Notes under the pieces: model-generated | What the model was told of the DNA's origin: nothing | Seen by the model: the letters and a program-made list of their open reading frames with translations, nothing else | Database searches by the model: none | Program-made: the position numbers and the translations under genes | Part shown: piece after piece, positions 1 to 56,131 of the stretch | Numbering within the stretch: the stretch's first letter is position 1 | How the letters are laid out: each line of letters starts with the position of its first letter | NCBI GenBank assembly: GCA_029939505.1 | Contig: JAOZSV010000011.1 | Location: 1 to 56,131, forward strand | Direction of reading: 5' to 3' | Source: Thiotrichaceae bacterium | GTDB lineage: Bacteria; Pseudomonadota; Gammaproteobacteria; Beggiatoales; Beggiatoaceae | Length of the DNA stretch: 56,131 bases

Positions 1-99
1 AAACACTTCCAAATCTAAAGGTTTGGACTCCAAAAACACTTCCAAATCTAAAGGTTTGGACTCCGGAAACACTTCCAAATCTAAAGGTTTGGACTCCAA
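1..99. repeat. 33-bp direct tandem repeat, 3 copies
   Basis: Three head-to-tail copies of a 33-base unit start at 1, 34 and 67. The core is CCAAATCTAAAGGTTTGGAC followed by TCC. The same core occurs in opposite orientation at 52382-52475. It is related to the AAAGCTAAAGCGTTGTACTCC unit found at 33.7 kb and 35.3 kb. No gene is visible between 1 and the element at 165. Confidence 0.9.
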
Positions 100-164
100 A
101 AAACGGGCATCTTGGAGTCCAATTCTTCAGTTTTGGGATTTTTAAAGCCGTTTCTGGATGGACA

Positions 165-292
165 CTAAGTAACGTGCATGAAATAACTTAGTCAACTTTA
201 GGGTAACCACAAGGGATTACCCCTACAGATCCTTGATTGATGTAGGGGCAATCCTTTATGGTTGCCCTAGTTATTTTATGCACATTCCTAAG
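165..292. mobile_element. Miniature inverted-repeat element, family A copy 1
   Basis: The ends are inverted copies of CTAAGTAACGTGCATGAAAT and ATTTTATGCACATTCCTAAG. The core is a second inverted pair: TAGGGTAACC...ACCCCTACA against TGTAGGGGCAA...GTTGCCCTA. No coding capacity. It lies directly before pcm and contains an in-frame ATG at 258 that could mislead gene callers. Related copies are at 3325-3424, 39925-40004 and 42166-42371. Confidence 0.8.
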
Positions 293-311
293 TAATAAAG
301 AGGAAAGAAAA

Positions 312-962
312 TTGAAAGAGGAAATGATTAAAAGTATCAATAATATGGCTTATGAAACGAGTAAAGAAAGGGGTAGAGAAACCTTTGATCAAAAAGTCAT
401 GGCAGTAATGGCAAAAGTTCCCCGCCACGAGTTTGTACCTCCTGAAGAACATCCTAATGCTTATGAGAACCGCCATTTATCCATCGGATATGGGCAAACG
501 ATTTCCCAACCCTATATTGTTGCACTAATGACAGATATGTTAGAACTAAAACCCACCGATGTCGTGCTGGAAATAGGAACCGGCTCTGGCTATCAAGCAG
601 CAATACTTTCTGAATTGGGAAAAAAATTATATACTGTTGAAATTATTGAGAGTTTAAGTTTAAAAACTCAGGAACGTCTAACAATACTTGGCTATAATAA
701 CATTGAATTCAAAATCGGCGAAGGCTATTACGGTTGGGAAGAACACGCCCAGTTTGATAGTATTATCGTCACCGCCGCTGCGAGCCATATTCCTCCCCCG
801 CTAGTTCAACAACTTAAACCAGGTGGGCGGATGGTGATTCCTGTCGGCGAGCATTTTCTTGTTCAATACTTGATGTTAACAGAAAAAGACGAACAAGGAC
901 AAATTCAGATTCGCCAAATATTGCCTGTAACTTTCGTACCTTTAACGGGTGTAGGAGCCTGA
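312..962 (+). CDS. pcm: Protein-L-isoaspartate O-methyltransferase
   Basis: The protein repairs isoaspartyl residues in damaged proteins by SAM-dependent carboxyl methylation in the cytoplasm. The SAM-binding motif VLEIGTGSGYQAA and the family segment RHEFVPPEE...ENRHLSIGYGQTISQP are clear, and the C-terminal LKPGGRMVIPVGE is also typical. I place the start at TTG 312, preceded by AAGAGGAAAG at 299-308, giving 216 residues, which is the usual size. ATG 324 is the alternative. An open frame continues up to ATG 258, but that codon lies inside the family-A element and would add a nonhomologous leader. The gene stands alone; the convergent gene downstream is a chemotaxis receptor. Function is confident and the start is moderately so. 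Confidence 0.93.
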   Translation: MKEEMIKSINNMAYETSKERGRETFDQKVMAVMAKVPRHEFVPPEEHPNAYENRHLSIGYGQTISQPYIVALMTDMLELKPTDVVLEIGTGSGYQAAILSELGKKLYTVEIIESLSLKTQERLTILGYNNIEFKIGEGYYGWEEHAQFDSIIVTAAASHIPPPLVQQLKPGGRMVIPVGEHFLVQYLMLTEKDEQGQIQIRQILPVTFVPLTGVGA

Positions 963-1078
963 GCATATTCCCACCTGGGGTAGTGAAAATTCATTTAACA
1001 ATGCGTCCTATTCCCTGATAAATATAAGTTTATAAAAAACAATAACTTACATTAATTTACTGTTCATTCACCATTCAC

Positions 1079-3265
1079 CTATCCTGTCTTAAAAAAGGTA
1101 ACATGCTGATTAAGTGTTTGCGCTTGTCCATTCATAGATTGGCTGGCTACCGCTAACTCTCCCGCTAAAACCGCATTTTGTTGAGTGACTTTATCCATTT
1201 GCGTTAAAGCCTTATTCACTTGTTGAATACCTATATATTGTTCCTGACTCGCAGCTGCAATTTCAGATACAATATCGCTCACTTTCTCTACAGAAGTCAC
1301 AATTTTTTCCAAGCTACTCCCCGACTGATTGACTAAATTTGTGCCATCTTCGACTTTATTGACACTATCTTGTATCAAATTCTTAATTTCTTTAGCTGCA
1401 TCTGCGCTACGCTGGGCAAGATGACGCACTTCAGTGGCAACAACAGCAAAACCACGCCCATGTTCTCCAGCACGCGCCGCTTCTACCGCCGCATTGAGTG
1501 CTAACAAATTCGTTTGAAAAGCAATTCCATCAACCACACCAATAATATCAGAGATTTGTTGACTACTTTGATTGATTTCAGCCATTGCCTCGACGACGTT
1601 GCCCACGACTTTTCCGCCCTGTTGAGCATATTCTTTAGCACATGTCGCTAATTCACTCGCCTGACGTGCAAGTTTAGCATTTTTATGGACGGTACCGGTC
1701 ATTTCTTCCAAGCTCGCTGCGGTTTCCTCAAGAGCAGCGGCTTGTTGCTCAGTTCGTTGGCTTAAACTGGAACTCCCTTTTGAAATGTCAACTGCCGCAT
1801 TATTCAGCGTCGCCGAAGTTTCCTTAATCGTGTTCAGTACTAAAGTCAATTGATTGACGGTTCCGTTCACTTCCGTTTTTAATTGTTCTATCGAACCGGC
1901 ATAATCAAAAGTCATTGTTTGCGTTAAATCACCTTTTGCCATCGCCGCAAAAACACGTTTAAGCTCTTCAATCATATGAAGGTTTAAAACCAACATTTTA
2001 TTCATAATTTCGCTAAACGTTTTGAAAAATCCTGTTTTACTAGATAAATCAATATGTTGTTGAAAATGTCCTTGAGACGCGGCGTACATAACGGCATTAA
2101 CTTCTTTCTCTGTTGCCATTTCTGTTGTGCGATCCCGAAACTCTGTTACCCAACCCAAACGTTCCTCTTCCTCATTTATTATGGGGTTGATACTGATATC
2201 CATATAAAGATTATCTATCGTTAGATGGGTATGATGTGTGCTTGTTATCTTTTCTAGCAACTCACGCGGATGGCTCTCAAACATATCAATAGGGGAACCT
2301 AATAAACAATTGGCTTCAAAATGGGGTAATGCTTCGCGCAGAGTGTCTTGATTCTTTTGGAATAAATCCTTGAGAGCGTTATTGACATAAATCATCTGAT
2401 AAGTATTATCAGCAATTAACACACAGGTTGTCGCATTATCTAGGGCTTGATTGATACGCAGGGCTTCATCACGGCTTGTTCGCAGAGATTTATTAGCCTT
2501 AAAAACCTTATCGCGCATATCGTTAATCGCTCTAGCCATTTTCCCAATTTCATTTTTGCCAAAATCGGGGAGACGATTCAACAAATCGTCTTCTCCAGAA
2601 GAGAGTTTATTTGTCACTTTCCACATCATTTTAATTGGGCTAACGATATATATTTGATATAAATAGCGAGAGAAAATAGCAAGCATAAAGGTTAATATCA
2701 GGATAATGAAAAAAAATAGTTTGAGATGAACCACTTTTTTATCTGATACTGCTTCCAACAAAGTCGCGGCTTTGACAGATTCAGTAAAGAGAGGATTCCA
2801 AGACTTGTCAAGGATATTGATGGCATCATGGAATTTATCTGAGATAATATCTGTTTGCGGATCAAGAATAATATTAATGGCTTTGATTGTCGGTTTCCAT
2901 AATTTTTGCACTTGAGCCAATTGCGTTTTTACAGGTTCATCACTCTCAGGTAATTTTATATTCGCACCGCGACTATTTTTGGAGTAGCCCCCGTCTTTTA
3001 GGGCAACTAGACTTTTGTCAAAAAGCGTTACCATTTTATTCAGCTTTTTTCGTTGCTCCTTTATGGATGATTTTTTTTCCAATAAGGCTATAGCGCGTGT
3101 TTCATTTTCGATTCTGACGATGAGCATTTGTTGCCTTGCCGCGATATTTATGATTGCCGCATCAGCCGTCTTACCGTTGATGATATATAAGGAAAAAAGA
3201 ATTGTGGCGATCATAAAAACCACAAAAGAAATAATGATAATCGTAAATTTGTTATGAATACTCAT
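1079..3265 (-). CDS. Methyl-accepting chemotaxis protein, PilJ-type sensor, with PAS domain
   Basis: 728-residue membrane receptor. Order: N-terminal transmembrane helix (about 7-29); periplasmic segment with the PilJ-like motif IINIAARQQMLIVRIENE; second transmembrane helix (about 183-207); HAMP; a PAS-like domain (ATTCVLIADNTYQMIYVNN); then a long coiled-coil signalling domain. The hairpin tip, about residues 590-620, carries the conserved core EAARAGEHGRGFAVVATEVR. It should pass environmental signals to a CheA/CheW array. The PilJ-like sensor suggests control of type IV pilus motility, fitting a gliding organism, but this is inference. No CheW, CheA or pil gene is adjacent. Its 3' end runs into a heptameric TTCACCA repeat at 1061-1079. 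Confidence 0.9.
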   Translation of the reverse strand: MSIHNKFTIIIISFVVFMIATILFSLYIINGKTADAAIINIAARQQMLIVRIENETRAIALLEKKSSIKEQRKKLNKMVTLFDKSLVALKDGGYSKNSRGANIKLPESDEPVKTQLAQVQKLWKPTIKAINIILDPQTDIISDKFHDAINILDKSWNPLFTESVKAATLLEAVSDKKVVHLKLFFFIILILTFMLAIFSRYLYQIYIVSPIKMMWKVTNKLSSGEDDLLNRLPDFGKNEIGKMARAINDMRDKVFKANKSLRTSRDEALRINQALDNATTCVLIADNTYQMIYVNNALKDLFQKNQDTLREALPHFEANCLLGSPIDMFESHPRELLEKITSTHHTHLTIDNLYMDISINPIINEEEERLGWVTEFRDRTTEMATEKEVNAVMYAASQGHFQQHIDLSSKTGFFKTFSEIMNKMLVLNLHMIEELKRVFAAMAKGDLTQTMTFDYAGSIEQLKTEVNGTVNQLTLVLNTIKETSATLNNAAVDISKGSSSLSQRTEQQAAALEETAASLEEMTGTVHKNAKLARQASELATCAKEYAQQGGKVVGNVVEAMAEINQSSQQISDIIGVVDGIAFQTNLLALNAAVEAARAGEHGRGFAVVATEVRHLAQRSADAAKEIKNLIQDSVNKVEDGTNLVNQSGSSLEKIVTSVEKVSDIVSEIAAASQEQYIGIQQVNKALTQMDKVTQQNAVLAGELAVASQSMNGQAQTLNQHVTFFKTG

Positions 3266-3324
3266 TTCTTATCAGGATTTTTCAGGTTGAAGGATTTTTC
3301 GAGGTTTAAGTCTTCAAAAAACGG

Positions 3325-3424
3325 TAAGGAACGTGCATGAAATCAACTCTCCAACTAGACCTGACAGGTTTTGGAAACCTGTCAGGTCTGATTCAACATG
3401 GTGTATTTCATGCACGTTCCTAAG
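3325..3424. mobile_element. Family A miniature element, copy 2, with ACCTGACAGGT hairpin core
   Basis: The ends are TAAGGAACGTGCATGAAAT and ATTTCATGCACGTTCCTTA in inverted arrangement. The core at 3357-3389 is a near-perfect palindrome of AGACCTGACAGGTTTTGG and AAACCTGTCAGGTCT. The element at 39925-40004 is the same sequence in reverse complement. It lies in the 580-base gap between the chemotaxis receptor and the NRPS, which holds no gene. Confidence 0.85.
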
Positions 3425-3587
3425 CATTGATTAATTAAAACTCGAACATCAAGTTTTTAGCTTTGAATTATTATACTCGATCATCAAGTTTTTTCGTTAC
3501 CTAACAGACAGAAATTAGATAGGCGAATTCATTTTAAAAACGGATTGAAAATCAAAGCATTAATATTTTTTAATTGTTAACATTTTG

Positions 3588-3800
3588 GTACTCAGCCTTG
3601 AAATGTGAATGGAGTTCGAGGTTTGAGTTTTAAAAAAAACTAAACTTCATGTGCGTCTTGGAGTACAACGCTTCAGCTTTGTGCGTCTTGGAGTTCGAGG
3701 TTTGATTTTTTTTGAAAAAAAAACTCAATTCGAGGTTCAAGTTTTTTTACTGAAAAAACTTGAACCTCGAATCGAAAACGCTTTAAGACTGAGTAGTTAC
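3588..3800. mobile_element. Family D miniature element, copy 1, carrying two TTCGAGG hairpins
   Basis: The ends are inverted: GTACTCAGCCTTGAAAT against TTAAGACTGAGTAGTTAC. The interior holds two copies of the TTGGAGTACAACGCTTCAGC repeat (about 3650-3695). It also holds a hairpin at 3694-3728 and another at 3729-3771 with arms TTCGAGGTTCAAG and CTTGAACCTCGAA. Family D copy 2 is at 24797-25005. Confidence 0.75.
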
Positions 3801-3846
3801 ACATTTTGTTATTGAACTAAAATGTGTTTTTCTGGTTCAGGGGCAA

Positions 3847-6800
3847 TTAATCAGACGATTTTTTTTCCAAACAATGTTTTAATTGTTTTCCTAAGATTTC
3901 TACTTGGGGAGTATCAAATAAATTGTCGTACTCCTTTGCTGGAATTTCATAAAGCGTTATTGGTCCGGCGGCAACAGACTTCGCTAACTCCAATTCCACA
4001 GAATGCTTAGAACACCACTCGCTTTGATAAAAAAGTGTTATTTCTACAGGATAAGGTTGCGGCACATAATTTTCCAAAGCATTGGAATAAGAATTAAGAA
4101 ATTTGCTGTTTAACTCGTATGGCGAGTTTTTTTCTGTAACCTTATTATTGCTTAATCTGCTTAACAATCTGCGTTTTAATCTGATAATAAAATCATGCCA
4201 TCTTCTTTGTATTTTTAGGAACAAATAGCGAGGTCCTATTTCCAAAAAATTGTGCCAGTGCTGATGAAGAGGCCAGCGAGGATAATACGGTAAAGCTTGA
4301 ATCAAAGCTAAGAAAGCCACTTTGTGTCCCTGTACTTGGAGTTGTCGAGCCAATTCAAAAGCCAATTTTGCTTGACCACAATAGCCACCCACATAATAAG
4401 GACCTTCCGGTTGCACAGTTTGAATTTCTTGGATATATCGTTTGGCAATAATTTCCAATGAAGGTGCTGTCTGATTTAAACGTTGAAAGCCTAAAAGGTT
4501 TATGTTATAGACAGGTTGATTACTATCTAAAACCTTTACAAGAGAACGAGCATATCCTGTTGGACATAGGAAGAAAAAAGGAAGACGACTACCTTGAGTT
4601 TGAACAACTTCCAATATCCGCCACGAAATCGTATAGTTTTCATCACGCAATAGACTAGCCAGTTGTGCAATAGTTGGTGCTTGGAAAAGCGTTATCAAAG
4701 GTAAGTGCTTGTCAAGGTGTTTTTCAATCAGGCTCAACAGTTTCACCGCCAACAAAGAATGCCCACCGATGTCAAAAAAGTTATCATGTATCCCAATAGG
4801 GGAAATGCCCAATATTTTTTCCCAGATTTTAGTCAGTTGCTGTTCCAACGCATTTCGGGGCGCACAATAGCGCGTTTTGTCAATTTCTGGTATCGGCAAG
4901 TGACGACGATCAACTTTACCATTAGGCAATAACGGTATTTTGTCTAGTATGACAAAGGCGGAAGGTACCATGTAATTTGGCAGTTTGTCTTTAAGAAAAC
5001 GACGTAATTCCTCTCCCAATTCCTCTTGAGGAGAAGAAGGAACCACATAAGCCACAAGCCGCTTTAAGTCAGAGAAGTCTTTCCAAACAATAACTAGGCT
5101 CTCTTGAACAGCGACCTGTTGATCTAAAATCGTTTCAATTTCTCCAAGCTCTATGCGATAACCGCGCAACTTGATTTGTGCATCTTTTCTGCCCACAAAT
5201 TCCAGACAACCATCCGTTCTTAAACGCCCCATATCGCCAGTGCGATAGAGCCGCTGTTTGCCATCAGACAAAAATGCGGCTTGGGTTATTTCTGGTTTTT
5301 GCCAATAGCCCAGCGCGACATACGCACTTTTTAACGCAATTTCTCCATATAATTCCGTTTTCTCACCCGCTTCATTGTGCAATAAAACCTCAGTATCATC
5401 AACAGGATAGCCCACTGGCACCGTCTGCTGAGGATTTGAAGTTTGTTTATTAATGAAATATTGCAGGCTCACGGTTGATTCTGTAGGTCCTAAACCATTG
5501 ATAAATAGACAATTTTCTGAAAAAAACTGTTTGTACAAGTCAACATCGCTTTTATAAACTTCTTCGCCCCCCAATACAATTAAACGCAGCTTGGGAAAAC
5601 GATCCTCTTCCATCAGCGTGCTGATAAAATGGCGATAGACAGTCGGTGTTGAATGATAAATCGTCATTTCTTGTTTTTTGATAAATTCCTTAACGGGATT
5701 GGCTAAACTGTCTTCCTTGATGTTAATAGGATATAGCGTCGCGCCGTTTAATAAAGCACCAAAAATATCCATCACCGCCGCATCAAAGCTATAAGCAGAG
5801 AACAAGGTCAACTTGTCCTCAGCATTAATATGTAGCTTATTGGTATAATTTCTTATGAAATGCAGTACGTTACGATGGTTTTGCATCACTCCTTTCGGTT
5901 GCCCTGTTGAACCGGATGTGTAGAGTATATAGGCTAGGGTGTCTGGTAGTACAGCAGATGGTAGTACAGCGGATGGTAGTACAGCGGATGGTAGTACAGC
6001 GGATTGACGAAATAAACGAATTTTTTCTTGTTGAGGATGGGGTTCTTCAATATTGATAACCGAAAGAATATCACTCCTCAATTCTTGTGCGAGTTTCCAA
6101 TTCAAGTTATTGGTTAATAAAACACTGGCTTGTGAATCCTGCAAGATATAAAGTAATCTTTGGGTAGGTAAATCCGGCGCGAGTGGTATATAAGTCAAGC
6201 CCGCCTTCAATACGCCAAATATTCCCACAATCATTGAGATTTCATGTTCAAACAATAAAGCAATATTGCCACTATCACACTCTTTCAAAAGCGTTTGAGC
6301 AACTTGATTGGCGCGTTCATTTAATGAAAAATAAGTTAATGCTTCATGCTTCGTTTGAACAGCGATATGATCAGGATATTTTCTGACTTGTTGTTCAAAA
6401 CGTTCTGGAATTGATTGCTCAATATCGGCTTTGGCCAATTCAGTAAAGGCATTGGTTGGGCAAATATGAGCATCACTGCGAACCACAAAATGATGCTCTG
6501 CCTCTGTTAAAATCCGCAAAGTTGAAAGAGACGTTTCTGGGGCAGCGATAATACTTTCCAACAACGTTTGAAAATGTCCCACCATACGCTGCATCGTTGC
6601 TGCACTGAACAGGGCCGTATTATATTCAAACCAGCCGGTGATACCTTCCGCTTTTTCATATAATTCTAGGGTTAAATCAAACTTAACCGTACCCGTATTG
6701 ACGTTTAATGGCGTTGTTGTCAAACCGTCTAGTTTTAATTCAGGAAAATCAAAGTTTTGCAGTAAAAAAAACGTTTGGAATAAGAGATTATGACTGAGTT

Positions 6801-9800
6801 CACGTTCCGGCTGTAGGCTATCAATTAGGTTTTTAAAAGGTAAATCTTGGTGGTTGTATGCAGCGAGCGCGACTTCGCGCACTTGCTTTAAAAATGAGAC
6901 AAAGGGCGTTTGTCCAGATAGGGTGGTGCGTAGCACTAAGTTATTGATAAATAAGCCCATGACATTTTCCCACTCGATCCCTTGTCGCCCTGCCGCTGCG
7001 GTTCCCACCGATAAATCCGTTTGCCCTGTGTAGCGATACAATAACGTTTTAAAAGCAGCCAACAAAGTCATAAATAAGGTCACTCCTTGCTGATGGCTAA
7101 ATTGATTTAAGGCGGTCGTGAGTGATGGCGAAATAATGATGGGTTGCCGTGCGCCCTGATAAGTTTGTACTGGAGGGCGTGGATAATCGGTGGGCAATTC
7201 TAATATCGGCAAAGGGCCTTTTAATTGTGATTGCCAATAAGCCATTTGTGATTGATATTGCTCACTTTGCAGCCATTGCTCTTGCCACCGACAAAAATCG
7301 GTGTATCGATAATGCCTCGTTTTCTGGCTCGTTCCCAAATGCCTCTGCCCTGTTTCCAAACTCTGCTGCCTCGTTCCCAAACTCCGTTTGGGAATGCCTT
7401 CCTCGACGCTCCGCGTCGCGTATTCTGAATGGTGGGAACAAGAAAGTTCCGCATACAATCCAATCAATTCCTCTATAAAAAGCCCGATTGTCCAACCATC
7501 TGTGATTAAATGATGGAAAATCAGCAATAATATCTGTTCTTCTTCATCTAGGCGGAGTACAGTTGCTCGCCATAAACACGCTTGCCCCAAATCAAAAGGG
7601 CGGCGGATTTCTTCATTGATAACTTGTTGCGTTTCAGACTTTTCGCGCCTCAAATCTATCACTTTCACCAAATAAGGTGCCGGAGGAATAATTCGTTGTT
7701 GCGGCACACTTGTTTCGTTCACTTCAAAATGGGTACGCAAAGTGGCATGACGGCGCACAATTTCGCTAAGTGCGTGTTCTAGTAGATAAAAATTAAGTTT
7801 TCCTGTTAGCTGATACGCTAATGGTATATTAAAAGTCGGCGTATTAGGATGAAGTTGCTCAAATAGCCAGAAACTTTGCTGGGTTATGGATAATGGGGCA
7901 GTATGGACTTCATTAGACAAAACCTCATTTTTAATTTCAACGGGAATTGTGGGGGGTTCCAATGATTTCAGAGGAACAAGCGAATCAATATACGCCGCCA
8001 ACGTTGCCACTGTCGGTTTATCAAATAAAACACTTATTGGTACATCAGTCTGAAAAATCTCACGCATCCGCGAAATAATCCGAGTGGCTAGCAGTGAATG
8101 TCCACCCAATTCAAAAAAGCTGTCATGAACACCTATTTGCTCAACTCTAAGAACATCACTAAATAAAGTCGCTAATAATTTCTCAGTGGGATTGTTGGGT
8201 ACGACATAATCTGTTTTATTTAATTGAGATTGATCAGGAAAGGGCAGGGCTTGGCGATCTATCTTGCCATTTGGAGTTAAGGGCAAAGCTTCAAGCAAGA
8301 CAAAAGCCGATGGTACCATATAATCAGGTAAACGCTTATTTAGAAAGTCGCGTAATTCATTCGTCGTCAGAATCGGTTCCGGCAATTTTGGGAGTGCTCT
8401 TTCAGATTGACGCGCTTTCAAATCTGCCCTTGAACCTCGAATGGCGTAAATGTAATGATTCGTTTTGGCGGTTTCGTCAAGTGACCAATCTTGCTCAACG
8501 ACGATGTGATAACCCTGCTTTTCAAATAGGGCGATAACTTGCTCAAGACGATTTTCTATATCATGCACTTCTAACGCGATCTGATGAATCTTTTGCCAAT
8601 CCTCTTCAGCAATGCCAGCAAGCACATCCCATTCACTTTTCTCAACATTGATTTTCAGTAAGTCTATGTTTTCAATATGGTTTTCTTTTATAATCTCTGA
8701 AAGCGTTCTTAACGGCACTTCAAAAGTTTCGCTTTTAAACTTATCTGTAAGGAGTTCCTCTAATAATTCTTCCTCCTGAGTTAGTGGAGCCAAACCTCCG
8801 AGGTTTTTCGTTTTCGCCAAACCTCCGAGGTTTTGGAAACCTCGGAGGTTTTTTGTGGGTTGCTTGTGCAGAAACGATTTAACGATTTCCTTTTCGTCAT
8901 CGGCATCGGCATAAAGCCCTGATAAAAAAGAAAATTTTGGATAAAATGTGAAATTCGCCGTTTTTGTTTCACCAGATAAGCCACAATTAAATAGTTTGGC
9001 ATCCACCTCATAGAGTGCCGTATTGAGTTTAAGTTTTTCAAAGACAAAAGGGTTCGGCTCAAATCCATAGACTTTAACATTATGAGCACTCAAATGGGTA
9101 AATAGGCTAAAAAGTCCTATATTCGTACCCACATCAAAAATACAATCACCGTCTTTAATCGTGATGCCATGTTTTAAATAGGCGTTGATTTCAAATATCT
9201 CTTCATAGAGAAAATCAGTTTCATTTTTATTCAAATGGGCAATCGCCAAATTATTCGGCAACGTATAACGGGGTTGACTCGCAATCGTTGGTGATCGTGA
9301 AGGCTTCGGCACGACATAGCCGACTAAGCGTTTATCCCCGACGATTTCTTCTCGCACAGTGACAACGGCTTGTTGAACATCTGGATGTTGCGCCAGCACT
9401 GTTTCAATTTCACCCAATTCTATACGAAAACCGCGCAGTTTGACTTGATTATCAATGCGCCCAAGAAATTCAATATTGCCATCGGGCAAATAACGCGCTA
9501 AATCGCCGGTTTTATAGAGGCGAATATCCGAAGAAACTAAACCTGATCCGTTTTTAAAACCTGTCAGGTTTGGCTTCAGAATAAATTTTTCTGCTGTCAA
9601 TTCCGGGCGATTAAGATAATCCCTAGCCAATCCGACACCGCCGATATGTAATTCGCCACTTTCCCCGACAGGAACAGATTGAAGTTGTTGATCTAAAATA
9701 TCAGTTTCGACATGAGCAAGGGCTTTACCAATAACAGGCTTCGTCGAACTTTGCACATCGCAAAAAGTCGCATCAACCGTACATTCTGTGGGACCATAAA

Positions 9801-10701
9801 GATTATAAAAGCGAATATTTTTAGCGTGTGCCAACGCTTGCCAAGTCGATTCATTAATCGGTTCGCCGCCAATTAAGACAATTTTTGGTGCCGCTTGAGA
9901 CAATAGCCCCGCTGAAATGAGTAATTCCAATTGCGAGGGCGTACAGTCAAACACGTCTATTTGGTGATCCCTAAGATAGTCTAATAGGGCAGTATCTTCA
10001 AAACGGCGCGATTCTGGAATAATATCAAGCGTATGTCCATGCAACAGTTGAATAATCTGTTTGACAGAGGTGTCAAAGGCTAAACTGCCATTTAAACTGA
10101 CTCGCAATGGCGTATTCTGATAATGGCTATAAATACTTTGATAAAGGGCGTTGGAGAGATTTAAAACGGAACGATGTTCAATAGTAACCCCTTTTGGCTT
10201 TCCTGTTGAGCCAGAGGTATAAATCACATAAGCCAGATTTTCCGTTGTCACGCCGCTAACGACATTTTCCTCGCTCCCGATTATCGCCCAGTCTGAATCT
10301 AAGCATATTACCTGCGCCGCTTCTTCAGTAAACCCCCACTTTTTCTGAGTCAATAAGACAGGCACCTGTGCATCTGCCAACATGAAAGCGATACGCTCTT
10401 TGGGATAAGCAGGATCAAGTGGCACATAAGCCCCACCTGCTTTAAGAATCCCCAACAATCCCACTATCATTTCTATAGAGCGTTCCACACAAAGCCCAAC
10501 CAAAACTTCTGGCTCAACGCCAAGCGTTTTGAGATAATGCGCGACTTGATTGGCACGGGCATTTAAAGCGCGGTAGCTTAATTGTTGGTTTTCAAAAACA
10601 ACCGCGATGGCATCGGGTGTGCGCTCTACTTGGGCTTCAAAGCGTTGGTGAAGACATGATGGTAAGTTATTGGTTTTTATAGGGTTATCGTTTTTTGGCA
10701 T
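3847..10701 (-). CDS. Two-module nonribosomal peptide synthetase: A(FkbM)-T-C-A-T-TE-like
   Basis: 2284 residues. A1 (from about 15) has YTSGSTGKPKG near 160. A FkbM-type methyltransferase (about 480-745, motif IFDVGTNIGLFSLF) is inserted before the A10 motif NGKIDRQ near 810. T1 has GGHSLLATRI with its Ser near 869. The C domain (about 935-1390) has HHLITDGW. A2 has YTSGSTGQPKG near 1593. T2 has GGHSLLAVKL near 1980. A thioesterase-like end runs from about 2030. There is no starter C domain, so module 1 loads directly and a dipeptide-sized product is implied. Read by eye, the A1 pocket is D-T-K-D-L-G-L-V-D-K, close to the known Glu code; A2 (D-A-M-H-V-G-G-V-S-K) is not recognised. The terminal domain has GYCGQ where GxSxG is usual, and its Asp and His positions read Gln and Glu. 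Four repeat-derived in-frame insertions are listed separately. No phosphopantetheinyl transferase or transporter is adjacent. Confidence 0.95.
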   Translation of the reverse strand: MPKNDNPIKTNNLPSCLHQRFEAQVERTPDAIAVVFENQQLSYRALNARANQVAHYLKTLGVEPEVLVGLCVERSIEMIVGLLGILKAGGAYVPLDPAYPKERIAFMLADAQVPVLLTQKKWGFTEEAAQVICLDSDWAIIGSEENVVSGVTTENLAYVIYTSGSTGKPKGVTIEHRSVLNLSNALYQSIYSHYQNTPLRVSLNGSLAFDTSVKQIIQLLHGHTLDIIPESRRFEDTALLDYLRDHQIDVFDCTPSQLELLISAGLLSQAAPKIVLIGGEPINESTWQALAHAKNIRFYNLYGPTECTVDATFCDVQSSTKPVIGKALAHVETDILDQQLQSVPVGESGELHIGGVGLARDYLNRPELTAEKFILKPNLTGFKNGSGLVSSDIRLYKTGDLARYLPDGNIEFLGRIDNQVKLRGFRIELGEIETVLAQHPDVQQAVVTVREEIVGDKRLVGYVVPKPSRSPTIASQPRYTLPNNLAIAHLNKNETDFLYEEIFEINAYLKHGITIKDGDCIFDVGTNIGLFSLFTHLSAHNVKVYGFEPNPFVFEKLKLNTALYEVDAKLFNCGLSGETKTANFTFYPKFSFLSGLYADADDEKEIVKSFLHKQPTKNLRGFQNLGGLAKTKNLGGLAPLTQEEELLEELLTDKFKSETFEVPLRTLSEIIKENHIENIDLLKINVEKSEWDVLAGIAEEDWQKIHQIALEVHDIENRLEQVIALFEKQGYHIVVEQDWSLDETAKTNHYIYAIRGSRADLKARQSERALPKLPEPILTTNELRDFLNKRLPDYMVPSAFVLLEALPLTPNGKIDRQALPFPDQSQLNKTDYVVPNNPTEKLLATLFSDVLRVEQIGVHDSFFELGGHSLLATRIISRMREIFQTDVPISVLFDKPTVATLAAYIDSLVPLKSLEPPTIPVEIKNEVLSNEVHTAPLSITQQSFWLFEQLHPNTPTFNIPLAYQLTGKLNFYLLEHALSEIVRRHATLRTHFEVNETSVPQQRIIPPAPYLVKVIDLRREKSETQQVINEEIRRPFDLGQACLWRATVLRLDEEEQILLLIFHHLITDGWTIGLFIEELIGLYAELSCSHHSEYATRSVEEGIPKRSLGTRQQSLETGQRHLGTSQKTRHYRYTDFCRWQEQWLQSEQYQSQMAYWQSQLKGPLPILELPTDYPRPPVQTYQGARQPIIISPSLTTALNQFSHQQGVTLFMTLLAAFKTLLYRYTGQTDLSVGTAAAGRQGIEWENVMGLFINNLVLRTTLSGQTPFVSFLKQVREVALAAYNHQDLPFKNLIDSLQPERELSHNLLFQTFFLLQNFDFPELKLDGLTTTPLNVNTGTVKFDLTLELYEKAEGITGWFEYNTALFSAATMQRMVGHFQTLLESIIAAPETSLSTLRILTEAEHHFVVRSDAHICPTNAFTELAKADIEQSIPERFEQQVRKYPDHIAVQTKHEALTYFSLNERANQVAQTLLKECDSGNIALLFEHEISMIVGIFGVLKAGLTYIPLAPDLPTQRLLYILQDSQASVLLTNNLNWKLAQELRSDILSVINIEEPHPQQEKIRLFRQSAVLPSAVLPSAVLPSAVLPDTLAYILYTSGSTGQPKGVMQNHRNVLHFIRNYTNKLHINAEDKLTLFSAYSFDAAVMDIFGALLNGATLYPINIKEDSLANPVKEFIKKQEMTIYHSTPTVYRHFISTLMEEDRFPKLRLIVLGGEEVYKSDVDLYKQFFSENCLFINGLGPTESTVSLQYFINKQTSNPQQTVPVGYPVDDTEVLLHNEAGEKTELYGEIALKSAYVALGYWQKPEITQAAFLSDGKQRLYRTGDMGRLRTDGCLEFVGRKDAQIKLRGYRIELGEIETILDQQVAVQESLVIVWKDFSDLKRLVAYVVPSSPQEELGEELRRFLKDKLPNYMVPSAFVILDKIPLLPNGKVDRRHLPIPEIDKTRYCAPRNALEQQLTKIWEKILGISPIGIHDNFFDIGGHSLLAVKLLSLIEKHLDKHLPLITLFQAPTIAQLASLLRDENYTISWRILEVVQTQGSRLPFFFLCPTGYARSLVKVLDSNQPVYNINLLGFQRLNQTAPSLEIIAKRYIQEIQTVQPEGPYYVGGYCGQAKLAFELARQLQVQGHKVAFLALIQALPYYPRWPLHQHWHNFLEIGPRYLFLKIQRRWHDFIIRLKRRLLSRLSNNKVTEKNSPYELNSKFLNSYSNALENYVPQPYPVEITLFYQSEWCSKHSVELELAKSVAAGPITLYEIPAKEYDNLFDTPQVEILGKQLKHCLEKKSSD
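5945..6004 (-). repeat. 15-bp tandem repeat x4 inside the NRPS A2 domain
   Basis: Four copies of GGTAGTACAGCRGAT lie in frame, encoding repeated S-A-V-L-P units just upstream of the A3 core LAYILYTSGSTG. The unit length is a multiple of three, so copy-number change would not shift the frame. The insertion lies in the loop before the phosphate-binding motif of the second adenylation domain. Confidence 0.95.
7313..7432 (-). repeat. GGCATTCCCAAAC element (family H) in frame inside the NRPS C domain
   Basis: The segment contains CTCGTTCCCAAACTCCGTTT then GGGAATGCC and GACGCTCCGCGTC, plus two degenerate CTCGTTCCCAAA/GTTTCCAAAC copies. The same element is intergenic at 39682-39907. Here it is translated as part of the C domain, with peptide text EEGIPKRSLGTRQQSLETGQ. 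It is placed in the loop just before the conserved YRYTDFCRWQEQWL segment, adding roughly 35 residues relative to typical C domains. Confidence 0.85.
8789..8857 (-). repeat. ACCTCCGAGGT palindrome in frame inside the NRPS methyltransferase domain
   Basis: A half copy (CCAAACCTCCGAGGTTTTT) at 8789 is followed by a full palindrome at 8817-8857 (CCAAACCTCCGAGGTTTTGG / AAACCTCGGAGGTTTTTT). On the coding strand it reads KNLRGFQNLGGLAKTKNLGG in the FkbM-type domain, about residues 615-638. The same hairpin family forms the array at 27.7-28.1 kb, with T in place of C at the centre. Confidence 0.9.
9541..9577 (-). repeat. ACCTGACAGGT-type palindrome (degenerate left arm) inside the NRPS A1 domain
   Basis: AAACCTGATCCGTTTTTAAA plus ACCTGTCAGGTTT matches the intergenic AAACCTGACAGG/CCTGTCAGGTTT hairpins, with four changed bases in the left arm. 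It encodes NLTGFKNGSGL between the end of the A6 region and LYKTGDL (A7), about residues 375-387, a position expected to be a surface loop. Confidence 0.8.
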
Positions 10702-10735
10702 TTTGTATTCTGTTTCCGTTCAAAAGCGTAGAAGC

Positions 10736-10818
10736 GTAGGGTGGGTAGGAGTGAAACGGCACCATTCTTCAATTAATTATGATTGCGGTGGGTTTCGCTG
10801 TCGCTCTACCCACCCTAC
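10736..10818. repeat. GTAGGGTGGGTAG inverted repeat
   Basis: The ends GTAGGGTGGGTAG and CTACCCACCCTAC face each other around a loop containing GTGGGTTTCGC. A second copy lies at 22517-22593 inside another element. It sits in the 200-base gap upstream of the NRPS. The rest of this gap shows nothing else I can name. Confidence 0.8.
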
Positions 10819-10902
10819 AGCCCCTACAGCCCTGAATACGTTATATTTGGATGAGCATACTTGCGTGTATGCCCAATACGATATGGCATTGGATCAACCA
10901 TA

Positions 10903-11532
10903 TCAACCCATCAATACCCCTAATCGCTTTAAAAAACCAGAAGCCTGCTTATGATCTATCATACTTTCAAGCTGATGTCGGATAGAACGCAAACATTCTA
11001 TGATGATTATTGCCTTGGGATTAGGTGAGGTTTCCTGAGTTTCTATCGTTTGTATGTCAGCCTGAAGTTCTGCCTGTTGTTCTTTTGATAATTCGAGCTG
11101 ATGGCTTGATGACTTTAAGGATTCAATAAACGCCTTAATGGTATTCGTGTCAAGTGACAGATGACTCTGTGAGTCATCAAGAAAATCATCAGGTTCAGGT
11201 AAATAATCCAGCGGAATATCATGACAAGAAAGCGTTGTAATCTCAACTTCTTTGTTTTTATCCACCGTCACCAAAAATACATACCCTTCTTCTGAGTGCA
11301 AAAAGGACTCTCTAATAGCAATATTGCCCATTTTAAACAGATTATATCTCTCGTGGCTAATTTGAACATAAAGCCAAGAAGAGGATTTTTCTGTTTCATC
11401 TACCCAAAAAACCAGATAGAGTTGTCCAGATTTGGAAATACAACTATAAAAGCGTGGTCCATCAAAGTAGTCAAAGACTTCAAGCGGCTTTAGATTTTGG
11501 AGAGTGTCTTTTAAATAATGTTCATTTAGCAT
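10903..11532 (-). CDS. Uncharacterised protein, third gene behind the ATPase/nuclease-like pair
   Basis: 209 residues; function not recognised. The N-terminal half is rich in short beta-type segments (YLVFWVDET, SSWLYVQIS, EGYVFLVTVDK) and the C-terminal half is helical and charged, ending QASGFLKRLGVLMG. It faintly resembles the DUF6575 type of short accessory proteins, but I would not rely on that. It lies 35 bases downstream of the nuclease-like gene on the same strand and may be co-transcribed with it and the ATPase. Whether it is an effector, an immunity protein or unrelated cannot be told from sequence. Confidence 0.7.
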   Translation of the reverse strand: MLNEHYLKDTLQNLKPLEVFDYFDGPRFYSCISKSGQLYLVFWVDETEKSSSWLYVQISHERYNLFKMGNIAIRESFLHSEEGYVFLVTVDKNKEVEITTLSCHDIPLDYLPEPDDFLDDSQSHLSLDTNTIKAFIESLKSSSHQLELSKEQQAELQADIQTIETQETSPNPKAIIIIECLRSIRHQLESMIDHKQASGFLKRLGVLMG

Positions 11533-11567
11533 TTTCGTTCACCACTTTAAAATAAGTGTATCAAATG

Positions 11568-12161
11568 CTAAGAGTCCGTCGTTAAATCACTCCATTGAAT
11601 ATTATTATAACTGGCTTTATTACATTTATATTTAATAATGTATGAGGGGTAATTTTTCATCTTTTCCTTAACAGGTTGTGGTTCAGCCCTTATGTTTTTG
11701 GGAATCCTAATTGCACGGTTTTTATGAAACAAAACAAACCACAGATTTTTTATTTCAACCTTTTCTTCTTCATAAAAGGTATTGAATAGAGCCACCAAAT
11801 AGTCTATGAACAGTTTGGTATTGATTAATTGTGTTTCGTATTGAATGGGAGTAGGATTTTTGGACTTTAATTCACAACAAGCTATATTCAGTTGATTGCC
11901 ATCATAGTGAATGATCACAGCATCACAGTTTTTATTGATTTTATCGTTCTCACTATTGAGAAACTGATTCCGGCTTTGTTTCCACTTATCGGCATTGATT
12001 TTCACCCATTTATCGGGGCTGAAAGCAAACACATTATTGGGCAAGTCTCGAAGAGTCACTTCCCGTAATGTGTCACTTTCTGTCTGCCTCTCTTCCAGCG
12101 TCACCGCATTATTTTCAACTTTCAACCAAAGTTCTGGATTAACGAGATTTTGTAATTTCAT
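11568..12161 (-). CDS. Small PD-(D/E)XK-like protein coupled to an OLD-type ATPase
   Basis: 197 residues. A plausible nuclease core is KNCDAVIIHYDG followed by IACCELKS: Asp, about 13 residues, then Glu-x-Lys, the spacing of PD-(D/E)XK enzymes, followed by helices. Its ATG overlaps the TGA of the upstream ATPase (ATGA), which indicates translational coupling. ATPase plus small nuclease pairs are typical of anti-phage systems such as Septu, Gabija or PARIS. This protein does not look like the HNH protein PtuB, the helicase GajB or the AriB family, so the pairing may be a separate type. The nuclease call rests on motif reading only. Confidence 0.8.
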   Translation of the reverse strand: MKLQNLVNPELWLKVENNAVTLEERQTESDTLREVTLRDLPNNVFAFSPDKWVKINADKWKQSRNQFLNSENDKINKNCDAVIIHYDGNQLNIACCELKSKNPTPIQYETQLINTKLFIDYLVALFNTFYEEEKVEIKNLWFVLFHKNRAIRIPKNIRAEPQPVKEKMKNYPSYIIKYKCNKASYNNIQWSDLTTDS

Positions 12162-13501
12162 TGAATCGGCTTATTAGTGAGTGCAGACGCTATTTTATCC
12201 GATGTTTCATTAATCTGAACAATTGCGTCATCAAAACCACTTTTTATCATACCAAGTTCATCAGTATCAACCCGTGAAAGGGTGCCATTATCAGCAATAT
12301 ACGCCCTTAAATCGTCTTCGTGTAAAATGTCATCTGGCGTATAACCAAACTCATTCATCAGGGCTTCCTTGTTTGGAAAATCATCGGCAAGCATTAATAA
12401 ATTATTCAATTCCTTAATAATGTAATCACTGTGTGTTGTGATAAATACTTTGATACCATTATTAATTAATCTCACCAACAATCGCGCTATTTTGATTTGA
12501 TTGCCGGGATGCAAATTGAGTTCGGGTTCATCTATAAATAAAATGTCTCCTTTATTGGCTCCGTGCTTGAGCCATAAATGTAAATCAGCAACTGCGCGTA
12601 CTGAAGTTGAAGACATATAATAAGGCAATGCTTGATGGGTGGTTTTATCTATCACCACCTTCTGCCCTTCTATTATTTCATATTGCACTCCCAACATTTC
12701 TTCAATGTAAGCCGTCAATTCTGGTTTTTCTTCTTTCAGAAAACTATTTGACTTAATGACATTGCTACTATTCCTAGCAAAATCAATATTGTCTTGAAGG
12801 GGTAACGCAAAACGAGAAACATTCTCGTCTAATAACCCTAAATCACGAGTATTGGTTAATGTCGTTATCAAATCACTGCGGTTTTTATCCAATTCCTTTT
12901 GAAATTGTTGTATGCCAGTTCTTTCAGCCGTTAGGATAAATGGGCGCGGAAAATTTTTTAACACCATTAAATCAAATAGAATCGCCTGAATAAAATAATT
13001 GATATTTTGTTCATCATCACTATTTTGGGTTATCGTCAAAACAGGGCTATTTTCATTCTTTAAAGCTTGGATCACCCCTTTGTTAGATTGACTTATTTTT
13101 CCATATTGTTCTGAATAATCAATCCGTTTTTCTATCCCAATCTTAAATTCAGTTCCCACAAATTCGTCAGCATTGGCACTGAAAACCTCTTTTAATCTTG
13201 GCGTGTAAAGTTGCCCCAATTGTGTAGCAATCTCATTTCGATATTGTTCAAATTCCCTCAAATCAACATTAACAACGCCCTTTTCTTTTAATTCTGTTAA
13301 GAGCCTTTCTTTCAGAGGCAGTGAGTTTAAATAATTTGCAAGTCCTTGAAACCACGGAGAAAAAAGTGATTTTAAAAAACCATACAAAGAGTAAGCAATA
13401 TAAGTTTTTCCCCGATTATTTTCACCACAAATCACGGTTAACTTGCCAAGTTCGATTTTAGCCTGATTAATGGCACCGATATTTTTAAGTTCAAAATACA
13501 T
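12158..13501 (-). CDS. OLD/AAA_15-type ATPase, probable defence-associated sensor
   Basis: 447 residues with SMC/ABC-like ATPase features: Walker A GENNRGKT (about 26-33), a signature-like SSTSVRAVADL, Walker B ILFIDEPELNLHP, and the H-loop FITTHSDYIIKEL. The central insert (about 60-300) is helical. Such ATPases work with a nuclease partner in phage-sensing complexes or within one chain as OLD nucleases. No TOPRIM domain is visible here, so the partner at 11568-12161 is the likely effector. The start at 13501 is the first in-frame ATG and the FELKNIGAINQAKIELG opening is characteristic. A family-B miniature element at 13521-13657 lies between it and a 40-base upstream sequence shared with the other ATPase. 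Confidence 0.9.
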   Translation of the reverse strand: MYFELKNIGAINQAKIELGKLTVICGENNRGKTYIAYSLYGFLKSLFSPWFQGLANYLNSLPLKERLLTELKEKGVVNVDLREFEQYRNEIATQLGQLYTPRLKEVFSANADEFVGTEFKIGIEKRIDYSEQYGKISQSNKGVIQALKNENSPVLTITQNSDDEQNINYFIQAILFDLMVLKNFPRPFILTAERTGIQQFQKELDKNRSDLITTLTNTRDLGLLDENVSRFALPLQDNIDFARNSSNVIKSNSFLKEEKPELTAYIEEMLGVQYEIIEGQKVVIDKTTHQALPYYMSSTSVRAVADLHLWLKHGANKGDILFIDEPELNLHPGNQIKIARLLVRLINNGIKVFITTHSDYIIKELNNLLMLADDFPNKEALMNEFGYTPDDILHEDDLRAYIADNGTLSRVDTDELGMIKSGFDDAIVQINETSDKIASALTNKPIQ

Positions 13502-13520
13502 TTTCTGTTAGCCTTTAAAT

Positions 13521-13657
13521 GAACCTATCCCACTATTCAAAAATGCAAAATAATGAATAAAAATAGTTGGTTTTTTGACCAAAAAACGAGGTTAAAGAAA
13601 TCCGATTTTTTCTAAAAATCGGATTTCTAGGCTCAAAACGAATAGTGGGATAGGTTC
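13521..13657. mobile_element. Family B miniature element, copy 1
   Basis: Perfect 18-base inverted ends: GAACCTATCCCACTATTC and its complement. The core holds the AAATCCGATTTTTT...AAAATCGGATTT hairpin. A second copy with the same ends lies at 31977-32098, inside the mla operon. It separates the ATPase at 12158-13501 from its upstream sequence, and the palindromic core may act as a terminator or RNA structure there. Confidence 0.9.
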
Positions 13658-13712
13658 ATGGTTTATTCCAAGTGTGATAATAATATAGCAAAAATTTTAT
13701 GCCGTTTCTACG

Positions 13713-13752
13713 CTTGCTCCTAATTGTGAAAAATCAGGTCTCGCGCTTATTC
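13713..13752 (-). repeat. 40-base sequence shared upstream of both ATPase genes
   Basis: TTGCTCCTAATTGTGAAAAA followed by TCAGGTCTCGCGCTTATTCC matches 19152-19191 at 38 of 40 positions. At the 19-kb copy it lies 10 bases upstream of the ATPase gene 18104-19141 and includes AGGAG, a possible ribosome-binding site. Here it faces the other ATPase gene across a family-B element. Confidence 0.75.
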
Positions 13753-13801
13753 CTTCAAAAAATCCGTTTATTCCGTCAATCCGTTGTACTCAGATGGAGA
13801 C

Positions 13802-13837
13802 AAAAAAAAAGCCCCGTAGCATAAAACTACAGGGCTA
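13802..13837 (-). terminator. Rho-independent terminator, minus strand
   Basis: On the minus strand, AGCCCTGTAG, loop TTTTATG, CTACGGGGCT is followed by a run of nine T. A second version at 14907-14941 ends a duplicated gene tail in the same way. Confidence 0.75.
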
Positions 13838-13844
13838 TTTTAAT

Positions 13845-14065
13845 TTAATTATCCCAAATCAACAACCCATCAGGATCGTTTTTATTATCGTTTTTATTGA
13901 GGATATAGCATTTCCCGATTGAATAAATGACCTCATGAAACCTTCAAGGTTTTGGAAACCTTGAAGGTTTTTTACTATTTTTGTACTGCACCTAATCGGG
14001 AAACGCTATAACGCGATTACTCAGGAGTGACTTCATTATAAATAATGAAACAACGAACTACAAAT
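13845..14065 (-). pseudogene. 3' remnant of an unidentified gene, copy 1, interrupted by a miniature element
   Basis: The minus-strand text GFVVRCFIIYNEVTPE-stop, followed in copy 2 in the same frame by LNKNDNKNDPDGLLIWDN-stop, has no upstream start and is closed by a stop. It is followed by a terminator. A close copy of this tail plus terminator is at 14907-15070. Copy 1 differs chiefly by the family-F element inserted at 13906-14008. The parent protein is not identifiable. Part of the 709-base gap between the ATPase and the next gene. Confidence 0.4.
13906..14008. mobile_element. Family F miniature element with TA target duplication
   Basis: Ends TAGCATTTCCCGATT and AATCGGGAAACGCTA are inverted (one mismatch) and flanked by TA on both sides (13904-13905 and 14009-14010), as in Tc1/mariner-IS630 insertions. 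The core is the palindrome AAACCTTCAAGG...CCTTGAAGGTTT (13938-13970). The duplicated sequence at 15001-15020 lacks the element, giving a near-empty site. A lone related end is at 55940-55955. Confidence 0.9.
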
Positions 14066-14210
14066 CCACTAAGTCAATGGCATTGACTGTGCCAGTCCTT
14101 AATATAGGTTGTCCTTAGCAAGAAGTGTAAGTGGTATTTGAAGTAAAAAGGTTTCGATTCGAATAGCCTCGAATGTTTTTTCTTCAAAATTTAGCCTCGA
14201 AAGTGATTTC

Positions 14211-14813
14211 CTATTTTAATTTGACCATTTCCACTAAAATAGCAACAATTTTTTGAACTTCATTTGCGTAGTATTTGACGGTGTCAATATACGCGGTTTC
14301 TCCCACTAATTTCATAAATTTCCATTCGTCACCTATTGTCACGGCACCATAAATACAGGCGATTGTATCGCCTTCTCTTTCATTCAAGATGGCAGCGGCA
14401 ACCATTTCCGCGATACATTGACCAAGTCTATCCGTGATATTTTCATTTTTGGCTTCCACTATTGTGACAACTGGTGTCTCTAAATAAAATTGTTCAGTAG
14501 AACGGCTCAAGATAAAATCACAATAACCACTTAATCCCCTATCTTTATCAACTGTAAACTCAATGCCGGAAAAAAAACTGATTTCATTTTTGAGTTGCTC
14601 TTTGACTTCCAACAAGATATTTGCAATGATCAACTCAGAGCGTGCTTTTTCCGTATTAATAGCCAGAGCAAGTGGAATATTTCGTTTGAGCATGATTTCC
14701 AGAAATTGACTAATTTCAATACCTTCAATGTTAGGAAAAAGCACTTCATTCTCAATAATCTTGATCTTGAGATCAGATTTGACTCGTTTTAAAGTAAAAT
14801 CACTATATGCCAT
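14211..14813 (-). CDS. PD-(D/E)XK nuclease-like protein, paralogue 1
   Basis: 200 residues. The core GYCDFILS...VVTIVEAKNENI (Asp, about 20 residues, Glu-x-Lys) with the upstream NTEKARSELIIANILLEV helix is the HsdR-N-like restriction-endonuclease fold found in many cyanobacterial and Beggiatoa proteins. It is about half identical to the protein at 36437-37051 and more distantly related to 15114-15716. Nuclease activity is inferred from fold only; no methyltransferase or specificity gene is present, so a type I restriction role is unlikely. It sits between two duplicated gene tails within the minus-strand block. Confidence 0.85.
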   Translation of the reverse strand: MAYSDFTLKRVKSDLKIKIIENEVLFPNIEGIEISQFLEIMLKRNIPLALAINTEKARSELIIANILLEVKEQLKNEISFFSGIEFTVDKDRGLSGYCDFILSRSTEQFYLETPVVTIVEAKNENITDRLGQCIAEMVAAAILNEREGDTIACIYGAVTIGDEWKFMKLVGETAYIDTVKYYANEVQKIVAILVEMVKLK

Positions 14814-14906
14814 CGTTTTTTTTACCCATTCATTGTTGTCGTGTAATTACCCATTCCCTTTAAAGAATTCGTTTATTCCGTCAATCCGTTGTACTCATTA
14901 TGAAGA

Positions 14907-14941
14907 CAAAAAAAAGCCCTGTAGTTTTATGCGACAGGGCT
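14907..14941 (-). terminator. Rho-independent terminator, minus strand, second copy
   Basis: On the minus strand, AGCCCTGTCGCATAAAACTA then CAGGGCT forms an 8-9 bp stem followed by an uninterrupted T run. It is the homologue of the terminator at 13802-13837 and follows the same gene tail. Confidence 0.75.
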
Positions 14942-14949
14942 ATTTTAAT

Positions 14950-15070
14950 TTAATTATCCCAAATCAACAACCCATCAGGATCGTTTTTATTATCGTTTTT
15001 ATTGAGGATATGTGATTACTCAGGAGTTACTTCATTATAAATAATGAAACAACGATCTACAAATCCAAAT
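14950..15070 (-). pseudogene. 3' remnant of an unidentified gene, copy 2 (no element insertion)
   Basis: Nearly the same sequence as 13845-14065 but without the family-F element. It has the tail FVDRCFIIYNEVTPE-stop and the in-frame continuation NKNDPDGLLIWDN-stop before the terminator. It lacks a start. This copy together with the terminator fills the gap between the two PD-(D/E)XK-like genes. Confidence 0.4.
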
Positions 15071-15113
15071 CAATCAGCAAATCCAAATCAATCCGCTCAG
15101 ATTTGATGCCCTA

Positions 15114-15716
15114 TTAAGCAAGTTCTTTAATCGTCATCTCAAAAAGAGCGTTCAAAAAACTAAATAACTTAGATAATTCTGTGACAGTCAAACTATCGGT
15201 ATTTTTAGTAAAAGTATTGCCATTTAACTTCCCAAATTCCCATAATTTTCCATCTGTCACTATTCCGTAAACCGATTTTTCAGACTGATTAAGATTTTTT
15301 GCGGCAATTAATTCAGATAAGCATTGTGCCCATCCCTGTTCAAAGTCGTTTTTTTTCGCCTCAACAACAATAAGCAATGGACATTCTAACATTGTTTTCC
15401 CAAGTTCTGATTTTTTGGAAACAATATAATCTGGAGTGCCGTTCAATTTTTCGTCATAAGAAATTGATTTTTGTATCCAAAGTGATGTCTTTTGGTAATA
15501 ATGTTTATAAACTTCTCTTAATATCGGAAAAATAATAATTTCACATCTCGCTGCTTCGGATGAAAATATATCCAGATTTTGTTGGTTAAATTCAAATTCA
15601 GCAATAAAAGTTTCAGAGGATTTATAAGTTTTCTGAACGACAAAATTAGCCTCTTGGTATTTAATTTGATACTCTGCTTGTACTTGTGAAATGGTTTTAT
15701 AGTCGCTGAATGCCAT
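15114..15716 (-). CDS. PD-(D/E)XK nuclease-like protein, paralogue 2
   Basis: 200 residues, related to 14211-14813 by the opening MAFSDYKTISQV and by the core GTPDYIVSKKS...LLIVVEAKKNDF, which keeps Asp and Glu-x-Lys. The C-terminal half (SVYGIVTDGKLWEFGKL) matches the common tail of HsdR-N-like proteins. The second paralogue is highly diverged, so the two are not a recent tandem duplication even though the sequences between them are duplicated. Its substrate and partners are unknown. Confidence 0.85.
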   Translation of the reverse strand: MAFSDYKTISQVQAEYQIKYQEANFVVQKTYKSSETFIAEFEFNQQNLDIFSSEAARCEIIIFPILREVYKHYYQKTSLWIQKSISYDEKLNGTPDYIVSKKSELGKTMLECPLLIVVEAKKNDFEQGWAQCLSELIAAKNLNQSEKSVYGIVTDGKLWEFGKLNGNTFTKNTDSLTVTELSKLFSFLNALFEMTIKELA

Positions 15717-15751
15717 GATATATTTTATATTTGTAAGAACCTATTATTAAC

Positions 15752-15842
15752 TGATGTTACGCAAAGCGATTCTATTCGAGCTTAGAAATCTTTGAAAAAA
15801 TCGGATTTCTTAAACATTTTTGAAACATAATGCGTAACATCA
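15752..15842. mobile_element. Family C miniature element, copy 1
   Basis: Perfect 12-base inverted ends TGATGTTACGCA / TGCGTAACATCA around GCGATTCTATTCGAGCTTAG and a GAAATC...GATTTC hairpin. Copy 2 at 32631-32735 shares the ends and the same interior. The rest of the 342-base gap (15843-16058) shows only a weak terminator-like hairpin. Confidence 0.9.
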
Positions 15843-15991
15843 ATTATTAAAACACACTTGATTCAAGAAATCCAGTGATTTGTTTTAATGCCTATTAACC
15901 ATGCAAACAATAAGCCAATTTATAACTATTTGTTTTTTAAGGAATTGATAATTTTGAGTCACAAAAAACAATGCAAAATGCAACGCAAAAA

Positions 15992-16022
15992 GCAAAAAAA
16001 AAGGCAACTTGCGAAAGCCTTC
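15992..16022 (-). terminator. Possible terminator downstream of the 16.1-kb gene
   Basis: On the minus strand AAGGCTTTCGCAAGTTGCCTT (imperfect stem AAGGC/GCCTT) is followed by a nine-T run, 37 bases past the stop of the gene at 16059. The short stem makes this tentative. Confidence 0.45.
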
Positions 16023-16058
16023 ATTTAATGGGATTGATTTCTGGTTTTTACCGTTGTC

Positions 16059-16817
16059 TTATCCCCATTCACTTGCCCAAAGCGCGGTTAAAACTGATTG
16101 TGACTGTGATTTAGGGATCAACGCTGCGTCAAACAAGCAATTCTGTATTCGCTGAGAGTAGGCAGAATAACACATCAATTGAGCAATGTGAATCAGTTTT
16201 AACCATCTTTTTTCCGTTCTAATGGTTTTCCATTGTGCCGGATAAAAATTAGCCAAAATCATCTCACAAGTCAAAATTAACTCCATTGGTGGCATTGCCC
16301 AACGTGGACGACTGATTTTTAACTCCTCTTTTCGATTACCTTGCGGTTTATGTCCACCACTTTGAAGATGAAAAAGGGGTCCATCTTGATAAGAACCATT
16401 TTTCCGATTAGCTTTGAGGCTAAAGTTTTTTTCTTTAAAAAAAACTTTAGCCTCAAAATCAATATGCCAACGAGATTGTAAATGACCAGTGAGATCAAAA
16501 ATCTCAATTTTGGTATCAAGCCTTTTAAAAGGAGGAAGATCGTTTCTTTTAGGGGGTGCAACCGCGACATCAAGGTAAACTTGAGGAACGATTTTTCCCA
16601 ACTTTTTATCAAGGGCTGGTACAAACTTTATGGGAGTTGATGGTTCAATCGTGTATTCCCACTCCGTTTTGTTCTTGAATCTGTCAAGTTGGTAAATGGC
16701 GTTATTAATACCATTTTGACTGTTACGTTGAATCAGTTTTTTGTGGCACAATAAACGATTTAAAAAATCAAGTTGCTGACTCATTTCCTTGGCAGTGGGG
16801 ATTTTTTCCATTTTCAC
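16059..16817 (-). CDS. Uncharacterised protein overlapping the receiver-like gene
   Basis: 252 residues from GTG 16817, or 250 from ATG 16811; both fit an overlap with the preceding gene's stop, so the pair is translationally coupled. I do not recognise the family. The best conserved-looking segment is LFHLQSGGHKPQGNR followed by PRWAMPPMELILTCEMILAN, with His, Gly-Gly and several Arg/Trp that could form an active or binding site. The segment DFEAKVFFKEKNFSLKANRK is encoded by a palindromic repeat (16413-16457) and is probably not original to the family. It lies downstream of the receiver-like zinc protein and an AAA ATPase, suggesting a common role with them. Confidence 0.8.
   Translation of the reverse strand: MKMEKIPTAKEMSQQLDFLNRLLCHKKLIQRNSQNGINNAIYQLDRFKNKTEWEYTIEPSTPIKFVPALDKKLGKIVPQVYLDVAVAPPKRNDLPPFKRLDTKIEIFDLTGHLQSRWHIDFEAKVFFKEKNFSLKANRKNGSYQDGPLFHLQSGGHKPQGNRKEELKISRPRWAMPPMELILTCEMILANFYPAQWKTIRTEKRWLKLIHIAQLMCYSAYSQRIQNCLFDAALIPKSQSQSVLTALWASEWG
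16413..16457 (-). repeat. TTGAGGCTAAAG palindrome in frame inside the 16.1-kb gene
   Basis: Arms TTTGAGGCTAAAG and CTTTAGCCTCAAA around an A/T loop. It is the same hairpin as the intergenic TTCGAGGCTAAAG...CTTTAGCCTCGAA copies at 23631-23671 and 52630-52670, with C to T (and matching G to A) in both arms. It is translated as FEAKVFFKEKNFSLK without a stop. Confidence 0.9.
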
Positions 16818-17893
16818 ATTTCCCCTTTCAGAATCAGATCAACAATAAATTCTTCCTCTTTGTCATATTCCAAACCCTGTTCTTTAAATTCACCCGTTTC
16901 TATACATTTCCAACAAATACGCTTACCACGTATGCAGGTATGAGGTAAAGGATCATAAGCGGCTACCGAATATTGATCCTCAGTCGGCTGATGACAAGAA
17001 TCACAAGCATAAGCAAATAAAGCGTCAGTGTGATTTTGCCAGCGCGATTTTGCGGGCGACAATTTTAACCCCAATTTCTCATTTAAACACGCTACCCGTT
17101 CTCTAGCCGTCAAATTGCCTAAAGACTCGCCACAGAATTGCTTTTCCCAATCCTGTAAACGGTGCTGCCACCAGCGCGTCCAACCTTCACTAAAAACGCC
17201 GCTGTATATGACTTTGTCCTTTTTGAGACGCGCAAATAGCGTATCGACATCCTGGCCTTCTTTTGCCACACCCAACCGAGCTAAGAGATTATCTTTATCC
17301 AGTAAAAGCCCTTGTCTCCCTATCACATAGCGCAAAATTTGCTGGGCAACCTGATGGGGTGCTTTGAGTTTATCCAATTCCCGGATGGCTTGATAAGCAA
17401 CCACCACTCTTTCCTCCTTATTCAGGGCAAAAAAAGTCGCCCATCGTTCCGATTTTTTGTTCCATTTTTTAATCATGCGCTGATAACCCTTGACGAGCGA
17501 CCACATTTTTTTGCGATGCACTGGATTATCGGCGACTTCTTGTTTCGTAAAACGACAGTCAAATAAATTATGGGCGGTGACATTATTAAGAAAACCGGTC
17601 ATTTCGTTCTCATTGGAAATCAAAATAATGGGAAAATCTTTCTCCACATTTTCTGAGCTATAAGAACGCAATAGCTGTGCTAAAGGTTCAGCTTTGTAAG
17701 CATTTTGCGGCATTTTTTGACGGTAATCTAATGCCACGAAAGCGGGCAGGCTTTCCACAATGTGGTTAGCCAAGTTAATCAACTCTATCGGTTGCTGAAA
17801 TTTAACGTTCAGTCCATTTTTTCCCGGGGTTGACATGAGTGAAGCAAAGTGCTTATCTGCTTTTTGATCATCAATAAAAATACCTTGATACAT
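16814..17893 (-). CDS. Receiver-like protein with C-terminal zinc-binding motif
   Basis: 359 residues. The first 140 look like a response-regulator receiver fold: GIFIDDQKAD (paired Asp), PAFVALDYR (candidate phosphoacceptor Asp), FPIILISNENE (Ser of strand 4). The middle (about 150-300) is helical, and the C terminus has CDSCHQ...TCIRGKRICWKC (CxxC, CxxC), a probable zinc ribbon. No output domain such as HTH is recognised. The gene ends in an overlap with 16059-16817. A receiver without a nearby histidine kinase, next to ATPases and nucleases, suggests a signalling or sensing role in the cluster; this is inference. I know no named system with this composition. Confidence 0.85.
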   Translation of the reverse strand: MYQGIFIDDQKADKHFASLMSTPGKNGLNVKFQQPIELINLANHIVESLPAFVALDYRQKMPQNAYKAEPLAQLLRSYSSENVEKDFPIILISNENEMTGFLNNVTAHNLFDCRFTKQEVADNPVHRKKMWSLVKGYQRMIKKWNKKSERWATFFALNKEERVVVAYQAIRELDKLKAPHQVAQQILRYVIGRQGLLLDKDNLLARLGVAKEGQDVDTLFARLKKDKVIYSGVFSEGWTRWWQHRLQDWEKQFCGESLGNLTARERVACLNEKLGLKLSPAKSRWQNHTDALFAYACDSCHQPTEDQYSVAAYDPLPHTCIRGKRICWKCIETGEFKEQGLEYDKEEEFIVDLILKGEM

Positions 17894-18103
17894 TTTTAAA
17901 TCTCCTATAATGTTAGCTCATTGAGAAATCCGATTTTAAAAAAAAATCGGATTTCTTTAATTCGGGGCGTTGGTTTCGATGTTTGAATTTTTTGAAGAAA
18001 AACTCAAACCTGACATAATGAGGGATTATCGTTTTTTTTTAAAAGCATCTTACATTCCATTGAAAAGGAAATTCAAATTGCAAATTTTCTTCTCGAATCA
18101 TTA

Positions 18104-19141
18104 TCATTGCCCACTCTTATAATAAAAATTTTGTTCTCTATCATCTTGTGCCAACACTTCATCCAGTACAACAATGGTATTTAAGTCTTCCAATATACGC
18201 CCTTCTTCTACCGCTACACCCGCATTATCCATTCTGAGACTAAAAAACCGTGCTGGCAGATTAGGTGTGGATTCTATCAATAATGATAATTCTTTCATTA
18301 AAAAGAAATCATGGGTAGCCAGAATCACTTGTATGCCGTGTTGAGCAAGTGCTACTAGCGCGTTAGCGACTTTTACCATAATTCTGGCATTAAGATTCGC
18401 TTCGGTTTCATCCCAAAATAAGGTACTGCCTTTACTGAGAGAACCATTTAAAATCAGATAAATCAACATGGCAATTTTTCGATATCCTTCAGCAATTAAA
18501 GACATTTCAACTTTGCCTTGTTTGGGAATATCAAGGTAAAAATTTCCGGTTTTATCCACCGTGATTTTGCCACCTAATTCCGCCTCTAAAGATTCAATTA
18601 TTTTCTTTAAATCGTTAGGGGGTTGTTTCAACAAGGGTAGGCTCAATGCTTTACATAAATCATAATGCGTTTCATCAAGAGACAGGTAACGTTCTTCATA
18701 TAAAGCGATTATTTCTGGGTGCAGCGTGAGCACTTCACGGGTTGGGAAAAATAAGGGGGCGGCTATCGTATTAGTCGTGATTTGATCAAGTGTTACTTTA
18801 CTACGACTATTTTTAGCAAATGAAAATTGGAGCAACTCGGTGCGACTATCAGATAATTCTATTTCGACACGAATTTGAGTACGTTGACGACCACTGCCAT
18901 TGCGATTAAGATGACCTAAGCTATTTGGCTTGAAAACGTTATAAAGTTTATTGGCTAAAGTTTTTGTTGCATTGAGAGTGCTATTTTGTCGAGATAGCAC
19001 GTACATAACACTGTAACCGAGTTTAAGCATAAAACTTTTCCCAGTGGCGTTGTCTCCAATTACAATATTGAGTCCCTTTGAAAATTCGATTTGAACATCT
19101 GTAAAAACCGTAAAATTTTTAATATTTAATTTTTTCAACAT
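18104..19141 (-). CDS. AAA_21-type ATPase
   Basis: 345 residues with an N-terminal LKKLNIKNFTVFTDVQIEFS opening typical of recombination-type ATPases. Walker A GDNATGKS is at about 28-35, a signature region MSLIAEGYRKIAMLIYLIL, Walker B STLFWDETEANLNARI, and ILATHDFFLMKEL as the H-loop. A ribosome-binding AGGAG lies about 13 bases before the ATG. The upstream 40 bases are shared with the other ATPase gene. A 210-base repeat-bearing gap separates it from the receiver-like gene, so co-transcription is possible but not shown. Such proteins commonly serve as the motor or sensor of anti-phage or toxin modules. Confidence 0.88.
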   Translation of the reverse strand: MLKKLNIKNFTVFTDVQIEFSKGLNIVIGDNATGKSFMLKLGYSVMYVLSRQNSTLNATKTLANKLYNVFKPNSLGHLNRNGSGRQRTQIRVEIELSDSRTELLQFSFAKNSRSKVTLDQITTNTIAAPLFFPTREVLTLHPEIIALYEERYLSLDETHYDLCKALSLPLLKQPPNDLKKIIESLEAELGGKITVDKTGNFYLDIPKQGKVEMSLIAEGYRKIAMLIYLILNGSLSKGSTLFWDETEANLNARIMVKVANALVALAQHGIQVILATHDFFLMKELSLLIESTPNLPARFFSLRMDNAGVAVEEGRILEDLNTIVVLDEVLAQDDREQNFYYKSGQ

Positions 19142-19151
19142 ATTTAGTTGT

Positions 19152-19191
19152 TTGCTCCTAATTGTGAAAAATCAGGTTTTGCGCTTATTCC
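19152..19191 (-). promoter_or_regulatory. Shared 40-base upstream sequence, second copy, with AGGAG
   Basis: 38 of 40 bases agree with 13713-13752. On the coding strand it reads GGAATAAGCGCAAAACCTGA, then TTTTTCACAATTAGGAGCAA, ending 10 bases before the ATPase ATG. The AGGAG is a likely ribosome-binding site, though the spacing (about 13) is long. It could be a regulatory sequence or the end of yet another dispersed repeat. Confidence 0.55.
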
Positions 19192-19193
19192 CT

Positions 19194-19234
19194 TTCGAGG
19201 TTTTCGTTTTTCTTCAAAAAACGAAAACCTCGAA
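19194..19234. repeat. TTCGAGG hairpin (arm variant TTTTCG)
   Basis: Arms TTCGAGGTTTTCG and CGAAAACCTCGAA around TTTTTCTTCAAAAAA. It belongs to the most abundant hairpin family of the window and lies 50 bases upstream of the ATPase gene. A lone ACCTGTCAGGT half hairpin follows at about 19240. Confidence 0.9.
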
Positions 19235-19369
19235 AACTAAACCTGTCAGGTTTGGTTTAAAAGTGTCGGAAGTTATTAAATCCTAAGTCCTAAGTATTAT
19301 ATGGCATTTTCCTCGTTTTTCTGTCAGTCATTTCCATCGCCTCAAATTCTACGGAAAAGCCCGATGCCT

Positions 19370-20446
19370 TCACACCTTTTCAACAATTAATGTTTGTTGA
19401 AATTGTGGATACCAAGCGCGTAATTCTTCAGGTGTTTTAGAGAGTATTTCTTCATAATGCCGTAGCACAAACCAGATTCCCCGTGTTGAGGGCAATGTCC
19501 AACGGCGATCCAATATATCCTTAATCGTTTGCGTGAATAATCTCTGCCATAGCAATTTCAGAAAAACGGTCTTAAAGCGTACAATATCAGGGCTATGGAA
19601 ACGGTGCAAAACGGCTTGATTAAGTCCCCATAAAGCCGTTGTCGTAAAATGTGTCAATCGCCCTTCTGAAACATGTGCATGACAAATCTTTGCATTTAAA
19701 GCATGTAAAAGCAGTCCAAGGCGCGATGCACGATAACACACATCATTATCCTCATTGACGGCATAACGCTCTAATGTCTCCTCAAAATGGACTTGTGCTA
19801 AAATTTCTTTGCGATAAGTCATACGCGCACCATGTATCATTGATACAGGATGGACTGCCATCTTTTTGAGTGTTTCTGGTAGTAAATACTTTGGAAAAGT
19901 AAAATCGTAGGGTATAAAAATATCATCGTCTTTAATCAAACGTTTAGCAAAACCGCGCAATTTGACTTGAATTATCTTTAATTTATTGAGTCGTTTCTTC
20001 AATAACGGGGGAGAATCAAGACTTTTTTGAGCATTTTGAGCAGCGGGCTGGGGGGGCAGCGCTTCCAATTTAGGCATAATGCCCGCCACTTTATATTCTG
20101 TATCTTGGGCATAAATACGAATGACTTCTTCAGCACAATCAGGATACATAAAGGAATCATCATCAATCAAAAACACAATATCGGCGGTGGCAAGCGCAAT
20201 CCCTTGATTACGTTGCGCCGCTGAAGAAAGCCGTTTCGCTTGCACATATTGCCAATCAATCGCTGGATATTTTGCGGCTAATTCGTGCATAATACGTTTT
20301 TGTGTTTTTTCCCAATATGGACTTGCATCAACCACAATGATTTCTTTTGGGGGTAATGTTTGTGCGGCGGCAAAGCGTAAACATTGTTCTAACACCGCTT
20401 CACGTTTATAAGTTGGAATAACTAAAGCCCAGTTAATTTGAGTCAT
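19370..20446 (-). CDS. Family 2 glycosyltransferase
   Basis: 358 residues. GT-A fold opening WALVIPTYKREAVLEQCLRF, IIVVDAS, RNQGIALATADIVFLIDDDS with the metal-binding Asp triplet near 97-99. Later comes a DNDVCYRASRLG acceptor-side motif. It should transfer a sugar from a nucleotide sugar to an unknown acceptor. The ATG overlaps the TGA of the upstream P1 peptidase gene (ATGA), so the two are translationally coupled even though their functions look unrelated. No polysaccharide cluster surrounds it. The C-terminal 90 residues are helical without a clear transmembrane helix, so it is probably cytoplasmic or peripheral. Confidence 0.9.
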   Translation of the reverse strand: MTQINWALVIPTYKREAVLEQCLRFAAAQTLPPKEIIVVDASPYWEKTQKRIMHELAAKYPAIDWQYVQAKRLSSAAQRNQGIALATADIVFLIDDDSFMYPDCAEEVIRIYAQDTEYKVAGIMPKLEALPPQPAAQNAQKSLDSPPLLKKRLNKLKIIQVKLRGFAKRLIKDDDIFIPYDFTFPKYLLPETLKKMAVHPVSMIHGARMTYRKEILAQVHFEETLERYAVNEDNDVCYRASRLGLLLHALNAKICHAHVSEGRLTHFTTTALWGLNQAVLHRFHSPDIVRFKTVFLKLLWQRLFTQTIKDILDRRWTLPSTRGIWFVLRHYEEILSKTPEELRAWYPQFQQTLIVEKV

Positions 20447-21357
20447 TTTTGAGTCGATTTGATTATGGCTGATTCAATGGCTTTTTTAACCAGTTCACCT
20501 GTTGCGATACCAACAAGATTCACTTCTGCCTCAATTTCACCCGTTGCCAATGCGAAAAATGTATCACCATCATACATCGTATGTACCGGCGTGATAACTT
20601 GTGATACCCCAACTTGTGCCATTTGCGCTATTTGGGTGAGTTCCATTTTATCAAAACGGGCATTAGTCGCTGCAATTCCGATGATTGTATTAGAGCGGCA
20701 ATAAGTTTTAGGAAAACCTTCATTTATAATATACTTAATCGTATCAACGAAACCGCCATCTGTTGTTCTCGCCCCAGCAATAATGCGATTATCTTCATAA
20801 CTTCTCACATCTCCAAATGTATTCACAACAACAAGCACATTTATAATGAGCCCATTTGGAAATGACAGGCTAGCCGTTCCAAGCCCTCCGCGCATCGCCC
20901 TATCTATACCACAGACTTTACCCACCAGCGCACCAGTTCCAGCCCCGACATTGCCCTGAACCACTTTTGCGGTTGAAGCAGATAAACAAGCCTCATATCC
21001 ATCTTTTGCCGTTGGCGCGTAATCCCCTACACCGACATTAAAATCATAGATAACGGCGGTAGGAACAATAGGTATCTTTTTAGCGCCCATGCCGAAACCA
21101 TAACCTTGTTCTTGACAGTACTTCATCACGCCATCGGCGGCAGCAAGCCCTAAAGCACTGCCACCCGTCAATAAAATGGCATTCACTTTATCCACTAAAC
21201 AGTGTGGTGCCAGAAGAGCCGTTTCTCGCGTACCAGGTGCGCCTCCCCGAATATCAACACCACAAGTTGCGCCCTTATCACATATCATAACGGTACAGCC
21301 TGTCGCATATTCGTTATGTGTAAAATGTCCAACACGAATATTTGGAATATTTTTCAT
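20443..21357 (-). CDS. P1-family peptidase (DmpA/NylC type, N-terminal nucleophile fold)
   Basis: 304 residues, slightly short for the family. Characteristic segments: IRVGHFTH at the start, CGVDIRGGAPGTRET, ILLTGGSALGLAAADGVMKY, GNVGAGTGA, and PVHTMYDGDTFFALATGE near the C-terminal third, where family members self-cleave before a Ser/Thr nucleophile. Members act as aminopeptidases or amide hydrolases on small peptides or amides; the substrate cannot be predicted. It is coupled by a 4-base overlap to the glycosyltransferase. The region immediately upstream consists of heptamer repeats (21363-21401), and no clear ribosome-binding site is visible. Confidence 0.9.
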   Translation of the reverse strand: MKNIPNIRVGHFTHNEYATGCTVMICDKGATCGVDIRGGAPGTRETALLAPHCLVDKVNAILLTGGSALGLAAADGVMKYCQEQGYGFGMGAKKIPIVPTAVIYDFNVGVGDYAPTAKDGYEACLSASTAKVVQGNVGAGTGALVGKVCGIDRAMRGGLGTASLSFPNGLIINVLVVVNTFGDVRSYEDNRIIAGARTTDGGFVDTIKYIINEGFPKTYCRSNTIIGIAATNARFDKMELTQIAQMAQVGVSQVITPVHTMYDGDTFFALATGEIEAEVNLVGIATGELVKKAIESAIIKSTQK

Positions 21358-21362
21358 ATAGC

Positions 21363-21401
21363 AATGGTGAATGGTGAATGGTTAATGGTTAATGGTGAAT
21401 G
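21363..21401. repeat. AATGGTG/AATGGTT heptamer array
   Basis: Five to six consecutive heptamers (AATGGTGAATGGTGAATGGT, then TAATGG repeats) end six bases before the P1-peptidase start codon. Similar heptamers occur at 1061-1079, 30844-30862 and 30908-30954, each at the end or start of a gene. Confidence 0.85.
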
Positions 21402-21465
21402 AAATTTAAGTTTTTACGCGGAAGCGTGGGAATGAGGGGAAAATGAGGTGTTAAAATCAGTTCTT

Positions 21466-21621
21466 TCAGATTTCTGTTACCTCATTTTGTGGTTGGCGAA
21501 GTTTGGCAATGATGTCCTTTGCAGATTGCGGTTTTAATTCACCCAGATGAAAATCGGCAATGGCTTCTTCTTTTGCTATTTCATGGCAGCGCAGATCGTT
21601 ATCGCGATGTAAATTTATCAT
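21466..21621 (-). CDS. Short hypothetical protein after the HEPN pair
   Basis: A 51-residue frame beginning MINLHRDNDLRCHEIAKEEA and ending RQPQNEVTEI, with GGGGG directly before the ATG. It lies 39 bases downstream of the HEPN partner gene on the same strand. It is charged and helical and could be the tail or a small accessory of the HEPN unit. No family is recognised, and it may not be expressed. Confidence 0.4.
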   Translation of the reverse strand: MINLHRDNDLRCHEIAKEEAIADFHLGELKPQSAKDIIAKLRQPQNEVTEI

Positions 21622-21660
21622 GCCCCCTAAATTTTCCTTTACCCGCTTAATTTAATGGCA

Positions 21661-22053
21661 TTAAGCGGCGTGCTTTCTTGAAGTTTTTATCGAAGGTGAA
21701 ATGAAAAATGCTTGTTTTATATCTAAACCAAAAAAATTTTTATCCTGTATTTCAGCAATTTTATTTCCTAATGGTAGAAATTGATTTATTGTAGATAAAG
21801 CGTCGTTGTCTTGGTTAATGATGACAACACGAGATAAGGAGATAAGTTCTTCTTTATTGAGTTTAGTTGTTAATTGTTCGGTAATGATTTTTAATGCTTG
21901 TTGTTTATTGGCATCAATCCACCTAGCAGAGACTAAAACGTCCCACTTACCCGGCGAGCCATCTCTGAGGAATAAAGCAAAAAGTTTAAATTCACCCTTT
22001 TGATTGGCAAGGTACTTTTCAATTTTAACCATTTTCTGATTTAATTTATTCAT
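21661..22053 (-). CDS. Uncharacterised partner of a HEPN protein
   Basis: 130 residues. The segment FKLFALFLRDGSPGKWDVLVSARW resembles small proteins that accompany HEPN-domain proteins in bacteria; it lacks the GSxxxGxxxxxSDxD signature of MNT nucleotidyltransferases, so it is not a standard MNT antitoxin. Its ATG overlaps the HEPN stop (ATGA), indicating a two-gene unit. The likely role is neutraliser or cofactor of the HEPN protein, by analogy with HEPN/MNT toxin-antitoxin pairs. That role is inference. Confidence 0.75.
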   Translation of the reverse strand: MNKLNQKMVKIEKYLANQKGEFKLFALFLRDGSPGKWDVLVSARWIDANKQQALKIITEQLTTKLNKEELISLSRVVIINQDNDALSTINQFLPLGNKIAEIQDKNFFGLDIKQAFFISPSIKTSRKHAA

Positions 22054-22445
22054 AGTACTTTCACTAAGTTTTTTGTTGCATTTATCATATTATAAGCGTC
22101 TGGTTCTGAAACAGTTCCTATCGGTTCATATCTTGCTTCTGGATTCCAATTTGCGACATTTGACCAGTCACGAAAAAAAAGGGTTTTTATCTTTTCTTCT
22201 ATTCCGGATAAATGTAGTAAAACATCTAAATCATGCGTTTTAAAACATCTATAGTTGGCAAATTCTTTGTTCGTTGAAGGATAACCAGACCATTTTAAGG
22301 TTCGACAAATTCTCGCTTTGAGTCCCAATTCTAAAGCATAACCGCAAATATAAGCCGCACCATCATAACGTTTTGCACTCAATAAAACTTCCGCATCTTT
22401 TATTCTTGCTCTAGCAATCTTTTTAAGTTCTGTTTTTGTAATCAT
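22050..22445 (-). CDS. HEPN-domain protein
   Basis: 131 residues: four-helix HEPN pattern with ARARIKDAEVLLSAKRYDGA and AYICGYALELGLKARIC, then KTHDLDVLLHLSGIE. HEPN proteins are RNases or substrate-binding partners in toxin-antitoxin and defence modules. The usual catalytic RxxxxH is not clear here; the KTHDL His is the only candidate. It is the first gene of a two-gene unit with 21661-22053. Upstream lies a nested miniature element (22464-22662). Confidence 0.85.
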   Translation of the reverse strand: MITKTELKKIARARIKDAEVLLSAKRYDGAAYICGYALELGLKARICRTLKWSGYPSTNKEFANYRCFKTHDLDVLLHLSGIEEKIKTLFFRDWSNVANWNPEARYEPIGTVSEPDAYNMINATKNLVKVL

Positions 22446-22463
22446 CTTCAGTTAGCTTCTTAT

Positions 22464-22662
22464 TCGTTCCCACGCTGGAACGCTCATCGTTATACATAAG
22501 TCAAAAATCGTCAAAAGTCGGGTGGGTAGAGTGAAACGAAACCCACCATTTTTGGCGGTTCGGTGGGTTTCGATCTCGCTCTACCCACCCTACGAAAAAA
22601 CAAGTTAAATCAAATGCTTAAATACTTGTGACTAACGATGAGCGCTGGAACGTGGGAACGAG
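22464..22662. mobile_element. Family G miniature element invaded by a GTAGGGTGGGTAG repeat
   Basis: Outer ends TCGTTCCCACGCTGGAACG...CATCGTTA and TAACGATG...GAACGTGGGAACGA are inverted over about 29 bases. Inside, at 22517-22593, is a complete copy of the GTCGGGTGGGTAGAG...CTCTACCCACCCTAC inverted repeat also present at 10736-10818. One repeat family is therefore nested in the other. Confidence 0.8.
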
Positions 22663-22706
22663 GGGAAAAGATTTATGCGTACCTACTTTAGAGTCAAACT
22701 TGATTA

Positions 22707-23150
22707 TTATTCCGCAATCGCTGAGTCTATAAAGTTCCAATGGAATTGACGATCACCATCAAACTCAACCTCTTCTAACAGGTAACAGTAGCTGTTTCCA
22801 GACATGACATTAGAGTCTGTACGAGAATAGGTGGCTCCTGATAATAAATCACCTCTCGCGTTGTCAAAACTCATTTGCAGAATATCCTCATAATTTGAGG
22901 CGTTATTTGTGCATTCCCCATTTACCAGTGGAGTGCCTCTCCAAATGAAAAAGCCAGCCGTGTCGAGTTCAGAAGTGGTTTCCCAATCTAAATGGATGTC
23001 ATTTTGAGTTGGGGTTGCTGTGAAGTTGGCTAGTTCTACTAAATTGGACTCACCGCATTCGTCTTTGCCTGTGTAAAGTGATTTGATTTCGCATTCGGAT
23101 AATGCGCGATTATAGATGCGGAGATCATCATTGCTCCAAAAAAAAGGTCG
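22707..23150 (-). pseudogene. Truncated LamG-type protein, C-terminal remnant
   Basis: The minus-strand frame ending at 22707 reads RPFFWSNDDLRIYNRALSEC then EIKSLYTG, the end of a LamG/concanavalin-like domain. About 110 further residues follow, including LDWETTSELDTAGFFIWRG, a fibronectin-III-like strand pattern. The frame has no start codon; an in-frame TAA lies just upstream of position 23150, after which only repeat sequence follows. Full-length relatives are large secreted or surface proteins, so most of the gene has been lost. Confidence 0.75.
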
Positions 23151-23174
23151 TTATTCATATCAATTTTTCTGTCT

Positions 23175-23274
23175 AGAGTACAACGAATTGGCGAAATAAA
23201 CGAATTGGCAAAATAAACGAATAAAACTTAACGATCCTTATTGTAGGGGCGAACCGGCGTGTTCGCCCAACTTA
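23175..23274. repeat. GAGTACAACGAATTGGCG solo repeat and GTAGGGGCGAACC palindrome
   Basis: GAGTACAACGAATTGGCGAA followed by ATAAACGAATTGG repeats matches the family-J ends at 37.9, 42.0 and 47.9 kb. At 23240-23274 GTAGGGGCGAACC...TTCGCCCAAC forms a separate palindrome similar to the core of family A copy 1. The two lie between the LamG relic and the Rpn gene; no gene is seen there. Confidence 0.7.
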
Positions 23275-23280
23275 ATCGCA

Positions 23281-23631
23281 TTATCGCGTAGGTGCCATGC
23301 CTACTTCCCCTTTGAGTTTCTGAATTTGTTCCTCACTGAGTACATTAGTTAAGCGACGCATAAAATCTTCTGTCGCTATTTTCATGCCTTTTTCTATTCC
23401 CCTGGTTTCACCCCTGGCTTCACCCAAAGTTTTGGCTTCAGCGATTTCATCTGGGAACAAAATGTGAATCAGTTCTTTGGCTGTTGGATCATTTCTAAGT
23501 GATTCTACGTTCATAATAGTTGATTGCGTTCGAGGTTTGAGTTTTTCTTTAAAAAACTCAAACCTCGAAAGTAGTTTAAAACCTGCTGTATTATACTTTC
23601 TTCCCGCTAGGATAGCAAGTAAAAACAGCAT
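23281..23631 (-). CDS. Rpn-family nuclease/transposase-like protein, 3' part of a split gene
   Basis: 116 residues starting MLFLLAILAGRKYN, which reads as the mid-to-late part of Rpn (recombination-promoting nuclease, PD-(D/E)XK) proteins, followed by the charged helical tail GEARGETRGIEKGMK usual in that family. It is in a different frame from the 5' part at 23651-24346, from which it is separated by a TTCGAGG hairpin. A second hairpin (23529-23569) is present in frame and encodes SRFEFFKEKLKPRT. Probably the detached tail of a broken gene rather than an independent protein. Confidence 0.6.
   Translation of the reverse strand: MLFLLAILAGRKYNTAGFKLLSRFEFFKEKLKPRTQSTIMNVESLRNDPTAKELIHILFPDEIAEAKTLGEARGETRGIEKGMKIATEDFMRRLTNVLSEEQIQKLKGEVGMAPTR
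23529..23569 (-). repeat. TTCGAGGTTTGAG palindrome translated in the Rpn tail
   Basis: Arms TTCGAGGTTTGAG and CTCAAACCTCGAA around TTTTTCTTTAAAAAA, read through without a stop as RFEFFKEKLKPR. It is one of seven hairpins or related elements in this window that lie inside reading frames. Confidence 0.9.
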
Positions 23632-23671
23632 TCGAGGCTAAAGTTTTTCTTCAAAAAACTTTAGCCTCGAA
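23631..23671 (-). repeat. TTCGAGGCTAAAG palindrome that breaks the Rpn gene
   Basis: Arms TTCGAGGCTAAAG and CTTTAGCCTCGAA. On the gene strand the loop creates GTT TTT TGA, ending the 5' part as EFEAKVF-stop, and the right arm gives an in-frame TAG before the 3' part. The two halves of the gene abut this hairpin exactly. Confidence 0.9.
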
Positions 23672-24346
23672 TTCGGCTTGTTCTTGAGATTCGGGAATCT
23701 TCTCCTTAATGATTTCCGAGGCTTCCAGAATTTCTGGTTGTTTTCCTCCTTCTAAATAGGGAGTAAAAGGTAACAGTCCAATCAATCCTTTTTCTTTGAT
23801 TTCCTGATAACTTTGTTCCCATAAATTCTTGACTTCGTATTGAAGTTTAACGCTGCCAAAATCATGATTTCCTAGCTGTTTGCAGTTAGGATTTTGATCC
23901 AGATTGATCAGCAAAGTTTTGACCTTTGGCGTTTTGGTTTTGTTTTTGATCAACGCATTGTAGATCAAAATCCTCTCATTTATCGTTTCATCATAAGCCG
24001 TTTGTACTTCAATATGAAAGACGATGCCTCTCAGTTTATCAATATCCGTCTCAATCAGCAGCGTTAAAGAATCCGCTTCTTTTTTGATATAGGCTTCTAA
24101 TGTTCTATTCGCATCCAGTATTTTGACCTTTTTGAGTTCCTCCGCTGAAAGATTTTGAAAATCCGCAAAAAAACTCAGAAAGTCGAGAGGATGTAATTCT
24201 ATCGCCTTTCGACTGACATAATCAATGGGTTTATCAATCAATTCTTGTTGTTCTCTATACTCTTTTGAGAACAAAGGGGTGTCTTCATTGGTTAGCTCTG
24301 GCAAAAGAGAGCCAAATAGTTCACCTTGCACGAAGTCTTTTTTCAT
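23651..24346 (-). CDS. Rpn-family nuclease-like protein, 5' part of a split gene
   Basis: 231 residues. Features of the Rpn/PD-(D/E)XK group: VSRKAIELHPLDFLSFFADF, DKLRGIVFHIEVQTAYDETI (Glu-Val-Gln in place of Glu-x-Lys, as usual in this group), and RILIYNALI. The protein ends EQAEFEAKVF, and the last residues are encoded by the hairpin at 23631-23671, which introduces a stop. The 3' half continues in another frame (23281-23631). Rpn proteins are RecA-independent recombination-promoting nucleases related to transposase_31. This copy is probably inactive or shortened. Confidence 0.75.
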   Translation of the reverse strand: MKKDFVQGELFGSLLPELTNEDTPLFSKEYREQQELIDKPIDYVSRKAIELHPLDFLSFFADFQNLSAEELKKVKILDANRTLEAYIKKEADSLTLLIETDIDKLRGIVFHIEVQTAYDETINERILIYNALIKNKTKTPKVKTLLINLDQNPNCKQLGNHDFGSVKLQYEVKNLWEQSYQEIKEKGLIGLLPFTPYLEGGKQPEILEASEIIKEKIPESQEQAEFEAKVF

Positions 24347-24404
24347 CTTATTCTCTCTAACGACAAGGGTTAAGTAAGTACTGAAGCATAAGTTTTAATA
24401 CTTT

Positions 24405-24713
24405 TTGGAGTCCAACGCTTCAGCTTTGGGCGTTTTTTGGACGGATTGACAAAGCTAAAGCGTTTTCGAGGTTTTAGTTTTTTTTCAAAAAACTAAAACC
24501 TCGAACTCCATTTGACAAAGCTTAAAGCGTTGTACTCCATTTTCAATGTTTTGTGTTCAAATTTATGAAATGATTATACTCGGCGCGGTAACAAACTTTC
24601 AGGCAAAAGTTTCGCTGAGCGAAACTTTTGCCTGAAAAACTTTTCTAATGAGGAAGCCGTTGCACAGACTTTTTCGAGGTTTTAGTTTTTTGAAGAAAAA
24701 CTAAAACCTCGAA
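24405..24713. repeat. Cluster of dispersed repeats: CTAAAGCGTTGTACTCC units and two TTCGAGG hairpins
   Basis: A TTGGAGTCCAACGCTTCAGC unit is at about 24412 and an inverted AAAGCGTTGTACTCC unit at 24523. Hairpins are at 24465-24505 and 24673-24713 (arms TTCGAGGTTTTAG / CTAAAACCTCGAA). Between them, at about 24600-24640, AGGCAAAAGTTTCGC faces GCGAAACTTTTGCCT. No coding sequence is seen in the 665-base gap 24347-25011. Confidence 0.85.
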
Positions 24714-24742
24714 ACCACCCTACATAAAAGGTAACAGCCCCC

Positions 24743-24787
24743 AAAAAAAAGCCCCCTTTCATCCATTAGATAAAAGAGGGCTTTTTT
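24743..24787. terminator. Bidirectional rho-independent terminator
   Basis: GCCCCCTTTCA and TAAAAGAGGGC form a stem with an A run on the left and a T run on the right, so it can act on both strands. It is the nearest strong hairpin downstream of the ilvIH operon, about 225 bases past ilvH. Confidence 0.7.
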
Positions 24788-24796
24788 CAATTTTAA

Positions 24797-25005
24797 GTAA
24801 CTACTCAGCGCCTTGAAATCAATTTCAAGGCGAAAAGCCAAAGCAGGCTCAGCTAAACTCTAATTAGTCTGTTTTAACAGACTATTCGATTCGAAGTTTT
24901 CGTTTTTTCTTCAAAAAACGAAAACCTCGAATAAAGTTTTTTGAAGAAAAACTTTAGCCTCGAATGCTTTCAGCCTTGCAATTGATTTCAAGGCTGAGTA
25001 GTTAC
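24797..25005. mobile_element. Family D miniature element, copy 2
   Basis: Ends GTAACTACTCAGCGCCTTGA and TTTCAAGGCTGAGTAGTTAC are inverted. Inside are TTCGAAGTTTTCG...CGAAAACCTCGAA (24890-24931) and a half hairpin ending ACTTTAGCCTCGAA. It ends 7 bases from the ilvH stop. Solo family-D ends occur at 33545-33556 and 40025-40055. Confidence 0.8.
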
Positions 25006-25011
25006 AAAAAA

Positions 25012-25506
25012 TCACAGATGCAAGCTCTTACTTCCGCGCGCAATACCCAATATGCCGGAACGTACCACTTCAAGTATCAGTGTGGAATCAATTGTCTTGA
25101 TGAAGGCATCAAGTTTATCTGCCGTGCCTGTCATCTCAATGGTATAGTTTGTCTCGTTCACATCAATAATGCTGCCCCTAAAAATGTCAACGAAGCGTTT
25201 AATTTCTTCGCGGTGATGGGCTGTTGAGACATTAACCTTTACCAACATCAATTCCCTTTCAATATGTATTCCTTCCGTTAAGTCAATGAGTTTGATCACG
25301 TCAATCAGTTTATTCAGTTGTTTCGTGATCTGTTCAATGATCTCATCTGTACCTTTCGTCACTATAGTCATTCGTGACATGGAAGGGTCTTCTGTCGGCG
25401 CGACGGTAAGAGATTCAATATTGTAACCGCGTGCCGAAAATAAGCCGGCGACTCGTGATAACGCACCTGCTTCGTTTTCTAATAAAATTGAAATCGTGTG
25501 ACGCAT
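25012..25506 (-). CDS. ilvH: Acetolactate synthase small (regulatory) subunit
   Basis: 164 residues, the usual length. The N-terminal ACT domain is MRHTISILLENEAGALSRVA GLFSARGYNIESL, with the valine-binding region, then RMTIVTKGTDEIIEQITKQL and the C-terminal ALS_ss_C domain ending SGILGIARG. It binds and regulates the catalytic subunit in the first common step of valine, leucine and isoleucine synthesis. The gene follows ilvI by two bases on the same strand, so they form an operon. Feedback by valine is expected from family knowledge. Confidence 0.97.
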   Translation of the reverse strand: MRHTISILLENEAGALSRVAGLFSARGYNIESLTVAPTEDPSMSRMTIVTKGTDEIIEQITKQLNKLIDVIKLIDLTEGIHIERELMLVKVNVSTAHHREEIKRFVDIFRGSIIDVNETNYTIEMTGTADKLDAFIKTIDSTLILEVVRSGILGIARGSKSLHL

Positions 25507-25508
25507 AT

Positions 25509-27242
25509 TTAAGCTAACTCTCTTTCTGGGGATAACAACATTTCATGATGCCCTTTACCAGCGGCAATCATCGGATACACCATCTCATCTTGATCAATAA
25601 CAAAGTCCATAAACACGAGGCGATCTTTTATCGCCAATCCTTCAGCAAGCGCGTTTTCAACTTCGCTAGGCTTCTCAATACGCATACCGATATGTCCATA
25701 ACTTTCTGCCAGTTTGATAAAGTCGGGCAATGCTTCCATATAGGTATGTGAATAACGCTTGTCATAAAACAGTTCTTGCCATTGACGCACCATGCCTAAA
25801 TAGCCATTATTCAACATGATGATTTTAATCGGCAAATCAAATTGTTGACAAGTCGATAATTCTTGTATGCACATTTGAATGCTGCCATCCCCTGTCACAC
25901 AAACCACCGTCTCGTCGGGATGCGCAATTTGTACACCCATTGCTGCCGGCAAGCCAAAGCCCATTGTGCCTAAACCGCCTGAATTGATCCAATGACGTGG
26001 TTGGGCAAATTGATAATATTGCGCCACAAACATTTGGTGTTGTCCAACATCAGAAGCGACAAAGGCGTTACCTTCAGTCAGTTGGCTCAGTTTTTCTAAC
26101 ACAAATTGCGGCTTAATAAGCGGACTATTACGATCATAATTTAAACAATTTTTCGCACGCCAAGTCTCAATTTGTTTCCACCAAGTGGTTAAGGCTCCCG
26201 CATCTGATTTTTGATCGGTTTCCTTTATCGTTTGAATCAAATCTTGTAACACTTGATCCACCGCGCCGACGATGGGAATATCGACTTTAACATTCTTAGA
26301 AATTGAGGAAGGATCAATATCAATATGAATAATTTTAGCGTAGGGACAGAATTTTTCTAAAACGCCTGTCACGCGATCTTCAAAACGCGCTCCGATAGCA
26401 ATTAAGACATCACTCTCGTGCATCGCCATATTGGCTTCATAAGTACCGTGCATACCGAGCATACCGACAAACTGTTTATCGGTGGGGGGGTAGCTTCCTA
26501 ATCCCATTAAAGTTTGAGTGATAGGATAGCCTAATAAGCGAGTTAAATCAATCAACTCTTTAGTGCTATTGCCTAACACCACGCCACCGCCTGAGTAAAT
26601 AATAGGGCGTTTAGCGGATAACATCATATCCGCCGCTTTACGGATTTGCCCCAGATGTCCACTAACAACAGGTTTATAGGAACGTATTTCCACCGTTTCT
26701 GGATATTCAAACACCGCCCGGTTAATTGTGACATCTTTAGGAATATCCACAAGCACGGGTCCAGGACGACCGGTTGTTGCAATATAAAACGCTTTTTTAA
26801 GGGTTTCTGCCAAATCTTTGACATCTTTGACCAAAAAATTATGCTTGGTACATGGACGGGAAATGCCCACAGCATCAACCTCTTGAAAGGCATCGTTACC
26901 AATCAAGGCGGTAGGCACTTGCCCCGTAATAATCACCATAGGGCTGGAGTCCAGATAAGCGGTCGCAATGCCTGTGATTGCATTAGTGGCACCAGGTCCT
27001 GATGTGACTAAAGCAACCCCTGGTTTACCTGTTGATCGTGCATAACCATCGGCGGCATGAACGGCCCCTTGTTCGTGACGAACAAGAATATGTTGCAATT
27101 TGTTTTGCTTGAAGATGGCATCGTAAATATGCAATGTGGCGCCGCCAGGATATCCAAATATATGTTCTACGCCTTCGGCGATTAATGCGTTGACAAAAAT
27201 ATCGCCACCTATCATCATTTCAGCTTCATTCGCTTTGTTCAT
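25509..27242 (-). CDS. ilvI: Acetolactate synthase catalytic subunit
   Basis: 577 residues. Three TPP-enzyme domains: the N-terminal domain has GYPGGATLHIYD, with the TPP-activating Glu in RHEQGAVHAADGYARSTG. The central FAD-type domain has PIIYSGGGV. The C-terminal TPP/Mg domain contains GDGSIQMCIQELSTC...NN. It condenses two pyruvates, or pyruvate with 2-oxobutyrate. ATG 27242 follows GAGG with eight-base spacing. The leader contains a 43-bp direct repeat (27267-27352) with internal dyad symmetry, a candidate control site. The next genes upstream are separated by a repeat array. Confidence 0.97.
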   Translation of the reverse strand: MNKANEAEMMIGGDIFVNALIAEGVEHIFGYPGGATLHIYDAIFKQNKLQHILVRHEQGAVHAADGYARSTGKPGVALVTSGPGATNAITGIATAYLDSSPMVIITGQVPTALIGNDAFQEVDAVGISRPCTKHNFLVKDVKDLAETLKKAFYIATTGRPGPVLVDIPKDVTINRAVFEYPETVEIRSYKPVVSGHLGQIRKAADMMLSAKRPIIYSGGGVVLGNSTKELIDLTRLLGYPITQTLMGLGSYPPTDKQFVGMLGMHGTYEANMAMHESDVLIAIGARFEDRVTGVLEKFCPYAKIIHIDIDPSSISKNVKVDIPIVGAVDQVLQDLIQTIKETDQKSDAGALTTWWKQIETWRAKNCLNYDRNSPLIKPQFVLEKLSQLTEGNAFVASDVGQHQMFVAQYYQFAQPRHWINSGGLGTMGFGLPAAMGVQIAHPDETVVCVTGDGSIQMCIQELSTCQQFDLPIKIIMLNNGYLGMVRQWQELFYDKRYSHTYMEALPDFIKLAESYGHIGMRIEKPSEVENALAEGLAIKDRLVFMDFVIDQDEMVYPMIAAGKGHHEMLLSPERELA

Positions 27243-27266
27243 TTATTGCCTCGTTAATATTTCAAT

Positions 27267-27352
27267 AAAATTCTATGGTGCAAGGTGGTGCTTGTACCAT
27301 AGAAACCTTAAAATTCTATGGTGCAAGGTGGTGCTTGTACCATAGAAACCTT
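27267..27352. repeat. 43-bp tandem repeat x2 with internal dyad, ilvI leader
   Basis: Two identical 43-base units starting at 27267 and 27310. Each contains CTATGGTGCAAG, GTGGTG, CTTGTACCATAG, an inverted repeat with 11-12 base arms. They lie 25 bases upstream of the ilvI start, so a role as paired operators or leader RNA hairpins is possible; they could also be a dispersed repeat. Confidence 0.85.
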
Positions 27353-27407
27353 GAAGATTATGCGATTTGGATAAAATTGAACATAATCTCAGTGGTATTA
27401 TCTCTTT

Positions 27408-27448
27408 ATGCGAATTAAGAGTTAAAAATTTCAACTCTTAATTCGCAT
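27408..27448. mobile_element. Family E miniature element, minimal form
   Basis: ATGCGAATTAAGAGTT and AACTCTTAATTCGCAT are inverted around only AAAAATTTC. The larger copy at 33688-33816 has the same ends with three CTAAAGCGTTGAACTCC units between the arms. Confidence 0.85.
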
Positions 27449-27514
27449 TCTTTGTTATTTTAAAACTTCAGAGGTTTAGAAAAAAATTTATCAGGGTAAG
27501 ATAAACTTGATTTG

Positions 27515-28074
27515 GAGTCAAATTTTTAATTTTCAACACCACGAAAAATGTGACTATTCTTAAAATTCAATCGAAAAACCTCTGAGGTTTTCAAAACCTC
27601 AGAGGTTTGGCTGAAAAACCTCAGAGGTTTTTAGTTTAGGTTTTTAAGTGAATTTATTTATCTGAAATTCTATAGAGTCAAAATTTTAATTTTCAACACG
27701 ACAAAAAATGTGACTATTCTTAAAATTCAATCGAAAAACCTCAGAGGTTTGGCGGCGAAAATTCAATCGAAAAACCTCTGAGGTTTCCAAACCTCTGAGG
27801 TTTGGCGGCGAAAATTCAATCGAAAAACCTCAGAGGTTTCCAAAACCTCTGAGGTTTGGCGGCGAAATTTCAATCGAAAAACATCAGAGGTTTCCAAACC
27901 TCTGAGGTTTGGCGGCGAAATTTCAATCGAAAAACCTCAGAGGTTTCCAAAACCTCTGAGGTTTGGCGGTGAAATTTCAATCGAAAAACCTCAGAGGTTT
28001 CCAAAACCTCTGAGGTTTGGCGGCGAAATTTCAATCGAAAAACCTCTGAGGTTTCCAAAACCTCTGAGGTTTGG
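27515..28074. repeat. Palindrome array: about 7 units of 53-54 bp of the ACCTCNGAGGT hairpin
   Basis: From 27722 to 28074 seven units read GGCGGCGAAATTTCAATCGA followed by AAAACCTCAGAGGTTTCC and AAAACCTCTGAGGTTTGG. Units are 53-54 bp except the first, which lacks one arm. Before it, a 68-bp sequence (27515-27582) recurs at 27675-27742. There are no unique spacers: the whole unit is repeated, so this is not a CRISPR. It fills the gap between speB and ilvI. An open frame on the minus strand (18 residues per unit) is a by-product. Confidence 0.92.
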
Positions 28075-28094
28075 CTAAAATTTAGTCGCCTGAT

Positions 28095-28988
28095 TTAACG
28101 GCTCAAATCCAGTGTTAGCAAAAGTTCTCTCACAATTTTTGCGGCAAATATTGCGCTGTTTTCAGTCGGATCGATAAAGGGAGCCAGTTCCACAACATCT
28201 GCGCCCACAAAATGCTTTCCTTTTAAAATATTCATGAGCTGAATAAAAGAGTGGAAATCTTCGCCACCTGGTTCAGGCGTTCCTGTTCCAGGAAGTAGCG
28301 CAGGATCGAAATAATCTAAATCTAAAGTCAAGTAAATGGGGCGAGATGAGTCAATACCTTTGATTTTATTAAGAAAAGAAGTCTTTGAAGAAGACAATGT
28401 CTTGTGGTTTTTCATCCATTGATATTCTTCTTTAGTGCCGGATCGGATACCATATTGAATCAAACGATGCTCAACACCAAACTGTTCGCTCACTCGACGT
28501 ATAATAGAGGCATCTGAAAAATCTTCTCCTTCTTCACGAAGATTGGCGTGGGCATCTAAATGGATGAGAATCAAATCGGGGTATTGCTTTAAATAAGTCA
28601 CTATTGGCGCGTAAGAAATGGAATGTTCGCCTCCCATGACCAAAAATTTGATTTTGTGCATTTCAAGGCCAATCTTTCTCGTGAATGAGAGAAAATAATC
28701 AGTGGCATCTTGCCAGCTTTTTTTATCTTTAATCTGTAAGTTGCCTAAATCCACACATTCAATATCGTTTGTATCGTGATCTAAATAGGGCGAGTATGTT
28801 TCTATATGGGGTGATTTCAGGCGTATTTCATCAGGCCCTTTGGCAGCTCCTTTTCTAAAACAGGCTGTGCCATCGAAATTAAAACCCATAATATGGGTGG
28901 TACGGCTATATAGCCATTTTGAGGTGTTAAAAGGCTCAAAATGCGCATTTATCGCCTCCATCTTTTGTAGTCTTTTTACTTTTTTCAT
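28095..28988 (-). CDS. speB: Agmatinase/arginase-family ureohydrolase
   Basis: 297 residues. Ureohydrolase motifs: GGEHSISY, LIHLDAHANLREEG, LTLDLDYFDPALLPGTGTPE, VELAPFIDPTENSA. Members hydrolyse agmatine or arginine to give urea using two Mn ions held by GGEH, DxHxD and DxDxxD. Here the middle motif reads D-A-H-A-N, so one metal-binding Asp is Asn, and the later His usual in SHA reads Asp (FSDAS). Activity or substrate may therefore differ from classical SpeB; the symbol is given on similarity. The gene stands alone between the palindrome array and the divergent gspE. Confidence 0.85.
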   Translation of the reverse strand: MKKVKRLQKMEAINAHFEPFNTSKWLYSRTTHIMGFNFDGTACFRKGAAKGPDEIRLKSPHIETYSPYLDHDTNDIECVDLGNLQIKDKKSWQDATDYFLSFTRKIGLEMHKIKFLVMGGEHSISYAPIVTYLKQYPDLILIHLDAHANLREEGEDFSDASIIRRVSEQFGVEHRLIQYGIRSGTKEEYQWMKNHKTLSSSKTSFLNKIKGIDSSRPIYLTLDLDYFDPALLPGTGTPEPGGEDFHSFIQLMNILKGKHFVGADVVELAPFIDPTENSAIFAAKIVRELLLTLDLSR

Positions 28989-29123
28989 GGTATTAAACTA
29001 TATTTTATTCTATAAAGGCGAATAAAGAAATCCGATTTTTGAAAAAAATCGGATTTCTATACTAACATTTTAACATTTTTTTTATTTTACCTCATTTATA
29101 AAAATTCAGTATAAAAATTCAAT

Positions 29124-30854
29124 ATGCAGATCGAACATTTTATAGATAATTCTCCCATTAAATATCAACATCGCTTAGGTGAAATGCTTATTGAAGCTGG
29201 CTACGTCAATGAGCAAGACGTAGAACGCGCTTTAGAATTTCAAGCCCGGCTTGGGGGACAATTGGGTGCGGTTCTGATTCGTTTGGGTGCGGTATCTGAA
29301 GATAATCTATTGAACGTGTTATCTCAACAATTAGATTTGCCCGTTATGGAGCGCAAGGAGATTCCACTTGATGTGAGTTCTTTACTTAAAGTGATTAAAG
29401 AATCAAAGATTGAAGAAGATTGGTGGTTGGATCAGGAAGTGGTTGCTTGGGAAAATTCAGACTCTGTTGTGCATTGTCTTGCACGTAATCCTTTATCTGA
29501 TACAATCCATGAGGTTTTTTATCATATTTTTCCTGAAAAAACAGTTACTTGGTATTTATCCCGTACTCAAGATTTAGATCATGTACTTGATTTATTAACA
29601 AAAGCTAACACGGATACTCATTTTAGCAATAGCGATGATGTGAATATATTGCGCGAGTTGGCTGAAGGTGCGCCTGTTGTTGAATTTGTTAATAATATGC
29701 TCTCTCAAGCGATTGATCAACGCGCTTCTGATGTACATGTTGAGCCTGAAGAGCAGAGTTTTTTTGTACGTTATCGGGTTGATGGTGTTTTGTATGAGCG
29801 TCTGAATTTGCCTAAGGAACGTTTTAATGCGATTGCTTCCCGTATCAAATTGATTTCTGGACTTGATATTGCGGAGCGTCGCTTACCACAGGATGGGCGT
29901 TTAAATACTCGTGTGAGTGGTCAGGAATTAGATATTCGTGTGTCTTGCTTGCCGGGGGTGCATGGCGAATCTATCGTGATGCGCCTCTTGCCTAAAGAGC
30001 GTCAAACCAGTCGCTTAGAACAATTAGGTTTTGCGCCTGACCATTTTCGCTTGTTTAATCAATGGATTAGAGAGCCACATGGTATTATTTTGGTTACAGG
30101 ACCGACGGGTTCAGGTAAATCGACGACGTTATATGCTGCCCTTGATGCTGCTAATAATCGTACTCAAAAAATGATCACTGTTGAGGATCCAGTGGAATAT
30201 CAACTTAAAGGGATTACTCAAGTTCAAGCGCATAGTGAAATTGGTTATACATTTGCGTCTGCTTTACGATCAATTTTACGACAAGACCCTGACATCATTA
30301 TGATAGGTGAAATCCGTGATCGTGAAACTTCAGAAATTGCAATACAAGCCGCTTTGACAGGACATATGGTGTTATCAACTTTACATACCAATGATGCGGT
30401 GAGTGCTTTTACTCGTCTGATTGAGATGGGCGTAGAACCCTTTTTAGTGTCAACTTCAGTACGCGCTGTGCAGGCGCAACGTTTAGTACGCCGTTTATGC
30501 GAACACTGTGCTAAACCTATCATGCCTATCGCAAAAATAGAGGCACAAGTTAAACGGGTTTTGCCTGAAGAAATTACTACACCGCCACAGTGGAAAGAGC
30601 CTGTTGGTTGTCCAAAATGCCAAGAGTTGGGTTATCAAGGGCGTATTGGTATTTATGAAATGGTGTATATCACGAAAGAATTACAAACCTTAATTTTAAA
30701 TCGGGCTTCTGCGGCAGAAATGCGGCAGAAGGCAACAGATCAGGGCTTTCGTACTTTGCGTGAAGATGGTTTGATCAAGGCTTATCAGGGTATGACTTCA
30801 CTTGAAGAGGTACTTCGTGTGACTGAGGAATTAAAAAATGTTGATGAATGGTGA
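29124..30854 (+). CDS. gspE: Type II secretion/type IV pilus assembly ATPase, GspE-like
   Basis: 576 residues. The N-terminal T2SSE_N domain has RLGEMLIEAGYVNEQDVERA and LGAVLIRLGAVSEDNLL. The ATPase has Walker A GPTGSGKST (about 327), the Asp box, Walker B DIIMIGEIRDRETSE (about 390) and the His box LSTLHTND. Cysteines in CEHC and CPKC form the zinc site of the GspE/PilB group. Residues after Walker B (TGHMVLSTLHTND...LIEMGVEPFLVSTS) fit GspE better than PilB. It should power assembly of the secretion pseudopilus at the inner membrane. No other gsp gene is adjacent. A 35-base hairpin separates it from mlaB. Confidence 0.9.
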   Translation: MQIEHFIDNSPIKYQHRLGEMLIEAGYVNEQDVERALEFQARLGGQLGAVLIRLGAVSEDNLLNVLSQQLDLPVMERKEIPLDVSSLLKVIKESKIEEDWWLDQEVVAWENSDSVVHCLARNPLSDTIHEVFYHIFPEKTVTWYLSRTQDLDHVLDLLTKANTDTHFSNSDDVNILRELAEGAPVVEFVNNMLSQAIDQRASDVHVEPEEQSFFVRYRVDGVLYERLNLPKERFNAIASRIKLISGLDIAERRLPQDGRLNTRVSGQELDIRVSCLPGVHGESIVMRLLPKERQTSRLEQLGFAPDHFRLFNQWIREPHGIILVTGPTGSGKSTTLYAALDAANNRTQKMITVEDPVEYQLKGITQVQAHSEIGYTFASALRSILRQDPDIIMIGEIRDRETSEIAIQAALTGHMVLSTLHTNDAVSAFTRLIEMGVEPFLVSTSVRAVQAQRLVRRLCEHCAKPIMPIAKIEAQVKRVLPEEITTPPQWKEPVGCPKCQELGYQGRIGIYEMVYITKELQTLILNRASAAEMRQKATDQGFRTLREDGLIKAYQGMTSLEEVLRVTEELKNVDEW

Positions 30855-30954
30855 ATGGTGAATCGAAAAGAAACCAAGTTTCTTGAAGAAACTTGGTTTC
30901 TCACCATAATTAACCATTAACCATTAACCATTAAACACATTAACCATTAATTAA
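30844..30954. repeat. Heptamer repeats in inverted arrangement around a hairpin
   Basis: GAATGGTGAATGGTGAATCG overlaps the gspE stop codon, and TTAACCATTAACCATTAACC lies at 30910-30950 and overlaps the mlaB stop. Between them is the hairpin at 30870-30900. The two heptamer blocks are opposite in orientation. Confidence 0.85.
30870..30900. terminator. Hairpin between convergent gspE and mlaB
   Basis: GAAACCAAGTTTCTT and AAGAAACTTGGTTTC form a 13-15 bp stem, suited to end both convergent transcripts. The same hairpin with a T run occurs at 38052-38086. Confidence 0.6.
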
Positions 30955-31291
30955 TCATCTCTTGTACCCCACTGAGGGTAGCAAGTTTGTGCATTTGAGC
31001 GGGAATATTGCAAAAAGTCATCGACGTATTTTGCCTTCGCAATTCTATCAAGAACGCTAAACCCGCACTATCTGTGCGGGTAACATCACATAAATCTAAT
31101 ACTTTAGGCGGTGATCGAGGTTCAAGTTTTTTTGCTGAAAAAACTTGAACCTCGATCTGATTCCCCTCTTGTCTCTCTTTGGAGAAGTCGGAGAGTTTTT
31201 GTGTGAATTCTGTTAGCAATGCGCCGACTGTGGCAAATGTTAATTCACCAGATAACCGCCAATTAGCATTTTCAACGAGGATTTGACTCAC
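30947..31291 (-). CDS. mlaB: MlaB-like STAS-domain protein
   Basis: 114 residues from GTG 31291, which follows the mlaC stop closely. STAS fold: WRLSGELTFATVGALLTEF, PKVLDLCDVTRTDSAGLAFL with the conserved Ser in the DSAG loop, and FCNIPAQMHKLATLSG. MlaB stabilises the MlaFEDB lipid-transport ABC complex on the cytoplasmic side. A palindromic repeat (31114-31156) is translated in frame as IEVQVFSAKKLEPRS, just before the central strand, making the protein about 15 residues longer than its relatives. Last gene of an mlaD-mlaC-mlaB series; mlaE and mlaF are not in the window. Confidence 0.88.
   Translation of the reverse strand: MSQILVENANWRLSGELTFATVGALLTEFTQKLSDFSKERQEGNQIEVQVFSAKKLEPRSPPKVLDLCDVTRTDSAGLAFLIELRRQNTSMTFCNIPAQMHKLATLSGVQEMIN
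31114..31156 (-). repeat. TTCGAGGTTCAAG-type palindrome in frame inside mlaB
   Basis: Arms ATCGAGGTTCAAG and CTTGAACCTCGAT around TTTTTTTGCTGAAAAAA; the outermost pair is A-T instead of T-A, still complementary. It is the same as the intergenic hairpins at 3729-3771, 52558-52598 and 52737-52781. Confidence 0.95.
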
Positions 31292-31294
31292 GAG

Positions 31295-31873
31295 TTATTT
31301 ATCACGCCTATTGATTTTATCGATCAATTTGTCTATGCCTATCGTTTTAATATCGTTAGCAAATTCAGAACGATAATTATTAACCAAACTGACACCGCCC
31401 ACAGTCACGTTGTACGCCTTCCATTTACCATCCCTTTTGGACTTCTTCATCTTATACTTCACCTTAATGGGTTTTTTCCCTTTCTGAAAAATCCGAGTGT
31501 GTACTGTGGCTTTGTTACCTTTTACATTGGTAGAGTATTCCACTTTTTCAACTTTTCCAGCTGCTTCTATCAGAGCATTTGAGTATGTGCGTACTAAAAG
31601 ACCACGAAACGCATTGATAAAGCGTTTTTTTTGCTTCTTGCTCACTTTTTTCCAGTGTTTTGCCAGTACCGATCTTGACATAAGGTAGAAGCTAAACACA
31701 TCATCGACCAATTTTAAGGCTTCCGCTTCATTTTTCAGCTTATTTGGATTCGCCAGCACTTCATTTGTAGTCGTTCTGATGACCTCTTCAGCAGAAGAAG
31801 CATAAGCGTTGTTGTCGATTGGCAATACCCCCAGCATACATACGAGGGCAATAGTTGTAACTATTTGTTTCAT
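31295..31873 (-). CDS. mlaC: MlaC-like periplasmic phospholipid-binding protein
   Basis: 192 residues from ATG 31873, preceded by AGGAAAT at seven-base spacing; an upstream in-frame TTG at 31879 is less likely. The signal peptide (MKQIVTTIALVCMLGVLPID to about 25) is followed by the Tgt2/MlaC domain, including FSFYLMSRSVLAKHWKKVSK and RFINAFRGLLVRTYSNAL. MlaC shuttles phospholipids across the periplasm between MlaA and the MlaFEDB complex. In this operon a family-B element is inserted in the 250 bases between mlaD and mlaC, so the spacing is unusually wide. Confidence 0.92.
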   Translation of the reverse strand: MKQIVTTIALVCMLGVLPIDNNAYASSAEEVIRTTTNEVLANPNKLKNEAEALKLVDDVFSFYLMSRSVLAKHWKKVSKKQKKRFINAFRGLLVRTYSNALIEAAGKVEKVEYSTNVKGNKATVHTRIFQKGKKPIKVKYKMKKSKRDGKWKAYNVTVGGVSLVNNYRSEFANDIKTIGIDKLIDKINRRDK

Positions 31874-31976
31874 AAGCAATTTCCTATTTATTGATGATGT
31901 GATGGTAAAATCAAAATTTGAAAATCCTCAAACTTCTCTGGGAATTATAACTCATTTATTTTGTGAGTCAACATTG

Positions 31977-32098
31977 AACCTATCCCACTATTCTTTTTCT
32001 TAGAAATCCGATTTTTTGAAAGGATTTCTTAAACCGATTGTCAAAAAAAAAATGTTTTTATTCATTGTTCAACATTTTTTGAATAGTGGGATAGGTTC
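31977..32098. mobile_element. Family B miniature element, copy 2, between mlaD and mlaC
   Basis: Ends GAACCTATCCCACTATTC and its perfect complement. The interior contains AGAAATCCGATTTTTTGAAA and an AT-rich remainder. It lies inside the mla operon and may carry a transcription stop or processing site. Confidence 0.9.
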
Positions 32099-32125
32099 TT
32101 GCAATGTCAACCCAGTTAACAAAAT

Positions 32126-32608
32126 TTATGGTGTTGAACTCCCTTTTGCCGCCATATTATATAAAAATTGTCCAATCAGTTGTTCTAAAATCACCGCAGA
32201 TTGGGTAAGTCCTGAGTCTAACTCACTGTTATCTGTCAAATATTCCTCTTCCGCCCCTGCTTCTAAGCCAATATATTGTTCTCCTAATAAACCTGCAGTG
32301 AAAATACTTGTAGAGGCATCTGTCGGAATTTTACGATATTGGGATTCGATGTGCATAGTAACAATCGCTTGATAATTTTCGTCATCATAACGAATATCTG
32401 TTATTCTACCGATACGCACCCCGCCCATTTTCACTGGCGATTTGACTTTTAATCCCCCGATATTTTCAAACTTGGCTATGACAGTATAGCCATTTTCAGA
32501 AAATAAATCGCCTAAGTGACTTACTTTCATGGATAACATAAATAGGGCAGCAAAGCCTAATGCCACAAAAATACCAACCCAAATTTCACTGTTTCTTGTT
32601 GATTGCAT
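32126..32608 (-). CDS. mlaD: MlaD-like outer-membrane lipid asymmetry protein
   Basis: 160 residues. A single N-terminal transmembrane helix (VGIFVALGFAALFMLSMKV) is followed by the MCE domain: YTVIAKFENIGGLKVKSPVK MGGVRIGRI, and ASTSIFTAGLLGEQYIGLEA G. MlaD forms a periplasmic hexameric ring on the MlaE permease and carries lipids. The start MQSTRNSEIWVGIFVAL is typical, with GAGG-like AAAGAGGTTTTT upstream. Family-C and family-B elements lie immediately before and after the gene; mlaE/mlaF are absent upstream, so the operon is either incomplete or scattered. Confidence 0.93.
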   Translation of the reverse strand: MQSTRNSEIWVGIFVALGFAALFMLSMKVSHLGDLFSENGYTVIAKFENIGGLKVKSPVKMGGVRIGRITDIRYDDENYQAIVTMHIESQYRKIPTDASTSIFTAGLLGEQYIGLEAGAEEEYLTDNSELDSGLTQSAVILEQLIGQFLYNMAAKGSSTP

Positions 32609-32630
32609 AAAAAACCTCTTTTTTAATAAC

Positions 32631-32735
32631 TAATGTGACGCAAAGCTATTCTATTCGAGCTTAGAAATCCGATTTTTGAAAAAAATCGGATTTCTTAAAC
32701 CTCTTGTTGATTTAGAAGCAGAGTGCGTCACATCA
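32631..32735. mobile_element. Family C miniature element, copy 2, upstream of mlaD
   Basis: Ends TAATGTGACGCA / TGCGTCACATCA (one mismatch) enclose AAGCTATTCTATTCGAGCTT and an AATCCGATTTTTG...AAAATCGGATT hairpin. The interior matches copy 1 at 15752-15842. It begins 23 bases before the mlaD start. Confidence 0.9.
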
Positions 32736-32880
32736 GTTCATAATGAAAACTCTCTTGTCATTCTGAAAATTCTATTCTAGGCTAGAATATGGTGAAAATT
32801 CTGATTATAACAATTGAAAGTGATTTAAATCAATACCTTATAAAGTTATTGTTCTGTACAAAGAGGATTTTTCTGAAAAT

Positions 32881-33531
32881 CTATAGTTCATTCCCAGGAT
32901 CATGGATATGTTTTTTCTCGTAAATTTGTATGGCGGGCTCAAGTAACTCAAAGCCATTTTTAATACGATGTCCCATCTTGCCAGTAATGGAAGCTATCCA
33001 CTGATGATATTCCTCATTTGCCTCGACTAATTTCTGCCATATTTTAGGGCGCACTTTCATTTGTACGATCTGCCCTTCAACATTGATACAAAAATGCTGC
33101 CAACCATGTTTGATTGTTTCCACCCAGTTAGGTAATTCAGTAATTTTGATATTAACTTCAAGTTTACCTACGGTTTTTGGCATCTTAATGGAGGAACGTT
33201 TTGGTTTAAACTCCTTTTGTTGTTCGAACTTCATCCTTTTTTGTGGGATAAACTCATGCTTTTTCTTTAAGCTAAATCCAAAGTTTGAAGCCTCCCCTGC
33301 TCTACCGTTTCTGTCAGAAAGAAATTGAAACTCTTCCGTTTTTTTCCTTAATCCAATTGTGAGCTTGGCACTTTCAGTCGCTTGATTGCTTCTTTGAGAT
33401 TGATTTAACCGCGATTTTTTCTTTAATCCCAACGTGAGCATGGGACGTTTTTCTGTACTCACTTGATTCCCAAAACGATTTTGATATTCATTTTCTTCAA
33501 GATTGGCTTGGTATTGGTTTTCAGTCTTCAT
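32881..33531 (-). CDS. FinO-like fertility-inhibition-type protein with three GLKKK repeats
   Basis: 216 residues. The C-terminal 85 (KLEVNIKITELPNWVETIKH GWQHF..., KVRPKIWQKLVEANEEYHQW, TGKMG) resemble small cyanobacterial and Beggiatoa proteins annotated as FinO-like. From memory I trust this assignment only moderately. The N-terminal half has three repeats (MLTLGLKKK, LTIGLRKK, FGFSLKKK) separated by basic linkers, consistent with RNA or nucleic-acid binding. The plasmid FinO/ProQ core is not evident. It lies alone between family-C and family-E elements. Confidence 0.7.
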   Translation of the reverse strand: MKTENQYQANLEENEYQNRFGNQVSTEKRPMLTLGLKKKSRLNQSQRSNQATESAKLTIGLRKKTEEFQFLSDRNGRAGEASNFGFSLKKKHEFIPQKRMKFEQQKEFKPKRSSIKMPKTVGKLEVNIKITELPNWVETIKHGWQHFCINVEGQIVQMKVRPKIWQKLVEANEEYHQWIASITGKMGHRIKNGFELLEPAIQIYEKKHIHDPGNEL

Positions 33532-33687
33532 ATATTTATTTGGATTGGACCTGAGTAGTTACTAAAAAACTTAAATTTTTAAATTTTGACGAATATACTA
33601 TCAGGTATTTCAATTTGAAGGTAAAGTTTTTTAAAGAAAACTTATCGCCTGAGATTAAATATTTGTGATTCTCGTTTCTCTACTCTT

Positions 33688-33816
33688 AATGCGAATTAAG
33701 AGTTGAAAAGCGGCAAAGCTAAAGCGTTGAACTCCTCAGATCAAAGCTAAAGCCTTGAACTCCTATGTTCAAAGCTAAAGCGTTGAACTCCAAAATTTCA
33801 ACTCTTAATTCGTATT
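33688..33816. mobile_element. Family E miniature element containing three CTAAAGCGTTGAACTCC units
   Basis: Ends AATGCGAATTAAGAGTTGAA and TTTCAACTCTTAATTCGTAT are inverted. Between the arms are three units of CAAAGCTAAAGCGTTGAACT plus CC with short variable joints. The minimal copy at 27408-27448 has no such units, so the tandem block was probably added later. A solo family-D end lies at 33545-33556 in the same 420-base gap. Confidence 0.85.
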
Positions 33817-33951
33817 CTTAGGCTACTCCTATTTTTTACCGTGATTTATTATAAATAATATTACAAATATATTATTATTAATAAGTCATTTTAAAGTGAT
33901 CAAAAACCAAAACTTGATTTTTTTTGTTAACTTCTTTAAAATATTACTCTT

Positions 33952-35208
33952 ATGAAAATATCTATCACTTTCTTACTTTTATTGACAGCTCTGAGCCTAG
34001 TAGGTGGCTGTAGTAGTTCTGTTACCAAACCCAGTGATGGGGTAATGGCGGTGCATAAGAATCGGGGAACTGATTCGCCCGTGAAAGTCAATCCTAGGAT
34101 TGATGATATCGTGTCGTATGCTGATACTCAACAAAATTCCCAGTTTTCGACAACCTGGGGTGTTGAAGGACAAGTCAGCAAAAGGCCAGTCCGCCTTCAA
34201 AGGTTAGCCAGCTATGATGCTGCGCGTAGTGAATATCGAATGAATTATTCTGTCAGGCAAAAGCTCACAGAAGATACTCTTGATGTTCGTCGTATCCTTG
34301 CTCATATCCTTGCTAAAGAAACGCCTGAGACGAATCGTTTCATGGCGAGTCCTCAATATTCTTTTGGACAAAATGATTTGTGGAATAGGGTTAGCGCAGG
34401 TTATGGACTGCCAACGACATACAATGACCGAGTACAACGTTTTATTGATGAATATGTTAAATATCCCGCTTCTTTAAGGAAAATTGCGCGTAATGCGACT
34501 CCTTATCTTTATCATATTGTTGAAGAAGTTGAGAAGAGGGGGATGCCCTTAGAAATTGCGTTGTTACCAGCGATTGAAAGTCTTTATCAACCGATTGCGC
34601 GATCACATAAGAGTGCCGTTGGTATTTGGCAGTTTATGTCTGCAACTGGTGGAGAATACGGGCTTGTGCAAAATTCTTGGTATGATGGGCGACGTGACAT
34701 CATTAAGTCAACCACCGCAGCATTGGATTATTTACAAAAGTTGCACCAATCATTTGATGACGATTGGTTACTCGCACTAGCTGCTTATAACACTGGACCT
34801 GGCAATGTCAGAAAAGCGATTAAGAGAAATCGGAGGCAAGGAAAATCGACAGATTTTTGGTCGTTGAAATTGCCCAGAGAAACACGCGAATATGTTCCTA
34901 AATTGCTTGGATTATCTGATATCGTCGCTAATTATCAATTTTATGGACTTGAGTTGCAAGCGATTGCTAATCAACCTTACTTTGAACGGGTTAATGTGGG
35001 TAGGCAAATTGATTTATATTTAGCTGCTCGGTTAGCTGGATTATCACTTTCGGCGTTCAAGCACTTAAATCCAGGTTATAAACGTAAAGAAACTTCCCCG
35101 ACGGGTCCACATTATATTGTTCTTCCTGTTGAAAAAGTTCAGTTGTTTAAACAACGTCTTGATAGAGTGCTGGCGCAGATGATGTTAAGCCAAGCGACTT
35201 ATAAATAA
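33952..35208 (+). CDS. mltD: Membrane-bound lytic murein transglycosylase, MltD-like lipoprotein
   Basis: 418 residues. The lipoprotein signal MKISITFLLLLTALSLVGG has its lipobox Cys in GGCSSS. The SLT domain (about 180-330) has catalytic Glu in LLPAIESLY, then SAVGIWQFMSATGGEYGL and DDWLLALAAYNTGPGNV. It cleaves glycan strands to 1,6-anhydromuropeptides at the outer membrane. MltD normally carries C-terminal LysM repeats; none is recognised, and the tail ends soon after HYIVLPVEKVQLFKQRLDRV. The downstream palindrome at 35264-35294 may terminate transcription. Upstream is repeat sequence. Confidence 0.92.
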   Translation: MKISITFLLLLTALSLVGGCSSSVTKPSDGVMAVHKNRGTDSPVKVNPRIDDIVSYADTQQNSQFSTTWGVEGQVSKRPVRLQRLASYDAARSEYRMNYSVRQKLTEDTLDVRRILAHILAKETPETNRFMASPQYSFGQNDLWNRVSAGYGLPTTYNDRVQRFIDEYVKYPASLRKIARNATPYLYHIVEEVEKRGMPLEIALLPAIESLYQPIARSHKSAVGIWQFMSATGGEYGLVQNSWYDGRRDIIKSTTAALDYLQKLHQSFDDDWLLALAAYNTGPGNVRKAIKRNRRQGKSTDFWSLKLPRETREYVPKLLGLSDIVANYQFYGLELQAIANQPYFERVNVGRQIDLYLAARLAGLSLSAFKHLNPGYKRKETSPTGPHYIVLPVEKVQLFKQRLDRVLAQMMLSQATYK

Positions 35209-35263
35209 TAAGCACGTTTAAGTGCGAATTTTGAATACGACTTTTTGTCTTTATAACACAACT

Positions 35264-35294
35264 AAACCTGGCAGGTTTCAAAAACCTGCCAGGT
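35264..35294. repeat. ACCTGGCAGGT hairpin
   Basis: AAACCTGGCAGGTTTC and AAAAACCTGCCAGGT face each other, 56 bases after the mltD-like stop. It belongs to the same family as the CCTGACAGG hairpins (G for A at the centre) and could terminate transcription. Confidence 0.85.
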
Positions 35295-35326
35295 ATCTAT
35301 TCTCAATTTTTTTTCAAGTTAATGTT

Positions 35327-35470
35327 GTACAAAGCTAAAGCGTTGTACTCCAATTGTTTAAAGTACAAAGCTAAAGCGTTGTACTCCAATTGTCTAATGT
35401 ACAAAGCTAAAGCGTTGGACTCCAATTGTCTAATGTACAAAGCTAAAGCGTTGGACTCCAATTGTCTAAT
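35327..35470. repeat. 36-bp tandem repeat x4 abutting the DHH gene's ribosome-binding site
   Basis: Units starting at 35327, 35363, 35399 and 35435 read GTACAAAGCTAAAGCGTTGT followed by ACTCCAATTGTCTAAT. The last ends directly before AGAGGAAAT (35471-35479). Units 1-2 have GTTGTACTCC, units 3-4 GTTGGACTCC. A 12-residue periodic frame runs through them and is not believed to be a gene. Confidence 0.95.
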
Positions 35471-35479
35471 AGAGGAAAT

Positions 35480-36415
35480 ATGTCAAAACAAAAATATCGC
35501 TTGGTGACACGGAGTGATTTTGATGGTTTAATCTGTGCCGTATTATTGAGGGAGCTTGATTTGATTGATGAAATCAAATTTGTCCACCCCAAGGATATGC
35601 AGGATAGGAAAGTGCCAATTAGTGCCAATGATATTACAACCAATTTGCCTTATGTCTCTGAAGCGTATCTGGTTTTTGATCATCATTTGAGTGAAATCAT
35701 TAGAATTTCAGGAAAGCATCCTGATAATCATATTATTGATCCCAAAGCACCGTCTGCCGCTCGTGTGGTTTATGACTATTACGGGGGCAAAGAGATTTTT
35801 CATAATGTGAATGAGGAGATGATTCATGCCGTAGATAAGGCTGATTCTGCTCAATTTAGCCGTGAGGAAATTCTATTTCCAACAGGTTGGGTATTGCTCA
35901 ATTATCTTATGGATCCCCGTAGTGGATTAGGACGCTTTAAAAAATTTCGCATCTCTAATTATGATTTGATGATGATGTTGATTGATTTTTGTAAAAAGCA
36001 CAGTATTGATGAAATCTTAAAACTGCCCGATGTCAAAGAGCGTGTTGATTTATATTTTGAACACCAAAGAATGTCATTAGATCAGATTGAAAAATGTTCT
36101 AGAGTTTATAAGAATGCGGTTGTATTTGATTTACGTCTTGAGAAAGAAATTTTGACAGCAAACCGCTTCGTCATTTACGCGCTGTTCCCAAAGTGCAATA
36201 TTTCCATTCATGTCTTATGGGGATTGCAAAAACAAAATACGGTTTTGGCGGTGGGTAAGTCAATTCTTGATCGCTCTTCTAAAACCAATATTGGTGAGTT
36301 GATGTTGAAATATGGGGGCGGTGGGCATGAAAAAGCAGGTACTTGCCAAATTTCTAATGATAAAGCGGATGACGTATTAGATGAAATTATCAATAAAATC
36401 AATGAGGATGGATAA
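35480..36415 (+). CDS. DHH-family phosphoesterase
   Basis: 311 residues from ATG 35480, which has AGAGG five bases upstream; an in-frame TTG 18 bases earlier lies in the tandem repeat and is rejected. The DHH domain carries TRSDFDGLICAVLL (DxDG-like), YLVFDHHLSE, and Asp at VDKADSAQF. The C-terminal DHHA1 domain has KYGGGGHEKAGTC. Members cleave phosphodiesters such as nanoRNA, cyclic dinucleotides or polyphosphate; the exact substrate is not indicated. A PD-(D/E)XK-like gene follows by 21 bases on the same strand and may be co-transcribed. Confidence 0.9.
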   Translation: MSKQKYRLVTRSDFDGLICAVLLRELDLIDEIKFVHPKDMQDRKVPISANDITTNLPYVSEAYLVFDHHLSEIIRISGKHPDNHIIDPKAPSAARVVYDYYGGKEIFHNVNEEMIHAVDKADSAQFSREEILFPTGWVLLNYLMDPRSGLGRFKKFRISNYDLMMMLIDFCKKHSIDEILKLPDVKERVDLYFEHQRMSLDQIEKCSRVYKNAVVFDLRLEKEILTANRFVIYALFPKCNISIHVLWGLQKQNTVLAVGKSILDRSSKTNIGELMLKYGGGGHEKAGTCQISNDKADDVLDEIINKINEDG

Positions 36416-36436
36416 TTTATTCAAAGGCAGATTATT

Positions 36437-37051
36437 ATGTCGTATAGCGACTTTAAAAAACTTGATGAGGTTAAGCAAAAATTTGATATTTTAATAAGTT
36501 CAAGTGGTTCGTTATTCCAAAATGTTGATCAGGCAAAAGCAAGTGAACAGCTTGTCAGTATTTTGAGTGAAAATGTCTCGCTTGCATTAAACATTAATAC
36601 AGAAAAAGCACGTTCTGAAATGATTATTGCTCCTGTTTTAATTGAAGTCAGGAAACGGCTTGAACGAAAAATTAGCTTATTCTCTGGCTTAGAATTTAAT
36701 GTTGATGAAAAGCTCGGTTTAACTGGTTACTGTGATTTCATTTTGAGCAAATCGCCAGATCAGGTGTTTATTGAATTTCCAGTCGTCTGTGTCGTTGAAG
36801 CAAAAAATGAAAATATCAAGTCTGGTTATGCCCAATGTATGGCAGAAATGATAGCGGCACATAAGTATAATGAGAAAAAGTCTTATGCTGGATTGATATT
36901 AGGTGTCGTTACGACTGGAAGTAATTGGAAGTTTTTAAAGCTTGAGCAGGATATCATTTACATTGATTATGAGGAATATTTAATCAGCCAAATTGATAAG
37001 ATTTTAGGAATATTTGTTTCAGTTCTCAATTCAATTTCAGAAAAAACTTAA
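36437..37051 (+). CDS. PD-(D/E)XK nuclease-like protein, paralogue 3
   Basis: 204 residues. About half identical to 14211-14813, including NTEKARSEMIIAPVLIEV, GLTGYCDFILSK and VVCVVEAKNENI, with Asp and Glu-x-Lys conserved and the tail LGVVTTGSNWKFLKL. It lies just after the DHH phosphoesterase and just before a lipase-like gene. Proteins of this family are common in repeat-rich filamentous bacteria, often several per genome. Whether they act on DNA is not shown. The start follows AAAGGCAG. Confidence 0.85.
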   Translation: MSYSDFKKLDEVKQKFDILISSSGSLFQNVDQAKASEQLVSILSENVSLALNINTEKARSEMIIAPVLIEVRKRLERKISLFSGLEFNVDEKLGLTGYCDFILSKSPDQVFIEFPVVCVVEAKNENIKSGYAQCMAEMIAAHKYNEKKSYAGLILGVVTTGSNWKFLKLEQDIIYIDYEEYLISQIDKILGIFVSVLNSISEKT

Positions 37052-37063
37052 TGGAGAAAAAAT

Positions 37064-37843
37064 ATGCGAATATTGACGATATTATTCATTTTGTTGCTGA
37101 GTTCGTCTAGTTATGCGGGGCAGACTTTAGTTCTCATTCATGGTTATTTAAGTGATGGGAGTGCTTGGCGCCCTACAGGGATTGTTCGTGCTTTACAAAA
37201 TACGGGTTGGCAGGATGCGGGACATTTGTTTCCTAATGCGCGGCCAGGTGTGGTAGTACGCACTCCTCTGGAACGCTACGTTTATACAGTGACATTACCT
37301 TCAGAAGCACCGTTAGCAGTGCAGGCACAATGGCTAGATTTTTATTTGCGGAAGTTACAGGTTAAACATCCAAATAATTCTTTGATTTTAGTTGGACATT
37401 CGGCAGGAGGACTTGTGGCGCGTCTCGTTATGGTTGTTAGCGACATTGCGCGAATACAGGGTTTATTGACAATTGCCACGCCTCATTTAGGTACAGATAA
37501 AGCGGAATTGGGAGCAGGGCTGGGTAATAGTCCTTTGGGTTTGGTTGCACCCTTTTTTGGGTTAGATACGATTAATCGTAGTCAAGGGCTTTATCATGAT
37601 TTGGTTAGAGAATATCCGACGAGTCTCTTGTTTTGGCTTAATCGCCTGCCCCATCCGAGTGCTTTTTATGTTTCTGTTGTTAGGGCAGCTGGTGATGAAT
37701 GGGTGCCAGCTTATAGTCAGGATATGAATGATGTGCCAGCCTTGCGTGGCAAGGCTATGACAGTGACTAGCCCAGGAAGACACCGTTTGCAGCCCGCAGA
37801 TGGTCCTTTACTCGCATCATTACTTGCAAGATTTTTGAAGTAA
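37064..37843 (+). CDS. Alpha/beta hydrolase, secreted lipase-like
   Basis: 259 residues. The signal peptide (MRILTILFILLLSSSSYAG) is followed by TLVLIHGYLSDGSAWRPTG (oxyanion strand). The nucleophile elbow GHSAGGLVARL follows, then TIATPHLGTDKA. The candidate acid is in RAAGDEWVPAY, and the His in GRHRLQPADG. The PGAP1/lipase-like fold suggests action on lipid or ester substrates in the periplasm; the substrate is unknown. GGAG lies before the ATG. A hairpin with a T run 200 bases downstream may end transcription. Confidence 0.88.
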   Translation: MRILTILFILLLSSSSYAGQTLVLIHGYLSDGSAWRPTGIVRALQNTGWQDAGHLFPNARPGVVVRTPLERYVYTVTLPSEAPLAVQAQWLDFYLRKLQVKHPNNSLILVGHSAGGLVARLVMVVSDIARIQGLLTIATPHLGTDKAELGAGLGNSPLGLVAPFFGLDTINRSQGLYHDLVREYPTSLLFWLNRLPHPSAFYVSVVRAAGDEWVPAYSQDMNDVPALRGKAMTVTSPGRHRLQPADGPLLASLLARFLK

Positions 37844-37908
37844 AACCATTTTTTTTTAAGGTTTTTATCTGTACAGTAAAATATGTAACTTATTGATTTT
37901 GCACTAAA

Positions 37909-38040
37909 CTTTAGTACAACGGATTTTAGAAATAAACGGATTTTTTCTTGTATTGGAATTTGATATGATAACTCTATTCGTGTGCGCGTATTGAACTTTA
38001 GAAATGAATCCGTTTTTTTCTAAAATCCGTTGTACTAAAG
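37909..38040. mobile_element. Family J miniature element, copy 1
   Basis: Ends CTTTAGTACAACGGATTTTA and TAAAATCCGTTGTACTAAAG are perfect inverted repeats, continuing as GAAA...TTTC. Similar elements are at 41987-42130 and 47884-48024; solo ends are at 13767, 14866, 42380, 47758 and 56039. Confidence 0.9.
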
Positions 38041-38051
38041 TTTTTTTTGAG

Positions 38052-38086
38052 AAACCAAGTTTCTGCTAGAAACTTGGTTTTTTTTT
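38052..38086 (+). terminator. Hairpin followed by T run
   Basis: AAACCAAGTTTC and GAAACTTGGTTT with a four-base loop, followed by nine T. It is oriented to stop plus-strand transcripts from the lipase-like gene. An AATCCGATTT hairpin follows at 38095-38128. Confidence 0.7.
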
Positions 38087-38153
38087 CGATCTGAGAAATC
38101 CGATTTTTTTTCAAAAATCGGATTTCTGAAACTTCGTAAACCCGCTTAAAATT

Positions 38154-38852
38154 ATGAATGCAAATAAAACGCTTCTCATCAAAGAAATTGTTAAAATTAT
38201 TCTCAAATATTCCAACCCAGAAAGAATATATTTATATGGTTCGATGGCAAATGGTGAAGCCAATCTGACGAGCGATATTGATATCGCTTATGAAGATAAA
38301 GATTTTAAAGACGATTACCTCATAAAAGAAGAAGTTGATCATCTAAAAACGCTGTTGAAAATAGATATAAAAAATATCGCTTTTACTCAAGATAGGTTTA
38401 AAAACCGAGTCAAATCAACTGGAAAAGTGTTATACAGTGCTACTAATAGGTTAAGGGCTGAAGATGGACTTTATAATTTGACTAAAGCCCTGGATAAATT
38501 TGTCAATATTGTAGAGAGAAAGGCAGAATTTGAAGAAGAAGGATTTGCTGATGTTTATTTAGATATTGTCGTTAAGCGGTTTGAGTTTACCTACGAAATG
38601 GCTTGGAAAGCCTTAAAAAGGAATTTAAGTTTTTTAGGTGTTGAGGCGAAAAGCCCAAGAATGGTTTTTAAAGAGGCTTTTCTTCAAAATCTGATTGAGG
38701 ATGAAGAAGTTTGGTTAAGTATGATTGAGCAAAGAAATCTTAGTTCGCATATTTATGATGAATTTGAGATCAGAGATATTTTGGACAAAACTGAAAGTTA
38801 TAAACAAGCATTTCTCAAATTGAAAGAAAGTTTAGTAAAATCAATAGGATAA
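38154..38852 (+). CDS. Fused MNT nucleotidyltransferase and HEPN substrate-binding domain
   Basis: 232 residues. Residues 1-105 are a minimal nucleotidyltransferase: IYLYGSMANGEANLTSDIDI has the GSxxxGxxxxxSDxD motif. Residues 106-230 match HI0074-type HEPN proteins: LYNLTKALDKFVNIVERKAE, KRFEFTYEMAWKALKRNL and MIEQRNLSSHIYDE, with RNxxxH intact. In most genomes the two are adjacent separate genes. Here one frame links them by a short KVLYSATNRLRAEDG junction. Pairs act as toxin-antitoxin, the nucleotidyltransferase modifying the HEPN RNase; the fusion would put both in one molecule. vapBC-like genes follow directly. Confidence 0.9.
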   Translation: MNANKTLLIKEIVKIILKYSNPERIYLYGSMANGEANLTSDIDIAYEDKDFKDDYLIKEEVDHLKTLLKIDIKNIAFTQDRFKNRVKSTGKVLYSATNRLRAEDGLYNLTKALDKFVNIVERKAEFEEEGFADVYLDIVVKRFEFTYEMAWKALKRNLSFLGVEAKSPRMVFKEAFLQNLIEDEEVWLSMIEQRNLSSHIYDEFEIRDILDKTESYKQAFLKLKESLVKSIG

Positions 38853-38886
38853 TAGTAAATAATAACCGCTCAATACGAGGTGATCT

Positions 38887-39156
38887 ATGTTAAATAACAT
38901 TAATACACTCAACTGTGACGAGGGCATTGATCCCTCTAATCAGGAATTTCTTCAGAATTTACTCAGTCTTCCCAACGCAAACTCTGAAATAACGGAATTA
39001 AGAAAAATATATCAGGAAAAAATTCTAAAAAGACAGCAACGGAAAAAAGCGTTTCATCATTTTGTTAAAAGCAGAAAAATAGAAACCACTTCTGTGTTGT
39101 CTGCTACTGAAATAATACGAAAATCTCGTGATAGTGGTTATGAAGATGTACTTTGA
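38887..39156 (+). CDS. Small protein preceding the PIN-domain gene, likely VapB-type antitoxin
   Basis: 89 residues with a strong GAGGTG ribosome-binding site five bases before the ATG. No family is recognised; the C-terminal half is basic and helical (EKILKRQQRKKAFHHFVKSR), and the end SATEIIRKSRDSGYEDVL could form the PIN-blocking tail. The assignment as antitoxin rests on its position 17 bases upstream of a VapC-like gene. It has no clear ribbon-helix-helix or AbrB domain. Confidence 0.7.
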   Translation: MLNNINTLNCDEGIDPSNQEFLQNLLSLPNANSEITELRKIYQEKILKRQQRKKAFHHFVKSRKIETTSVLSATEIIRKSRDSGYEDVL

Positions 39157-39173
39157 TTATTTATGATATCGTT

Positions 39174-39638
39174 ATGAAAAAATATGTTGTTGATACCTGC
39201 GTTGCTGCAAAAATATTTATTAATACTGAAAAATATGTCGATAAAGCAGTAGCTCTCTATGATTTAGCGTATGATGAAAAAGCGGAACTAATGGCACCTT
39301 CACTCATCTGGTATGAACTTGGAAGTGTCTTTTCAAAGATGCAAATGCCGAGAGAAAAGTCAGAAGAAAATTTTGCTGAGTTTCAAGAACAAATACGAAT
39401 GGGGATTATAAAAATAATTGATCCTTCTTTAGAACTCATTAATAAGGCTGATGAAATTGCGAATATGGACACACAAGGGCAGGGATACATTTCTTCTTTT
39501 GATGCCACTTTTCATGCTCTTGCACTTTTGAAAGAAGCAATATTCATTACTGCTGATGAAAAACATATTAGAAAAGTAGAAAAAATCAAAGAATTATCAG
39601 ATTCAATACAGTTTTTAGGTGGTTTTCCTAGTAAATAA
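39174..39638 (+). CDS. PIN-domain RNase toxin, VapC-like
   Basis: 154 residues from ATG 39174 (MKKYVVDTCVAAKIF); an upstream in-frame TTG at 39153 overlaps the previous stop and is less likely. PIN acidic residues: VVDTC at the N terminus, YELGS in the first third, SSFDATFHALAL and ITADEKHI in the last third. VapC proteins cleave tRNA or rRNA and are held in check by the cognate antitoxin. It forms a unit with 38887-39156. The region after the stop is entirely repeat elements. Confidence 0.9.
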   Translation: MKKYVVDTCVAAKIFINTEKYVDKAVALYDLAYDEKAELMAPSLIWYELGSVFSKMQMPREKSEENFAEFQEQIRMGIIKIIDPSLELINKADEIANMDTQGQGYISSFDATFHALALLKEAIFITADEKHIRKVEKIKELSDSIQFLGGFPSK

Positions 39639-39681
39639 CCATGAGTAAAGAAAAATAGCTGGCGCGTGGAGAGCGTTTTTT

Positions 39682-39907
39682 CTCTCGTTCCCTTCGAGGC
39701 TAACGTTTTTTTCTTTAAAAAAACGTTAGCCTCGAACTCTGTTTGGGAATGCCTTCAATGACGCTCCGCGTCCTATTCGCGATAAACCAAATATGATGAC
39801 CAGTGAAAAACTAAAATACAACGCGGAGCGTTGTGTTCGAGGTTTGAGTTTTTTGAAAAAAAACTCAAACCTCGAAGGCATTCCCAAACAGAGTTTGGGA
39901 ACGAGAG
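39682..39907. mobile_element. Family H element with TTCGAGG hairpins inserted in both arms
   Basis: Outer arms CTCTCGTTCCC...CTCTGTTTGGGAATGCC and GGCATTCCCAAACAGAGTTT, then GGGAACGAGAG, are inverted. The left arm is split after CTCGTTCCC by a complete hairpin (39693-39736, arms TTCGAGGCTAACG / CGTTAGCCTCGAA). The right side carries another (39836-39876, arms TTCGAGGTTTGAG / CTCAAACCTCGAA). The central part has GACGCTCCGCGT against ACGCGGAGCGTT. A related copy, without hairpins, is in the NRPS coding region at 7313-7432. Confidence 0.88.
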
Positions 39908-39924
39908 ACGAGAGAAATCAATTC

Positions 39925-40004
39925 CACCATGTTGAATCAGACCTGACAGGTTTCCAAAACCTGTCAGGTCTCGTTGTCGATATGATTTCATGCACGTTCC
40001 TTAG
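39925..40004. mobile_element. Family A miniature element, copy 3 (left end missing)
   Basis: CACCATGTTGAATCAGACCT and the ACCTGACAGG...CCTGTCAGG palindrome are the reverse complement of 3325-3424. The right end ATTTCATGCACGTTCCTTAG is present, while the left end is replaced by family-H sequence. A partial family-D end follows at about 40025-40055, overlapping the mnmG stop. Confidence 0.85.
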
Positions 40005-40040
40005 CTGGCTTTAGCCTGCTTTAGCTCTTAGCCTTGAAAT

Positions 40041-41936
40041 TTATTTCAAGGCTGAGTTACGTTTCTTCTTCAAATACACCAACAATAACGAAATCGCCGC
40101 TGGCGTTATTCCTGGTATTCGGGAAGCTTGCCCGATGGTGATTGGACGATGTTCTATTAATTTTTGACGAACTTCAGTGGAAAGTCCATTGACTTGCGTA
40201 TAATCCATATTCGCAGGTAATACCGTTTCTTCATAACGGCGCAATCGCGCTATCTCTGCCTGTTGGCGTTCAATATAGCCGCTATATTTCTGATCTATTT
40301 CTACCTGTTGCTGAACGTTGAGGGGGACAACTATGGCAGCGACTGGGGATAAACGTTGTAAATGGGCATAAGTCACTTCTGGGCGGCGTAATAATTCTAA
40401 ACAGGTGATTTCACGGCGTATTGTGATATCAAGTGCTGCCGTTTCCTTATCATTGGGTTTGATCCATAATTGACTTAGGCGTTGTTTTTCCGCAATGATC
40501 GCCGTTCTTTTCAGATCAAAGGCTCGCCATTCTGTCTCATCCACTAATCCTAATTCCCGCCCTTTTTCTGTTAAGCGTAAATCAGCATTATCTTCGCGCA
40601 GTAGTAAACGATATTCAGCGCGACTGGTGAACATACGATAGGGTTCTTTTGTGCCCTGCGTGATCAAGTCGTCAATGAGTACACCAATATAGGCTTCATC
40701 GCGGCGTGGTGTCCAAGGTGGTTCGCCTTGTACTTGTCGAGCGGCATTTAAACCAGCAATTAACCCTTGAGCAGCGGCTTCTTCATAGCCCGTTGTGCCA
40801 TTGATTTGTCCCGCAAAAAATAACCCTTTAATATATCGCGTTTCTAAACTGGGCAGCAAATCGCGGGGATCAAAAAAATCATATTCAATCGCATAGCCAG
40901 GGCGCGTGATATGGGCATTCTCAAAGCCTTTGATAGAACGCACCAATGCTAATTGAATATCAAAGGGTAAGCTCGTTGAAATGCCATTCGGATAAACTTC
41001 AAAAGTCTCTAAACCTTCCGGCTCAACAAAGATTTGATGTGAGGTTTTATCGGCGAATCGGACGATTTTATCTTCAATAGAAGGACAATAACGGGGACCA
41101 ATACTGTCAATCACGCCCGTGTACATTGGAGAGCGATCTAATCCGGCGTGTATGATTTCATGGGTACGCGCATTGGTGTGCGTGATATGACAAACGACTT
41201 GGCGCGGATGGGCAATGTCTTGATAGGAGAATATAGGTACTGGCTCATCTCCTGGTTGCGCTTTCATCACAGAATAATCTAGGCTCCGACTGTCTAAACG
41301 GGGCGGCGTTCCTGTTTTAAGGCGGCTTACACGAAAGGGTAATTCACGTAAACGCTGCGCTAACGCATTCGCTGGTGGATCACCTGCCCTTCCCCCCTGA
41401 TAGTGATTTAAACCAATATGAATTAGCCCGCCTAAAAAAGTCCCCGTCGTCAATACCACTGTTGGCGCGAAAAAGCGAATACCAGATTGCGTGACAACGC
41501 CAATAATGCTTTCATCTTCAATGATTAAATCATCAACAGCTTGTTGAAAGAGTTTTAAATGTTCTTCTGTTTCAATGGCTTTTCGTACCACTGCCTTATA
41601 TAGAACCCGATCCATTTGAGCGCGAGTGGCGCGAACCGCGGGACCTTTTCTGACATTGAGAATACGGAATTGAATGCCAGCGTGATCAGCAGCGCGTGCC
41701 ATTAAACCGCCTAAAGCGTCTATTTCTTTGACTAAATGCCCTTTACCAATTCCCCCAATAGCAGGATTACAAGACATTTGTCCTAACGTTTCAATATTAT
41801 GTGTCAATAAAAGGGTACGCATTCCCATGCGAGCGGCAGCGAGAGCGGCTTCAGTACCCGCATGTCCACCGCCGATGATAATAACCTCAAAATTTTCAGG
41901 GTAATTCTGTTCAAATTCTACTTTTTTTGTTGACAT
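40041..41936 (-). CDS. mnmG: tRNA uridine-5-carboxymethylaminomethyl modification enzyme
   Basis: 631 residues from ATG 41936, the usual family size. FAD-binding motif [20 protein letters not shown]; conserved [24 protein letters not shown]; second nucleotide motif [52 protein letters not shown]-terminal ending [16 protein letters not shown]. With MnmE it installs the cmnm5 group on U34 of certain tRNAs. An upstream in-frame TTG at 41996 lies in a family-J repeat and would add 20 nonhomologous residues, so I reject it. No parA/parB or rsmG follows, unlike many bacteria. Confidence 0.97.
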
Positions 41937-41986
41937 TTTTAATTTGATATAATCATTGTAATTTCTGTGAGTATCTGAGTGAGCAT

Positions 41987-42130
41987 ATGAGTACAACGGA
42001 TTTTAGAATCAAACGGATTAAAATGATGCGGATAAAGTTTTTAAAAACTTTAGTCTCATCATCAATTCATTGTGTTAACGTTATACACGTTTTTTAAAAT
42101 CCGTTTGATTCTAAAATCCGTTGTACTCAT
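41987..42130. mobile_element. Family J miniature element, copy 2
   Basis: Ends ATGAGTACAACGGATTTTAG and CTAAAATCCGTTGTACTCAT extend as inverted repeats through AATCAAACGGAT, about 32 bases in all. A further solo end follows at 42131-42155. It lies upstream of mnmG and abuts its possible promoter. Confidence 0.9.
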
Positions 42131-42165
42131 TTATTCTAAAATCCGTTGTACTCAGTAAATAAAGA

Positions 42166-42371
42166 TAAGGAATGTGCATAAAATAAAATCGTTTCGAGGT
42201 TTCCGTTTTTTGAAGCGGAAACCTCGAAAACTAAACCAGACCTGGCAGGTTCAAAAGAAAACCTGCCAGGTCAAAGTCAAGTTGGGTCGCTGCCTTGACC
42301 TGCCAGGTTTTGTTTTAACCTGGCAGGTCTGGTTTTAAAGTTGATTAAATTATTTTATGCACGTTCCTAAG
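42166..42371. mobile_element. Family A miniature element, copy 4, with three hairpin cores
   Basis: Ends TAAGGAATGTGCATAAAAT and ATTTTATGCACGTTCCTAAG are inverted. Inside are a TTCGAGGTTTCCG...CGGAAACCTCGAA hairpin (42193-42228) and two ACCTGGCAGGT hairpins (about 42230-42270 and 42298-42335). A family-J solo end follows at 42380-42410, directly before the kinase start. Confidence 0.88.
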
Positions 42372-42413
42372 CCAATAAAATCCGTTTATTCCGCAAATCC
42401 GTTGTACTCATCT

Positions 42414-45400
42414 ATGAATTTAACAAATTACACCATAACTGAAACCATTTACGAAGGTTTTCACAGTATCGTCTATCGGGGATATCGCAACGATGATAAC
42501 TGCCCTGTTATTATCAAAACGCTAGAAAGCCAATACCCCAATCCTAAACAAATCGCACGATTTCATCATGAATATGAAATCAGCAAAGATTTGAATTTAG
42601 ATGGCATTATTAAAACTTATGGGCTAGAAAAATCTCAAAACCATTGGTTATTAATTTTTGAGGATATCCAGGGAGATTCGCTAAAAAATGTTTTGGCAAC
42701 AAATTCCCTTGATTTAACCTCTTTTTTAAAGATTGCCATTTCACTGACAGAGGGATTAGGTGAATTACACGCCCATAATATCATTCACAAAGATATAAAA
42801 CCCGCTAATATCATTGTGAATCTGGAAACGGGGATAGTCAAAATCACCGATTTTAGTATTTCAGCGTCATTAGAAAATCAAACTGTTGCACATAATTTGT
42901 TGGAAGGCACATTCCTTTATATTTCCCCTGAGCAAACTGGGCGTATGAATCGTGCTGTCGATTATCGCACTGATTTTTATTCATTGGGTATCGTGTTTTA
43001 TGAAATGTTAGCTGGGCATCCTCCGTTTGAAAGCATTGATGCGATGGAATTAGTGCATTGCCATATTGCTAAAACCCCTATTCCTCCTAATCAAATTAAT
43101 CCAGCGATTCCTGAAATGATTTCATTTCTCATTATGAAATTATTGGAAAAAACGGCTGATGCACGTTATCAAAGTGCTTATGGTTTAAAAGTGGATTTGC
43201 AAACCTGTTTGCAAGGTTTAGAAAATACAGGCGAAATTGAAAGATTTGCTCTCGCCTGTCAAGATTTCTCTGAAAAATTTCAAATCCCACAAAAATTGTA
43301 TGGTCGTTATGCCGAGTTAGCGCATTATCAAAGCCTTTTTGAAAAAGTGAGCGAAGGCTCAACAGAAATAATGCTTGTGACAGGTTATTCAGGGATTGGT
43401 AAATCAGCTTTGGTGCAAGAAATTTATAAACCCATTACTCAAAAGCGGGGCTATTTTATTTCTGGAAAATTTGATCAATTGCAACGTAATATTCCTTATA
43501 GTGCAATTGTTGATGCTTTTGCTGATTTAATGCGGCAATTATTGACTGAAACTGAAATCAGATTGCAGCAATGGCGCGAAAAACTGTTAGCGGTTTTGGA
43601 AGGCAATGGGCAAGTTATCATTGATGTAATTCCAGAAGTGGAATTGATTATTGGAAAACAGCCTGCGGTGCAAATTTTAGAGGCACAAGAAACGCAAAAT
43701 CGTTTTCATTTCGTGTTTCAAAATTTTCTCCGTGTATTTTGTCAAGCAAAACATCCACTTGTTCTTTTTTTGGATGATTTGCAATGGGTGGATTCTGCCA
43801 GTTTAAAATTAGTGGAAACGATTATTGCTGGGAGAGAAATACCCTATTTATTTTTCATTGGTGCCTATCGAAATGTCAACGCCACTCATCCTTTGATGAT
43901 GAGCCTTGATAGTTTACAGAAACAAGACATCGTTTTAAATCAAGTCAATCTCAAACCCTTGAGTTTTGAATCTGTCGCAGAATTGATTACTGATACGCTT
44001 CATTATGAAAGGATAAACAAAGTTTTTAATAATAACTTGGCTGCTTTGATTGATTTGGTTTTGCAGAAAACACAGGGCAATCCTTTTTTTATTAACCAAT
44101 TTTTGAAAACGCTGTCTGAAGAAAATTTGCTCCGTTTTGAAATGAAAAGCCGCCGTTGGCAGTGGGATATGGCACAGATTGAAAAACGGGATATAACAGA
44201 TAATGTGATTGATTTTATGATTCGCAAATTAAAGAAACTGCCTGTTGTCACTCAAGAAGCATTACGTCTTGCTGCTTGCATAGGTAATCAATTTGATTTA
44301 CTTATGTTGTCTATTATCTCTGAGAAATCGCGGGCAGAAATTTATCAAGATTTGCTCTCAGCAGTTGTCGATGGTTTGATTTTACCCACTTCTGAGTTAG
44401 AAGCGAATGAATCAGGGCAATTTATAGTATTTAGCTATAAGTTCTTGCATGATCGCGTACAACAATCCGCTTATGCTTTAATTGATGATGATCAGAAAAA
44501 AGCGGTGCATTTGAAAATAGGGCAATTGTTATTGGCGAATACGCCTTCTGAGAAACAGTCTGAAAAAATATTTGAACTGGTTAATCATCTAAATCAAGGG
44601 CAAACTTTAATTGCCCCTTCTGAGAAATTGAAATTGGCGGAATTGAATGTCAAGGCGGGAGAAAACGCTTTACTTTCGAGTGCTTTTGAAGTGGCTTATG
44701 GCTATTTTAGTCAAGGCATCGCACTTTTGCCCTCAAATCATTGGCAAAATCATTATTCGCTCGCTTTGGATTTATATCAAGGCGCGGCTGAAGCAGCCTG
44801 TTTGAATACCGATTTTGATCGGATGAAAATGATTTTGGATGTGGCGTTGTCTGAAGTCAGCGACATCATGGATAAAATCAAATTTTATCAACTTTTAATT
44901 CTTTATTATCACACAGATTCTCAATTCCGTAATGCTGTCGAAACGGCAGTGTATATCTTGGCGCAATTGGGCGAAAAGTTTCCCGCAAAGCCTGATTCCG
45001 AAGATTTTATAGCCGCTTTAACTGAAACGCATCAACAGATTGAAAAAATCGATTTTGAAAACCTGCCCAAATTACAAAATCCTCAGAAATTGGCGGCTTT
45101 AACCCTTTTACGTCAGGCACTTTATCCCGCTTATTTTGCTGTGCCTGAAATGCTTGGCTTGTTGATTTGCCGAATGGTGAAAATAACCCTTAAATATGGT
45201 GAATCGCCATTGACTCCGATTGCGTTTTCAGCTTTTAGTGTCTTATTAAACGGTGGCATGAGTGATATTCCAAATGGTGCCAAGTTTGGAGAGCTCGCTA
45301 TTCAATATTATCGACGTGATAATGATCCTTATTATCGGGCAGCTGTTTTTAATTTTTATTTTGGGTTATCACGACATTTTTATAAACCCATTAAGGAAAG

Positions 45401-47702
45401 CATCGCGCCACTTCTTGAAGGATATCAGAGCTTTACAGAAAATGGTGATGCAGAAAGCAGTGCTTATTGTCTTATTAACAGTTATGTTTGCTCTGTGCTT
45501 GCAGGGCAAAATCTTAATGACATCACTAAAGAATTTGAGCCACATATTCAATACGCACCTAAGTTAAAACAGGCGCAGGTGATTCATCAACTCTATATTT
45601 GGAGACAGGCGATTGATAATCTCACTGGCGAGTCGGCTTATAGCGCGGAATTGAAAGGTAAATGGTTTGATGCCGAAAAAATGTTGCCTTTACTCTATGA
45701 AGGTAACAATTTGAATACTTTTAATTATGGCAATGTGGCTCAATTGTTACTTTATTACACTTTTGATGAGTATGAAAAGGCTTATCTTCACGCGCATAAA
45801 ACAGAGCCTCATTTGGCTGCCAGCACAGGTAAGGTTTTCATACCCTCCCATAATTTTTATTATTCGCTCACCCTAGCCGCACTTTATCCAACAGCCCAGA
45901 AAAAGCAACGGGAATATCTGGAAAAAATTGAGGCGAATCAAAAACAGATGAAAATCTGGGCTGATCATTGCCCTGAAAACTTTTTACATAAATATCTTTT
46001 GGTGGAAGCGGAAATCGCACGCCTTTCTGGTAAGGCATTAGAGGCGATGGATTTGTACGATCAAGCTATCGCTTCTGCGAGAGAAAATGAATTTATTCAA
46101 AATGAAGCACTCGCCAATGAACTCGCCGCTCAGTTTTGGTTGAGTAGAGGTAAAGAGGAATTCGCCAGGCTCTACATGACAAAGGCTTATTATGGCTATC
46201 AACAATGGGGTGCAAAACGCAAATTTGAGGATTTGCAAGAAAAATATCCCGACTTAATTACTACCCCACAGAAGTTCACTTCTAATACAACAACTACAAC
46301 AACGCATTTTGATCTGATTAGCAGTCAAACGTCAGTAACGAGTTTAATGCCTGAAAACACCTTAGATTTATCGACTATGATGAAAGCATCACAAGCCATT
46401 TCTAGTGAAATTGTGCGTGAGCAATTGATTAAGAAGTTTATGCGCATTGTCATGGAAAATGTGGGGGCAGAAAAAGGTTGGCTCATTTTGAAAGAGACTG
46501 GGGAAAATCAAGCGTATTTTCTGAAGGCGTATGCCACTGTGACAGAAGTGCAGATATTAGATTCAGTGCCTTTGGAGTTAGAGGTTGAGGAAAACGCTTT
46601 TCCATTTTCAAAGGCGATTATTGCTTATACAATAAGAATGAAACAGATTTTGGTTTTAAATGATGCCACTCATAGCGAATTGTTTGCTCATGATTCCACT
46701 ATTTTGCAGCAGCAATCAAAATCAGTGCTTTGTTTTCCAATTCTCTATACAAATCAAATAGTTGGCTTATTTTATTTTGAAAATAATCTAACAAAAGGCG
46801 CGTTTACCTCAGATCGTTTAGCCGTTTTAAAAATGCTCTCGACGCAAATTGCGATTTCGCTAGAAAATGCACAGACAATGGCGACATTAGATGCAAAAGT
46901 CGTTGAAAGAACTTGCCAATTAAATACTAAGGTAGAAGAGTTAATTTGCACACGCAATCATTTGGTGCAAAGTGAAAAAATGGCTTCGCTAGGGCGGCTA
47001 GTGGCTGGATTTGCTCATGAACTGAATACGCCCATTGGAGTCGCAGTCGGTGCCGCTTCAATGTTGCAAGAGAATGCTAACGCAATTGCTCACTTGCTGG
47101 AGCAAGAAGAAGTCGAAGAAGAGGATTTAATCTCGATATTAGAAACCATTGATGAAGCCGCTAACCTCACGCTTTCCAATTTAAGACGAGCAGCGGGTTT
47201 AGTCAGTAGTTTTAAACGCACCGCGGTTGATCAAACTTCAGAAGAAGTGAGGCGTTTTCTCGTTAAATCAACACTTTCAGATGTGGTTAATACCCTGAAC
47301 AGTAAATTTAAACGAACGACTATTGAGATTCAAATAGACTGTACAGACGATTTGGCTATTCACTCTGTGCCTGGCGCATTGGAACAGATTTTGACTAATT
47401 TAATGATGAATAGCTTAATACATGGCTTTGAAGAGGGTAAAAAATCTGGCGGTATTAAGATAGCCATTCGTTTGGAGGGAGGAATTTTACATTTTGACTA
47501 TTCTGACACGGGAAAAGGCATTGCGCCTGAAACGGTTAAAAAAATATTTGAACCCTTTTTTACCACGCACCGCGCTCATGGCGGAAGTGGATTGGGATTG
47601 TATATCTGTTACAACATCATAACTACCCAGTTAAATGGTACGATTAGCTGTGAAAGTGCGCTTGGTAAAGGGGTTATTTTTAGAATTGCGTTTCCAGTGT
47701 GA
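42414..47702 (+). CDS. Hybrid Ser/Thr kinase - AAA ATPase - GAF - histidine kinase
   Basis: 1762 residues from ATG 42414; the frame continues upstream to 42357 only through repeats. Order: kinase domain (about 1-280) with IIHKDIKPANIIVN near 125 and ITDFSIS, then AAA_16-type ATPase with GYSGIGKSALVQEI (about 324) and LVLFLDDLQWVD (about 450). A long TPR-like helical region (about 700-1290) follows, then GAF (about 1320-1490). The HisKA H-box is FAHELNTP (about 1535), followed by HATPase_c with NLMMNSLIHGF, DTGKGI and GGSGLGLYI. HRD reads HKD and DFG reads DFS; HKD is common in this hybrid family. Such proteins are abundant in cyanobacteria and Beggiatoa and probably integrate signals for a two-component output. 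No response regulator is adjacent. Cytoplasmic: no transmembrane segment. Confidence 0.94.
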   Translation: MNLTNYTITETIYEGFHSIVYRGYRNDDNCPVIIKTLESQYPNPKQIARFHHEYEISKDLNLDGIIKTYGLEKSQNHWLLIFEDIQGDSLKNVLATNSLDLTSFLKIAISLTEGLGELHAHNIIHKDIKPANIIVNLETGIVKITDFSISASLENQTVAHNLLEGTFLYISPEQTGRMNRAVDYRTDFYSLGIVFYEMLAGHPPFESIDAMELVHCHIAKTPIPPNQINPAIPEMISFLIMKLLEKTADARYQSAYGLKVDLQTCLQGLENTGEIERFALACQDFSEKFQIPQKLYGRYAELAHYQSLFEKVSEGSTEIMLVTGYSGIGKSALVQEIYKPITQKRGYFISGKFDQLQRNIPYSAIVDAFADLMRQLLTETEIRLQQWREKLLAVLEGNGQVIIDVIPEVELIIGKQPAVQILEAQETQNRFHFVFQNFLRVFCQAKHPLVLFLDDLQWVDSASLKLVETIIAGREIPYLFFIGAYRNVNATHPLMMSLDSLQKQDIVLNQVNLKPLSFESVAELITDTLHYERINKVFNNNLAALIDLVLQKTQGNPFFINQFLKTLSEENLLRFEMKSRRWQWDMAQIEKRDITDNVIDFMIRKLKKLPVVTQEALRLAACIGNQFDLLMLSIISEKSRAEIYQDLLSAVVDGLILPTSELEANESGQFIVFSYKFLHDRVQQSAYALIDDDQKKAVHLKIGQLLLANTPSEKQSEKIFELVNHLNQGQTLIAPSEKLKLAELNVKAGENALLSSAFEVAYGYFSQGIALLPSNHWQNHYSLALDLYQGAAEAACLNTDFDRMKMILDVALSEVSDIMDKIKFYQLLILYYHTDSQFRNAVETAVYILAQLGEKFPAKPDSEDFIAALTETHQQIEKIDFENLPKLQNPQKLAALTLLRQALYPAYFAVPEMLGLLICRMVKITLKYGESPLTPIAFSAFSVLLNGGMSDIPNGAKFGELAIQYYRRDNDPYYRAAVFNFYFGLSRHFYKPIKESIAPLLEGYQSFTENGDAESSAYCLINSYVCSVLAGQNLNDITKEFEPHIQYAPKLKQAQVIHQLYIWRQAIDNLTGESAYSAELKGKWFDAEKMLPLLYEGNNLNTFNYGNVAQLLLYYTFDEYEKAYLHAHKTEPHLAASTGKVFIPSHNFYYSLTLAALYPTAQKKQREYLEKIEANQKQMKIWADHCPENFLHKYLLVEAEIARLSGKALEAMDLYDQAIASARENEFIQNEALANELAAQFWLSRGKEEFARLYMTKAYYGYQQWGAKRKFEDLQEKYPDLITTPQKFTSNTTTTTTHFDLISSQTSVTSLMPENTLDLSTMMKASQAISSEIVREQLIKKFMRIVMENVGAEKGWLILKETGENQAYFLKAYATVTEVQILDSVPLELEVEENAFPFSKAIIAYTIRMKQILVLNDATHSELFAHDSTILQQQSKSVLCFPILYTNQIVGLFYFENNLTKGAFTSDRLAVLKMLSTQIAISLENAQTMATLDAKVVERTCQLNTKVEELICTRNHLVQSEKMASLGRLVAGFAHELNTPIGVAVGAASMLQENANAIAHLLEQEEVEEEDLISILETIDEAANLTLSNLRRAAGLVSSFKRTAVDQTSEEVRRFLVKSTLSDVVNTLNSKFKRTTIEIQIDCTDDLAIHSVPGALEQILTNLMMNSLIHGFEEGKKSGGIKIAIRLEGGILHFDYSDTGKGIAPETVKKIFEPFFTTHRAHGGSGLGLYICYNIITTQLNGTISCESALGKGVIFRIAFPV

Positions 47703-47707
47703 CTTTT

Positions 47708-48024
47708 GTTCGGTTTCAAGCGATTTTTGAAAAAAAATCGGATTTCCCATTTTCCCAATTCGTTTATTTCGTAAATTCGTTGTACTCAGTTAGCGTTTTT
47801 AAAAATGGATAAAATTGATAAACATAATAAAATCAATGATTTAGCTTTCGCTGATGTAGAACAACTCAAAAGGAAATACTAAGGAGTACAGCGAATTGAC
47901 GAAATAAACGAATTGACGAAATATCAATTTTTGAAGACGAGTTCTGTTCGGTTTCAAGCGATTTTTTGAAAAAATCGGATTTCTAATTTCCCCAATTCGT
48001 TTATTTCGCAAATTCGTTGTACTC
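47708..48024. repeat. Family J copy 3 plus a duplicated 80-base flank
   Basis: TGTTCGGTTTCAAGCGATTT at 47708 with the AATCGGATTTCC hairpin and CAATTCGTTTATTTCG recurs at 47946-48024, a direct repeat of about 80 bases. Inverted ends GAGTACAGCGAATTGACGAA and TTTCGCAAATTCGTTGTACT delimit 47884-48024. The interval 47805-47882 holds a 25-codon frame (MDKIDKHNKINDLAFADVEQ) without ribosome-binding site, probably a relic. The 330-base gap holds no other gene. Confidence 0.8.
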
Positions 48025-48032
48025 ATCTGCAC

Positions 48033-51000
48033 TTACTTAGAAAAAGATTTCCACAAGCCATGCGTACTAAAACAACTCCATCCCCAACGTAACCAGCGCA
48101 GCAGCGCAAATGATATCCATAACGCCCAGAGCAACATCGCTATACGATATACCCACATTGAGAGGGAAAATACCCAAACCTGTGGTAGCAAGCCACCAGT
48201 GCGATCTTCGTACCACCGCAAATAGTAGGCACTGGAGCCATTGCCTGCAATGTGCATATTGGGATGCCCTAACAAGCCTTTTTGAATCGCCAATAACAAA
48301 GTGCTTAAAGCGACGATTGTGAGAAGAATTATCCCGATTTGTATTGCGTTAAATTTGAGAGCCGTTTTATCGTCAGGGGACATCTGCGCCCGCCATCCTA
48401 ATATCATAAGCCAACTCACAACACATAACATTAATGGAACAGTTACTTGGCTGAGTACCACGCCTAATAGTAGCCAGTGAAATGTATTAAGCGGCGTGAG
48501 TGAAACTTGCCCCAGCCCGATTGAGAGTAGAATGATGACAATTAAAATGCCCCAAATCATCACAGCGGGACCAATCGGCTTGCCGCCAACAAAGAGTATC
48601 CAGCGATCTTTCGGCATATTGATTTCAATATGCGTATTAACGCTGTCTATGCCTAACTCAACAATGGGCGTTTTAAAATGTCTGTGATAACCAATAGGCA
48701 GTTGAAACTGTAACTCAACCTGCTGTGAACCAGGCATAATAGGCAAAGTGACAAAACGGCCCTCTTGACGTATCGGTTGGGATTTGCCATTAATTTTCAC
48801 CGATTGCAACTCTGCCTTTTCGGGCAACGTGATTTTATGCTGCATTCCACGACTACTGCGAAGGCTTAATGACAGCTTATTATCAGTCGTGCGTTGTCCA
48901 GGTGTCACGATTAATTGGCTACGATCTATCGTCAACACTTGCCCCCTTACACCCATTGGATGGCGAAGCTGTAAAGTAACTTTTTCGCCTGGCCAAGGTC
49001 GCCATTCGGGAAGCCATCGCCCTTCCGCCTGATGATGTACAACAGGAATGCCCTCAATGTCAACATGCCACATTGCGCTGGCATCTAAACGCCAGGTTTC
49101 ACTGCTAAAACTGTTATCGGGCGCAATCAATGTGATCGTTTCTTGTTTCTCCAGCACTGATGTCCAAGTGATTTCTGACTGATTGGATGCAATGTTAATC
49201 AAAGCGTTACCCTTTTCAACGCGAATATCTTCACTGGTGACAGATTCTCCCTTGAGCAAGGGTATTTCTAAAAATATCGCCGTGCCTAATGCCGTTTTGC
49301 GTACAACGCGCGTGATCACCTGCCAGCTTAAACCTAATAATAAGGTGCGTTCAATTTGAACAAAGGGCGGCAAATTACCCGTTTCTAGTTCCGCAAGTAA
49401 ATGTGTATCGTCTGTTTGCTCGCGGGTAAATTGTAATTGATCCTCCGCGATCCCATTTTCATGGACTCCTTCGACACGCCATCCTGTTGCTTTGACTTCA
49501 ACAAAATGGGATTTTAGGGGTAAAGGCAATTGCACCGTATGGCGATTTGGCAAATGCCCTGCCATTTGCACTTGATGAATCCCTTTTTTCACGTTAAGCC
49601 ATAATTGCCCATTTTTATCACGCCATAAACTTTGTGCAGATTCGCCATTGAGTAACACTTCTTGTGGAAACCATTGAATACCAGGTAATGGTACAACAAC
49701 GTCTGCATGGCTATGGATTTCCATACGAGCAGTTAATTGTTTTTTCCCTATTTCCAAAAAGAGACGCGGGCTGTTAGCACAATAGGGCAAACAGTTAGGC
49801 ATTGTGTTGATAAAATGTTCTCTTAATAAACGATTTTGCAATTCATTTAATAATGATTGCGGTGGAAAGCTCAGTTTTTTTAATGTGACATCAAATTGCG
49901 GTGCCTGATCAACTTGAGGAACATCTACTTTTTTAGACGCTTCATTAGCATAGCTAGGGAAAGTGATAAATAGAACAAGCAATAGCAATGCGACGTTACC
50001 AATTGATTTTTCAGGACATTTTTCTGTAAATCCTGATTTTGTGACAGGCTTTGATCCAGTACGATGTCCCCAAGATACCCATAGAAAAAATGTGGCTAAA
50101 AAGGCCAGCAGTAACACACGCAAAATGCTTAATTGAGAGTTCATCGTAGGTGAGAGCAACCATAACTGAACAGACTGCTTTTGTTGAACAGGGCCACTCC
50201 AACGCATCGTTATACTATGCCAATCCCATTGTGGCAAACCTGGTCCCGTTTGAACTTGGGCATCGGGGTCAATTTGCACCAGTTTAGAATGGACTTTACC
50301 CGTCGATGACAATTTTCCCGTTTGATAACGAGGCTCGTACTGTTTTTTTGATTTGTAAATGGCTCGTGGCGCAGAAGGATAGACATCCGCTTGCTGTACC
50401 TGATCAGCCAGTTCTTCATCAATGTCCCATTTCCCTTCCCGCCGCATTTCTGAGGAGACACCTGTTTGAAGGCGATTATCCTTCATTAAATGAGGACTCG
50501 TTCCAAGTGTTGCCCTGGGACGTTCCAATTGTGGATAAATGCTTTGTCGCACTTGCTGCATCATAAATGGTAACGCGATAACCAATAAGGCAATTAAACT
50601 CAAATTGCGATAAAAAAGCACAGAACGCCTAAACCAACCTTGTATGGGTAATACCCGTAATAAGGCTAAAGACGCAATAATATTTAACCACACAAAATGC
50701 GGTGCTTTTGTTTCATGGTAAATTAATACCATTGTTATAAGAGTGAATACGCCCCAGCCCCAATGCCATAATTTACCAACAGCCACTGCCATAATAAGGA
50801 CAATGAACAATTCCAGCAATGATGACCATTTTTTGAGCCAAGTGCCAGGGATATAATCTACGCCTGTGGCATGAAATAAACGCCATCCTGGCGGTAAATG
50901 CAATGTCGCTTGTACATTGTCAAAATCATGCGCCCAGCTAACAGCAGGTAATTCAGACAACGCATTTTCTAAACGACTATCTGCGATTAAATCAATTTGT

Positions 51001-52337
51001 CCGCGTCGAACTTCTACGCCGGTATTGCCCTCCTCTTTTAAGCGCGTGATAAATTGATCTTGGTTATTAACGGCAACGCGCCCTAATACGGTCGGCTCTG
51101 CCATTTCTAAACGCCAACCCCGCGTCATCGTACCACCAATGTGATCCTGTATCGTATAACCTTTACCATCAAAATCTAACCAAAAATGCCGATCTAGCCT
51201 TAATCGATCTGGCACTGGATCAGGATCGCCCCGACGTTTTTCCACTATTTTCAAAACATCCCCTGTCTGCATTTGATAAGCAGGAAATTTTCGCCACTGG
51301 ATAGGCAGAGCAGTTTGTTGAGGATCAATTGCCGCTACGCCGCGAATTTCCACTAAACGCAATTCGTTACGCGCCTCAAATACCCACATTTCTTTATCAA
51401 CCCATTGCCCCTCAGACGCGATCAACTCTAATTGATTCACGACACCCACTTGGCGCGTCTGTAAAGTTAAAGTCCATGAACCAGGGCGCACCTGTAAACG
51501 CAAACGACCATCAGCTTCTAAGCGAGCGGGTAAAGGACTTTTAAAAGACATCGCTTGATGCTTGTTCAACAAAACAGGTCCAAGCAAAACTTCGCGATGA
51601 CGACCAGCGACATCTAATTCAATGCGCGTAGTGACTTGCAAAGGGTTATCATCAATAATATGACGATAAACACGCATATCCAAGCGGTTCTCCACCGCCT
51701 TTTCAGACTGGCTATTCATACCACGTTGACGTAACCACAAACGCCCCTGACTATCAAAACGTGGAGTCGTTACAGGCTTATCATTAATGTTTAAAGCAAT
51801 AAGCCCAGTATTAATAGGGATTTTAAGAAATTCAGGGCGATGTGAAAAATGAAATTGCCCACGTATTGTCAACTCACCTTTGGGCGCAAATACACTTGGC
51901 ACCCCACCACGATCAGCAACAATAGCAGCAGCGTCGTTCACCCGAACCTGTTGAGGCCAATGTTTAGCATTACCAGGCAGAGCCAACCAACCAGCATCAT
52001 AGACTTGCCATTTCTGGATAAAATCAGCCTGCGTCGCCTTGACATTGACTGTTAAAACTGTTGGCCAATGACAAATTCCCTTGACTCCATCGTTAAAAAC
52101 GGTACTGCCTTTTTGAACAAGAGATGCAATTGATGGGGAAGATTGGTTATAATTAAGAGGACAGGTATATCCTTGGGCATCATGTAAAACCCAATTGACC
52201 CAAGGTTGTAAAGGAACTGGTATATCTTGGGGTTGTAATTTGTCTGCCCATAAGGATAGACTGATAAGAGATAATAAAAGAGCATAAAATACTGATTTTA
52301 TTATGTTTTTATGAAAAAATCGGTTATTTTTTATCAT
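48033..52337 (-). CDS. Very large inner-membrane protein with periplasmic domains, family not recognised
   Basis: 1434 residues from ATG 52337. An N-terminal signal or anchor (FYALLLSLISLSLWA) precedes a periplasmic beta-rich region of about 500 residues with Trp-rich strands (WPQQVRVNDAAAIV, GSWTLTLQTRQ). Transmembrane segments follow at about 530-640 (LELFIVLIMAVAVG, WLNIIASLALLRVL, LIALLVIALPFMM) and at about 740-790. A second periplasmic domain then follows, with six or seven helices near the C terminus (IWGILIVIILLSIG to LLWALWISFALL). An upstream TTG would add 15 residues from a TTGGAGTACAACGTTTTAGC repeat; I reject it. I do not recognise a named family. It is a single-gene unit between repeat clusters. 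Confidence 0.85.
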   Translation of the reverse strand: MIKNNRFFHKNIIKSVFYALLLSLISLSLWADKLQPQDIPVPLQPWVNWVLHDAQGYTCPLNYNQSSPSIASLVQKGSTVFNDGVKGICHWPTVLTVNVKATQADFIQKWQVYDAGWLALPGNAKHWPQQVRVNDAAAIVADRGGVPSVFAPKGELTIRGQFHFSHRPEFLKIPINTGLIALNINDKPVTTPRFDSQGRLWLRQRGMNSQSEKAVENRLDMRVYRHIIDDNPLQVTTRIELDVAGRHREVLLGPVLLNKHQAMSFKSPLPARLEADGRLRLQVRPGSWTLTLQTRQVGVVNQLELIASEGQWVDKEMWVFEARNELRLVEIRGVAAIDPQQTALPIQWRKFPAYQMQTGDVLKIVEKRRGDPDPVPDRLRLDRHFWLDFDGKGYTIQDHIGGTMTRGWRLEMAEPTVLGRVAVNNQDQFITRLKEEGNTGVEVRRGQIDLIADSRLENALSELPAVSWAHDFDNVQATLHLPPGWRLFHATGVDYIPGTWLKKWSSLLELFIVLIMAVAVGKLWHWGWGVFTLITMVLIYHETKAPHFVWLNIIASLALLRVLPIQGWFRRSVLFYRNLSLIALLVIALPFMMQQVRQSIYPQLERPRATLGTSPHLMKDNRLQTGVSSEMRREGKWDIDEELADQVQQADVYPSAPRAIYKSKKQYEPRYQTGKLSSTGKVHSKLVQIDPDAQVQTGPGLPQWDWHSITMRWSGPVQQKQSVQLWLLSPTMNSQLSILRVLLLAFLATFFLWVSWGHRTGSKPVTKSGFTEKCPEKSIGNVALLLLVLFITFPSYANEASKKVDVPQVDQAPQFDVTLKKLSFPPQSLLNELQNRLLREHFINTMPNCLPYCANSPRLFLEIGKKQLTARMEIHSHADVVVPLPGIQWFPQEVLLNGESAQSLWRDKNGQLWLNVKKGIHQVQMAGHLPNRHTVQLPLPLKSHFVEVKATGWRVEGVHENGIAEDQLQFTREQTDDTHLLAELETGNLPPFVQIERTLLLGLSWQVITRVVRKTALGTAIFLEIPLLKGESVTSEDIRVEKGNALINIASNQSEITWTSVLEKQETITLIAPDNSFSSETWRLDASAMWHVDIEGIPVVHHQAEGRWLPEWRPWPGEKVTLQLRHPMGVRGQVLTIDRSQLIVTPGQRTTDNKLSLSLRSSRGMQHKITLPEKAELQSVKINGKSQPIRQEGRFVTLPIMPGSQQVELQFQLPIGYHRHFKTPIVELGIDSVNTHIEINMPKDRWILFVGGKPIGPAVMIWGILIVIILLSIGLGQVSLTPLNTFHWLLLGVVLSQVTVPLMLCVVSWLMILGWRAQMSPDDKTALKFNAIQIGIILLTIVALSTLLLAIQKGLLGHPNMHIAGNGSSAYYLRWYEDRTGGLLPQVWVFSLSMWVYRIAMLLWALWISFALLRWLRWGWSCFSTHGLWKSFSK

Positions 52338-52349
52338 ATTCCAGACTGA

Positions 52350-52490
52350 AATGTTATACAAAGCTAAAACGTTGTACTCCAATTTGGGCGTTTTTGGAGT
52401 CCAAACCTTTAGATTTGGGCGTTTTTGGAGTCCAAACCTTTAGATTTGGGCGTTTTTGGAGTTCAACGCTTCAGCTTTGAAGGAAGATAA
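52350..52490. repeat. 31-bp tandem repeat (TTTGGGCGTTTTTGGAGTCC type)
   Basis: Two full copies of GGGCGTTTTTGGAGTCCAAA CCTTTAG plus a third variant ending GTTCAACGCTTCAGC, following an inverted ACAAAGCTAAAACGTTGTAC unit. Same family as 1-99 (opposite orientation) and 35327-35470. Confidence 0.9.
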
Positions 52491-52532
52491 GCAAAACTTA
52501 TACTCGATCATCAAGTTTTTTGTCTAACAACA

Positions 52533-52695
52533 GTAACTACAAGGATTGTATATAAAATTCGAGGTTCAAGTTTTTCTTCAAAAAACTTGAACCTCGAATG
52601 GATTAAAAACAAGCCGACGATCCAATCCATTCGAGGCTAAAGTTTTTCTTCAAAAAACTTTAGCCTCGAATCTTATATACAATCCTTGTAGTTAT
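52533..52695. mobile_element. Family K miniature element with two TTCGAGG hairpins
   Basis: Ends GTAACTACAAGGATTGTATA and TATACAATCCTTGTAGTTAT are inverted over 21-22 bases. Between them lie hairpins at 52558-52598 (arms TTCGAGGTTCAAG) and 52630-52670 (arms TTCGAGGCTAAAG), with ATGGATTAAAAACAAGCC between. Two further hairpins follow at 52704-52781. The 500-base gap upstream of the coiled-coil gene holds only these repeats. Confidence 0.85.
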
Positions 52696-52876
52696 TGTTT
52701 GGTTTCGAGGTTTTTGTTTTTCTTCAAAAAACAAAATTCGAGGTTCAAGTTTTTTTCAGTAAAAAAAACTTGAACCTCGAATCGAAAACGAGAAAACTTG
52801 ATCATCAATTTATAGTATAATTTTTCCAGTAAATAATTCAATACTCAATAACTGAACAACTGAAAACGAACAAAAA

Positions 52877-53833
52877 ATGTCTCGAAAACAAATCAATCTA
52901 TCTGTGATTGAGGATAAGCCATCAAGAATACCAGAAGATGTTGAACGCATAGGTCAAGATGCCTTGCAAATTTTTTGGCAAACTTCGCACAACATTGCAG
53001 AAAAAGAAATAGAAGCCGCTAAAAAACACTATCAACTACATGAAACAGAAATCAAACAGCAGCGTAAGGTTGCTTTAGACAAAGCGGAACAAGCCAGTAA
53101 AAATCTGGCGGCGGCCAATGCGATTATTGAGACGCTAACCAGAGAAAATAAATCATTACAAGTTGACATCAATAACAAAAATGATGAATTAAAAATTGTG
53201 GTTTCTCAAAACACCGTTTGTGAAGAGACGATTGCTGAACACGAACACGAAATCAAGCGTTTGACTGAGGAAGTTGGACGTAGTCATGAAAGTGCTGATA
53301 ACTTGAAAAAGCGTTTGTATGAAGTTAATCGACGTTTTGAACAGGAAACGATTGCCCTGAAAGAGTCCCGTGAAGAAGCGACGGTTAATTTACGCATTCG
53401 CGAGCGGGTCGATAAAGATCTCAAAGTGGCGATCAGGGAATCAAAAGAGGTTTGGGAACTGCTAAAAACAGAGCAAAGGCGGACTGCTGTTGCTGAAACT
53501 TTAGTTCAAGAAAAACTGGATGTCATTAGAAATTTAGAAGCCAGTATCAAACTTTTAAAACAAGAAAAGTATGAGATCAAAGAAAGTTTTGAAGGCGAAG
53601 TCAAGATTCGCATTGAAATGGAAAAGAGAGTCGTCGCAATAACAGCGCGTACAGATTCTTTGGAAGCCGGGCATAAGGAAACAATACTTAAACAGGACAA
53701 GGAATTAAAAGTCGCCAGAAGCGAAGTGACTGCCTTGAGAAACCGCATGATTAAAACGGAGGGTGCATTTGAACGTGAGAAAAAGGCACTTGAGCGTTTG
53801 GAAACCAAGTTAGTTGCCGCATCAAAGGCTTAA
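52877..53833 (+). CDS. Coiled-coil protein, KfrA-like
   Basis: 318 residues. The first 45 (IPEDVERIGQDALQIFWQTS HNIA) resemble the KfrA-type N-terminal DNA-binding helices; the remainder is an almost uninterrupted coiled coil rich in Glu, Lys and Leu (EKEIEAAKKHYQLHETEIKQ to LERLETKLVAASKA). KfrA-type proteins are plasmid or chromosome architectural regulators, so a DNA-binding, filament-forming role is possible. A purely structural role is equally possible. It converges with 54859-53822 and overlaps it by 12 bases at the 3' end. Confidence 0.8.
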   Translation: MSRKQINLSVIEDKPSRIPEDVERIGQDALQIFWQTSHNIAEKEIEAAKKHYQLHETEIKQQRKVALDKAEQASKNLAAANAIIETLTRENKSLQVDINNKNDELKIVVSQNTVCEETIAEHEHEIKRLTEEVGRSHESADNLKKRLYEVNRRFEQETIALKESREEATVNLRIRERVDKDLKVAIRESKEVWELLKTEQRRTAVAETLVQEKLDVIRNLEASIKLLKQEKYEIKESFEGEVKIRIEMEKRVVAITARTDSLEAGHKETILKQDKELKVARSEVTALRNRMIKTEGAFEREKKALERLETKLVAASKA

Positions 53834-54859
53834 AAAATGCCGCAATTTGGCATGGCGTTCTTTTAAAGGTAATTCACCTAATTGTGCAACCGCTTGATAA
53901 AATGCCGGTAAATCCCTGCCGACTTGATCAAATAAAGCCCTAAAAGCAGGTACTAAATCTTGATAAGTCACAACAGATAATAATTTGGCATTATTCAAGT
54001 CCTTTGCAAACCAAGCATCATAACCGGTATATCCATTCCAGCGCGTTTTTAATTGCTGATATTGCGCCCGCAACTTATCAAAGGCGGCTATTTTAGCCGC
54101 CTGCATTTTTTTTCTGGGAATTTTTTGTTGATAAACCTGTTGTAAATGCTTGCGAGTTGATAAGACCAGTTCAATAAATTCGATTTGACGCTGCCGTGCT
54201 TGTTCATATTTTACCCTATCAATGCCCTTCCGCGCTAACCAACGTTCTATTCCAACATATTCTACTGTCATCGCAAAAGCTTCATTAAAAGCGGTATCAT
54301 TTGGAATATATAACTTTTGATGCGCCAACTCATGGAAGATTAGCCCAGCAATTCGGTGTTGATACCATCCCAACATCGTGTTGAGTACTGGATCATTAAA
54401 CCATCCTAAACTTGAATAAGCAGGTATCCCTGCAAGATAGACATCATAATCTTGTGCGCGTATTTTTTCCGCCAAGGTGGTCGCACCGGCTTCTGAAAAA
54501 TAACCTCGGTAACTGACACAACCAACGATTAAAAAACACCATTTTTTAGGAGCGAAGGAAAAAGAGGGAGCGGCAAATACACTCCAAACGACAAAAGGGC
54601 GTTCTAAATCAGCATAATCGGTATAACTACGATTATCGGGGAGATGCAATGTTTCACTTGCAAAGGCCCGAATTTTTATAATCTCTGCCAGTTGTTGTTT
54701 TAATCGTCTTGGCGTATTGGAAGCGGCAAGCAGGTGATCAATGGATTGTGAGCGTTTAAAAATATCCCATTGTCCATTTATCGCTTGACTATAATAAGCG
54801 ATGTTGCTACAAGCACTGAGAAAACTGAGTGATAAAATCAAAAGGCTGTGTTTTAACAT
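53822..54859 (-). CDS. Predicted zinc aminopeptidase lipoprotein (COG4324 type)
   Basis: 345 residues. The lipoprotein signal MLKHSLLILSLSFLSACSN has its lipobox Cys at about 17. The Aminopep family core includes YYSQAINGQWDIFKRSQSI, RPFVVWSVFAAPSFSF, GCVSYRGYFSE, and the zinc motif LIFHELAHQKLYIPND followed by FNEAFAMTVE, with the third ligand Glu. It probably acts as a peptidase anchored at the periplasmic face of the outer membrane. Family function is assigned on sequence only. It is a single gene, overlapping the coiled-coil gene by 12 bases at the 3' end. Confidence 0.9.
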   Translation of the reverse strand: MLKHSLLILSLSFLSACSNIAYYSQAINGQWDIFKRSQSIDHLLAASNTPRRLKQQLAEIIKIRAFASETLHLPDNRSYTDYADLERPFVVWSVFAAPSFSFAPKKWCFLIVGCVSYRGYFSEAGATTLAEKIRAQDYDVYLAGIPAYSSLGWFNDPVLNTMLGWYQHRIAGLIFHELAHQKLYIPNDTAFNEAFAMTVEYVGIERWLARKGIDRVKYEQARQRQIEFIELVLSTRKHLQQVYQQKIPRKKMQAAKIAAFDKLRAQYQQLKTRWNGYTGYDAWFAKDLNNAKLLSVVTYQDLVPAFRALFDQVGRDLPAFYQAVAQLGELPLKERHAKLRHFLSL

Positions 54860-54921
54860 TTTTTTAATTATTAAACCTGAGCATAATCGGGTATGCGGCG
54901 AATAAAAACTCTGAAAATTTC

Positions 54922-54954
54922 AGACCTGACAGGTTTCCAAAACCTGTCAGGTCT
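54922..54954. repeat. ACCTGACAGGT hairpin
   Basis: AGACCTGACAGGTTTCC and AAAACCTGTCAGGTCT form a perfect palindrome 63 bases upstream of the aminopeptidase start. Same family as the cores at 3357-3389 and 39940-39970. Confidence 0.9.
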
Positions 54955-55078
54955 TTGTTCATCTGACAATTCCAGACTTTATTCAACGGTAACGGTTTGG
55001 AATGGGTATTTTATTTTTTGAGAGTTACCTTATTGCCACAAGGATGGAGAATAGGTTGCAAATCTGCTCCCACACCAA

Positions 55079-55858
55079 TTATTGTCCCTTTCGCACAGGC
55101 CAAACCGCGTTTTTGAGACTTTTATGTTCATCGTACACGTTGCCGAGGCCGATGTTCGCATACCATGCAACGAACTGGTCTTCCATATTTGTGCTGGAAG
55201 ACCAATATAAACCGGTTTCTGTTTCTACATTCGTAAACGCATCGCCTTTTGTCCAGTTATCGTTGCCCACCGCATTGGAAAGGGCAGGAAACATATAGGT
55301 TTTATCTATCATCGCTGTCCATTCGTCTCTTGTTGGTAAACGCCATTGATGCTTTATTGAGCCATCAGTGAGTTCACATTGTCCATTCGCTAATTGACCA
55401 GCGCTTTGCATAGCCGTTTCCCAATTTTGCTTCCCAAAACAGTTGGCATCTTTCAGCCATATTAACCCTGTCCAGTTATCAGTGACAGTACCATTGCCAT
55501 TATCTGTGTAATGATCAGAGGTGGTTGGTAGTGGAGGGGCTTGAGGGGCTTGTAGAGATTGAGTGGGTATGGAGGTTTGAATAGGGGGTTGCGTGCCGTC
55601 TCCAGAAAATGTCCCAGTGATACCAAATATCGTGACTCCGCTTCTGATATTTTCCGGCACGAGATTAGGATCACCTTTTATGATGATGACTTGATCAGCA
55701 GTGTTCAGACGGAGAGTCATCTCGACGCTGTGATTGGGTTCTGTTTGTTGCGGAGATTTGGGAGATTTTCCGCTATCGGGTGTTTCAAGAGAACCAGCGA
55801 GTGCAACGGGGGGTAAAATGATTAAGAGTTTGAATATATTGGTGTTTTTTAATTTCAT
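55079..55858 (-). CDS. Secreted DUF1566 (Lcl C-terminal domain) protein
   Basis: 259 residues. The signal peptide (FKLLIILPPVALAG) is followed by a Pro/Gln/Ser-rich linker with one short repeat-like segment (DPNLVPENIRSGVTIFGITG). The DUF1566/Lcl_C domain starts at about 115: DNGNGTVTDNWTGLIWLKDA, then WRLPTRDEWTAMIDKT, YWSSSTNMEDQFVAWYANI and the terminal VWPVRKGQ. Such modules occur in secreted or surface proteins of Beggiatoa and other sulfur bacteria; no catalytic role is known. The gene stands alone near the window edge. It is short for the group, which often carries several copies. Confidence 0.88.
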   Translation of the reverse strand: MKLKNTNIFKLLIILPPVALAGSLETPDSGKSPKSPQQTEPNHSVEMTLRLNTADQVIIIKGDPNLVPENIRSGVTIFGITGTFSGDGTQPPIQTSIPTQSLQAPQAPPLPTTSDHYTDNGNGTVTDNWTGLIWLKDANCFGKQNWETAMQSAGQLANGQCELTDGSIKHQWRLPTRDEWTAMIDKTYMFPALSNAVGNDNWTKGDAFTNVETETGLYWSSSTNMEDQFVAWYANIGLGNVYDEHKSLKNAVWPVRKGQ

Positions 55859-56131
55859 TTATTTAAATCCTTATGGATAATGGTGAATAATTTTTGATAT
55901 AAATATCAACTACTTACTTTATTTTAAGCGTTATCTATTCAATCGGAAAACGCTATAGTAGGGAAAAATGGCCATTTAGAAACCAAATTGAAGTTTAAGA
56001 AATCAGATTTTTTCAAAAAATCTGATTTCTAAAAAAAAATCCGTTTATTCCGTTAATCCGTTGTACTTATTAAGGAATGTGACGCAAGGTGCTTCCAAGT
56101 TCCACCGATTTCATCGGTGGCTATTCACATT
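55859..56131. repeat. Window-end repeat cluster: family F end, AATCNGATT hairpin, family J and C/A-like ends
   Basis: AATCGGAAAACGCTATAG (55940-55957) resembles one end of family F. GAAATCAGATTTTTT...AAATCTGATTTC forms a hairpin at 55999-56029. AAATCCGTTTATTCCG...CGTTGTAC (56038-56067) is a family-J solo end. AAGGAATGTGACGCAAGG at 56072 starts an element whose other end, CTATTCACATT, is cut by the window edge. No gene is visible. Confidence 0.6.

Follow-up and report, generated by a model that had tools for sequence, protein, structure and literature searches.

An in-place tandem duplication of an inserted hairpin element probably gave rise to the palindrome array between speB and ilvI in a Thiomargarita-type bacterium

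Introduction

In a Thiomargarita-type member of the Beggiatoaceae with a genome of 5.6 Mb, the intergenic region between speB and ilvI carries a tandem array of short palindromes. How did such an array come to stand between these two genes, and does it serve either of them? The window, i.e., the whole stretch of DNA analysed here, comprises 56,131 nt and is an entire contig, whose SpeB protein is 96–97% identical to that of Thiomargarita sp. RS_2_10. The question reaches beyond this one locus, as arrays of this type break the assemblies of giant sulfur bacteria or distort them, and as an array that adjoins a gene need not be a regulatory device.

Results

Structure of the array

TRF detected a 54-bp period at 27735–28075, with 6.4 copies and 95% matches, and a repeat search of the window placed seven copies in register at spacings of 54, 53, 53, 54, 54 and 54 bp (Table 1). 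Both searches confirm the array of palindrome units that a first-pass annotation of this DNA had marked at 27515–28074. Each unit consists of two palindromes, AAACCTC[A/T]GAGGTTT, with the joint CC or CCA between them, followed by the spacer GGCGGCGAAA(A/T)TTCAATCGAA. Palindromes of the AACCTCWGAGGTT type occur 15 times at the array region and nowhere else in the window, and 107 were observed in 448 kb of the same genome, where about 0.012 would be expected by chance. Their central base is A in 120 cases, T in 115, C in 3 and G in 2. The A-centred and the T-centred palindrome are each other's reverse complement, so that each pair folds into one 33-nt hairpin with 15-bp arms (−15 kcal/mol when folded as DNA). 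The annotation had thus rightly read each unit as a hairpin, but as a single short one, whereas it is the pair that makes the longer structure. Spacers inside one array are near-identical instead of unique, and a CRISPR array was rejected on these grounds.

Table 1 Features of the speB–ilvI intergenic region and the adjoining genes in the window
Feature	Position	Strand	Basis or remark
Acetolactate synthase large subunit gene (ilvI/ilvB)	25509..27242	-	TIGR00118 above cut-off; array upstream of gene
Unrelated 43-bp hairpin, two exact tandem copies	27266..27351		Upstream of ilvI; one copy in sister species
41-bp hairpin element ATGCGAATTAAGAGTT...AACTCTTAATTCGCAT	27408..27448		Direct repeat TCTTT at 27403-27407 and 27449-27453; absent in sister species
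Outer repeat copy 1: host flank and hairpin start	27515..27590		Repeat search; host part single-copy in sister species
Left flank TAAAATTCAATCG	27561..27573	+	Source of the spacer's left-flank part; sequence and spacer test
Separate palindrome pair (27576-27590 and 27594-27608) and third palindrome (27616-27630)	27576..27630		Left of main array
MITE-like arm and end; TIR TATAGAATTTCAGATAAAT at 27656-27674	27631..27674	-	Pattern match (backwards control 0) and complete 92-bp copies
Outer repeat copy 2	27675..27750		95% identical to copy 1, 160 bp downstream; repeat search
Main array of tandem units (about 6.4, each 53-54 bp)	27735..28075	no strand	Repeat search and TRF
Right flank TAAAATTTAGTCG	28076..28088	+	Short direct repeat of left flank; proposed slippage site
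speB-type ureohydrolase gene	28095..28988	-	Agmatinase TIGR01230 above cut-off; array downstream of gene

The array is preceded by an outer repeat of 76 bp, whose two copies (27515–27590 and 27675–27750) are 95% identical and 160 bp apart. Its host sequence to the left of the array is duplicated here and single-copy in the sister species, and the junction of the 160-bp duplication sets a MITE arm end (CTATA) against GAGTC. The single sister copy and the MITE end at the junction bear out the suggestion that this repeat, first given as 68 bp, marks a second amplification step. Elsewhere in the window, two further arrays at 33714–33791 and 35326–35470 contain a common core, AAAGCTAAAGCGTTGRACTCC, and differ in their spacers (units of 28 bp and 36 bp); possibly, another repeat family has here undergone the same kind of in-place duplication.

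Dispersal in the genome and the family

Palindrome pairs are dispersed through the genome, with 254 copies under the looser pattern and 0 for the backwards-pattern control. Under a stricter pattern, exact pairs numbered 247 in this genome, 21 in the sister species, 1 in genome G001 and 23 in G027, which belongs to another genus; the remaining Beggiatoaceae genomes contained 0–9, most of them none. No pair was found in 397 other sampled Pseudomonadota, which speaks against a wide spread across the phylum, and the exact pair had 0 matches in 2.9 million viral contigs, on which count a phage origin was rejected. On this sampling, the palindrome pair belongs to the Beggiatoaceae and has undergone a burst in this lineage. 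Its palindrome sequences were not found in the literature searched.

In the examined contigs, which were mostly picked for matches and therefore yield no unbiased estimate of density, we counted 46 distinct clusters, at least 26 of them with four or more palindromes. The array is hence not the exception among scattered single hairpins that the annotation had seen in it. Similar-design arrays also occur in the sister species and in another genus, so that the annotation's suggested search for such arrays in relatives had a positive outcome. Among the 33 clusters located in large stretches, 31 lie at least partly outside open reading frames (ORFs of ≥100 aa cover 77%) and two lie inside them, and the element adjoins many genes in tandem, convergent and divergent settings. 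A different, very abundant repeat (L107, around 6237–6603) has dozens of matches of 80–95% identity in the sister genome G002 and shorter ones in G001; it is not the palindrome studied here.

Origin of the spacers

The palindromes are common to all arrays, while the spacer differs locus by locus. If a single inserted hairpin was duplicated together with its flanks, the spacer should open with the first bases of the right flank and close with the last bases of the left one. We assessed this in the 18 arrays with both outer flanks readable, ranking each array's own right-plus-left flank against those of all 18 loci; the foreign flanks form a fair null, as MITE arms are common to them. The array's own flanks ranked first in 13 of the 18 arrays and second in another four (binomial p 3e-13 for 13 first ranks at 1/18), with a mean spacer–flank identity of about 0.83 for own flanks versus 0.61 for other loci. 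The window array ranked first (0.83 own versus 0.77 for the best foreign flank), with its left edge set at 27577 in place of a decayed palindrome at 27464. These locus-specific spacers support the earlier proposal that hairpin and joint were amplified in tandem.

Tandem reiteration with locus-specific flanks, found in these 13 arrays, is likewise visible at loci that are single-copy in the sister species. At L116, this genome has an array of 15 palindromes and the sister a single pair between the same flanks; the units of the array meet at TTAAAG, which is found on both sides. Locus L202 comprises 79-bp units here and a single pair in the sister, and L124 a single pair here versus a partial duplication in the sister, with the spacer TGGCTCCACA+CGTTCTAAA. 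The window site has an array here and no pair in the sister. Its flanking 13-mers, at 27561–27573 and 28076–28088, differ by two mismatches and begin with the short direct repeat TAAAATT (27561 and 28076), and the junction is not a clean splice, reading GGCGGCG where GGCT would be expected.

MITE-like surroundings of some copies

Some copies of the pair are enclosed centrally in a MITE-like element of 92 bp that has TATAGAYGTTCAGAWAAAT ends, and longer inverted ends are seen in single-pair copies. At four places (C79, C268, C428 and C435), inverted TATAGA..TTCAGA ends stand exactly 92 bp apart; in both of the two elements examined in full, the pair is central, as in TATAGATGTTCAGATAAATAACTTCACC-pair-GGCTCCAAATATTTTTCTGAAAATCTATA. 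Across the genome, the motif TATAGANNTTCAGANAAAT was matched exactly 69 times and its reversed control not once; one match to the motif lies beside the main array, at 27656–27674, within the region marked by the annotation. A terminal inverted repeat (TIR) was located within 90 bp of 13 of the 46 clusters, compared to about 1% of random points, and a looser TIR search allowing three mismatches gave 51 matches versus 71 in shuffled DNA. TIRs with TA/TATA ends thus characterize part of the copies, and for these the element is, judged from its sequence, MITE-like. As 33 of the 46 clusters are without a detectable TIR, the hairpin may owe its movement to something other than the MITE shell.

In another genus, the pair is likewise found in a similar element, whose ends are TATAGT (L198). 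In the genome under study, elements at L219–L248 have the same TATAGA..TTCAGA ends with varied central hairpins (AACCTGACAGGTT, TTAGCCTCGA and GGGCAGACAGG types). Since elements with the same ends bear quite different central hairpins, the centre of the MITE looks exchangeable. No partner for the MITE ends was found among the five IS630-type DDE_3 loci examined, none of which had matching ends on both sides.

The site in the sister species

The sister species (G002) is about 95–96% identical in this region and has speB and ilvI in the same gene order, and the contiguous sequence between these genes contains 0 palindrome copies; the position of the array is occupied by TTCTTAAAGCTCAACTTGGTTGCCTGATT. 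The element is absent from the sister at the window site and at L107:7434, and the junctions are clean at neither. Because the empty site of the sister is not identical to the joined flanks of the window (TTAAAGCTCAACTTGG), the element may have been lost there instead of gained here, in what is a comparison of two genomes only.

The same intergenic region contains a 41-bp hairpin, ATGCGAATTAAGAGTTAAAAATTTCAACTCTTAATTCGCAT (27408–27448), with TCTTT on both sides and a clean empty site in the sister; by its appearance, this is a tiny mobile hairpin in its own right. The motif at its ends had 21 matches in about 650 kb, and the hairpin is also present in a 55-bp tandem array at L110:13707–13817. 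The unrelated 43-bp hairpin at 27266–27351, 300 bp away from the array, has two copies here and one in the sister, in keeping with tandem duplication of hairpins in this lineage.

Discussion

Formation of the array

We consider it likely that the array arose when a hairpin element, once inserted, was duplicated in tandem and in place together with its flanks, through slippage or joining at short homologies. A small palindromic mobile element of a non-autonomous kind would have arrived in the speB–ilvI intergenic region of this lineage, its centre being the 33-nt hairpin of two 15-nt palindromes, which at some sites lies inside the 92-bp MITE with its TATAGAYGTTCAGAWAAAT ends. The hairpin and a few flank bases would then have been duplicated head to tail, in place, probably through slippage of replication between the short direct repeats that flank the hairpin (here TAAAATT) or through their joining by short homology, and later units could have been added through slippage or unequal recombination. 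A separate 160-bp duplication appears to have copied the left host flank, and dozens of other copies in the genome would have undergone the same process. Slippage is the presumed molecular route, for which replication stalling at the hairpin is a plausible trigger, while a MITE transposase may have been the original mover.

A wider generalization, which we regard as doubtful, would see the 33-nt hairpin as an independent module that travels among MITE shells and other locations. In-place duplication bursts, possibly aided by a high genome copy number, would then be a general engine for locus-specific satellite arrays, and unrelated neighbouring hairpins would duplicate by the same route.

Alternative explanations

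A REP/REPIN (BIME) system, in which palindromes are moved by a RAYT (Y1 HUH) transposase and form ordered REPIN clusters as in Pseudomonas, would share with our element the high copy number, the intergenic bias and the paired inverted palindromes that form one hairpin. The genome indeed encodes two RAYT-like Y1 proteins and one IS200-type TnpA, and the clusters include flanking DNA, as reported for REPINs and GTAG repeats (PMC3116915; PMC3733652). The neighbourhood of the Y1 genes, however, speaks against such a link: AACCTCWGAGGTT was near none of 36 Y1_Tnp loci in the family, one of which has a related AACCTGACAGGTT pair, and no palindrome was present in the 19–20 kb stretches around three Y1 genes of this genome (L120–L122). 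Moreover, 35 of the 43 family genomes have Y1 genes, and the pair is missing from most of them; no GTAG or CGTC tag stands beside the palindromes. In single-pair copies checked by eye, this tag was likewise absent, the flanks being GAAA...TGGC or TCA...TTT. RAYT/REPIN membership was therefore rejected on the missing tag and the RAYT neighbourhood, and we do not file the element as a REP. Overall, we judge a REP/REPIN origin of the array to be unlikely.

The location of the array downstream of speB and upstream of ilvI, two genes on the same strand, could suggest a functional cis element. This could be an array of RNA hairpins, shielding the 3' ends of speB mRNA or attenuating read-through towards ilvI, or else an array with multiple sites for a binding protein. 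The predicted minus-strand RNA folds at −227 kcal/mol (z −16 versus shuffles), but the repetition of palindromes alone ensures such folding. Cruciform or RNA hairpin formation by the array, as the first-pass annotation had suggested, is physically plausible according to these models, and effects on expression of speB or ilvI are possible. Promoter-like and terminator-like matches numbered four each, versus 2.0 and 0.8 in shuffles, and the terminator-like matches are the palindromes themselves. The sister species, which has the same gene order without the array between these genes and hence does not need it there, speaks against a dedicated function, and so does the occurrence of the same element next to many further genes, be they in tandem, convergent or divergent orientation. 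An Rfam search of the window returned no match, and a known RNA was thus rejected. The proposed tie to speB and ilvI is therefore not upheld, and we rate a cis-regulatory role as very unlikely; the array presumably has no host function and is an ordinary product of genome instability, not a dedicated regulatory device.

Although many such arrays are located at contig ends or span 100-N gaps, it is highly improbable that the array is an artefact of a repeat collapsed or falsely expanded in short-read metagenome assembly, as the window array lies mid-contig with units distinguishable by AAAATT or AAATTT, GGTG and CATC variants, and as arrays of the same design recur in the sister and in another genus. 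Pair copies at contig ends, or no more than about 100 bases from them, were noted on C30, C31, C56, C73, C79, C86, C95, C100, C101, C102 and C443 (G000), and other arrays span 100 N. Such copies break the assembly, and copy numbers there are unreliable.

Comparison with known systems

Having set these explanations against in-place duplication of an inserted hairpin, we find parallels for the latter in several bacteria. From the same bacterial group comes Candidatus Thiomargarita nelsonii, for which a TATAG-ended MITE in a dsrA intron and unexplained palindromic repeats are reported (PMC4853749). As described, this MITE resembles ours in its TATAG ends, long central hairpin and predominantly intergenic occurrence on more than 100 contigs, and may belong to the same family; arrays with flank-derived spacers do not figure in the portion considered here. 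The BrickBuilt MITE of Porphyromonas gingivalis is a minisatellite inside a MITE (PMC4596501) and shares with our element the intergenic tandem array within a MITE, but its unit is 23 nt long without spacers, whereas the unit here is a hairpin pair plus a locus-derived spacer.

In a survey of GTAG- and CGTC-tagged repeats, large REP clusters likewise included flanking sequence, and GTAG-15 dimers of A. variabilis were inserted in a longer palindrome beginning TATAGGA (PMC3733652); those REP clusters bear the terminal tag, which our element does not possess. Some REPIN copies in Pseudomonas fluorescens SBW25 form ordered tandem repeats including flanks (Bertels and Rainey 2011, PMC3116915). As in our element, two palindromes there build one larger hairpin and the tandem repeats carry their flanks, but the SBW25 REPINs are linked to RAYT genes, while the pair described here has no such link and can sit in a MITE with TA-type ends. 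For REP/REPIN clusters, it is thus already on record that palindromes are reiterated in tandem along with their flanks. The comparison of arrays with single copies between two close species provides a readable record of hairpins seeding bacterial tandem arrays and, as the spacer of each array keeps the two joined ends, the slippage model for REP/REPIN clusters would become directly testable.
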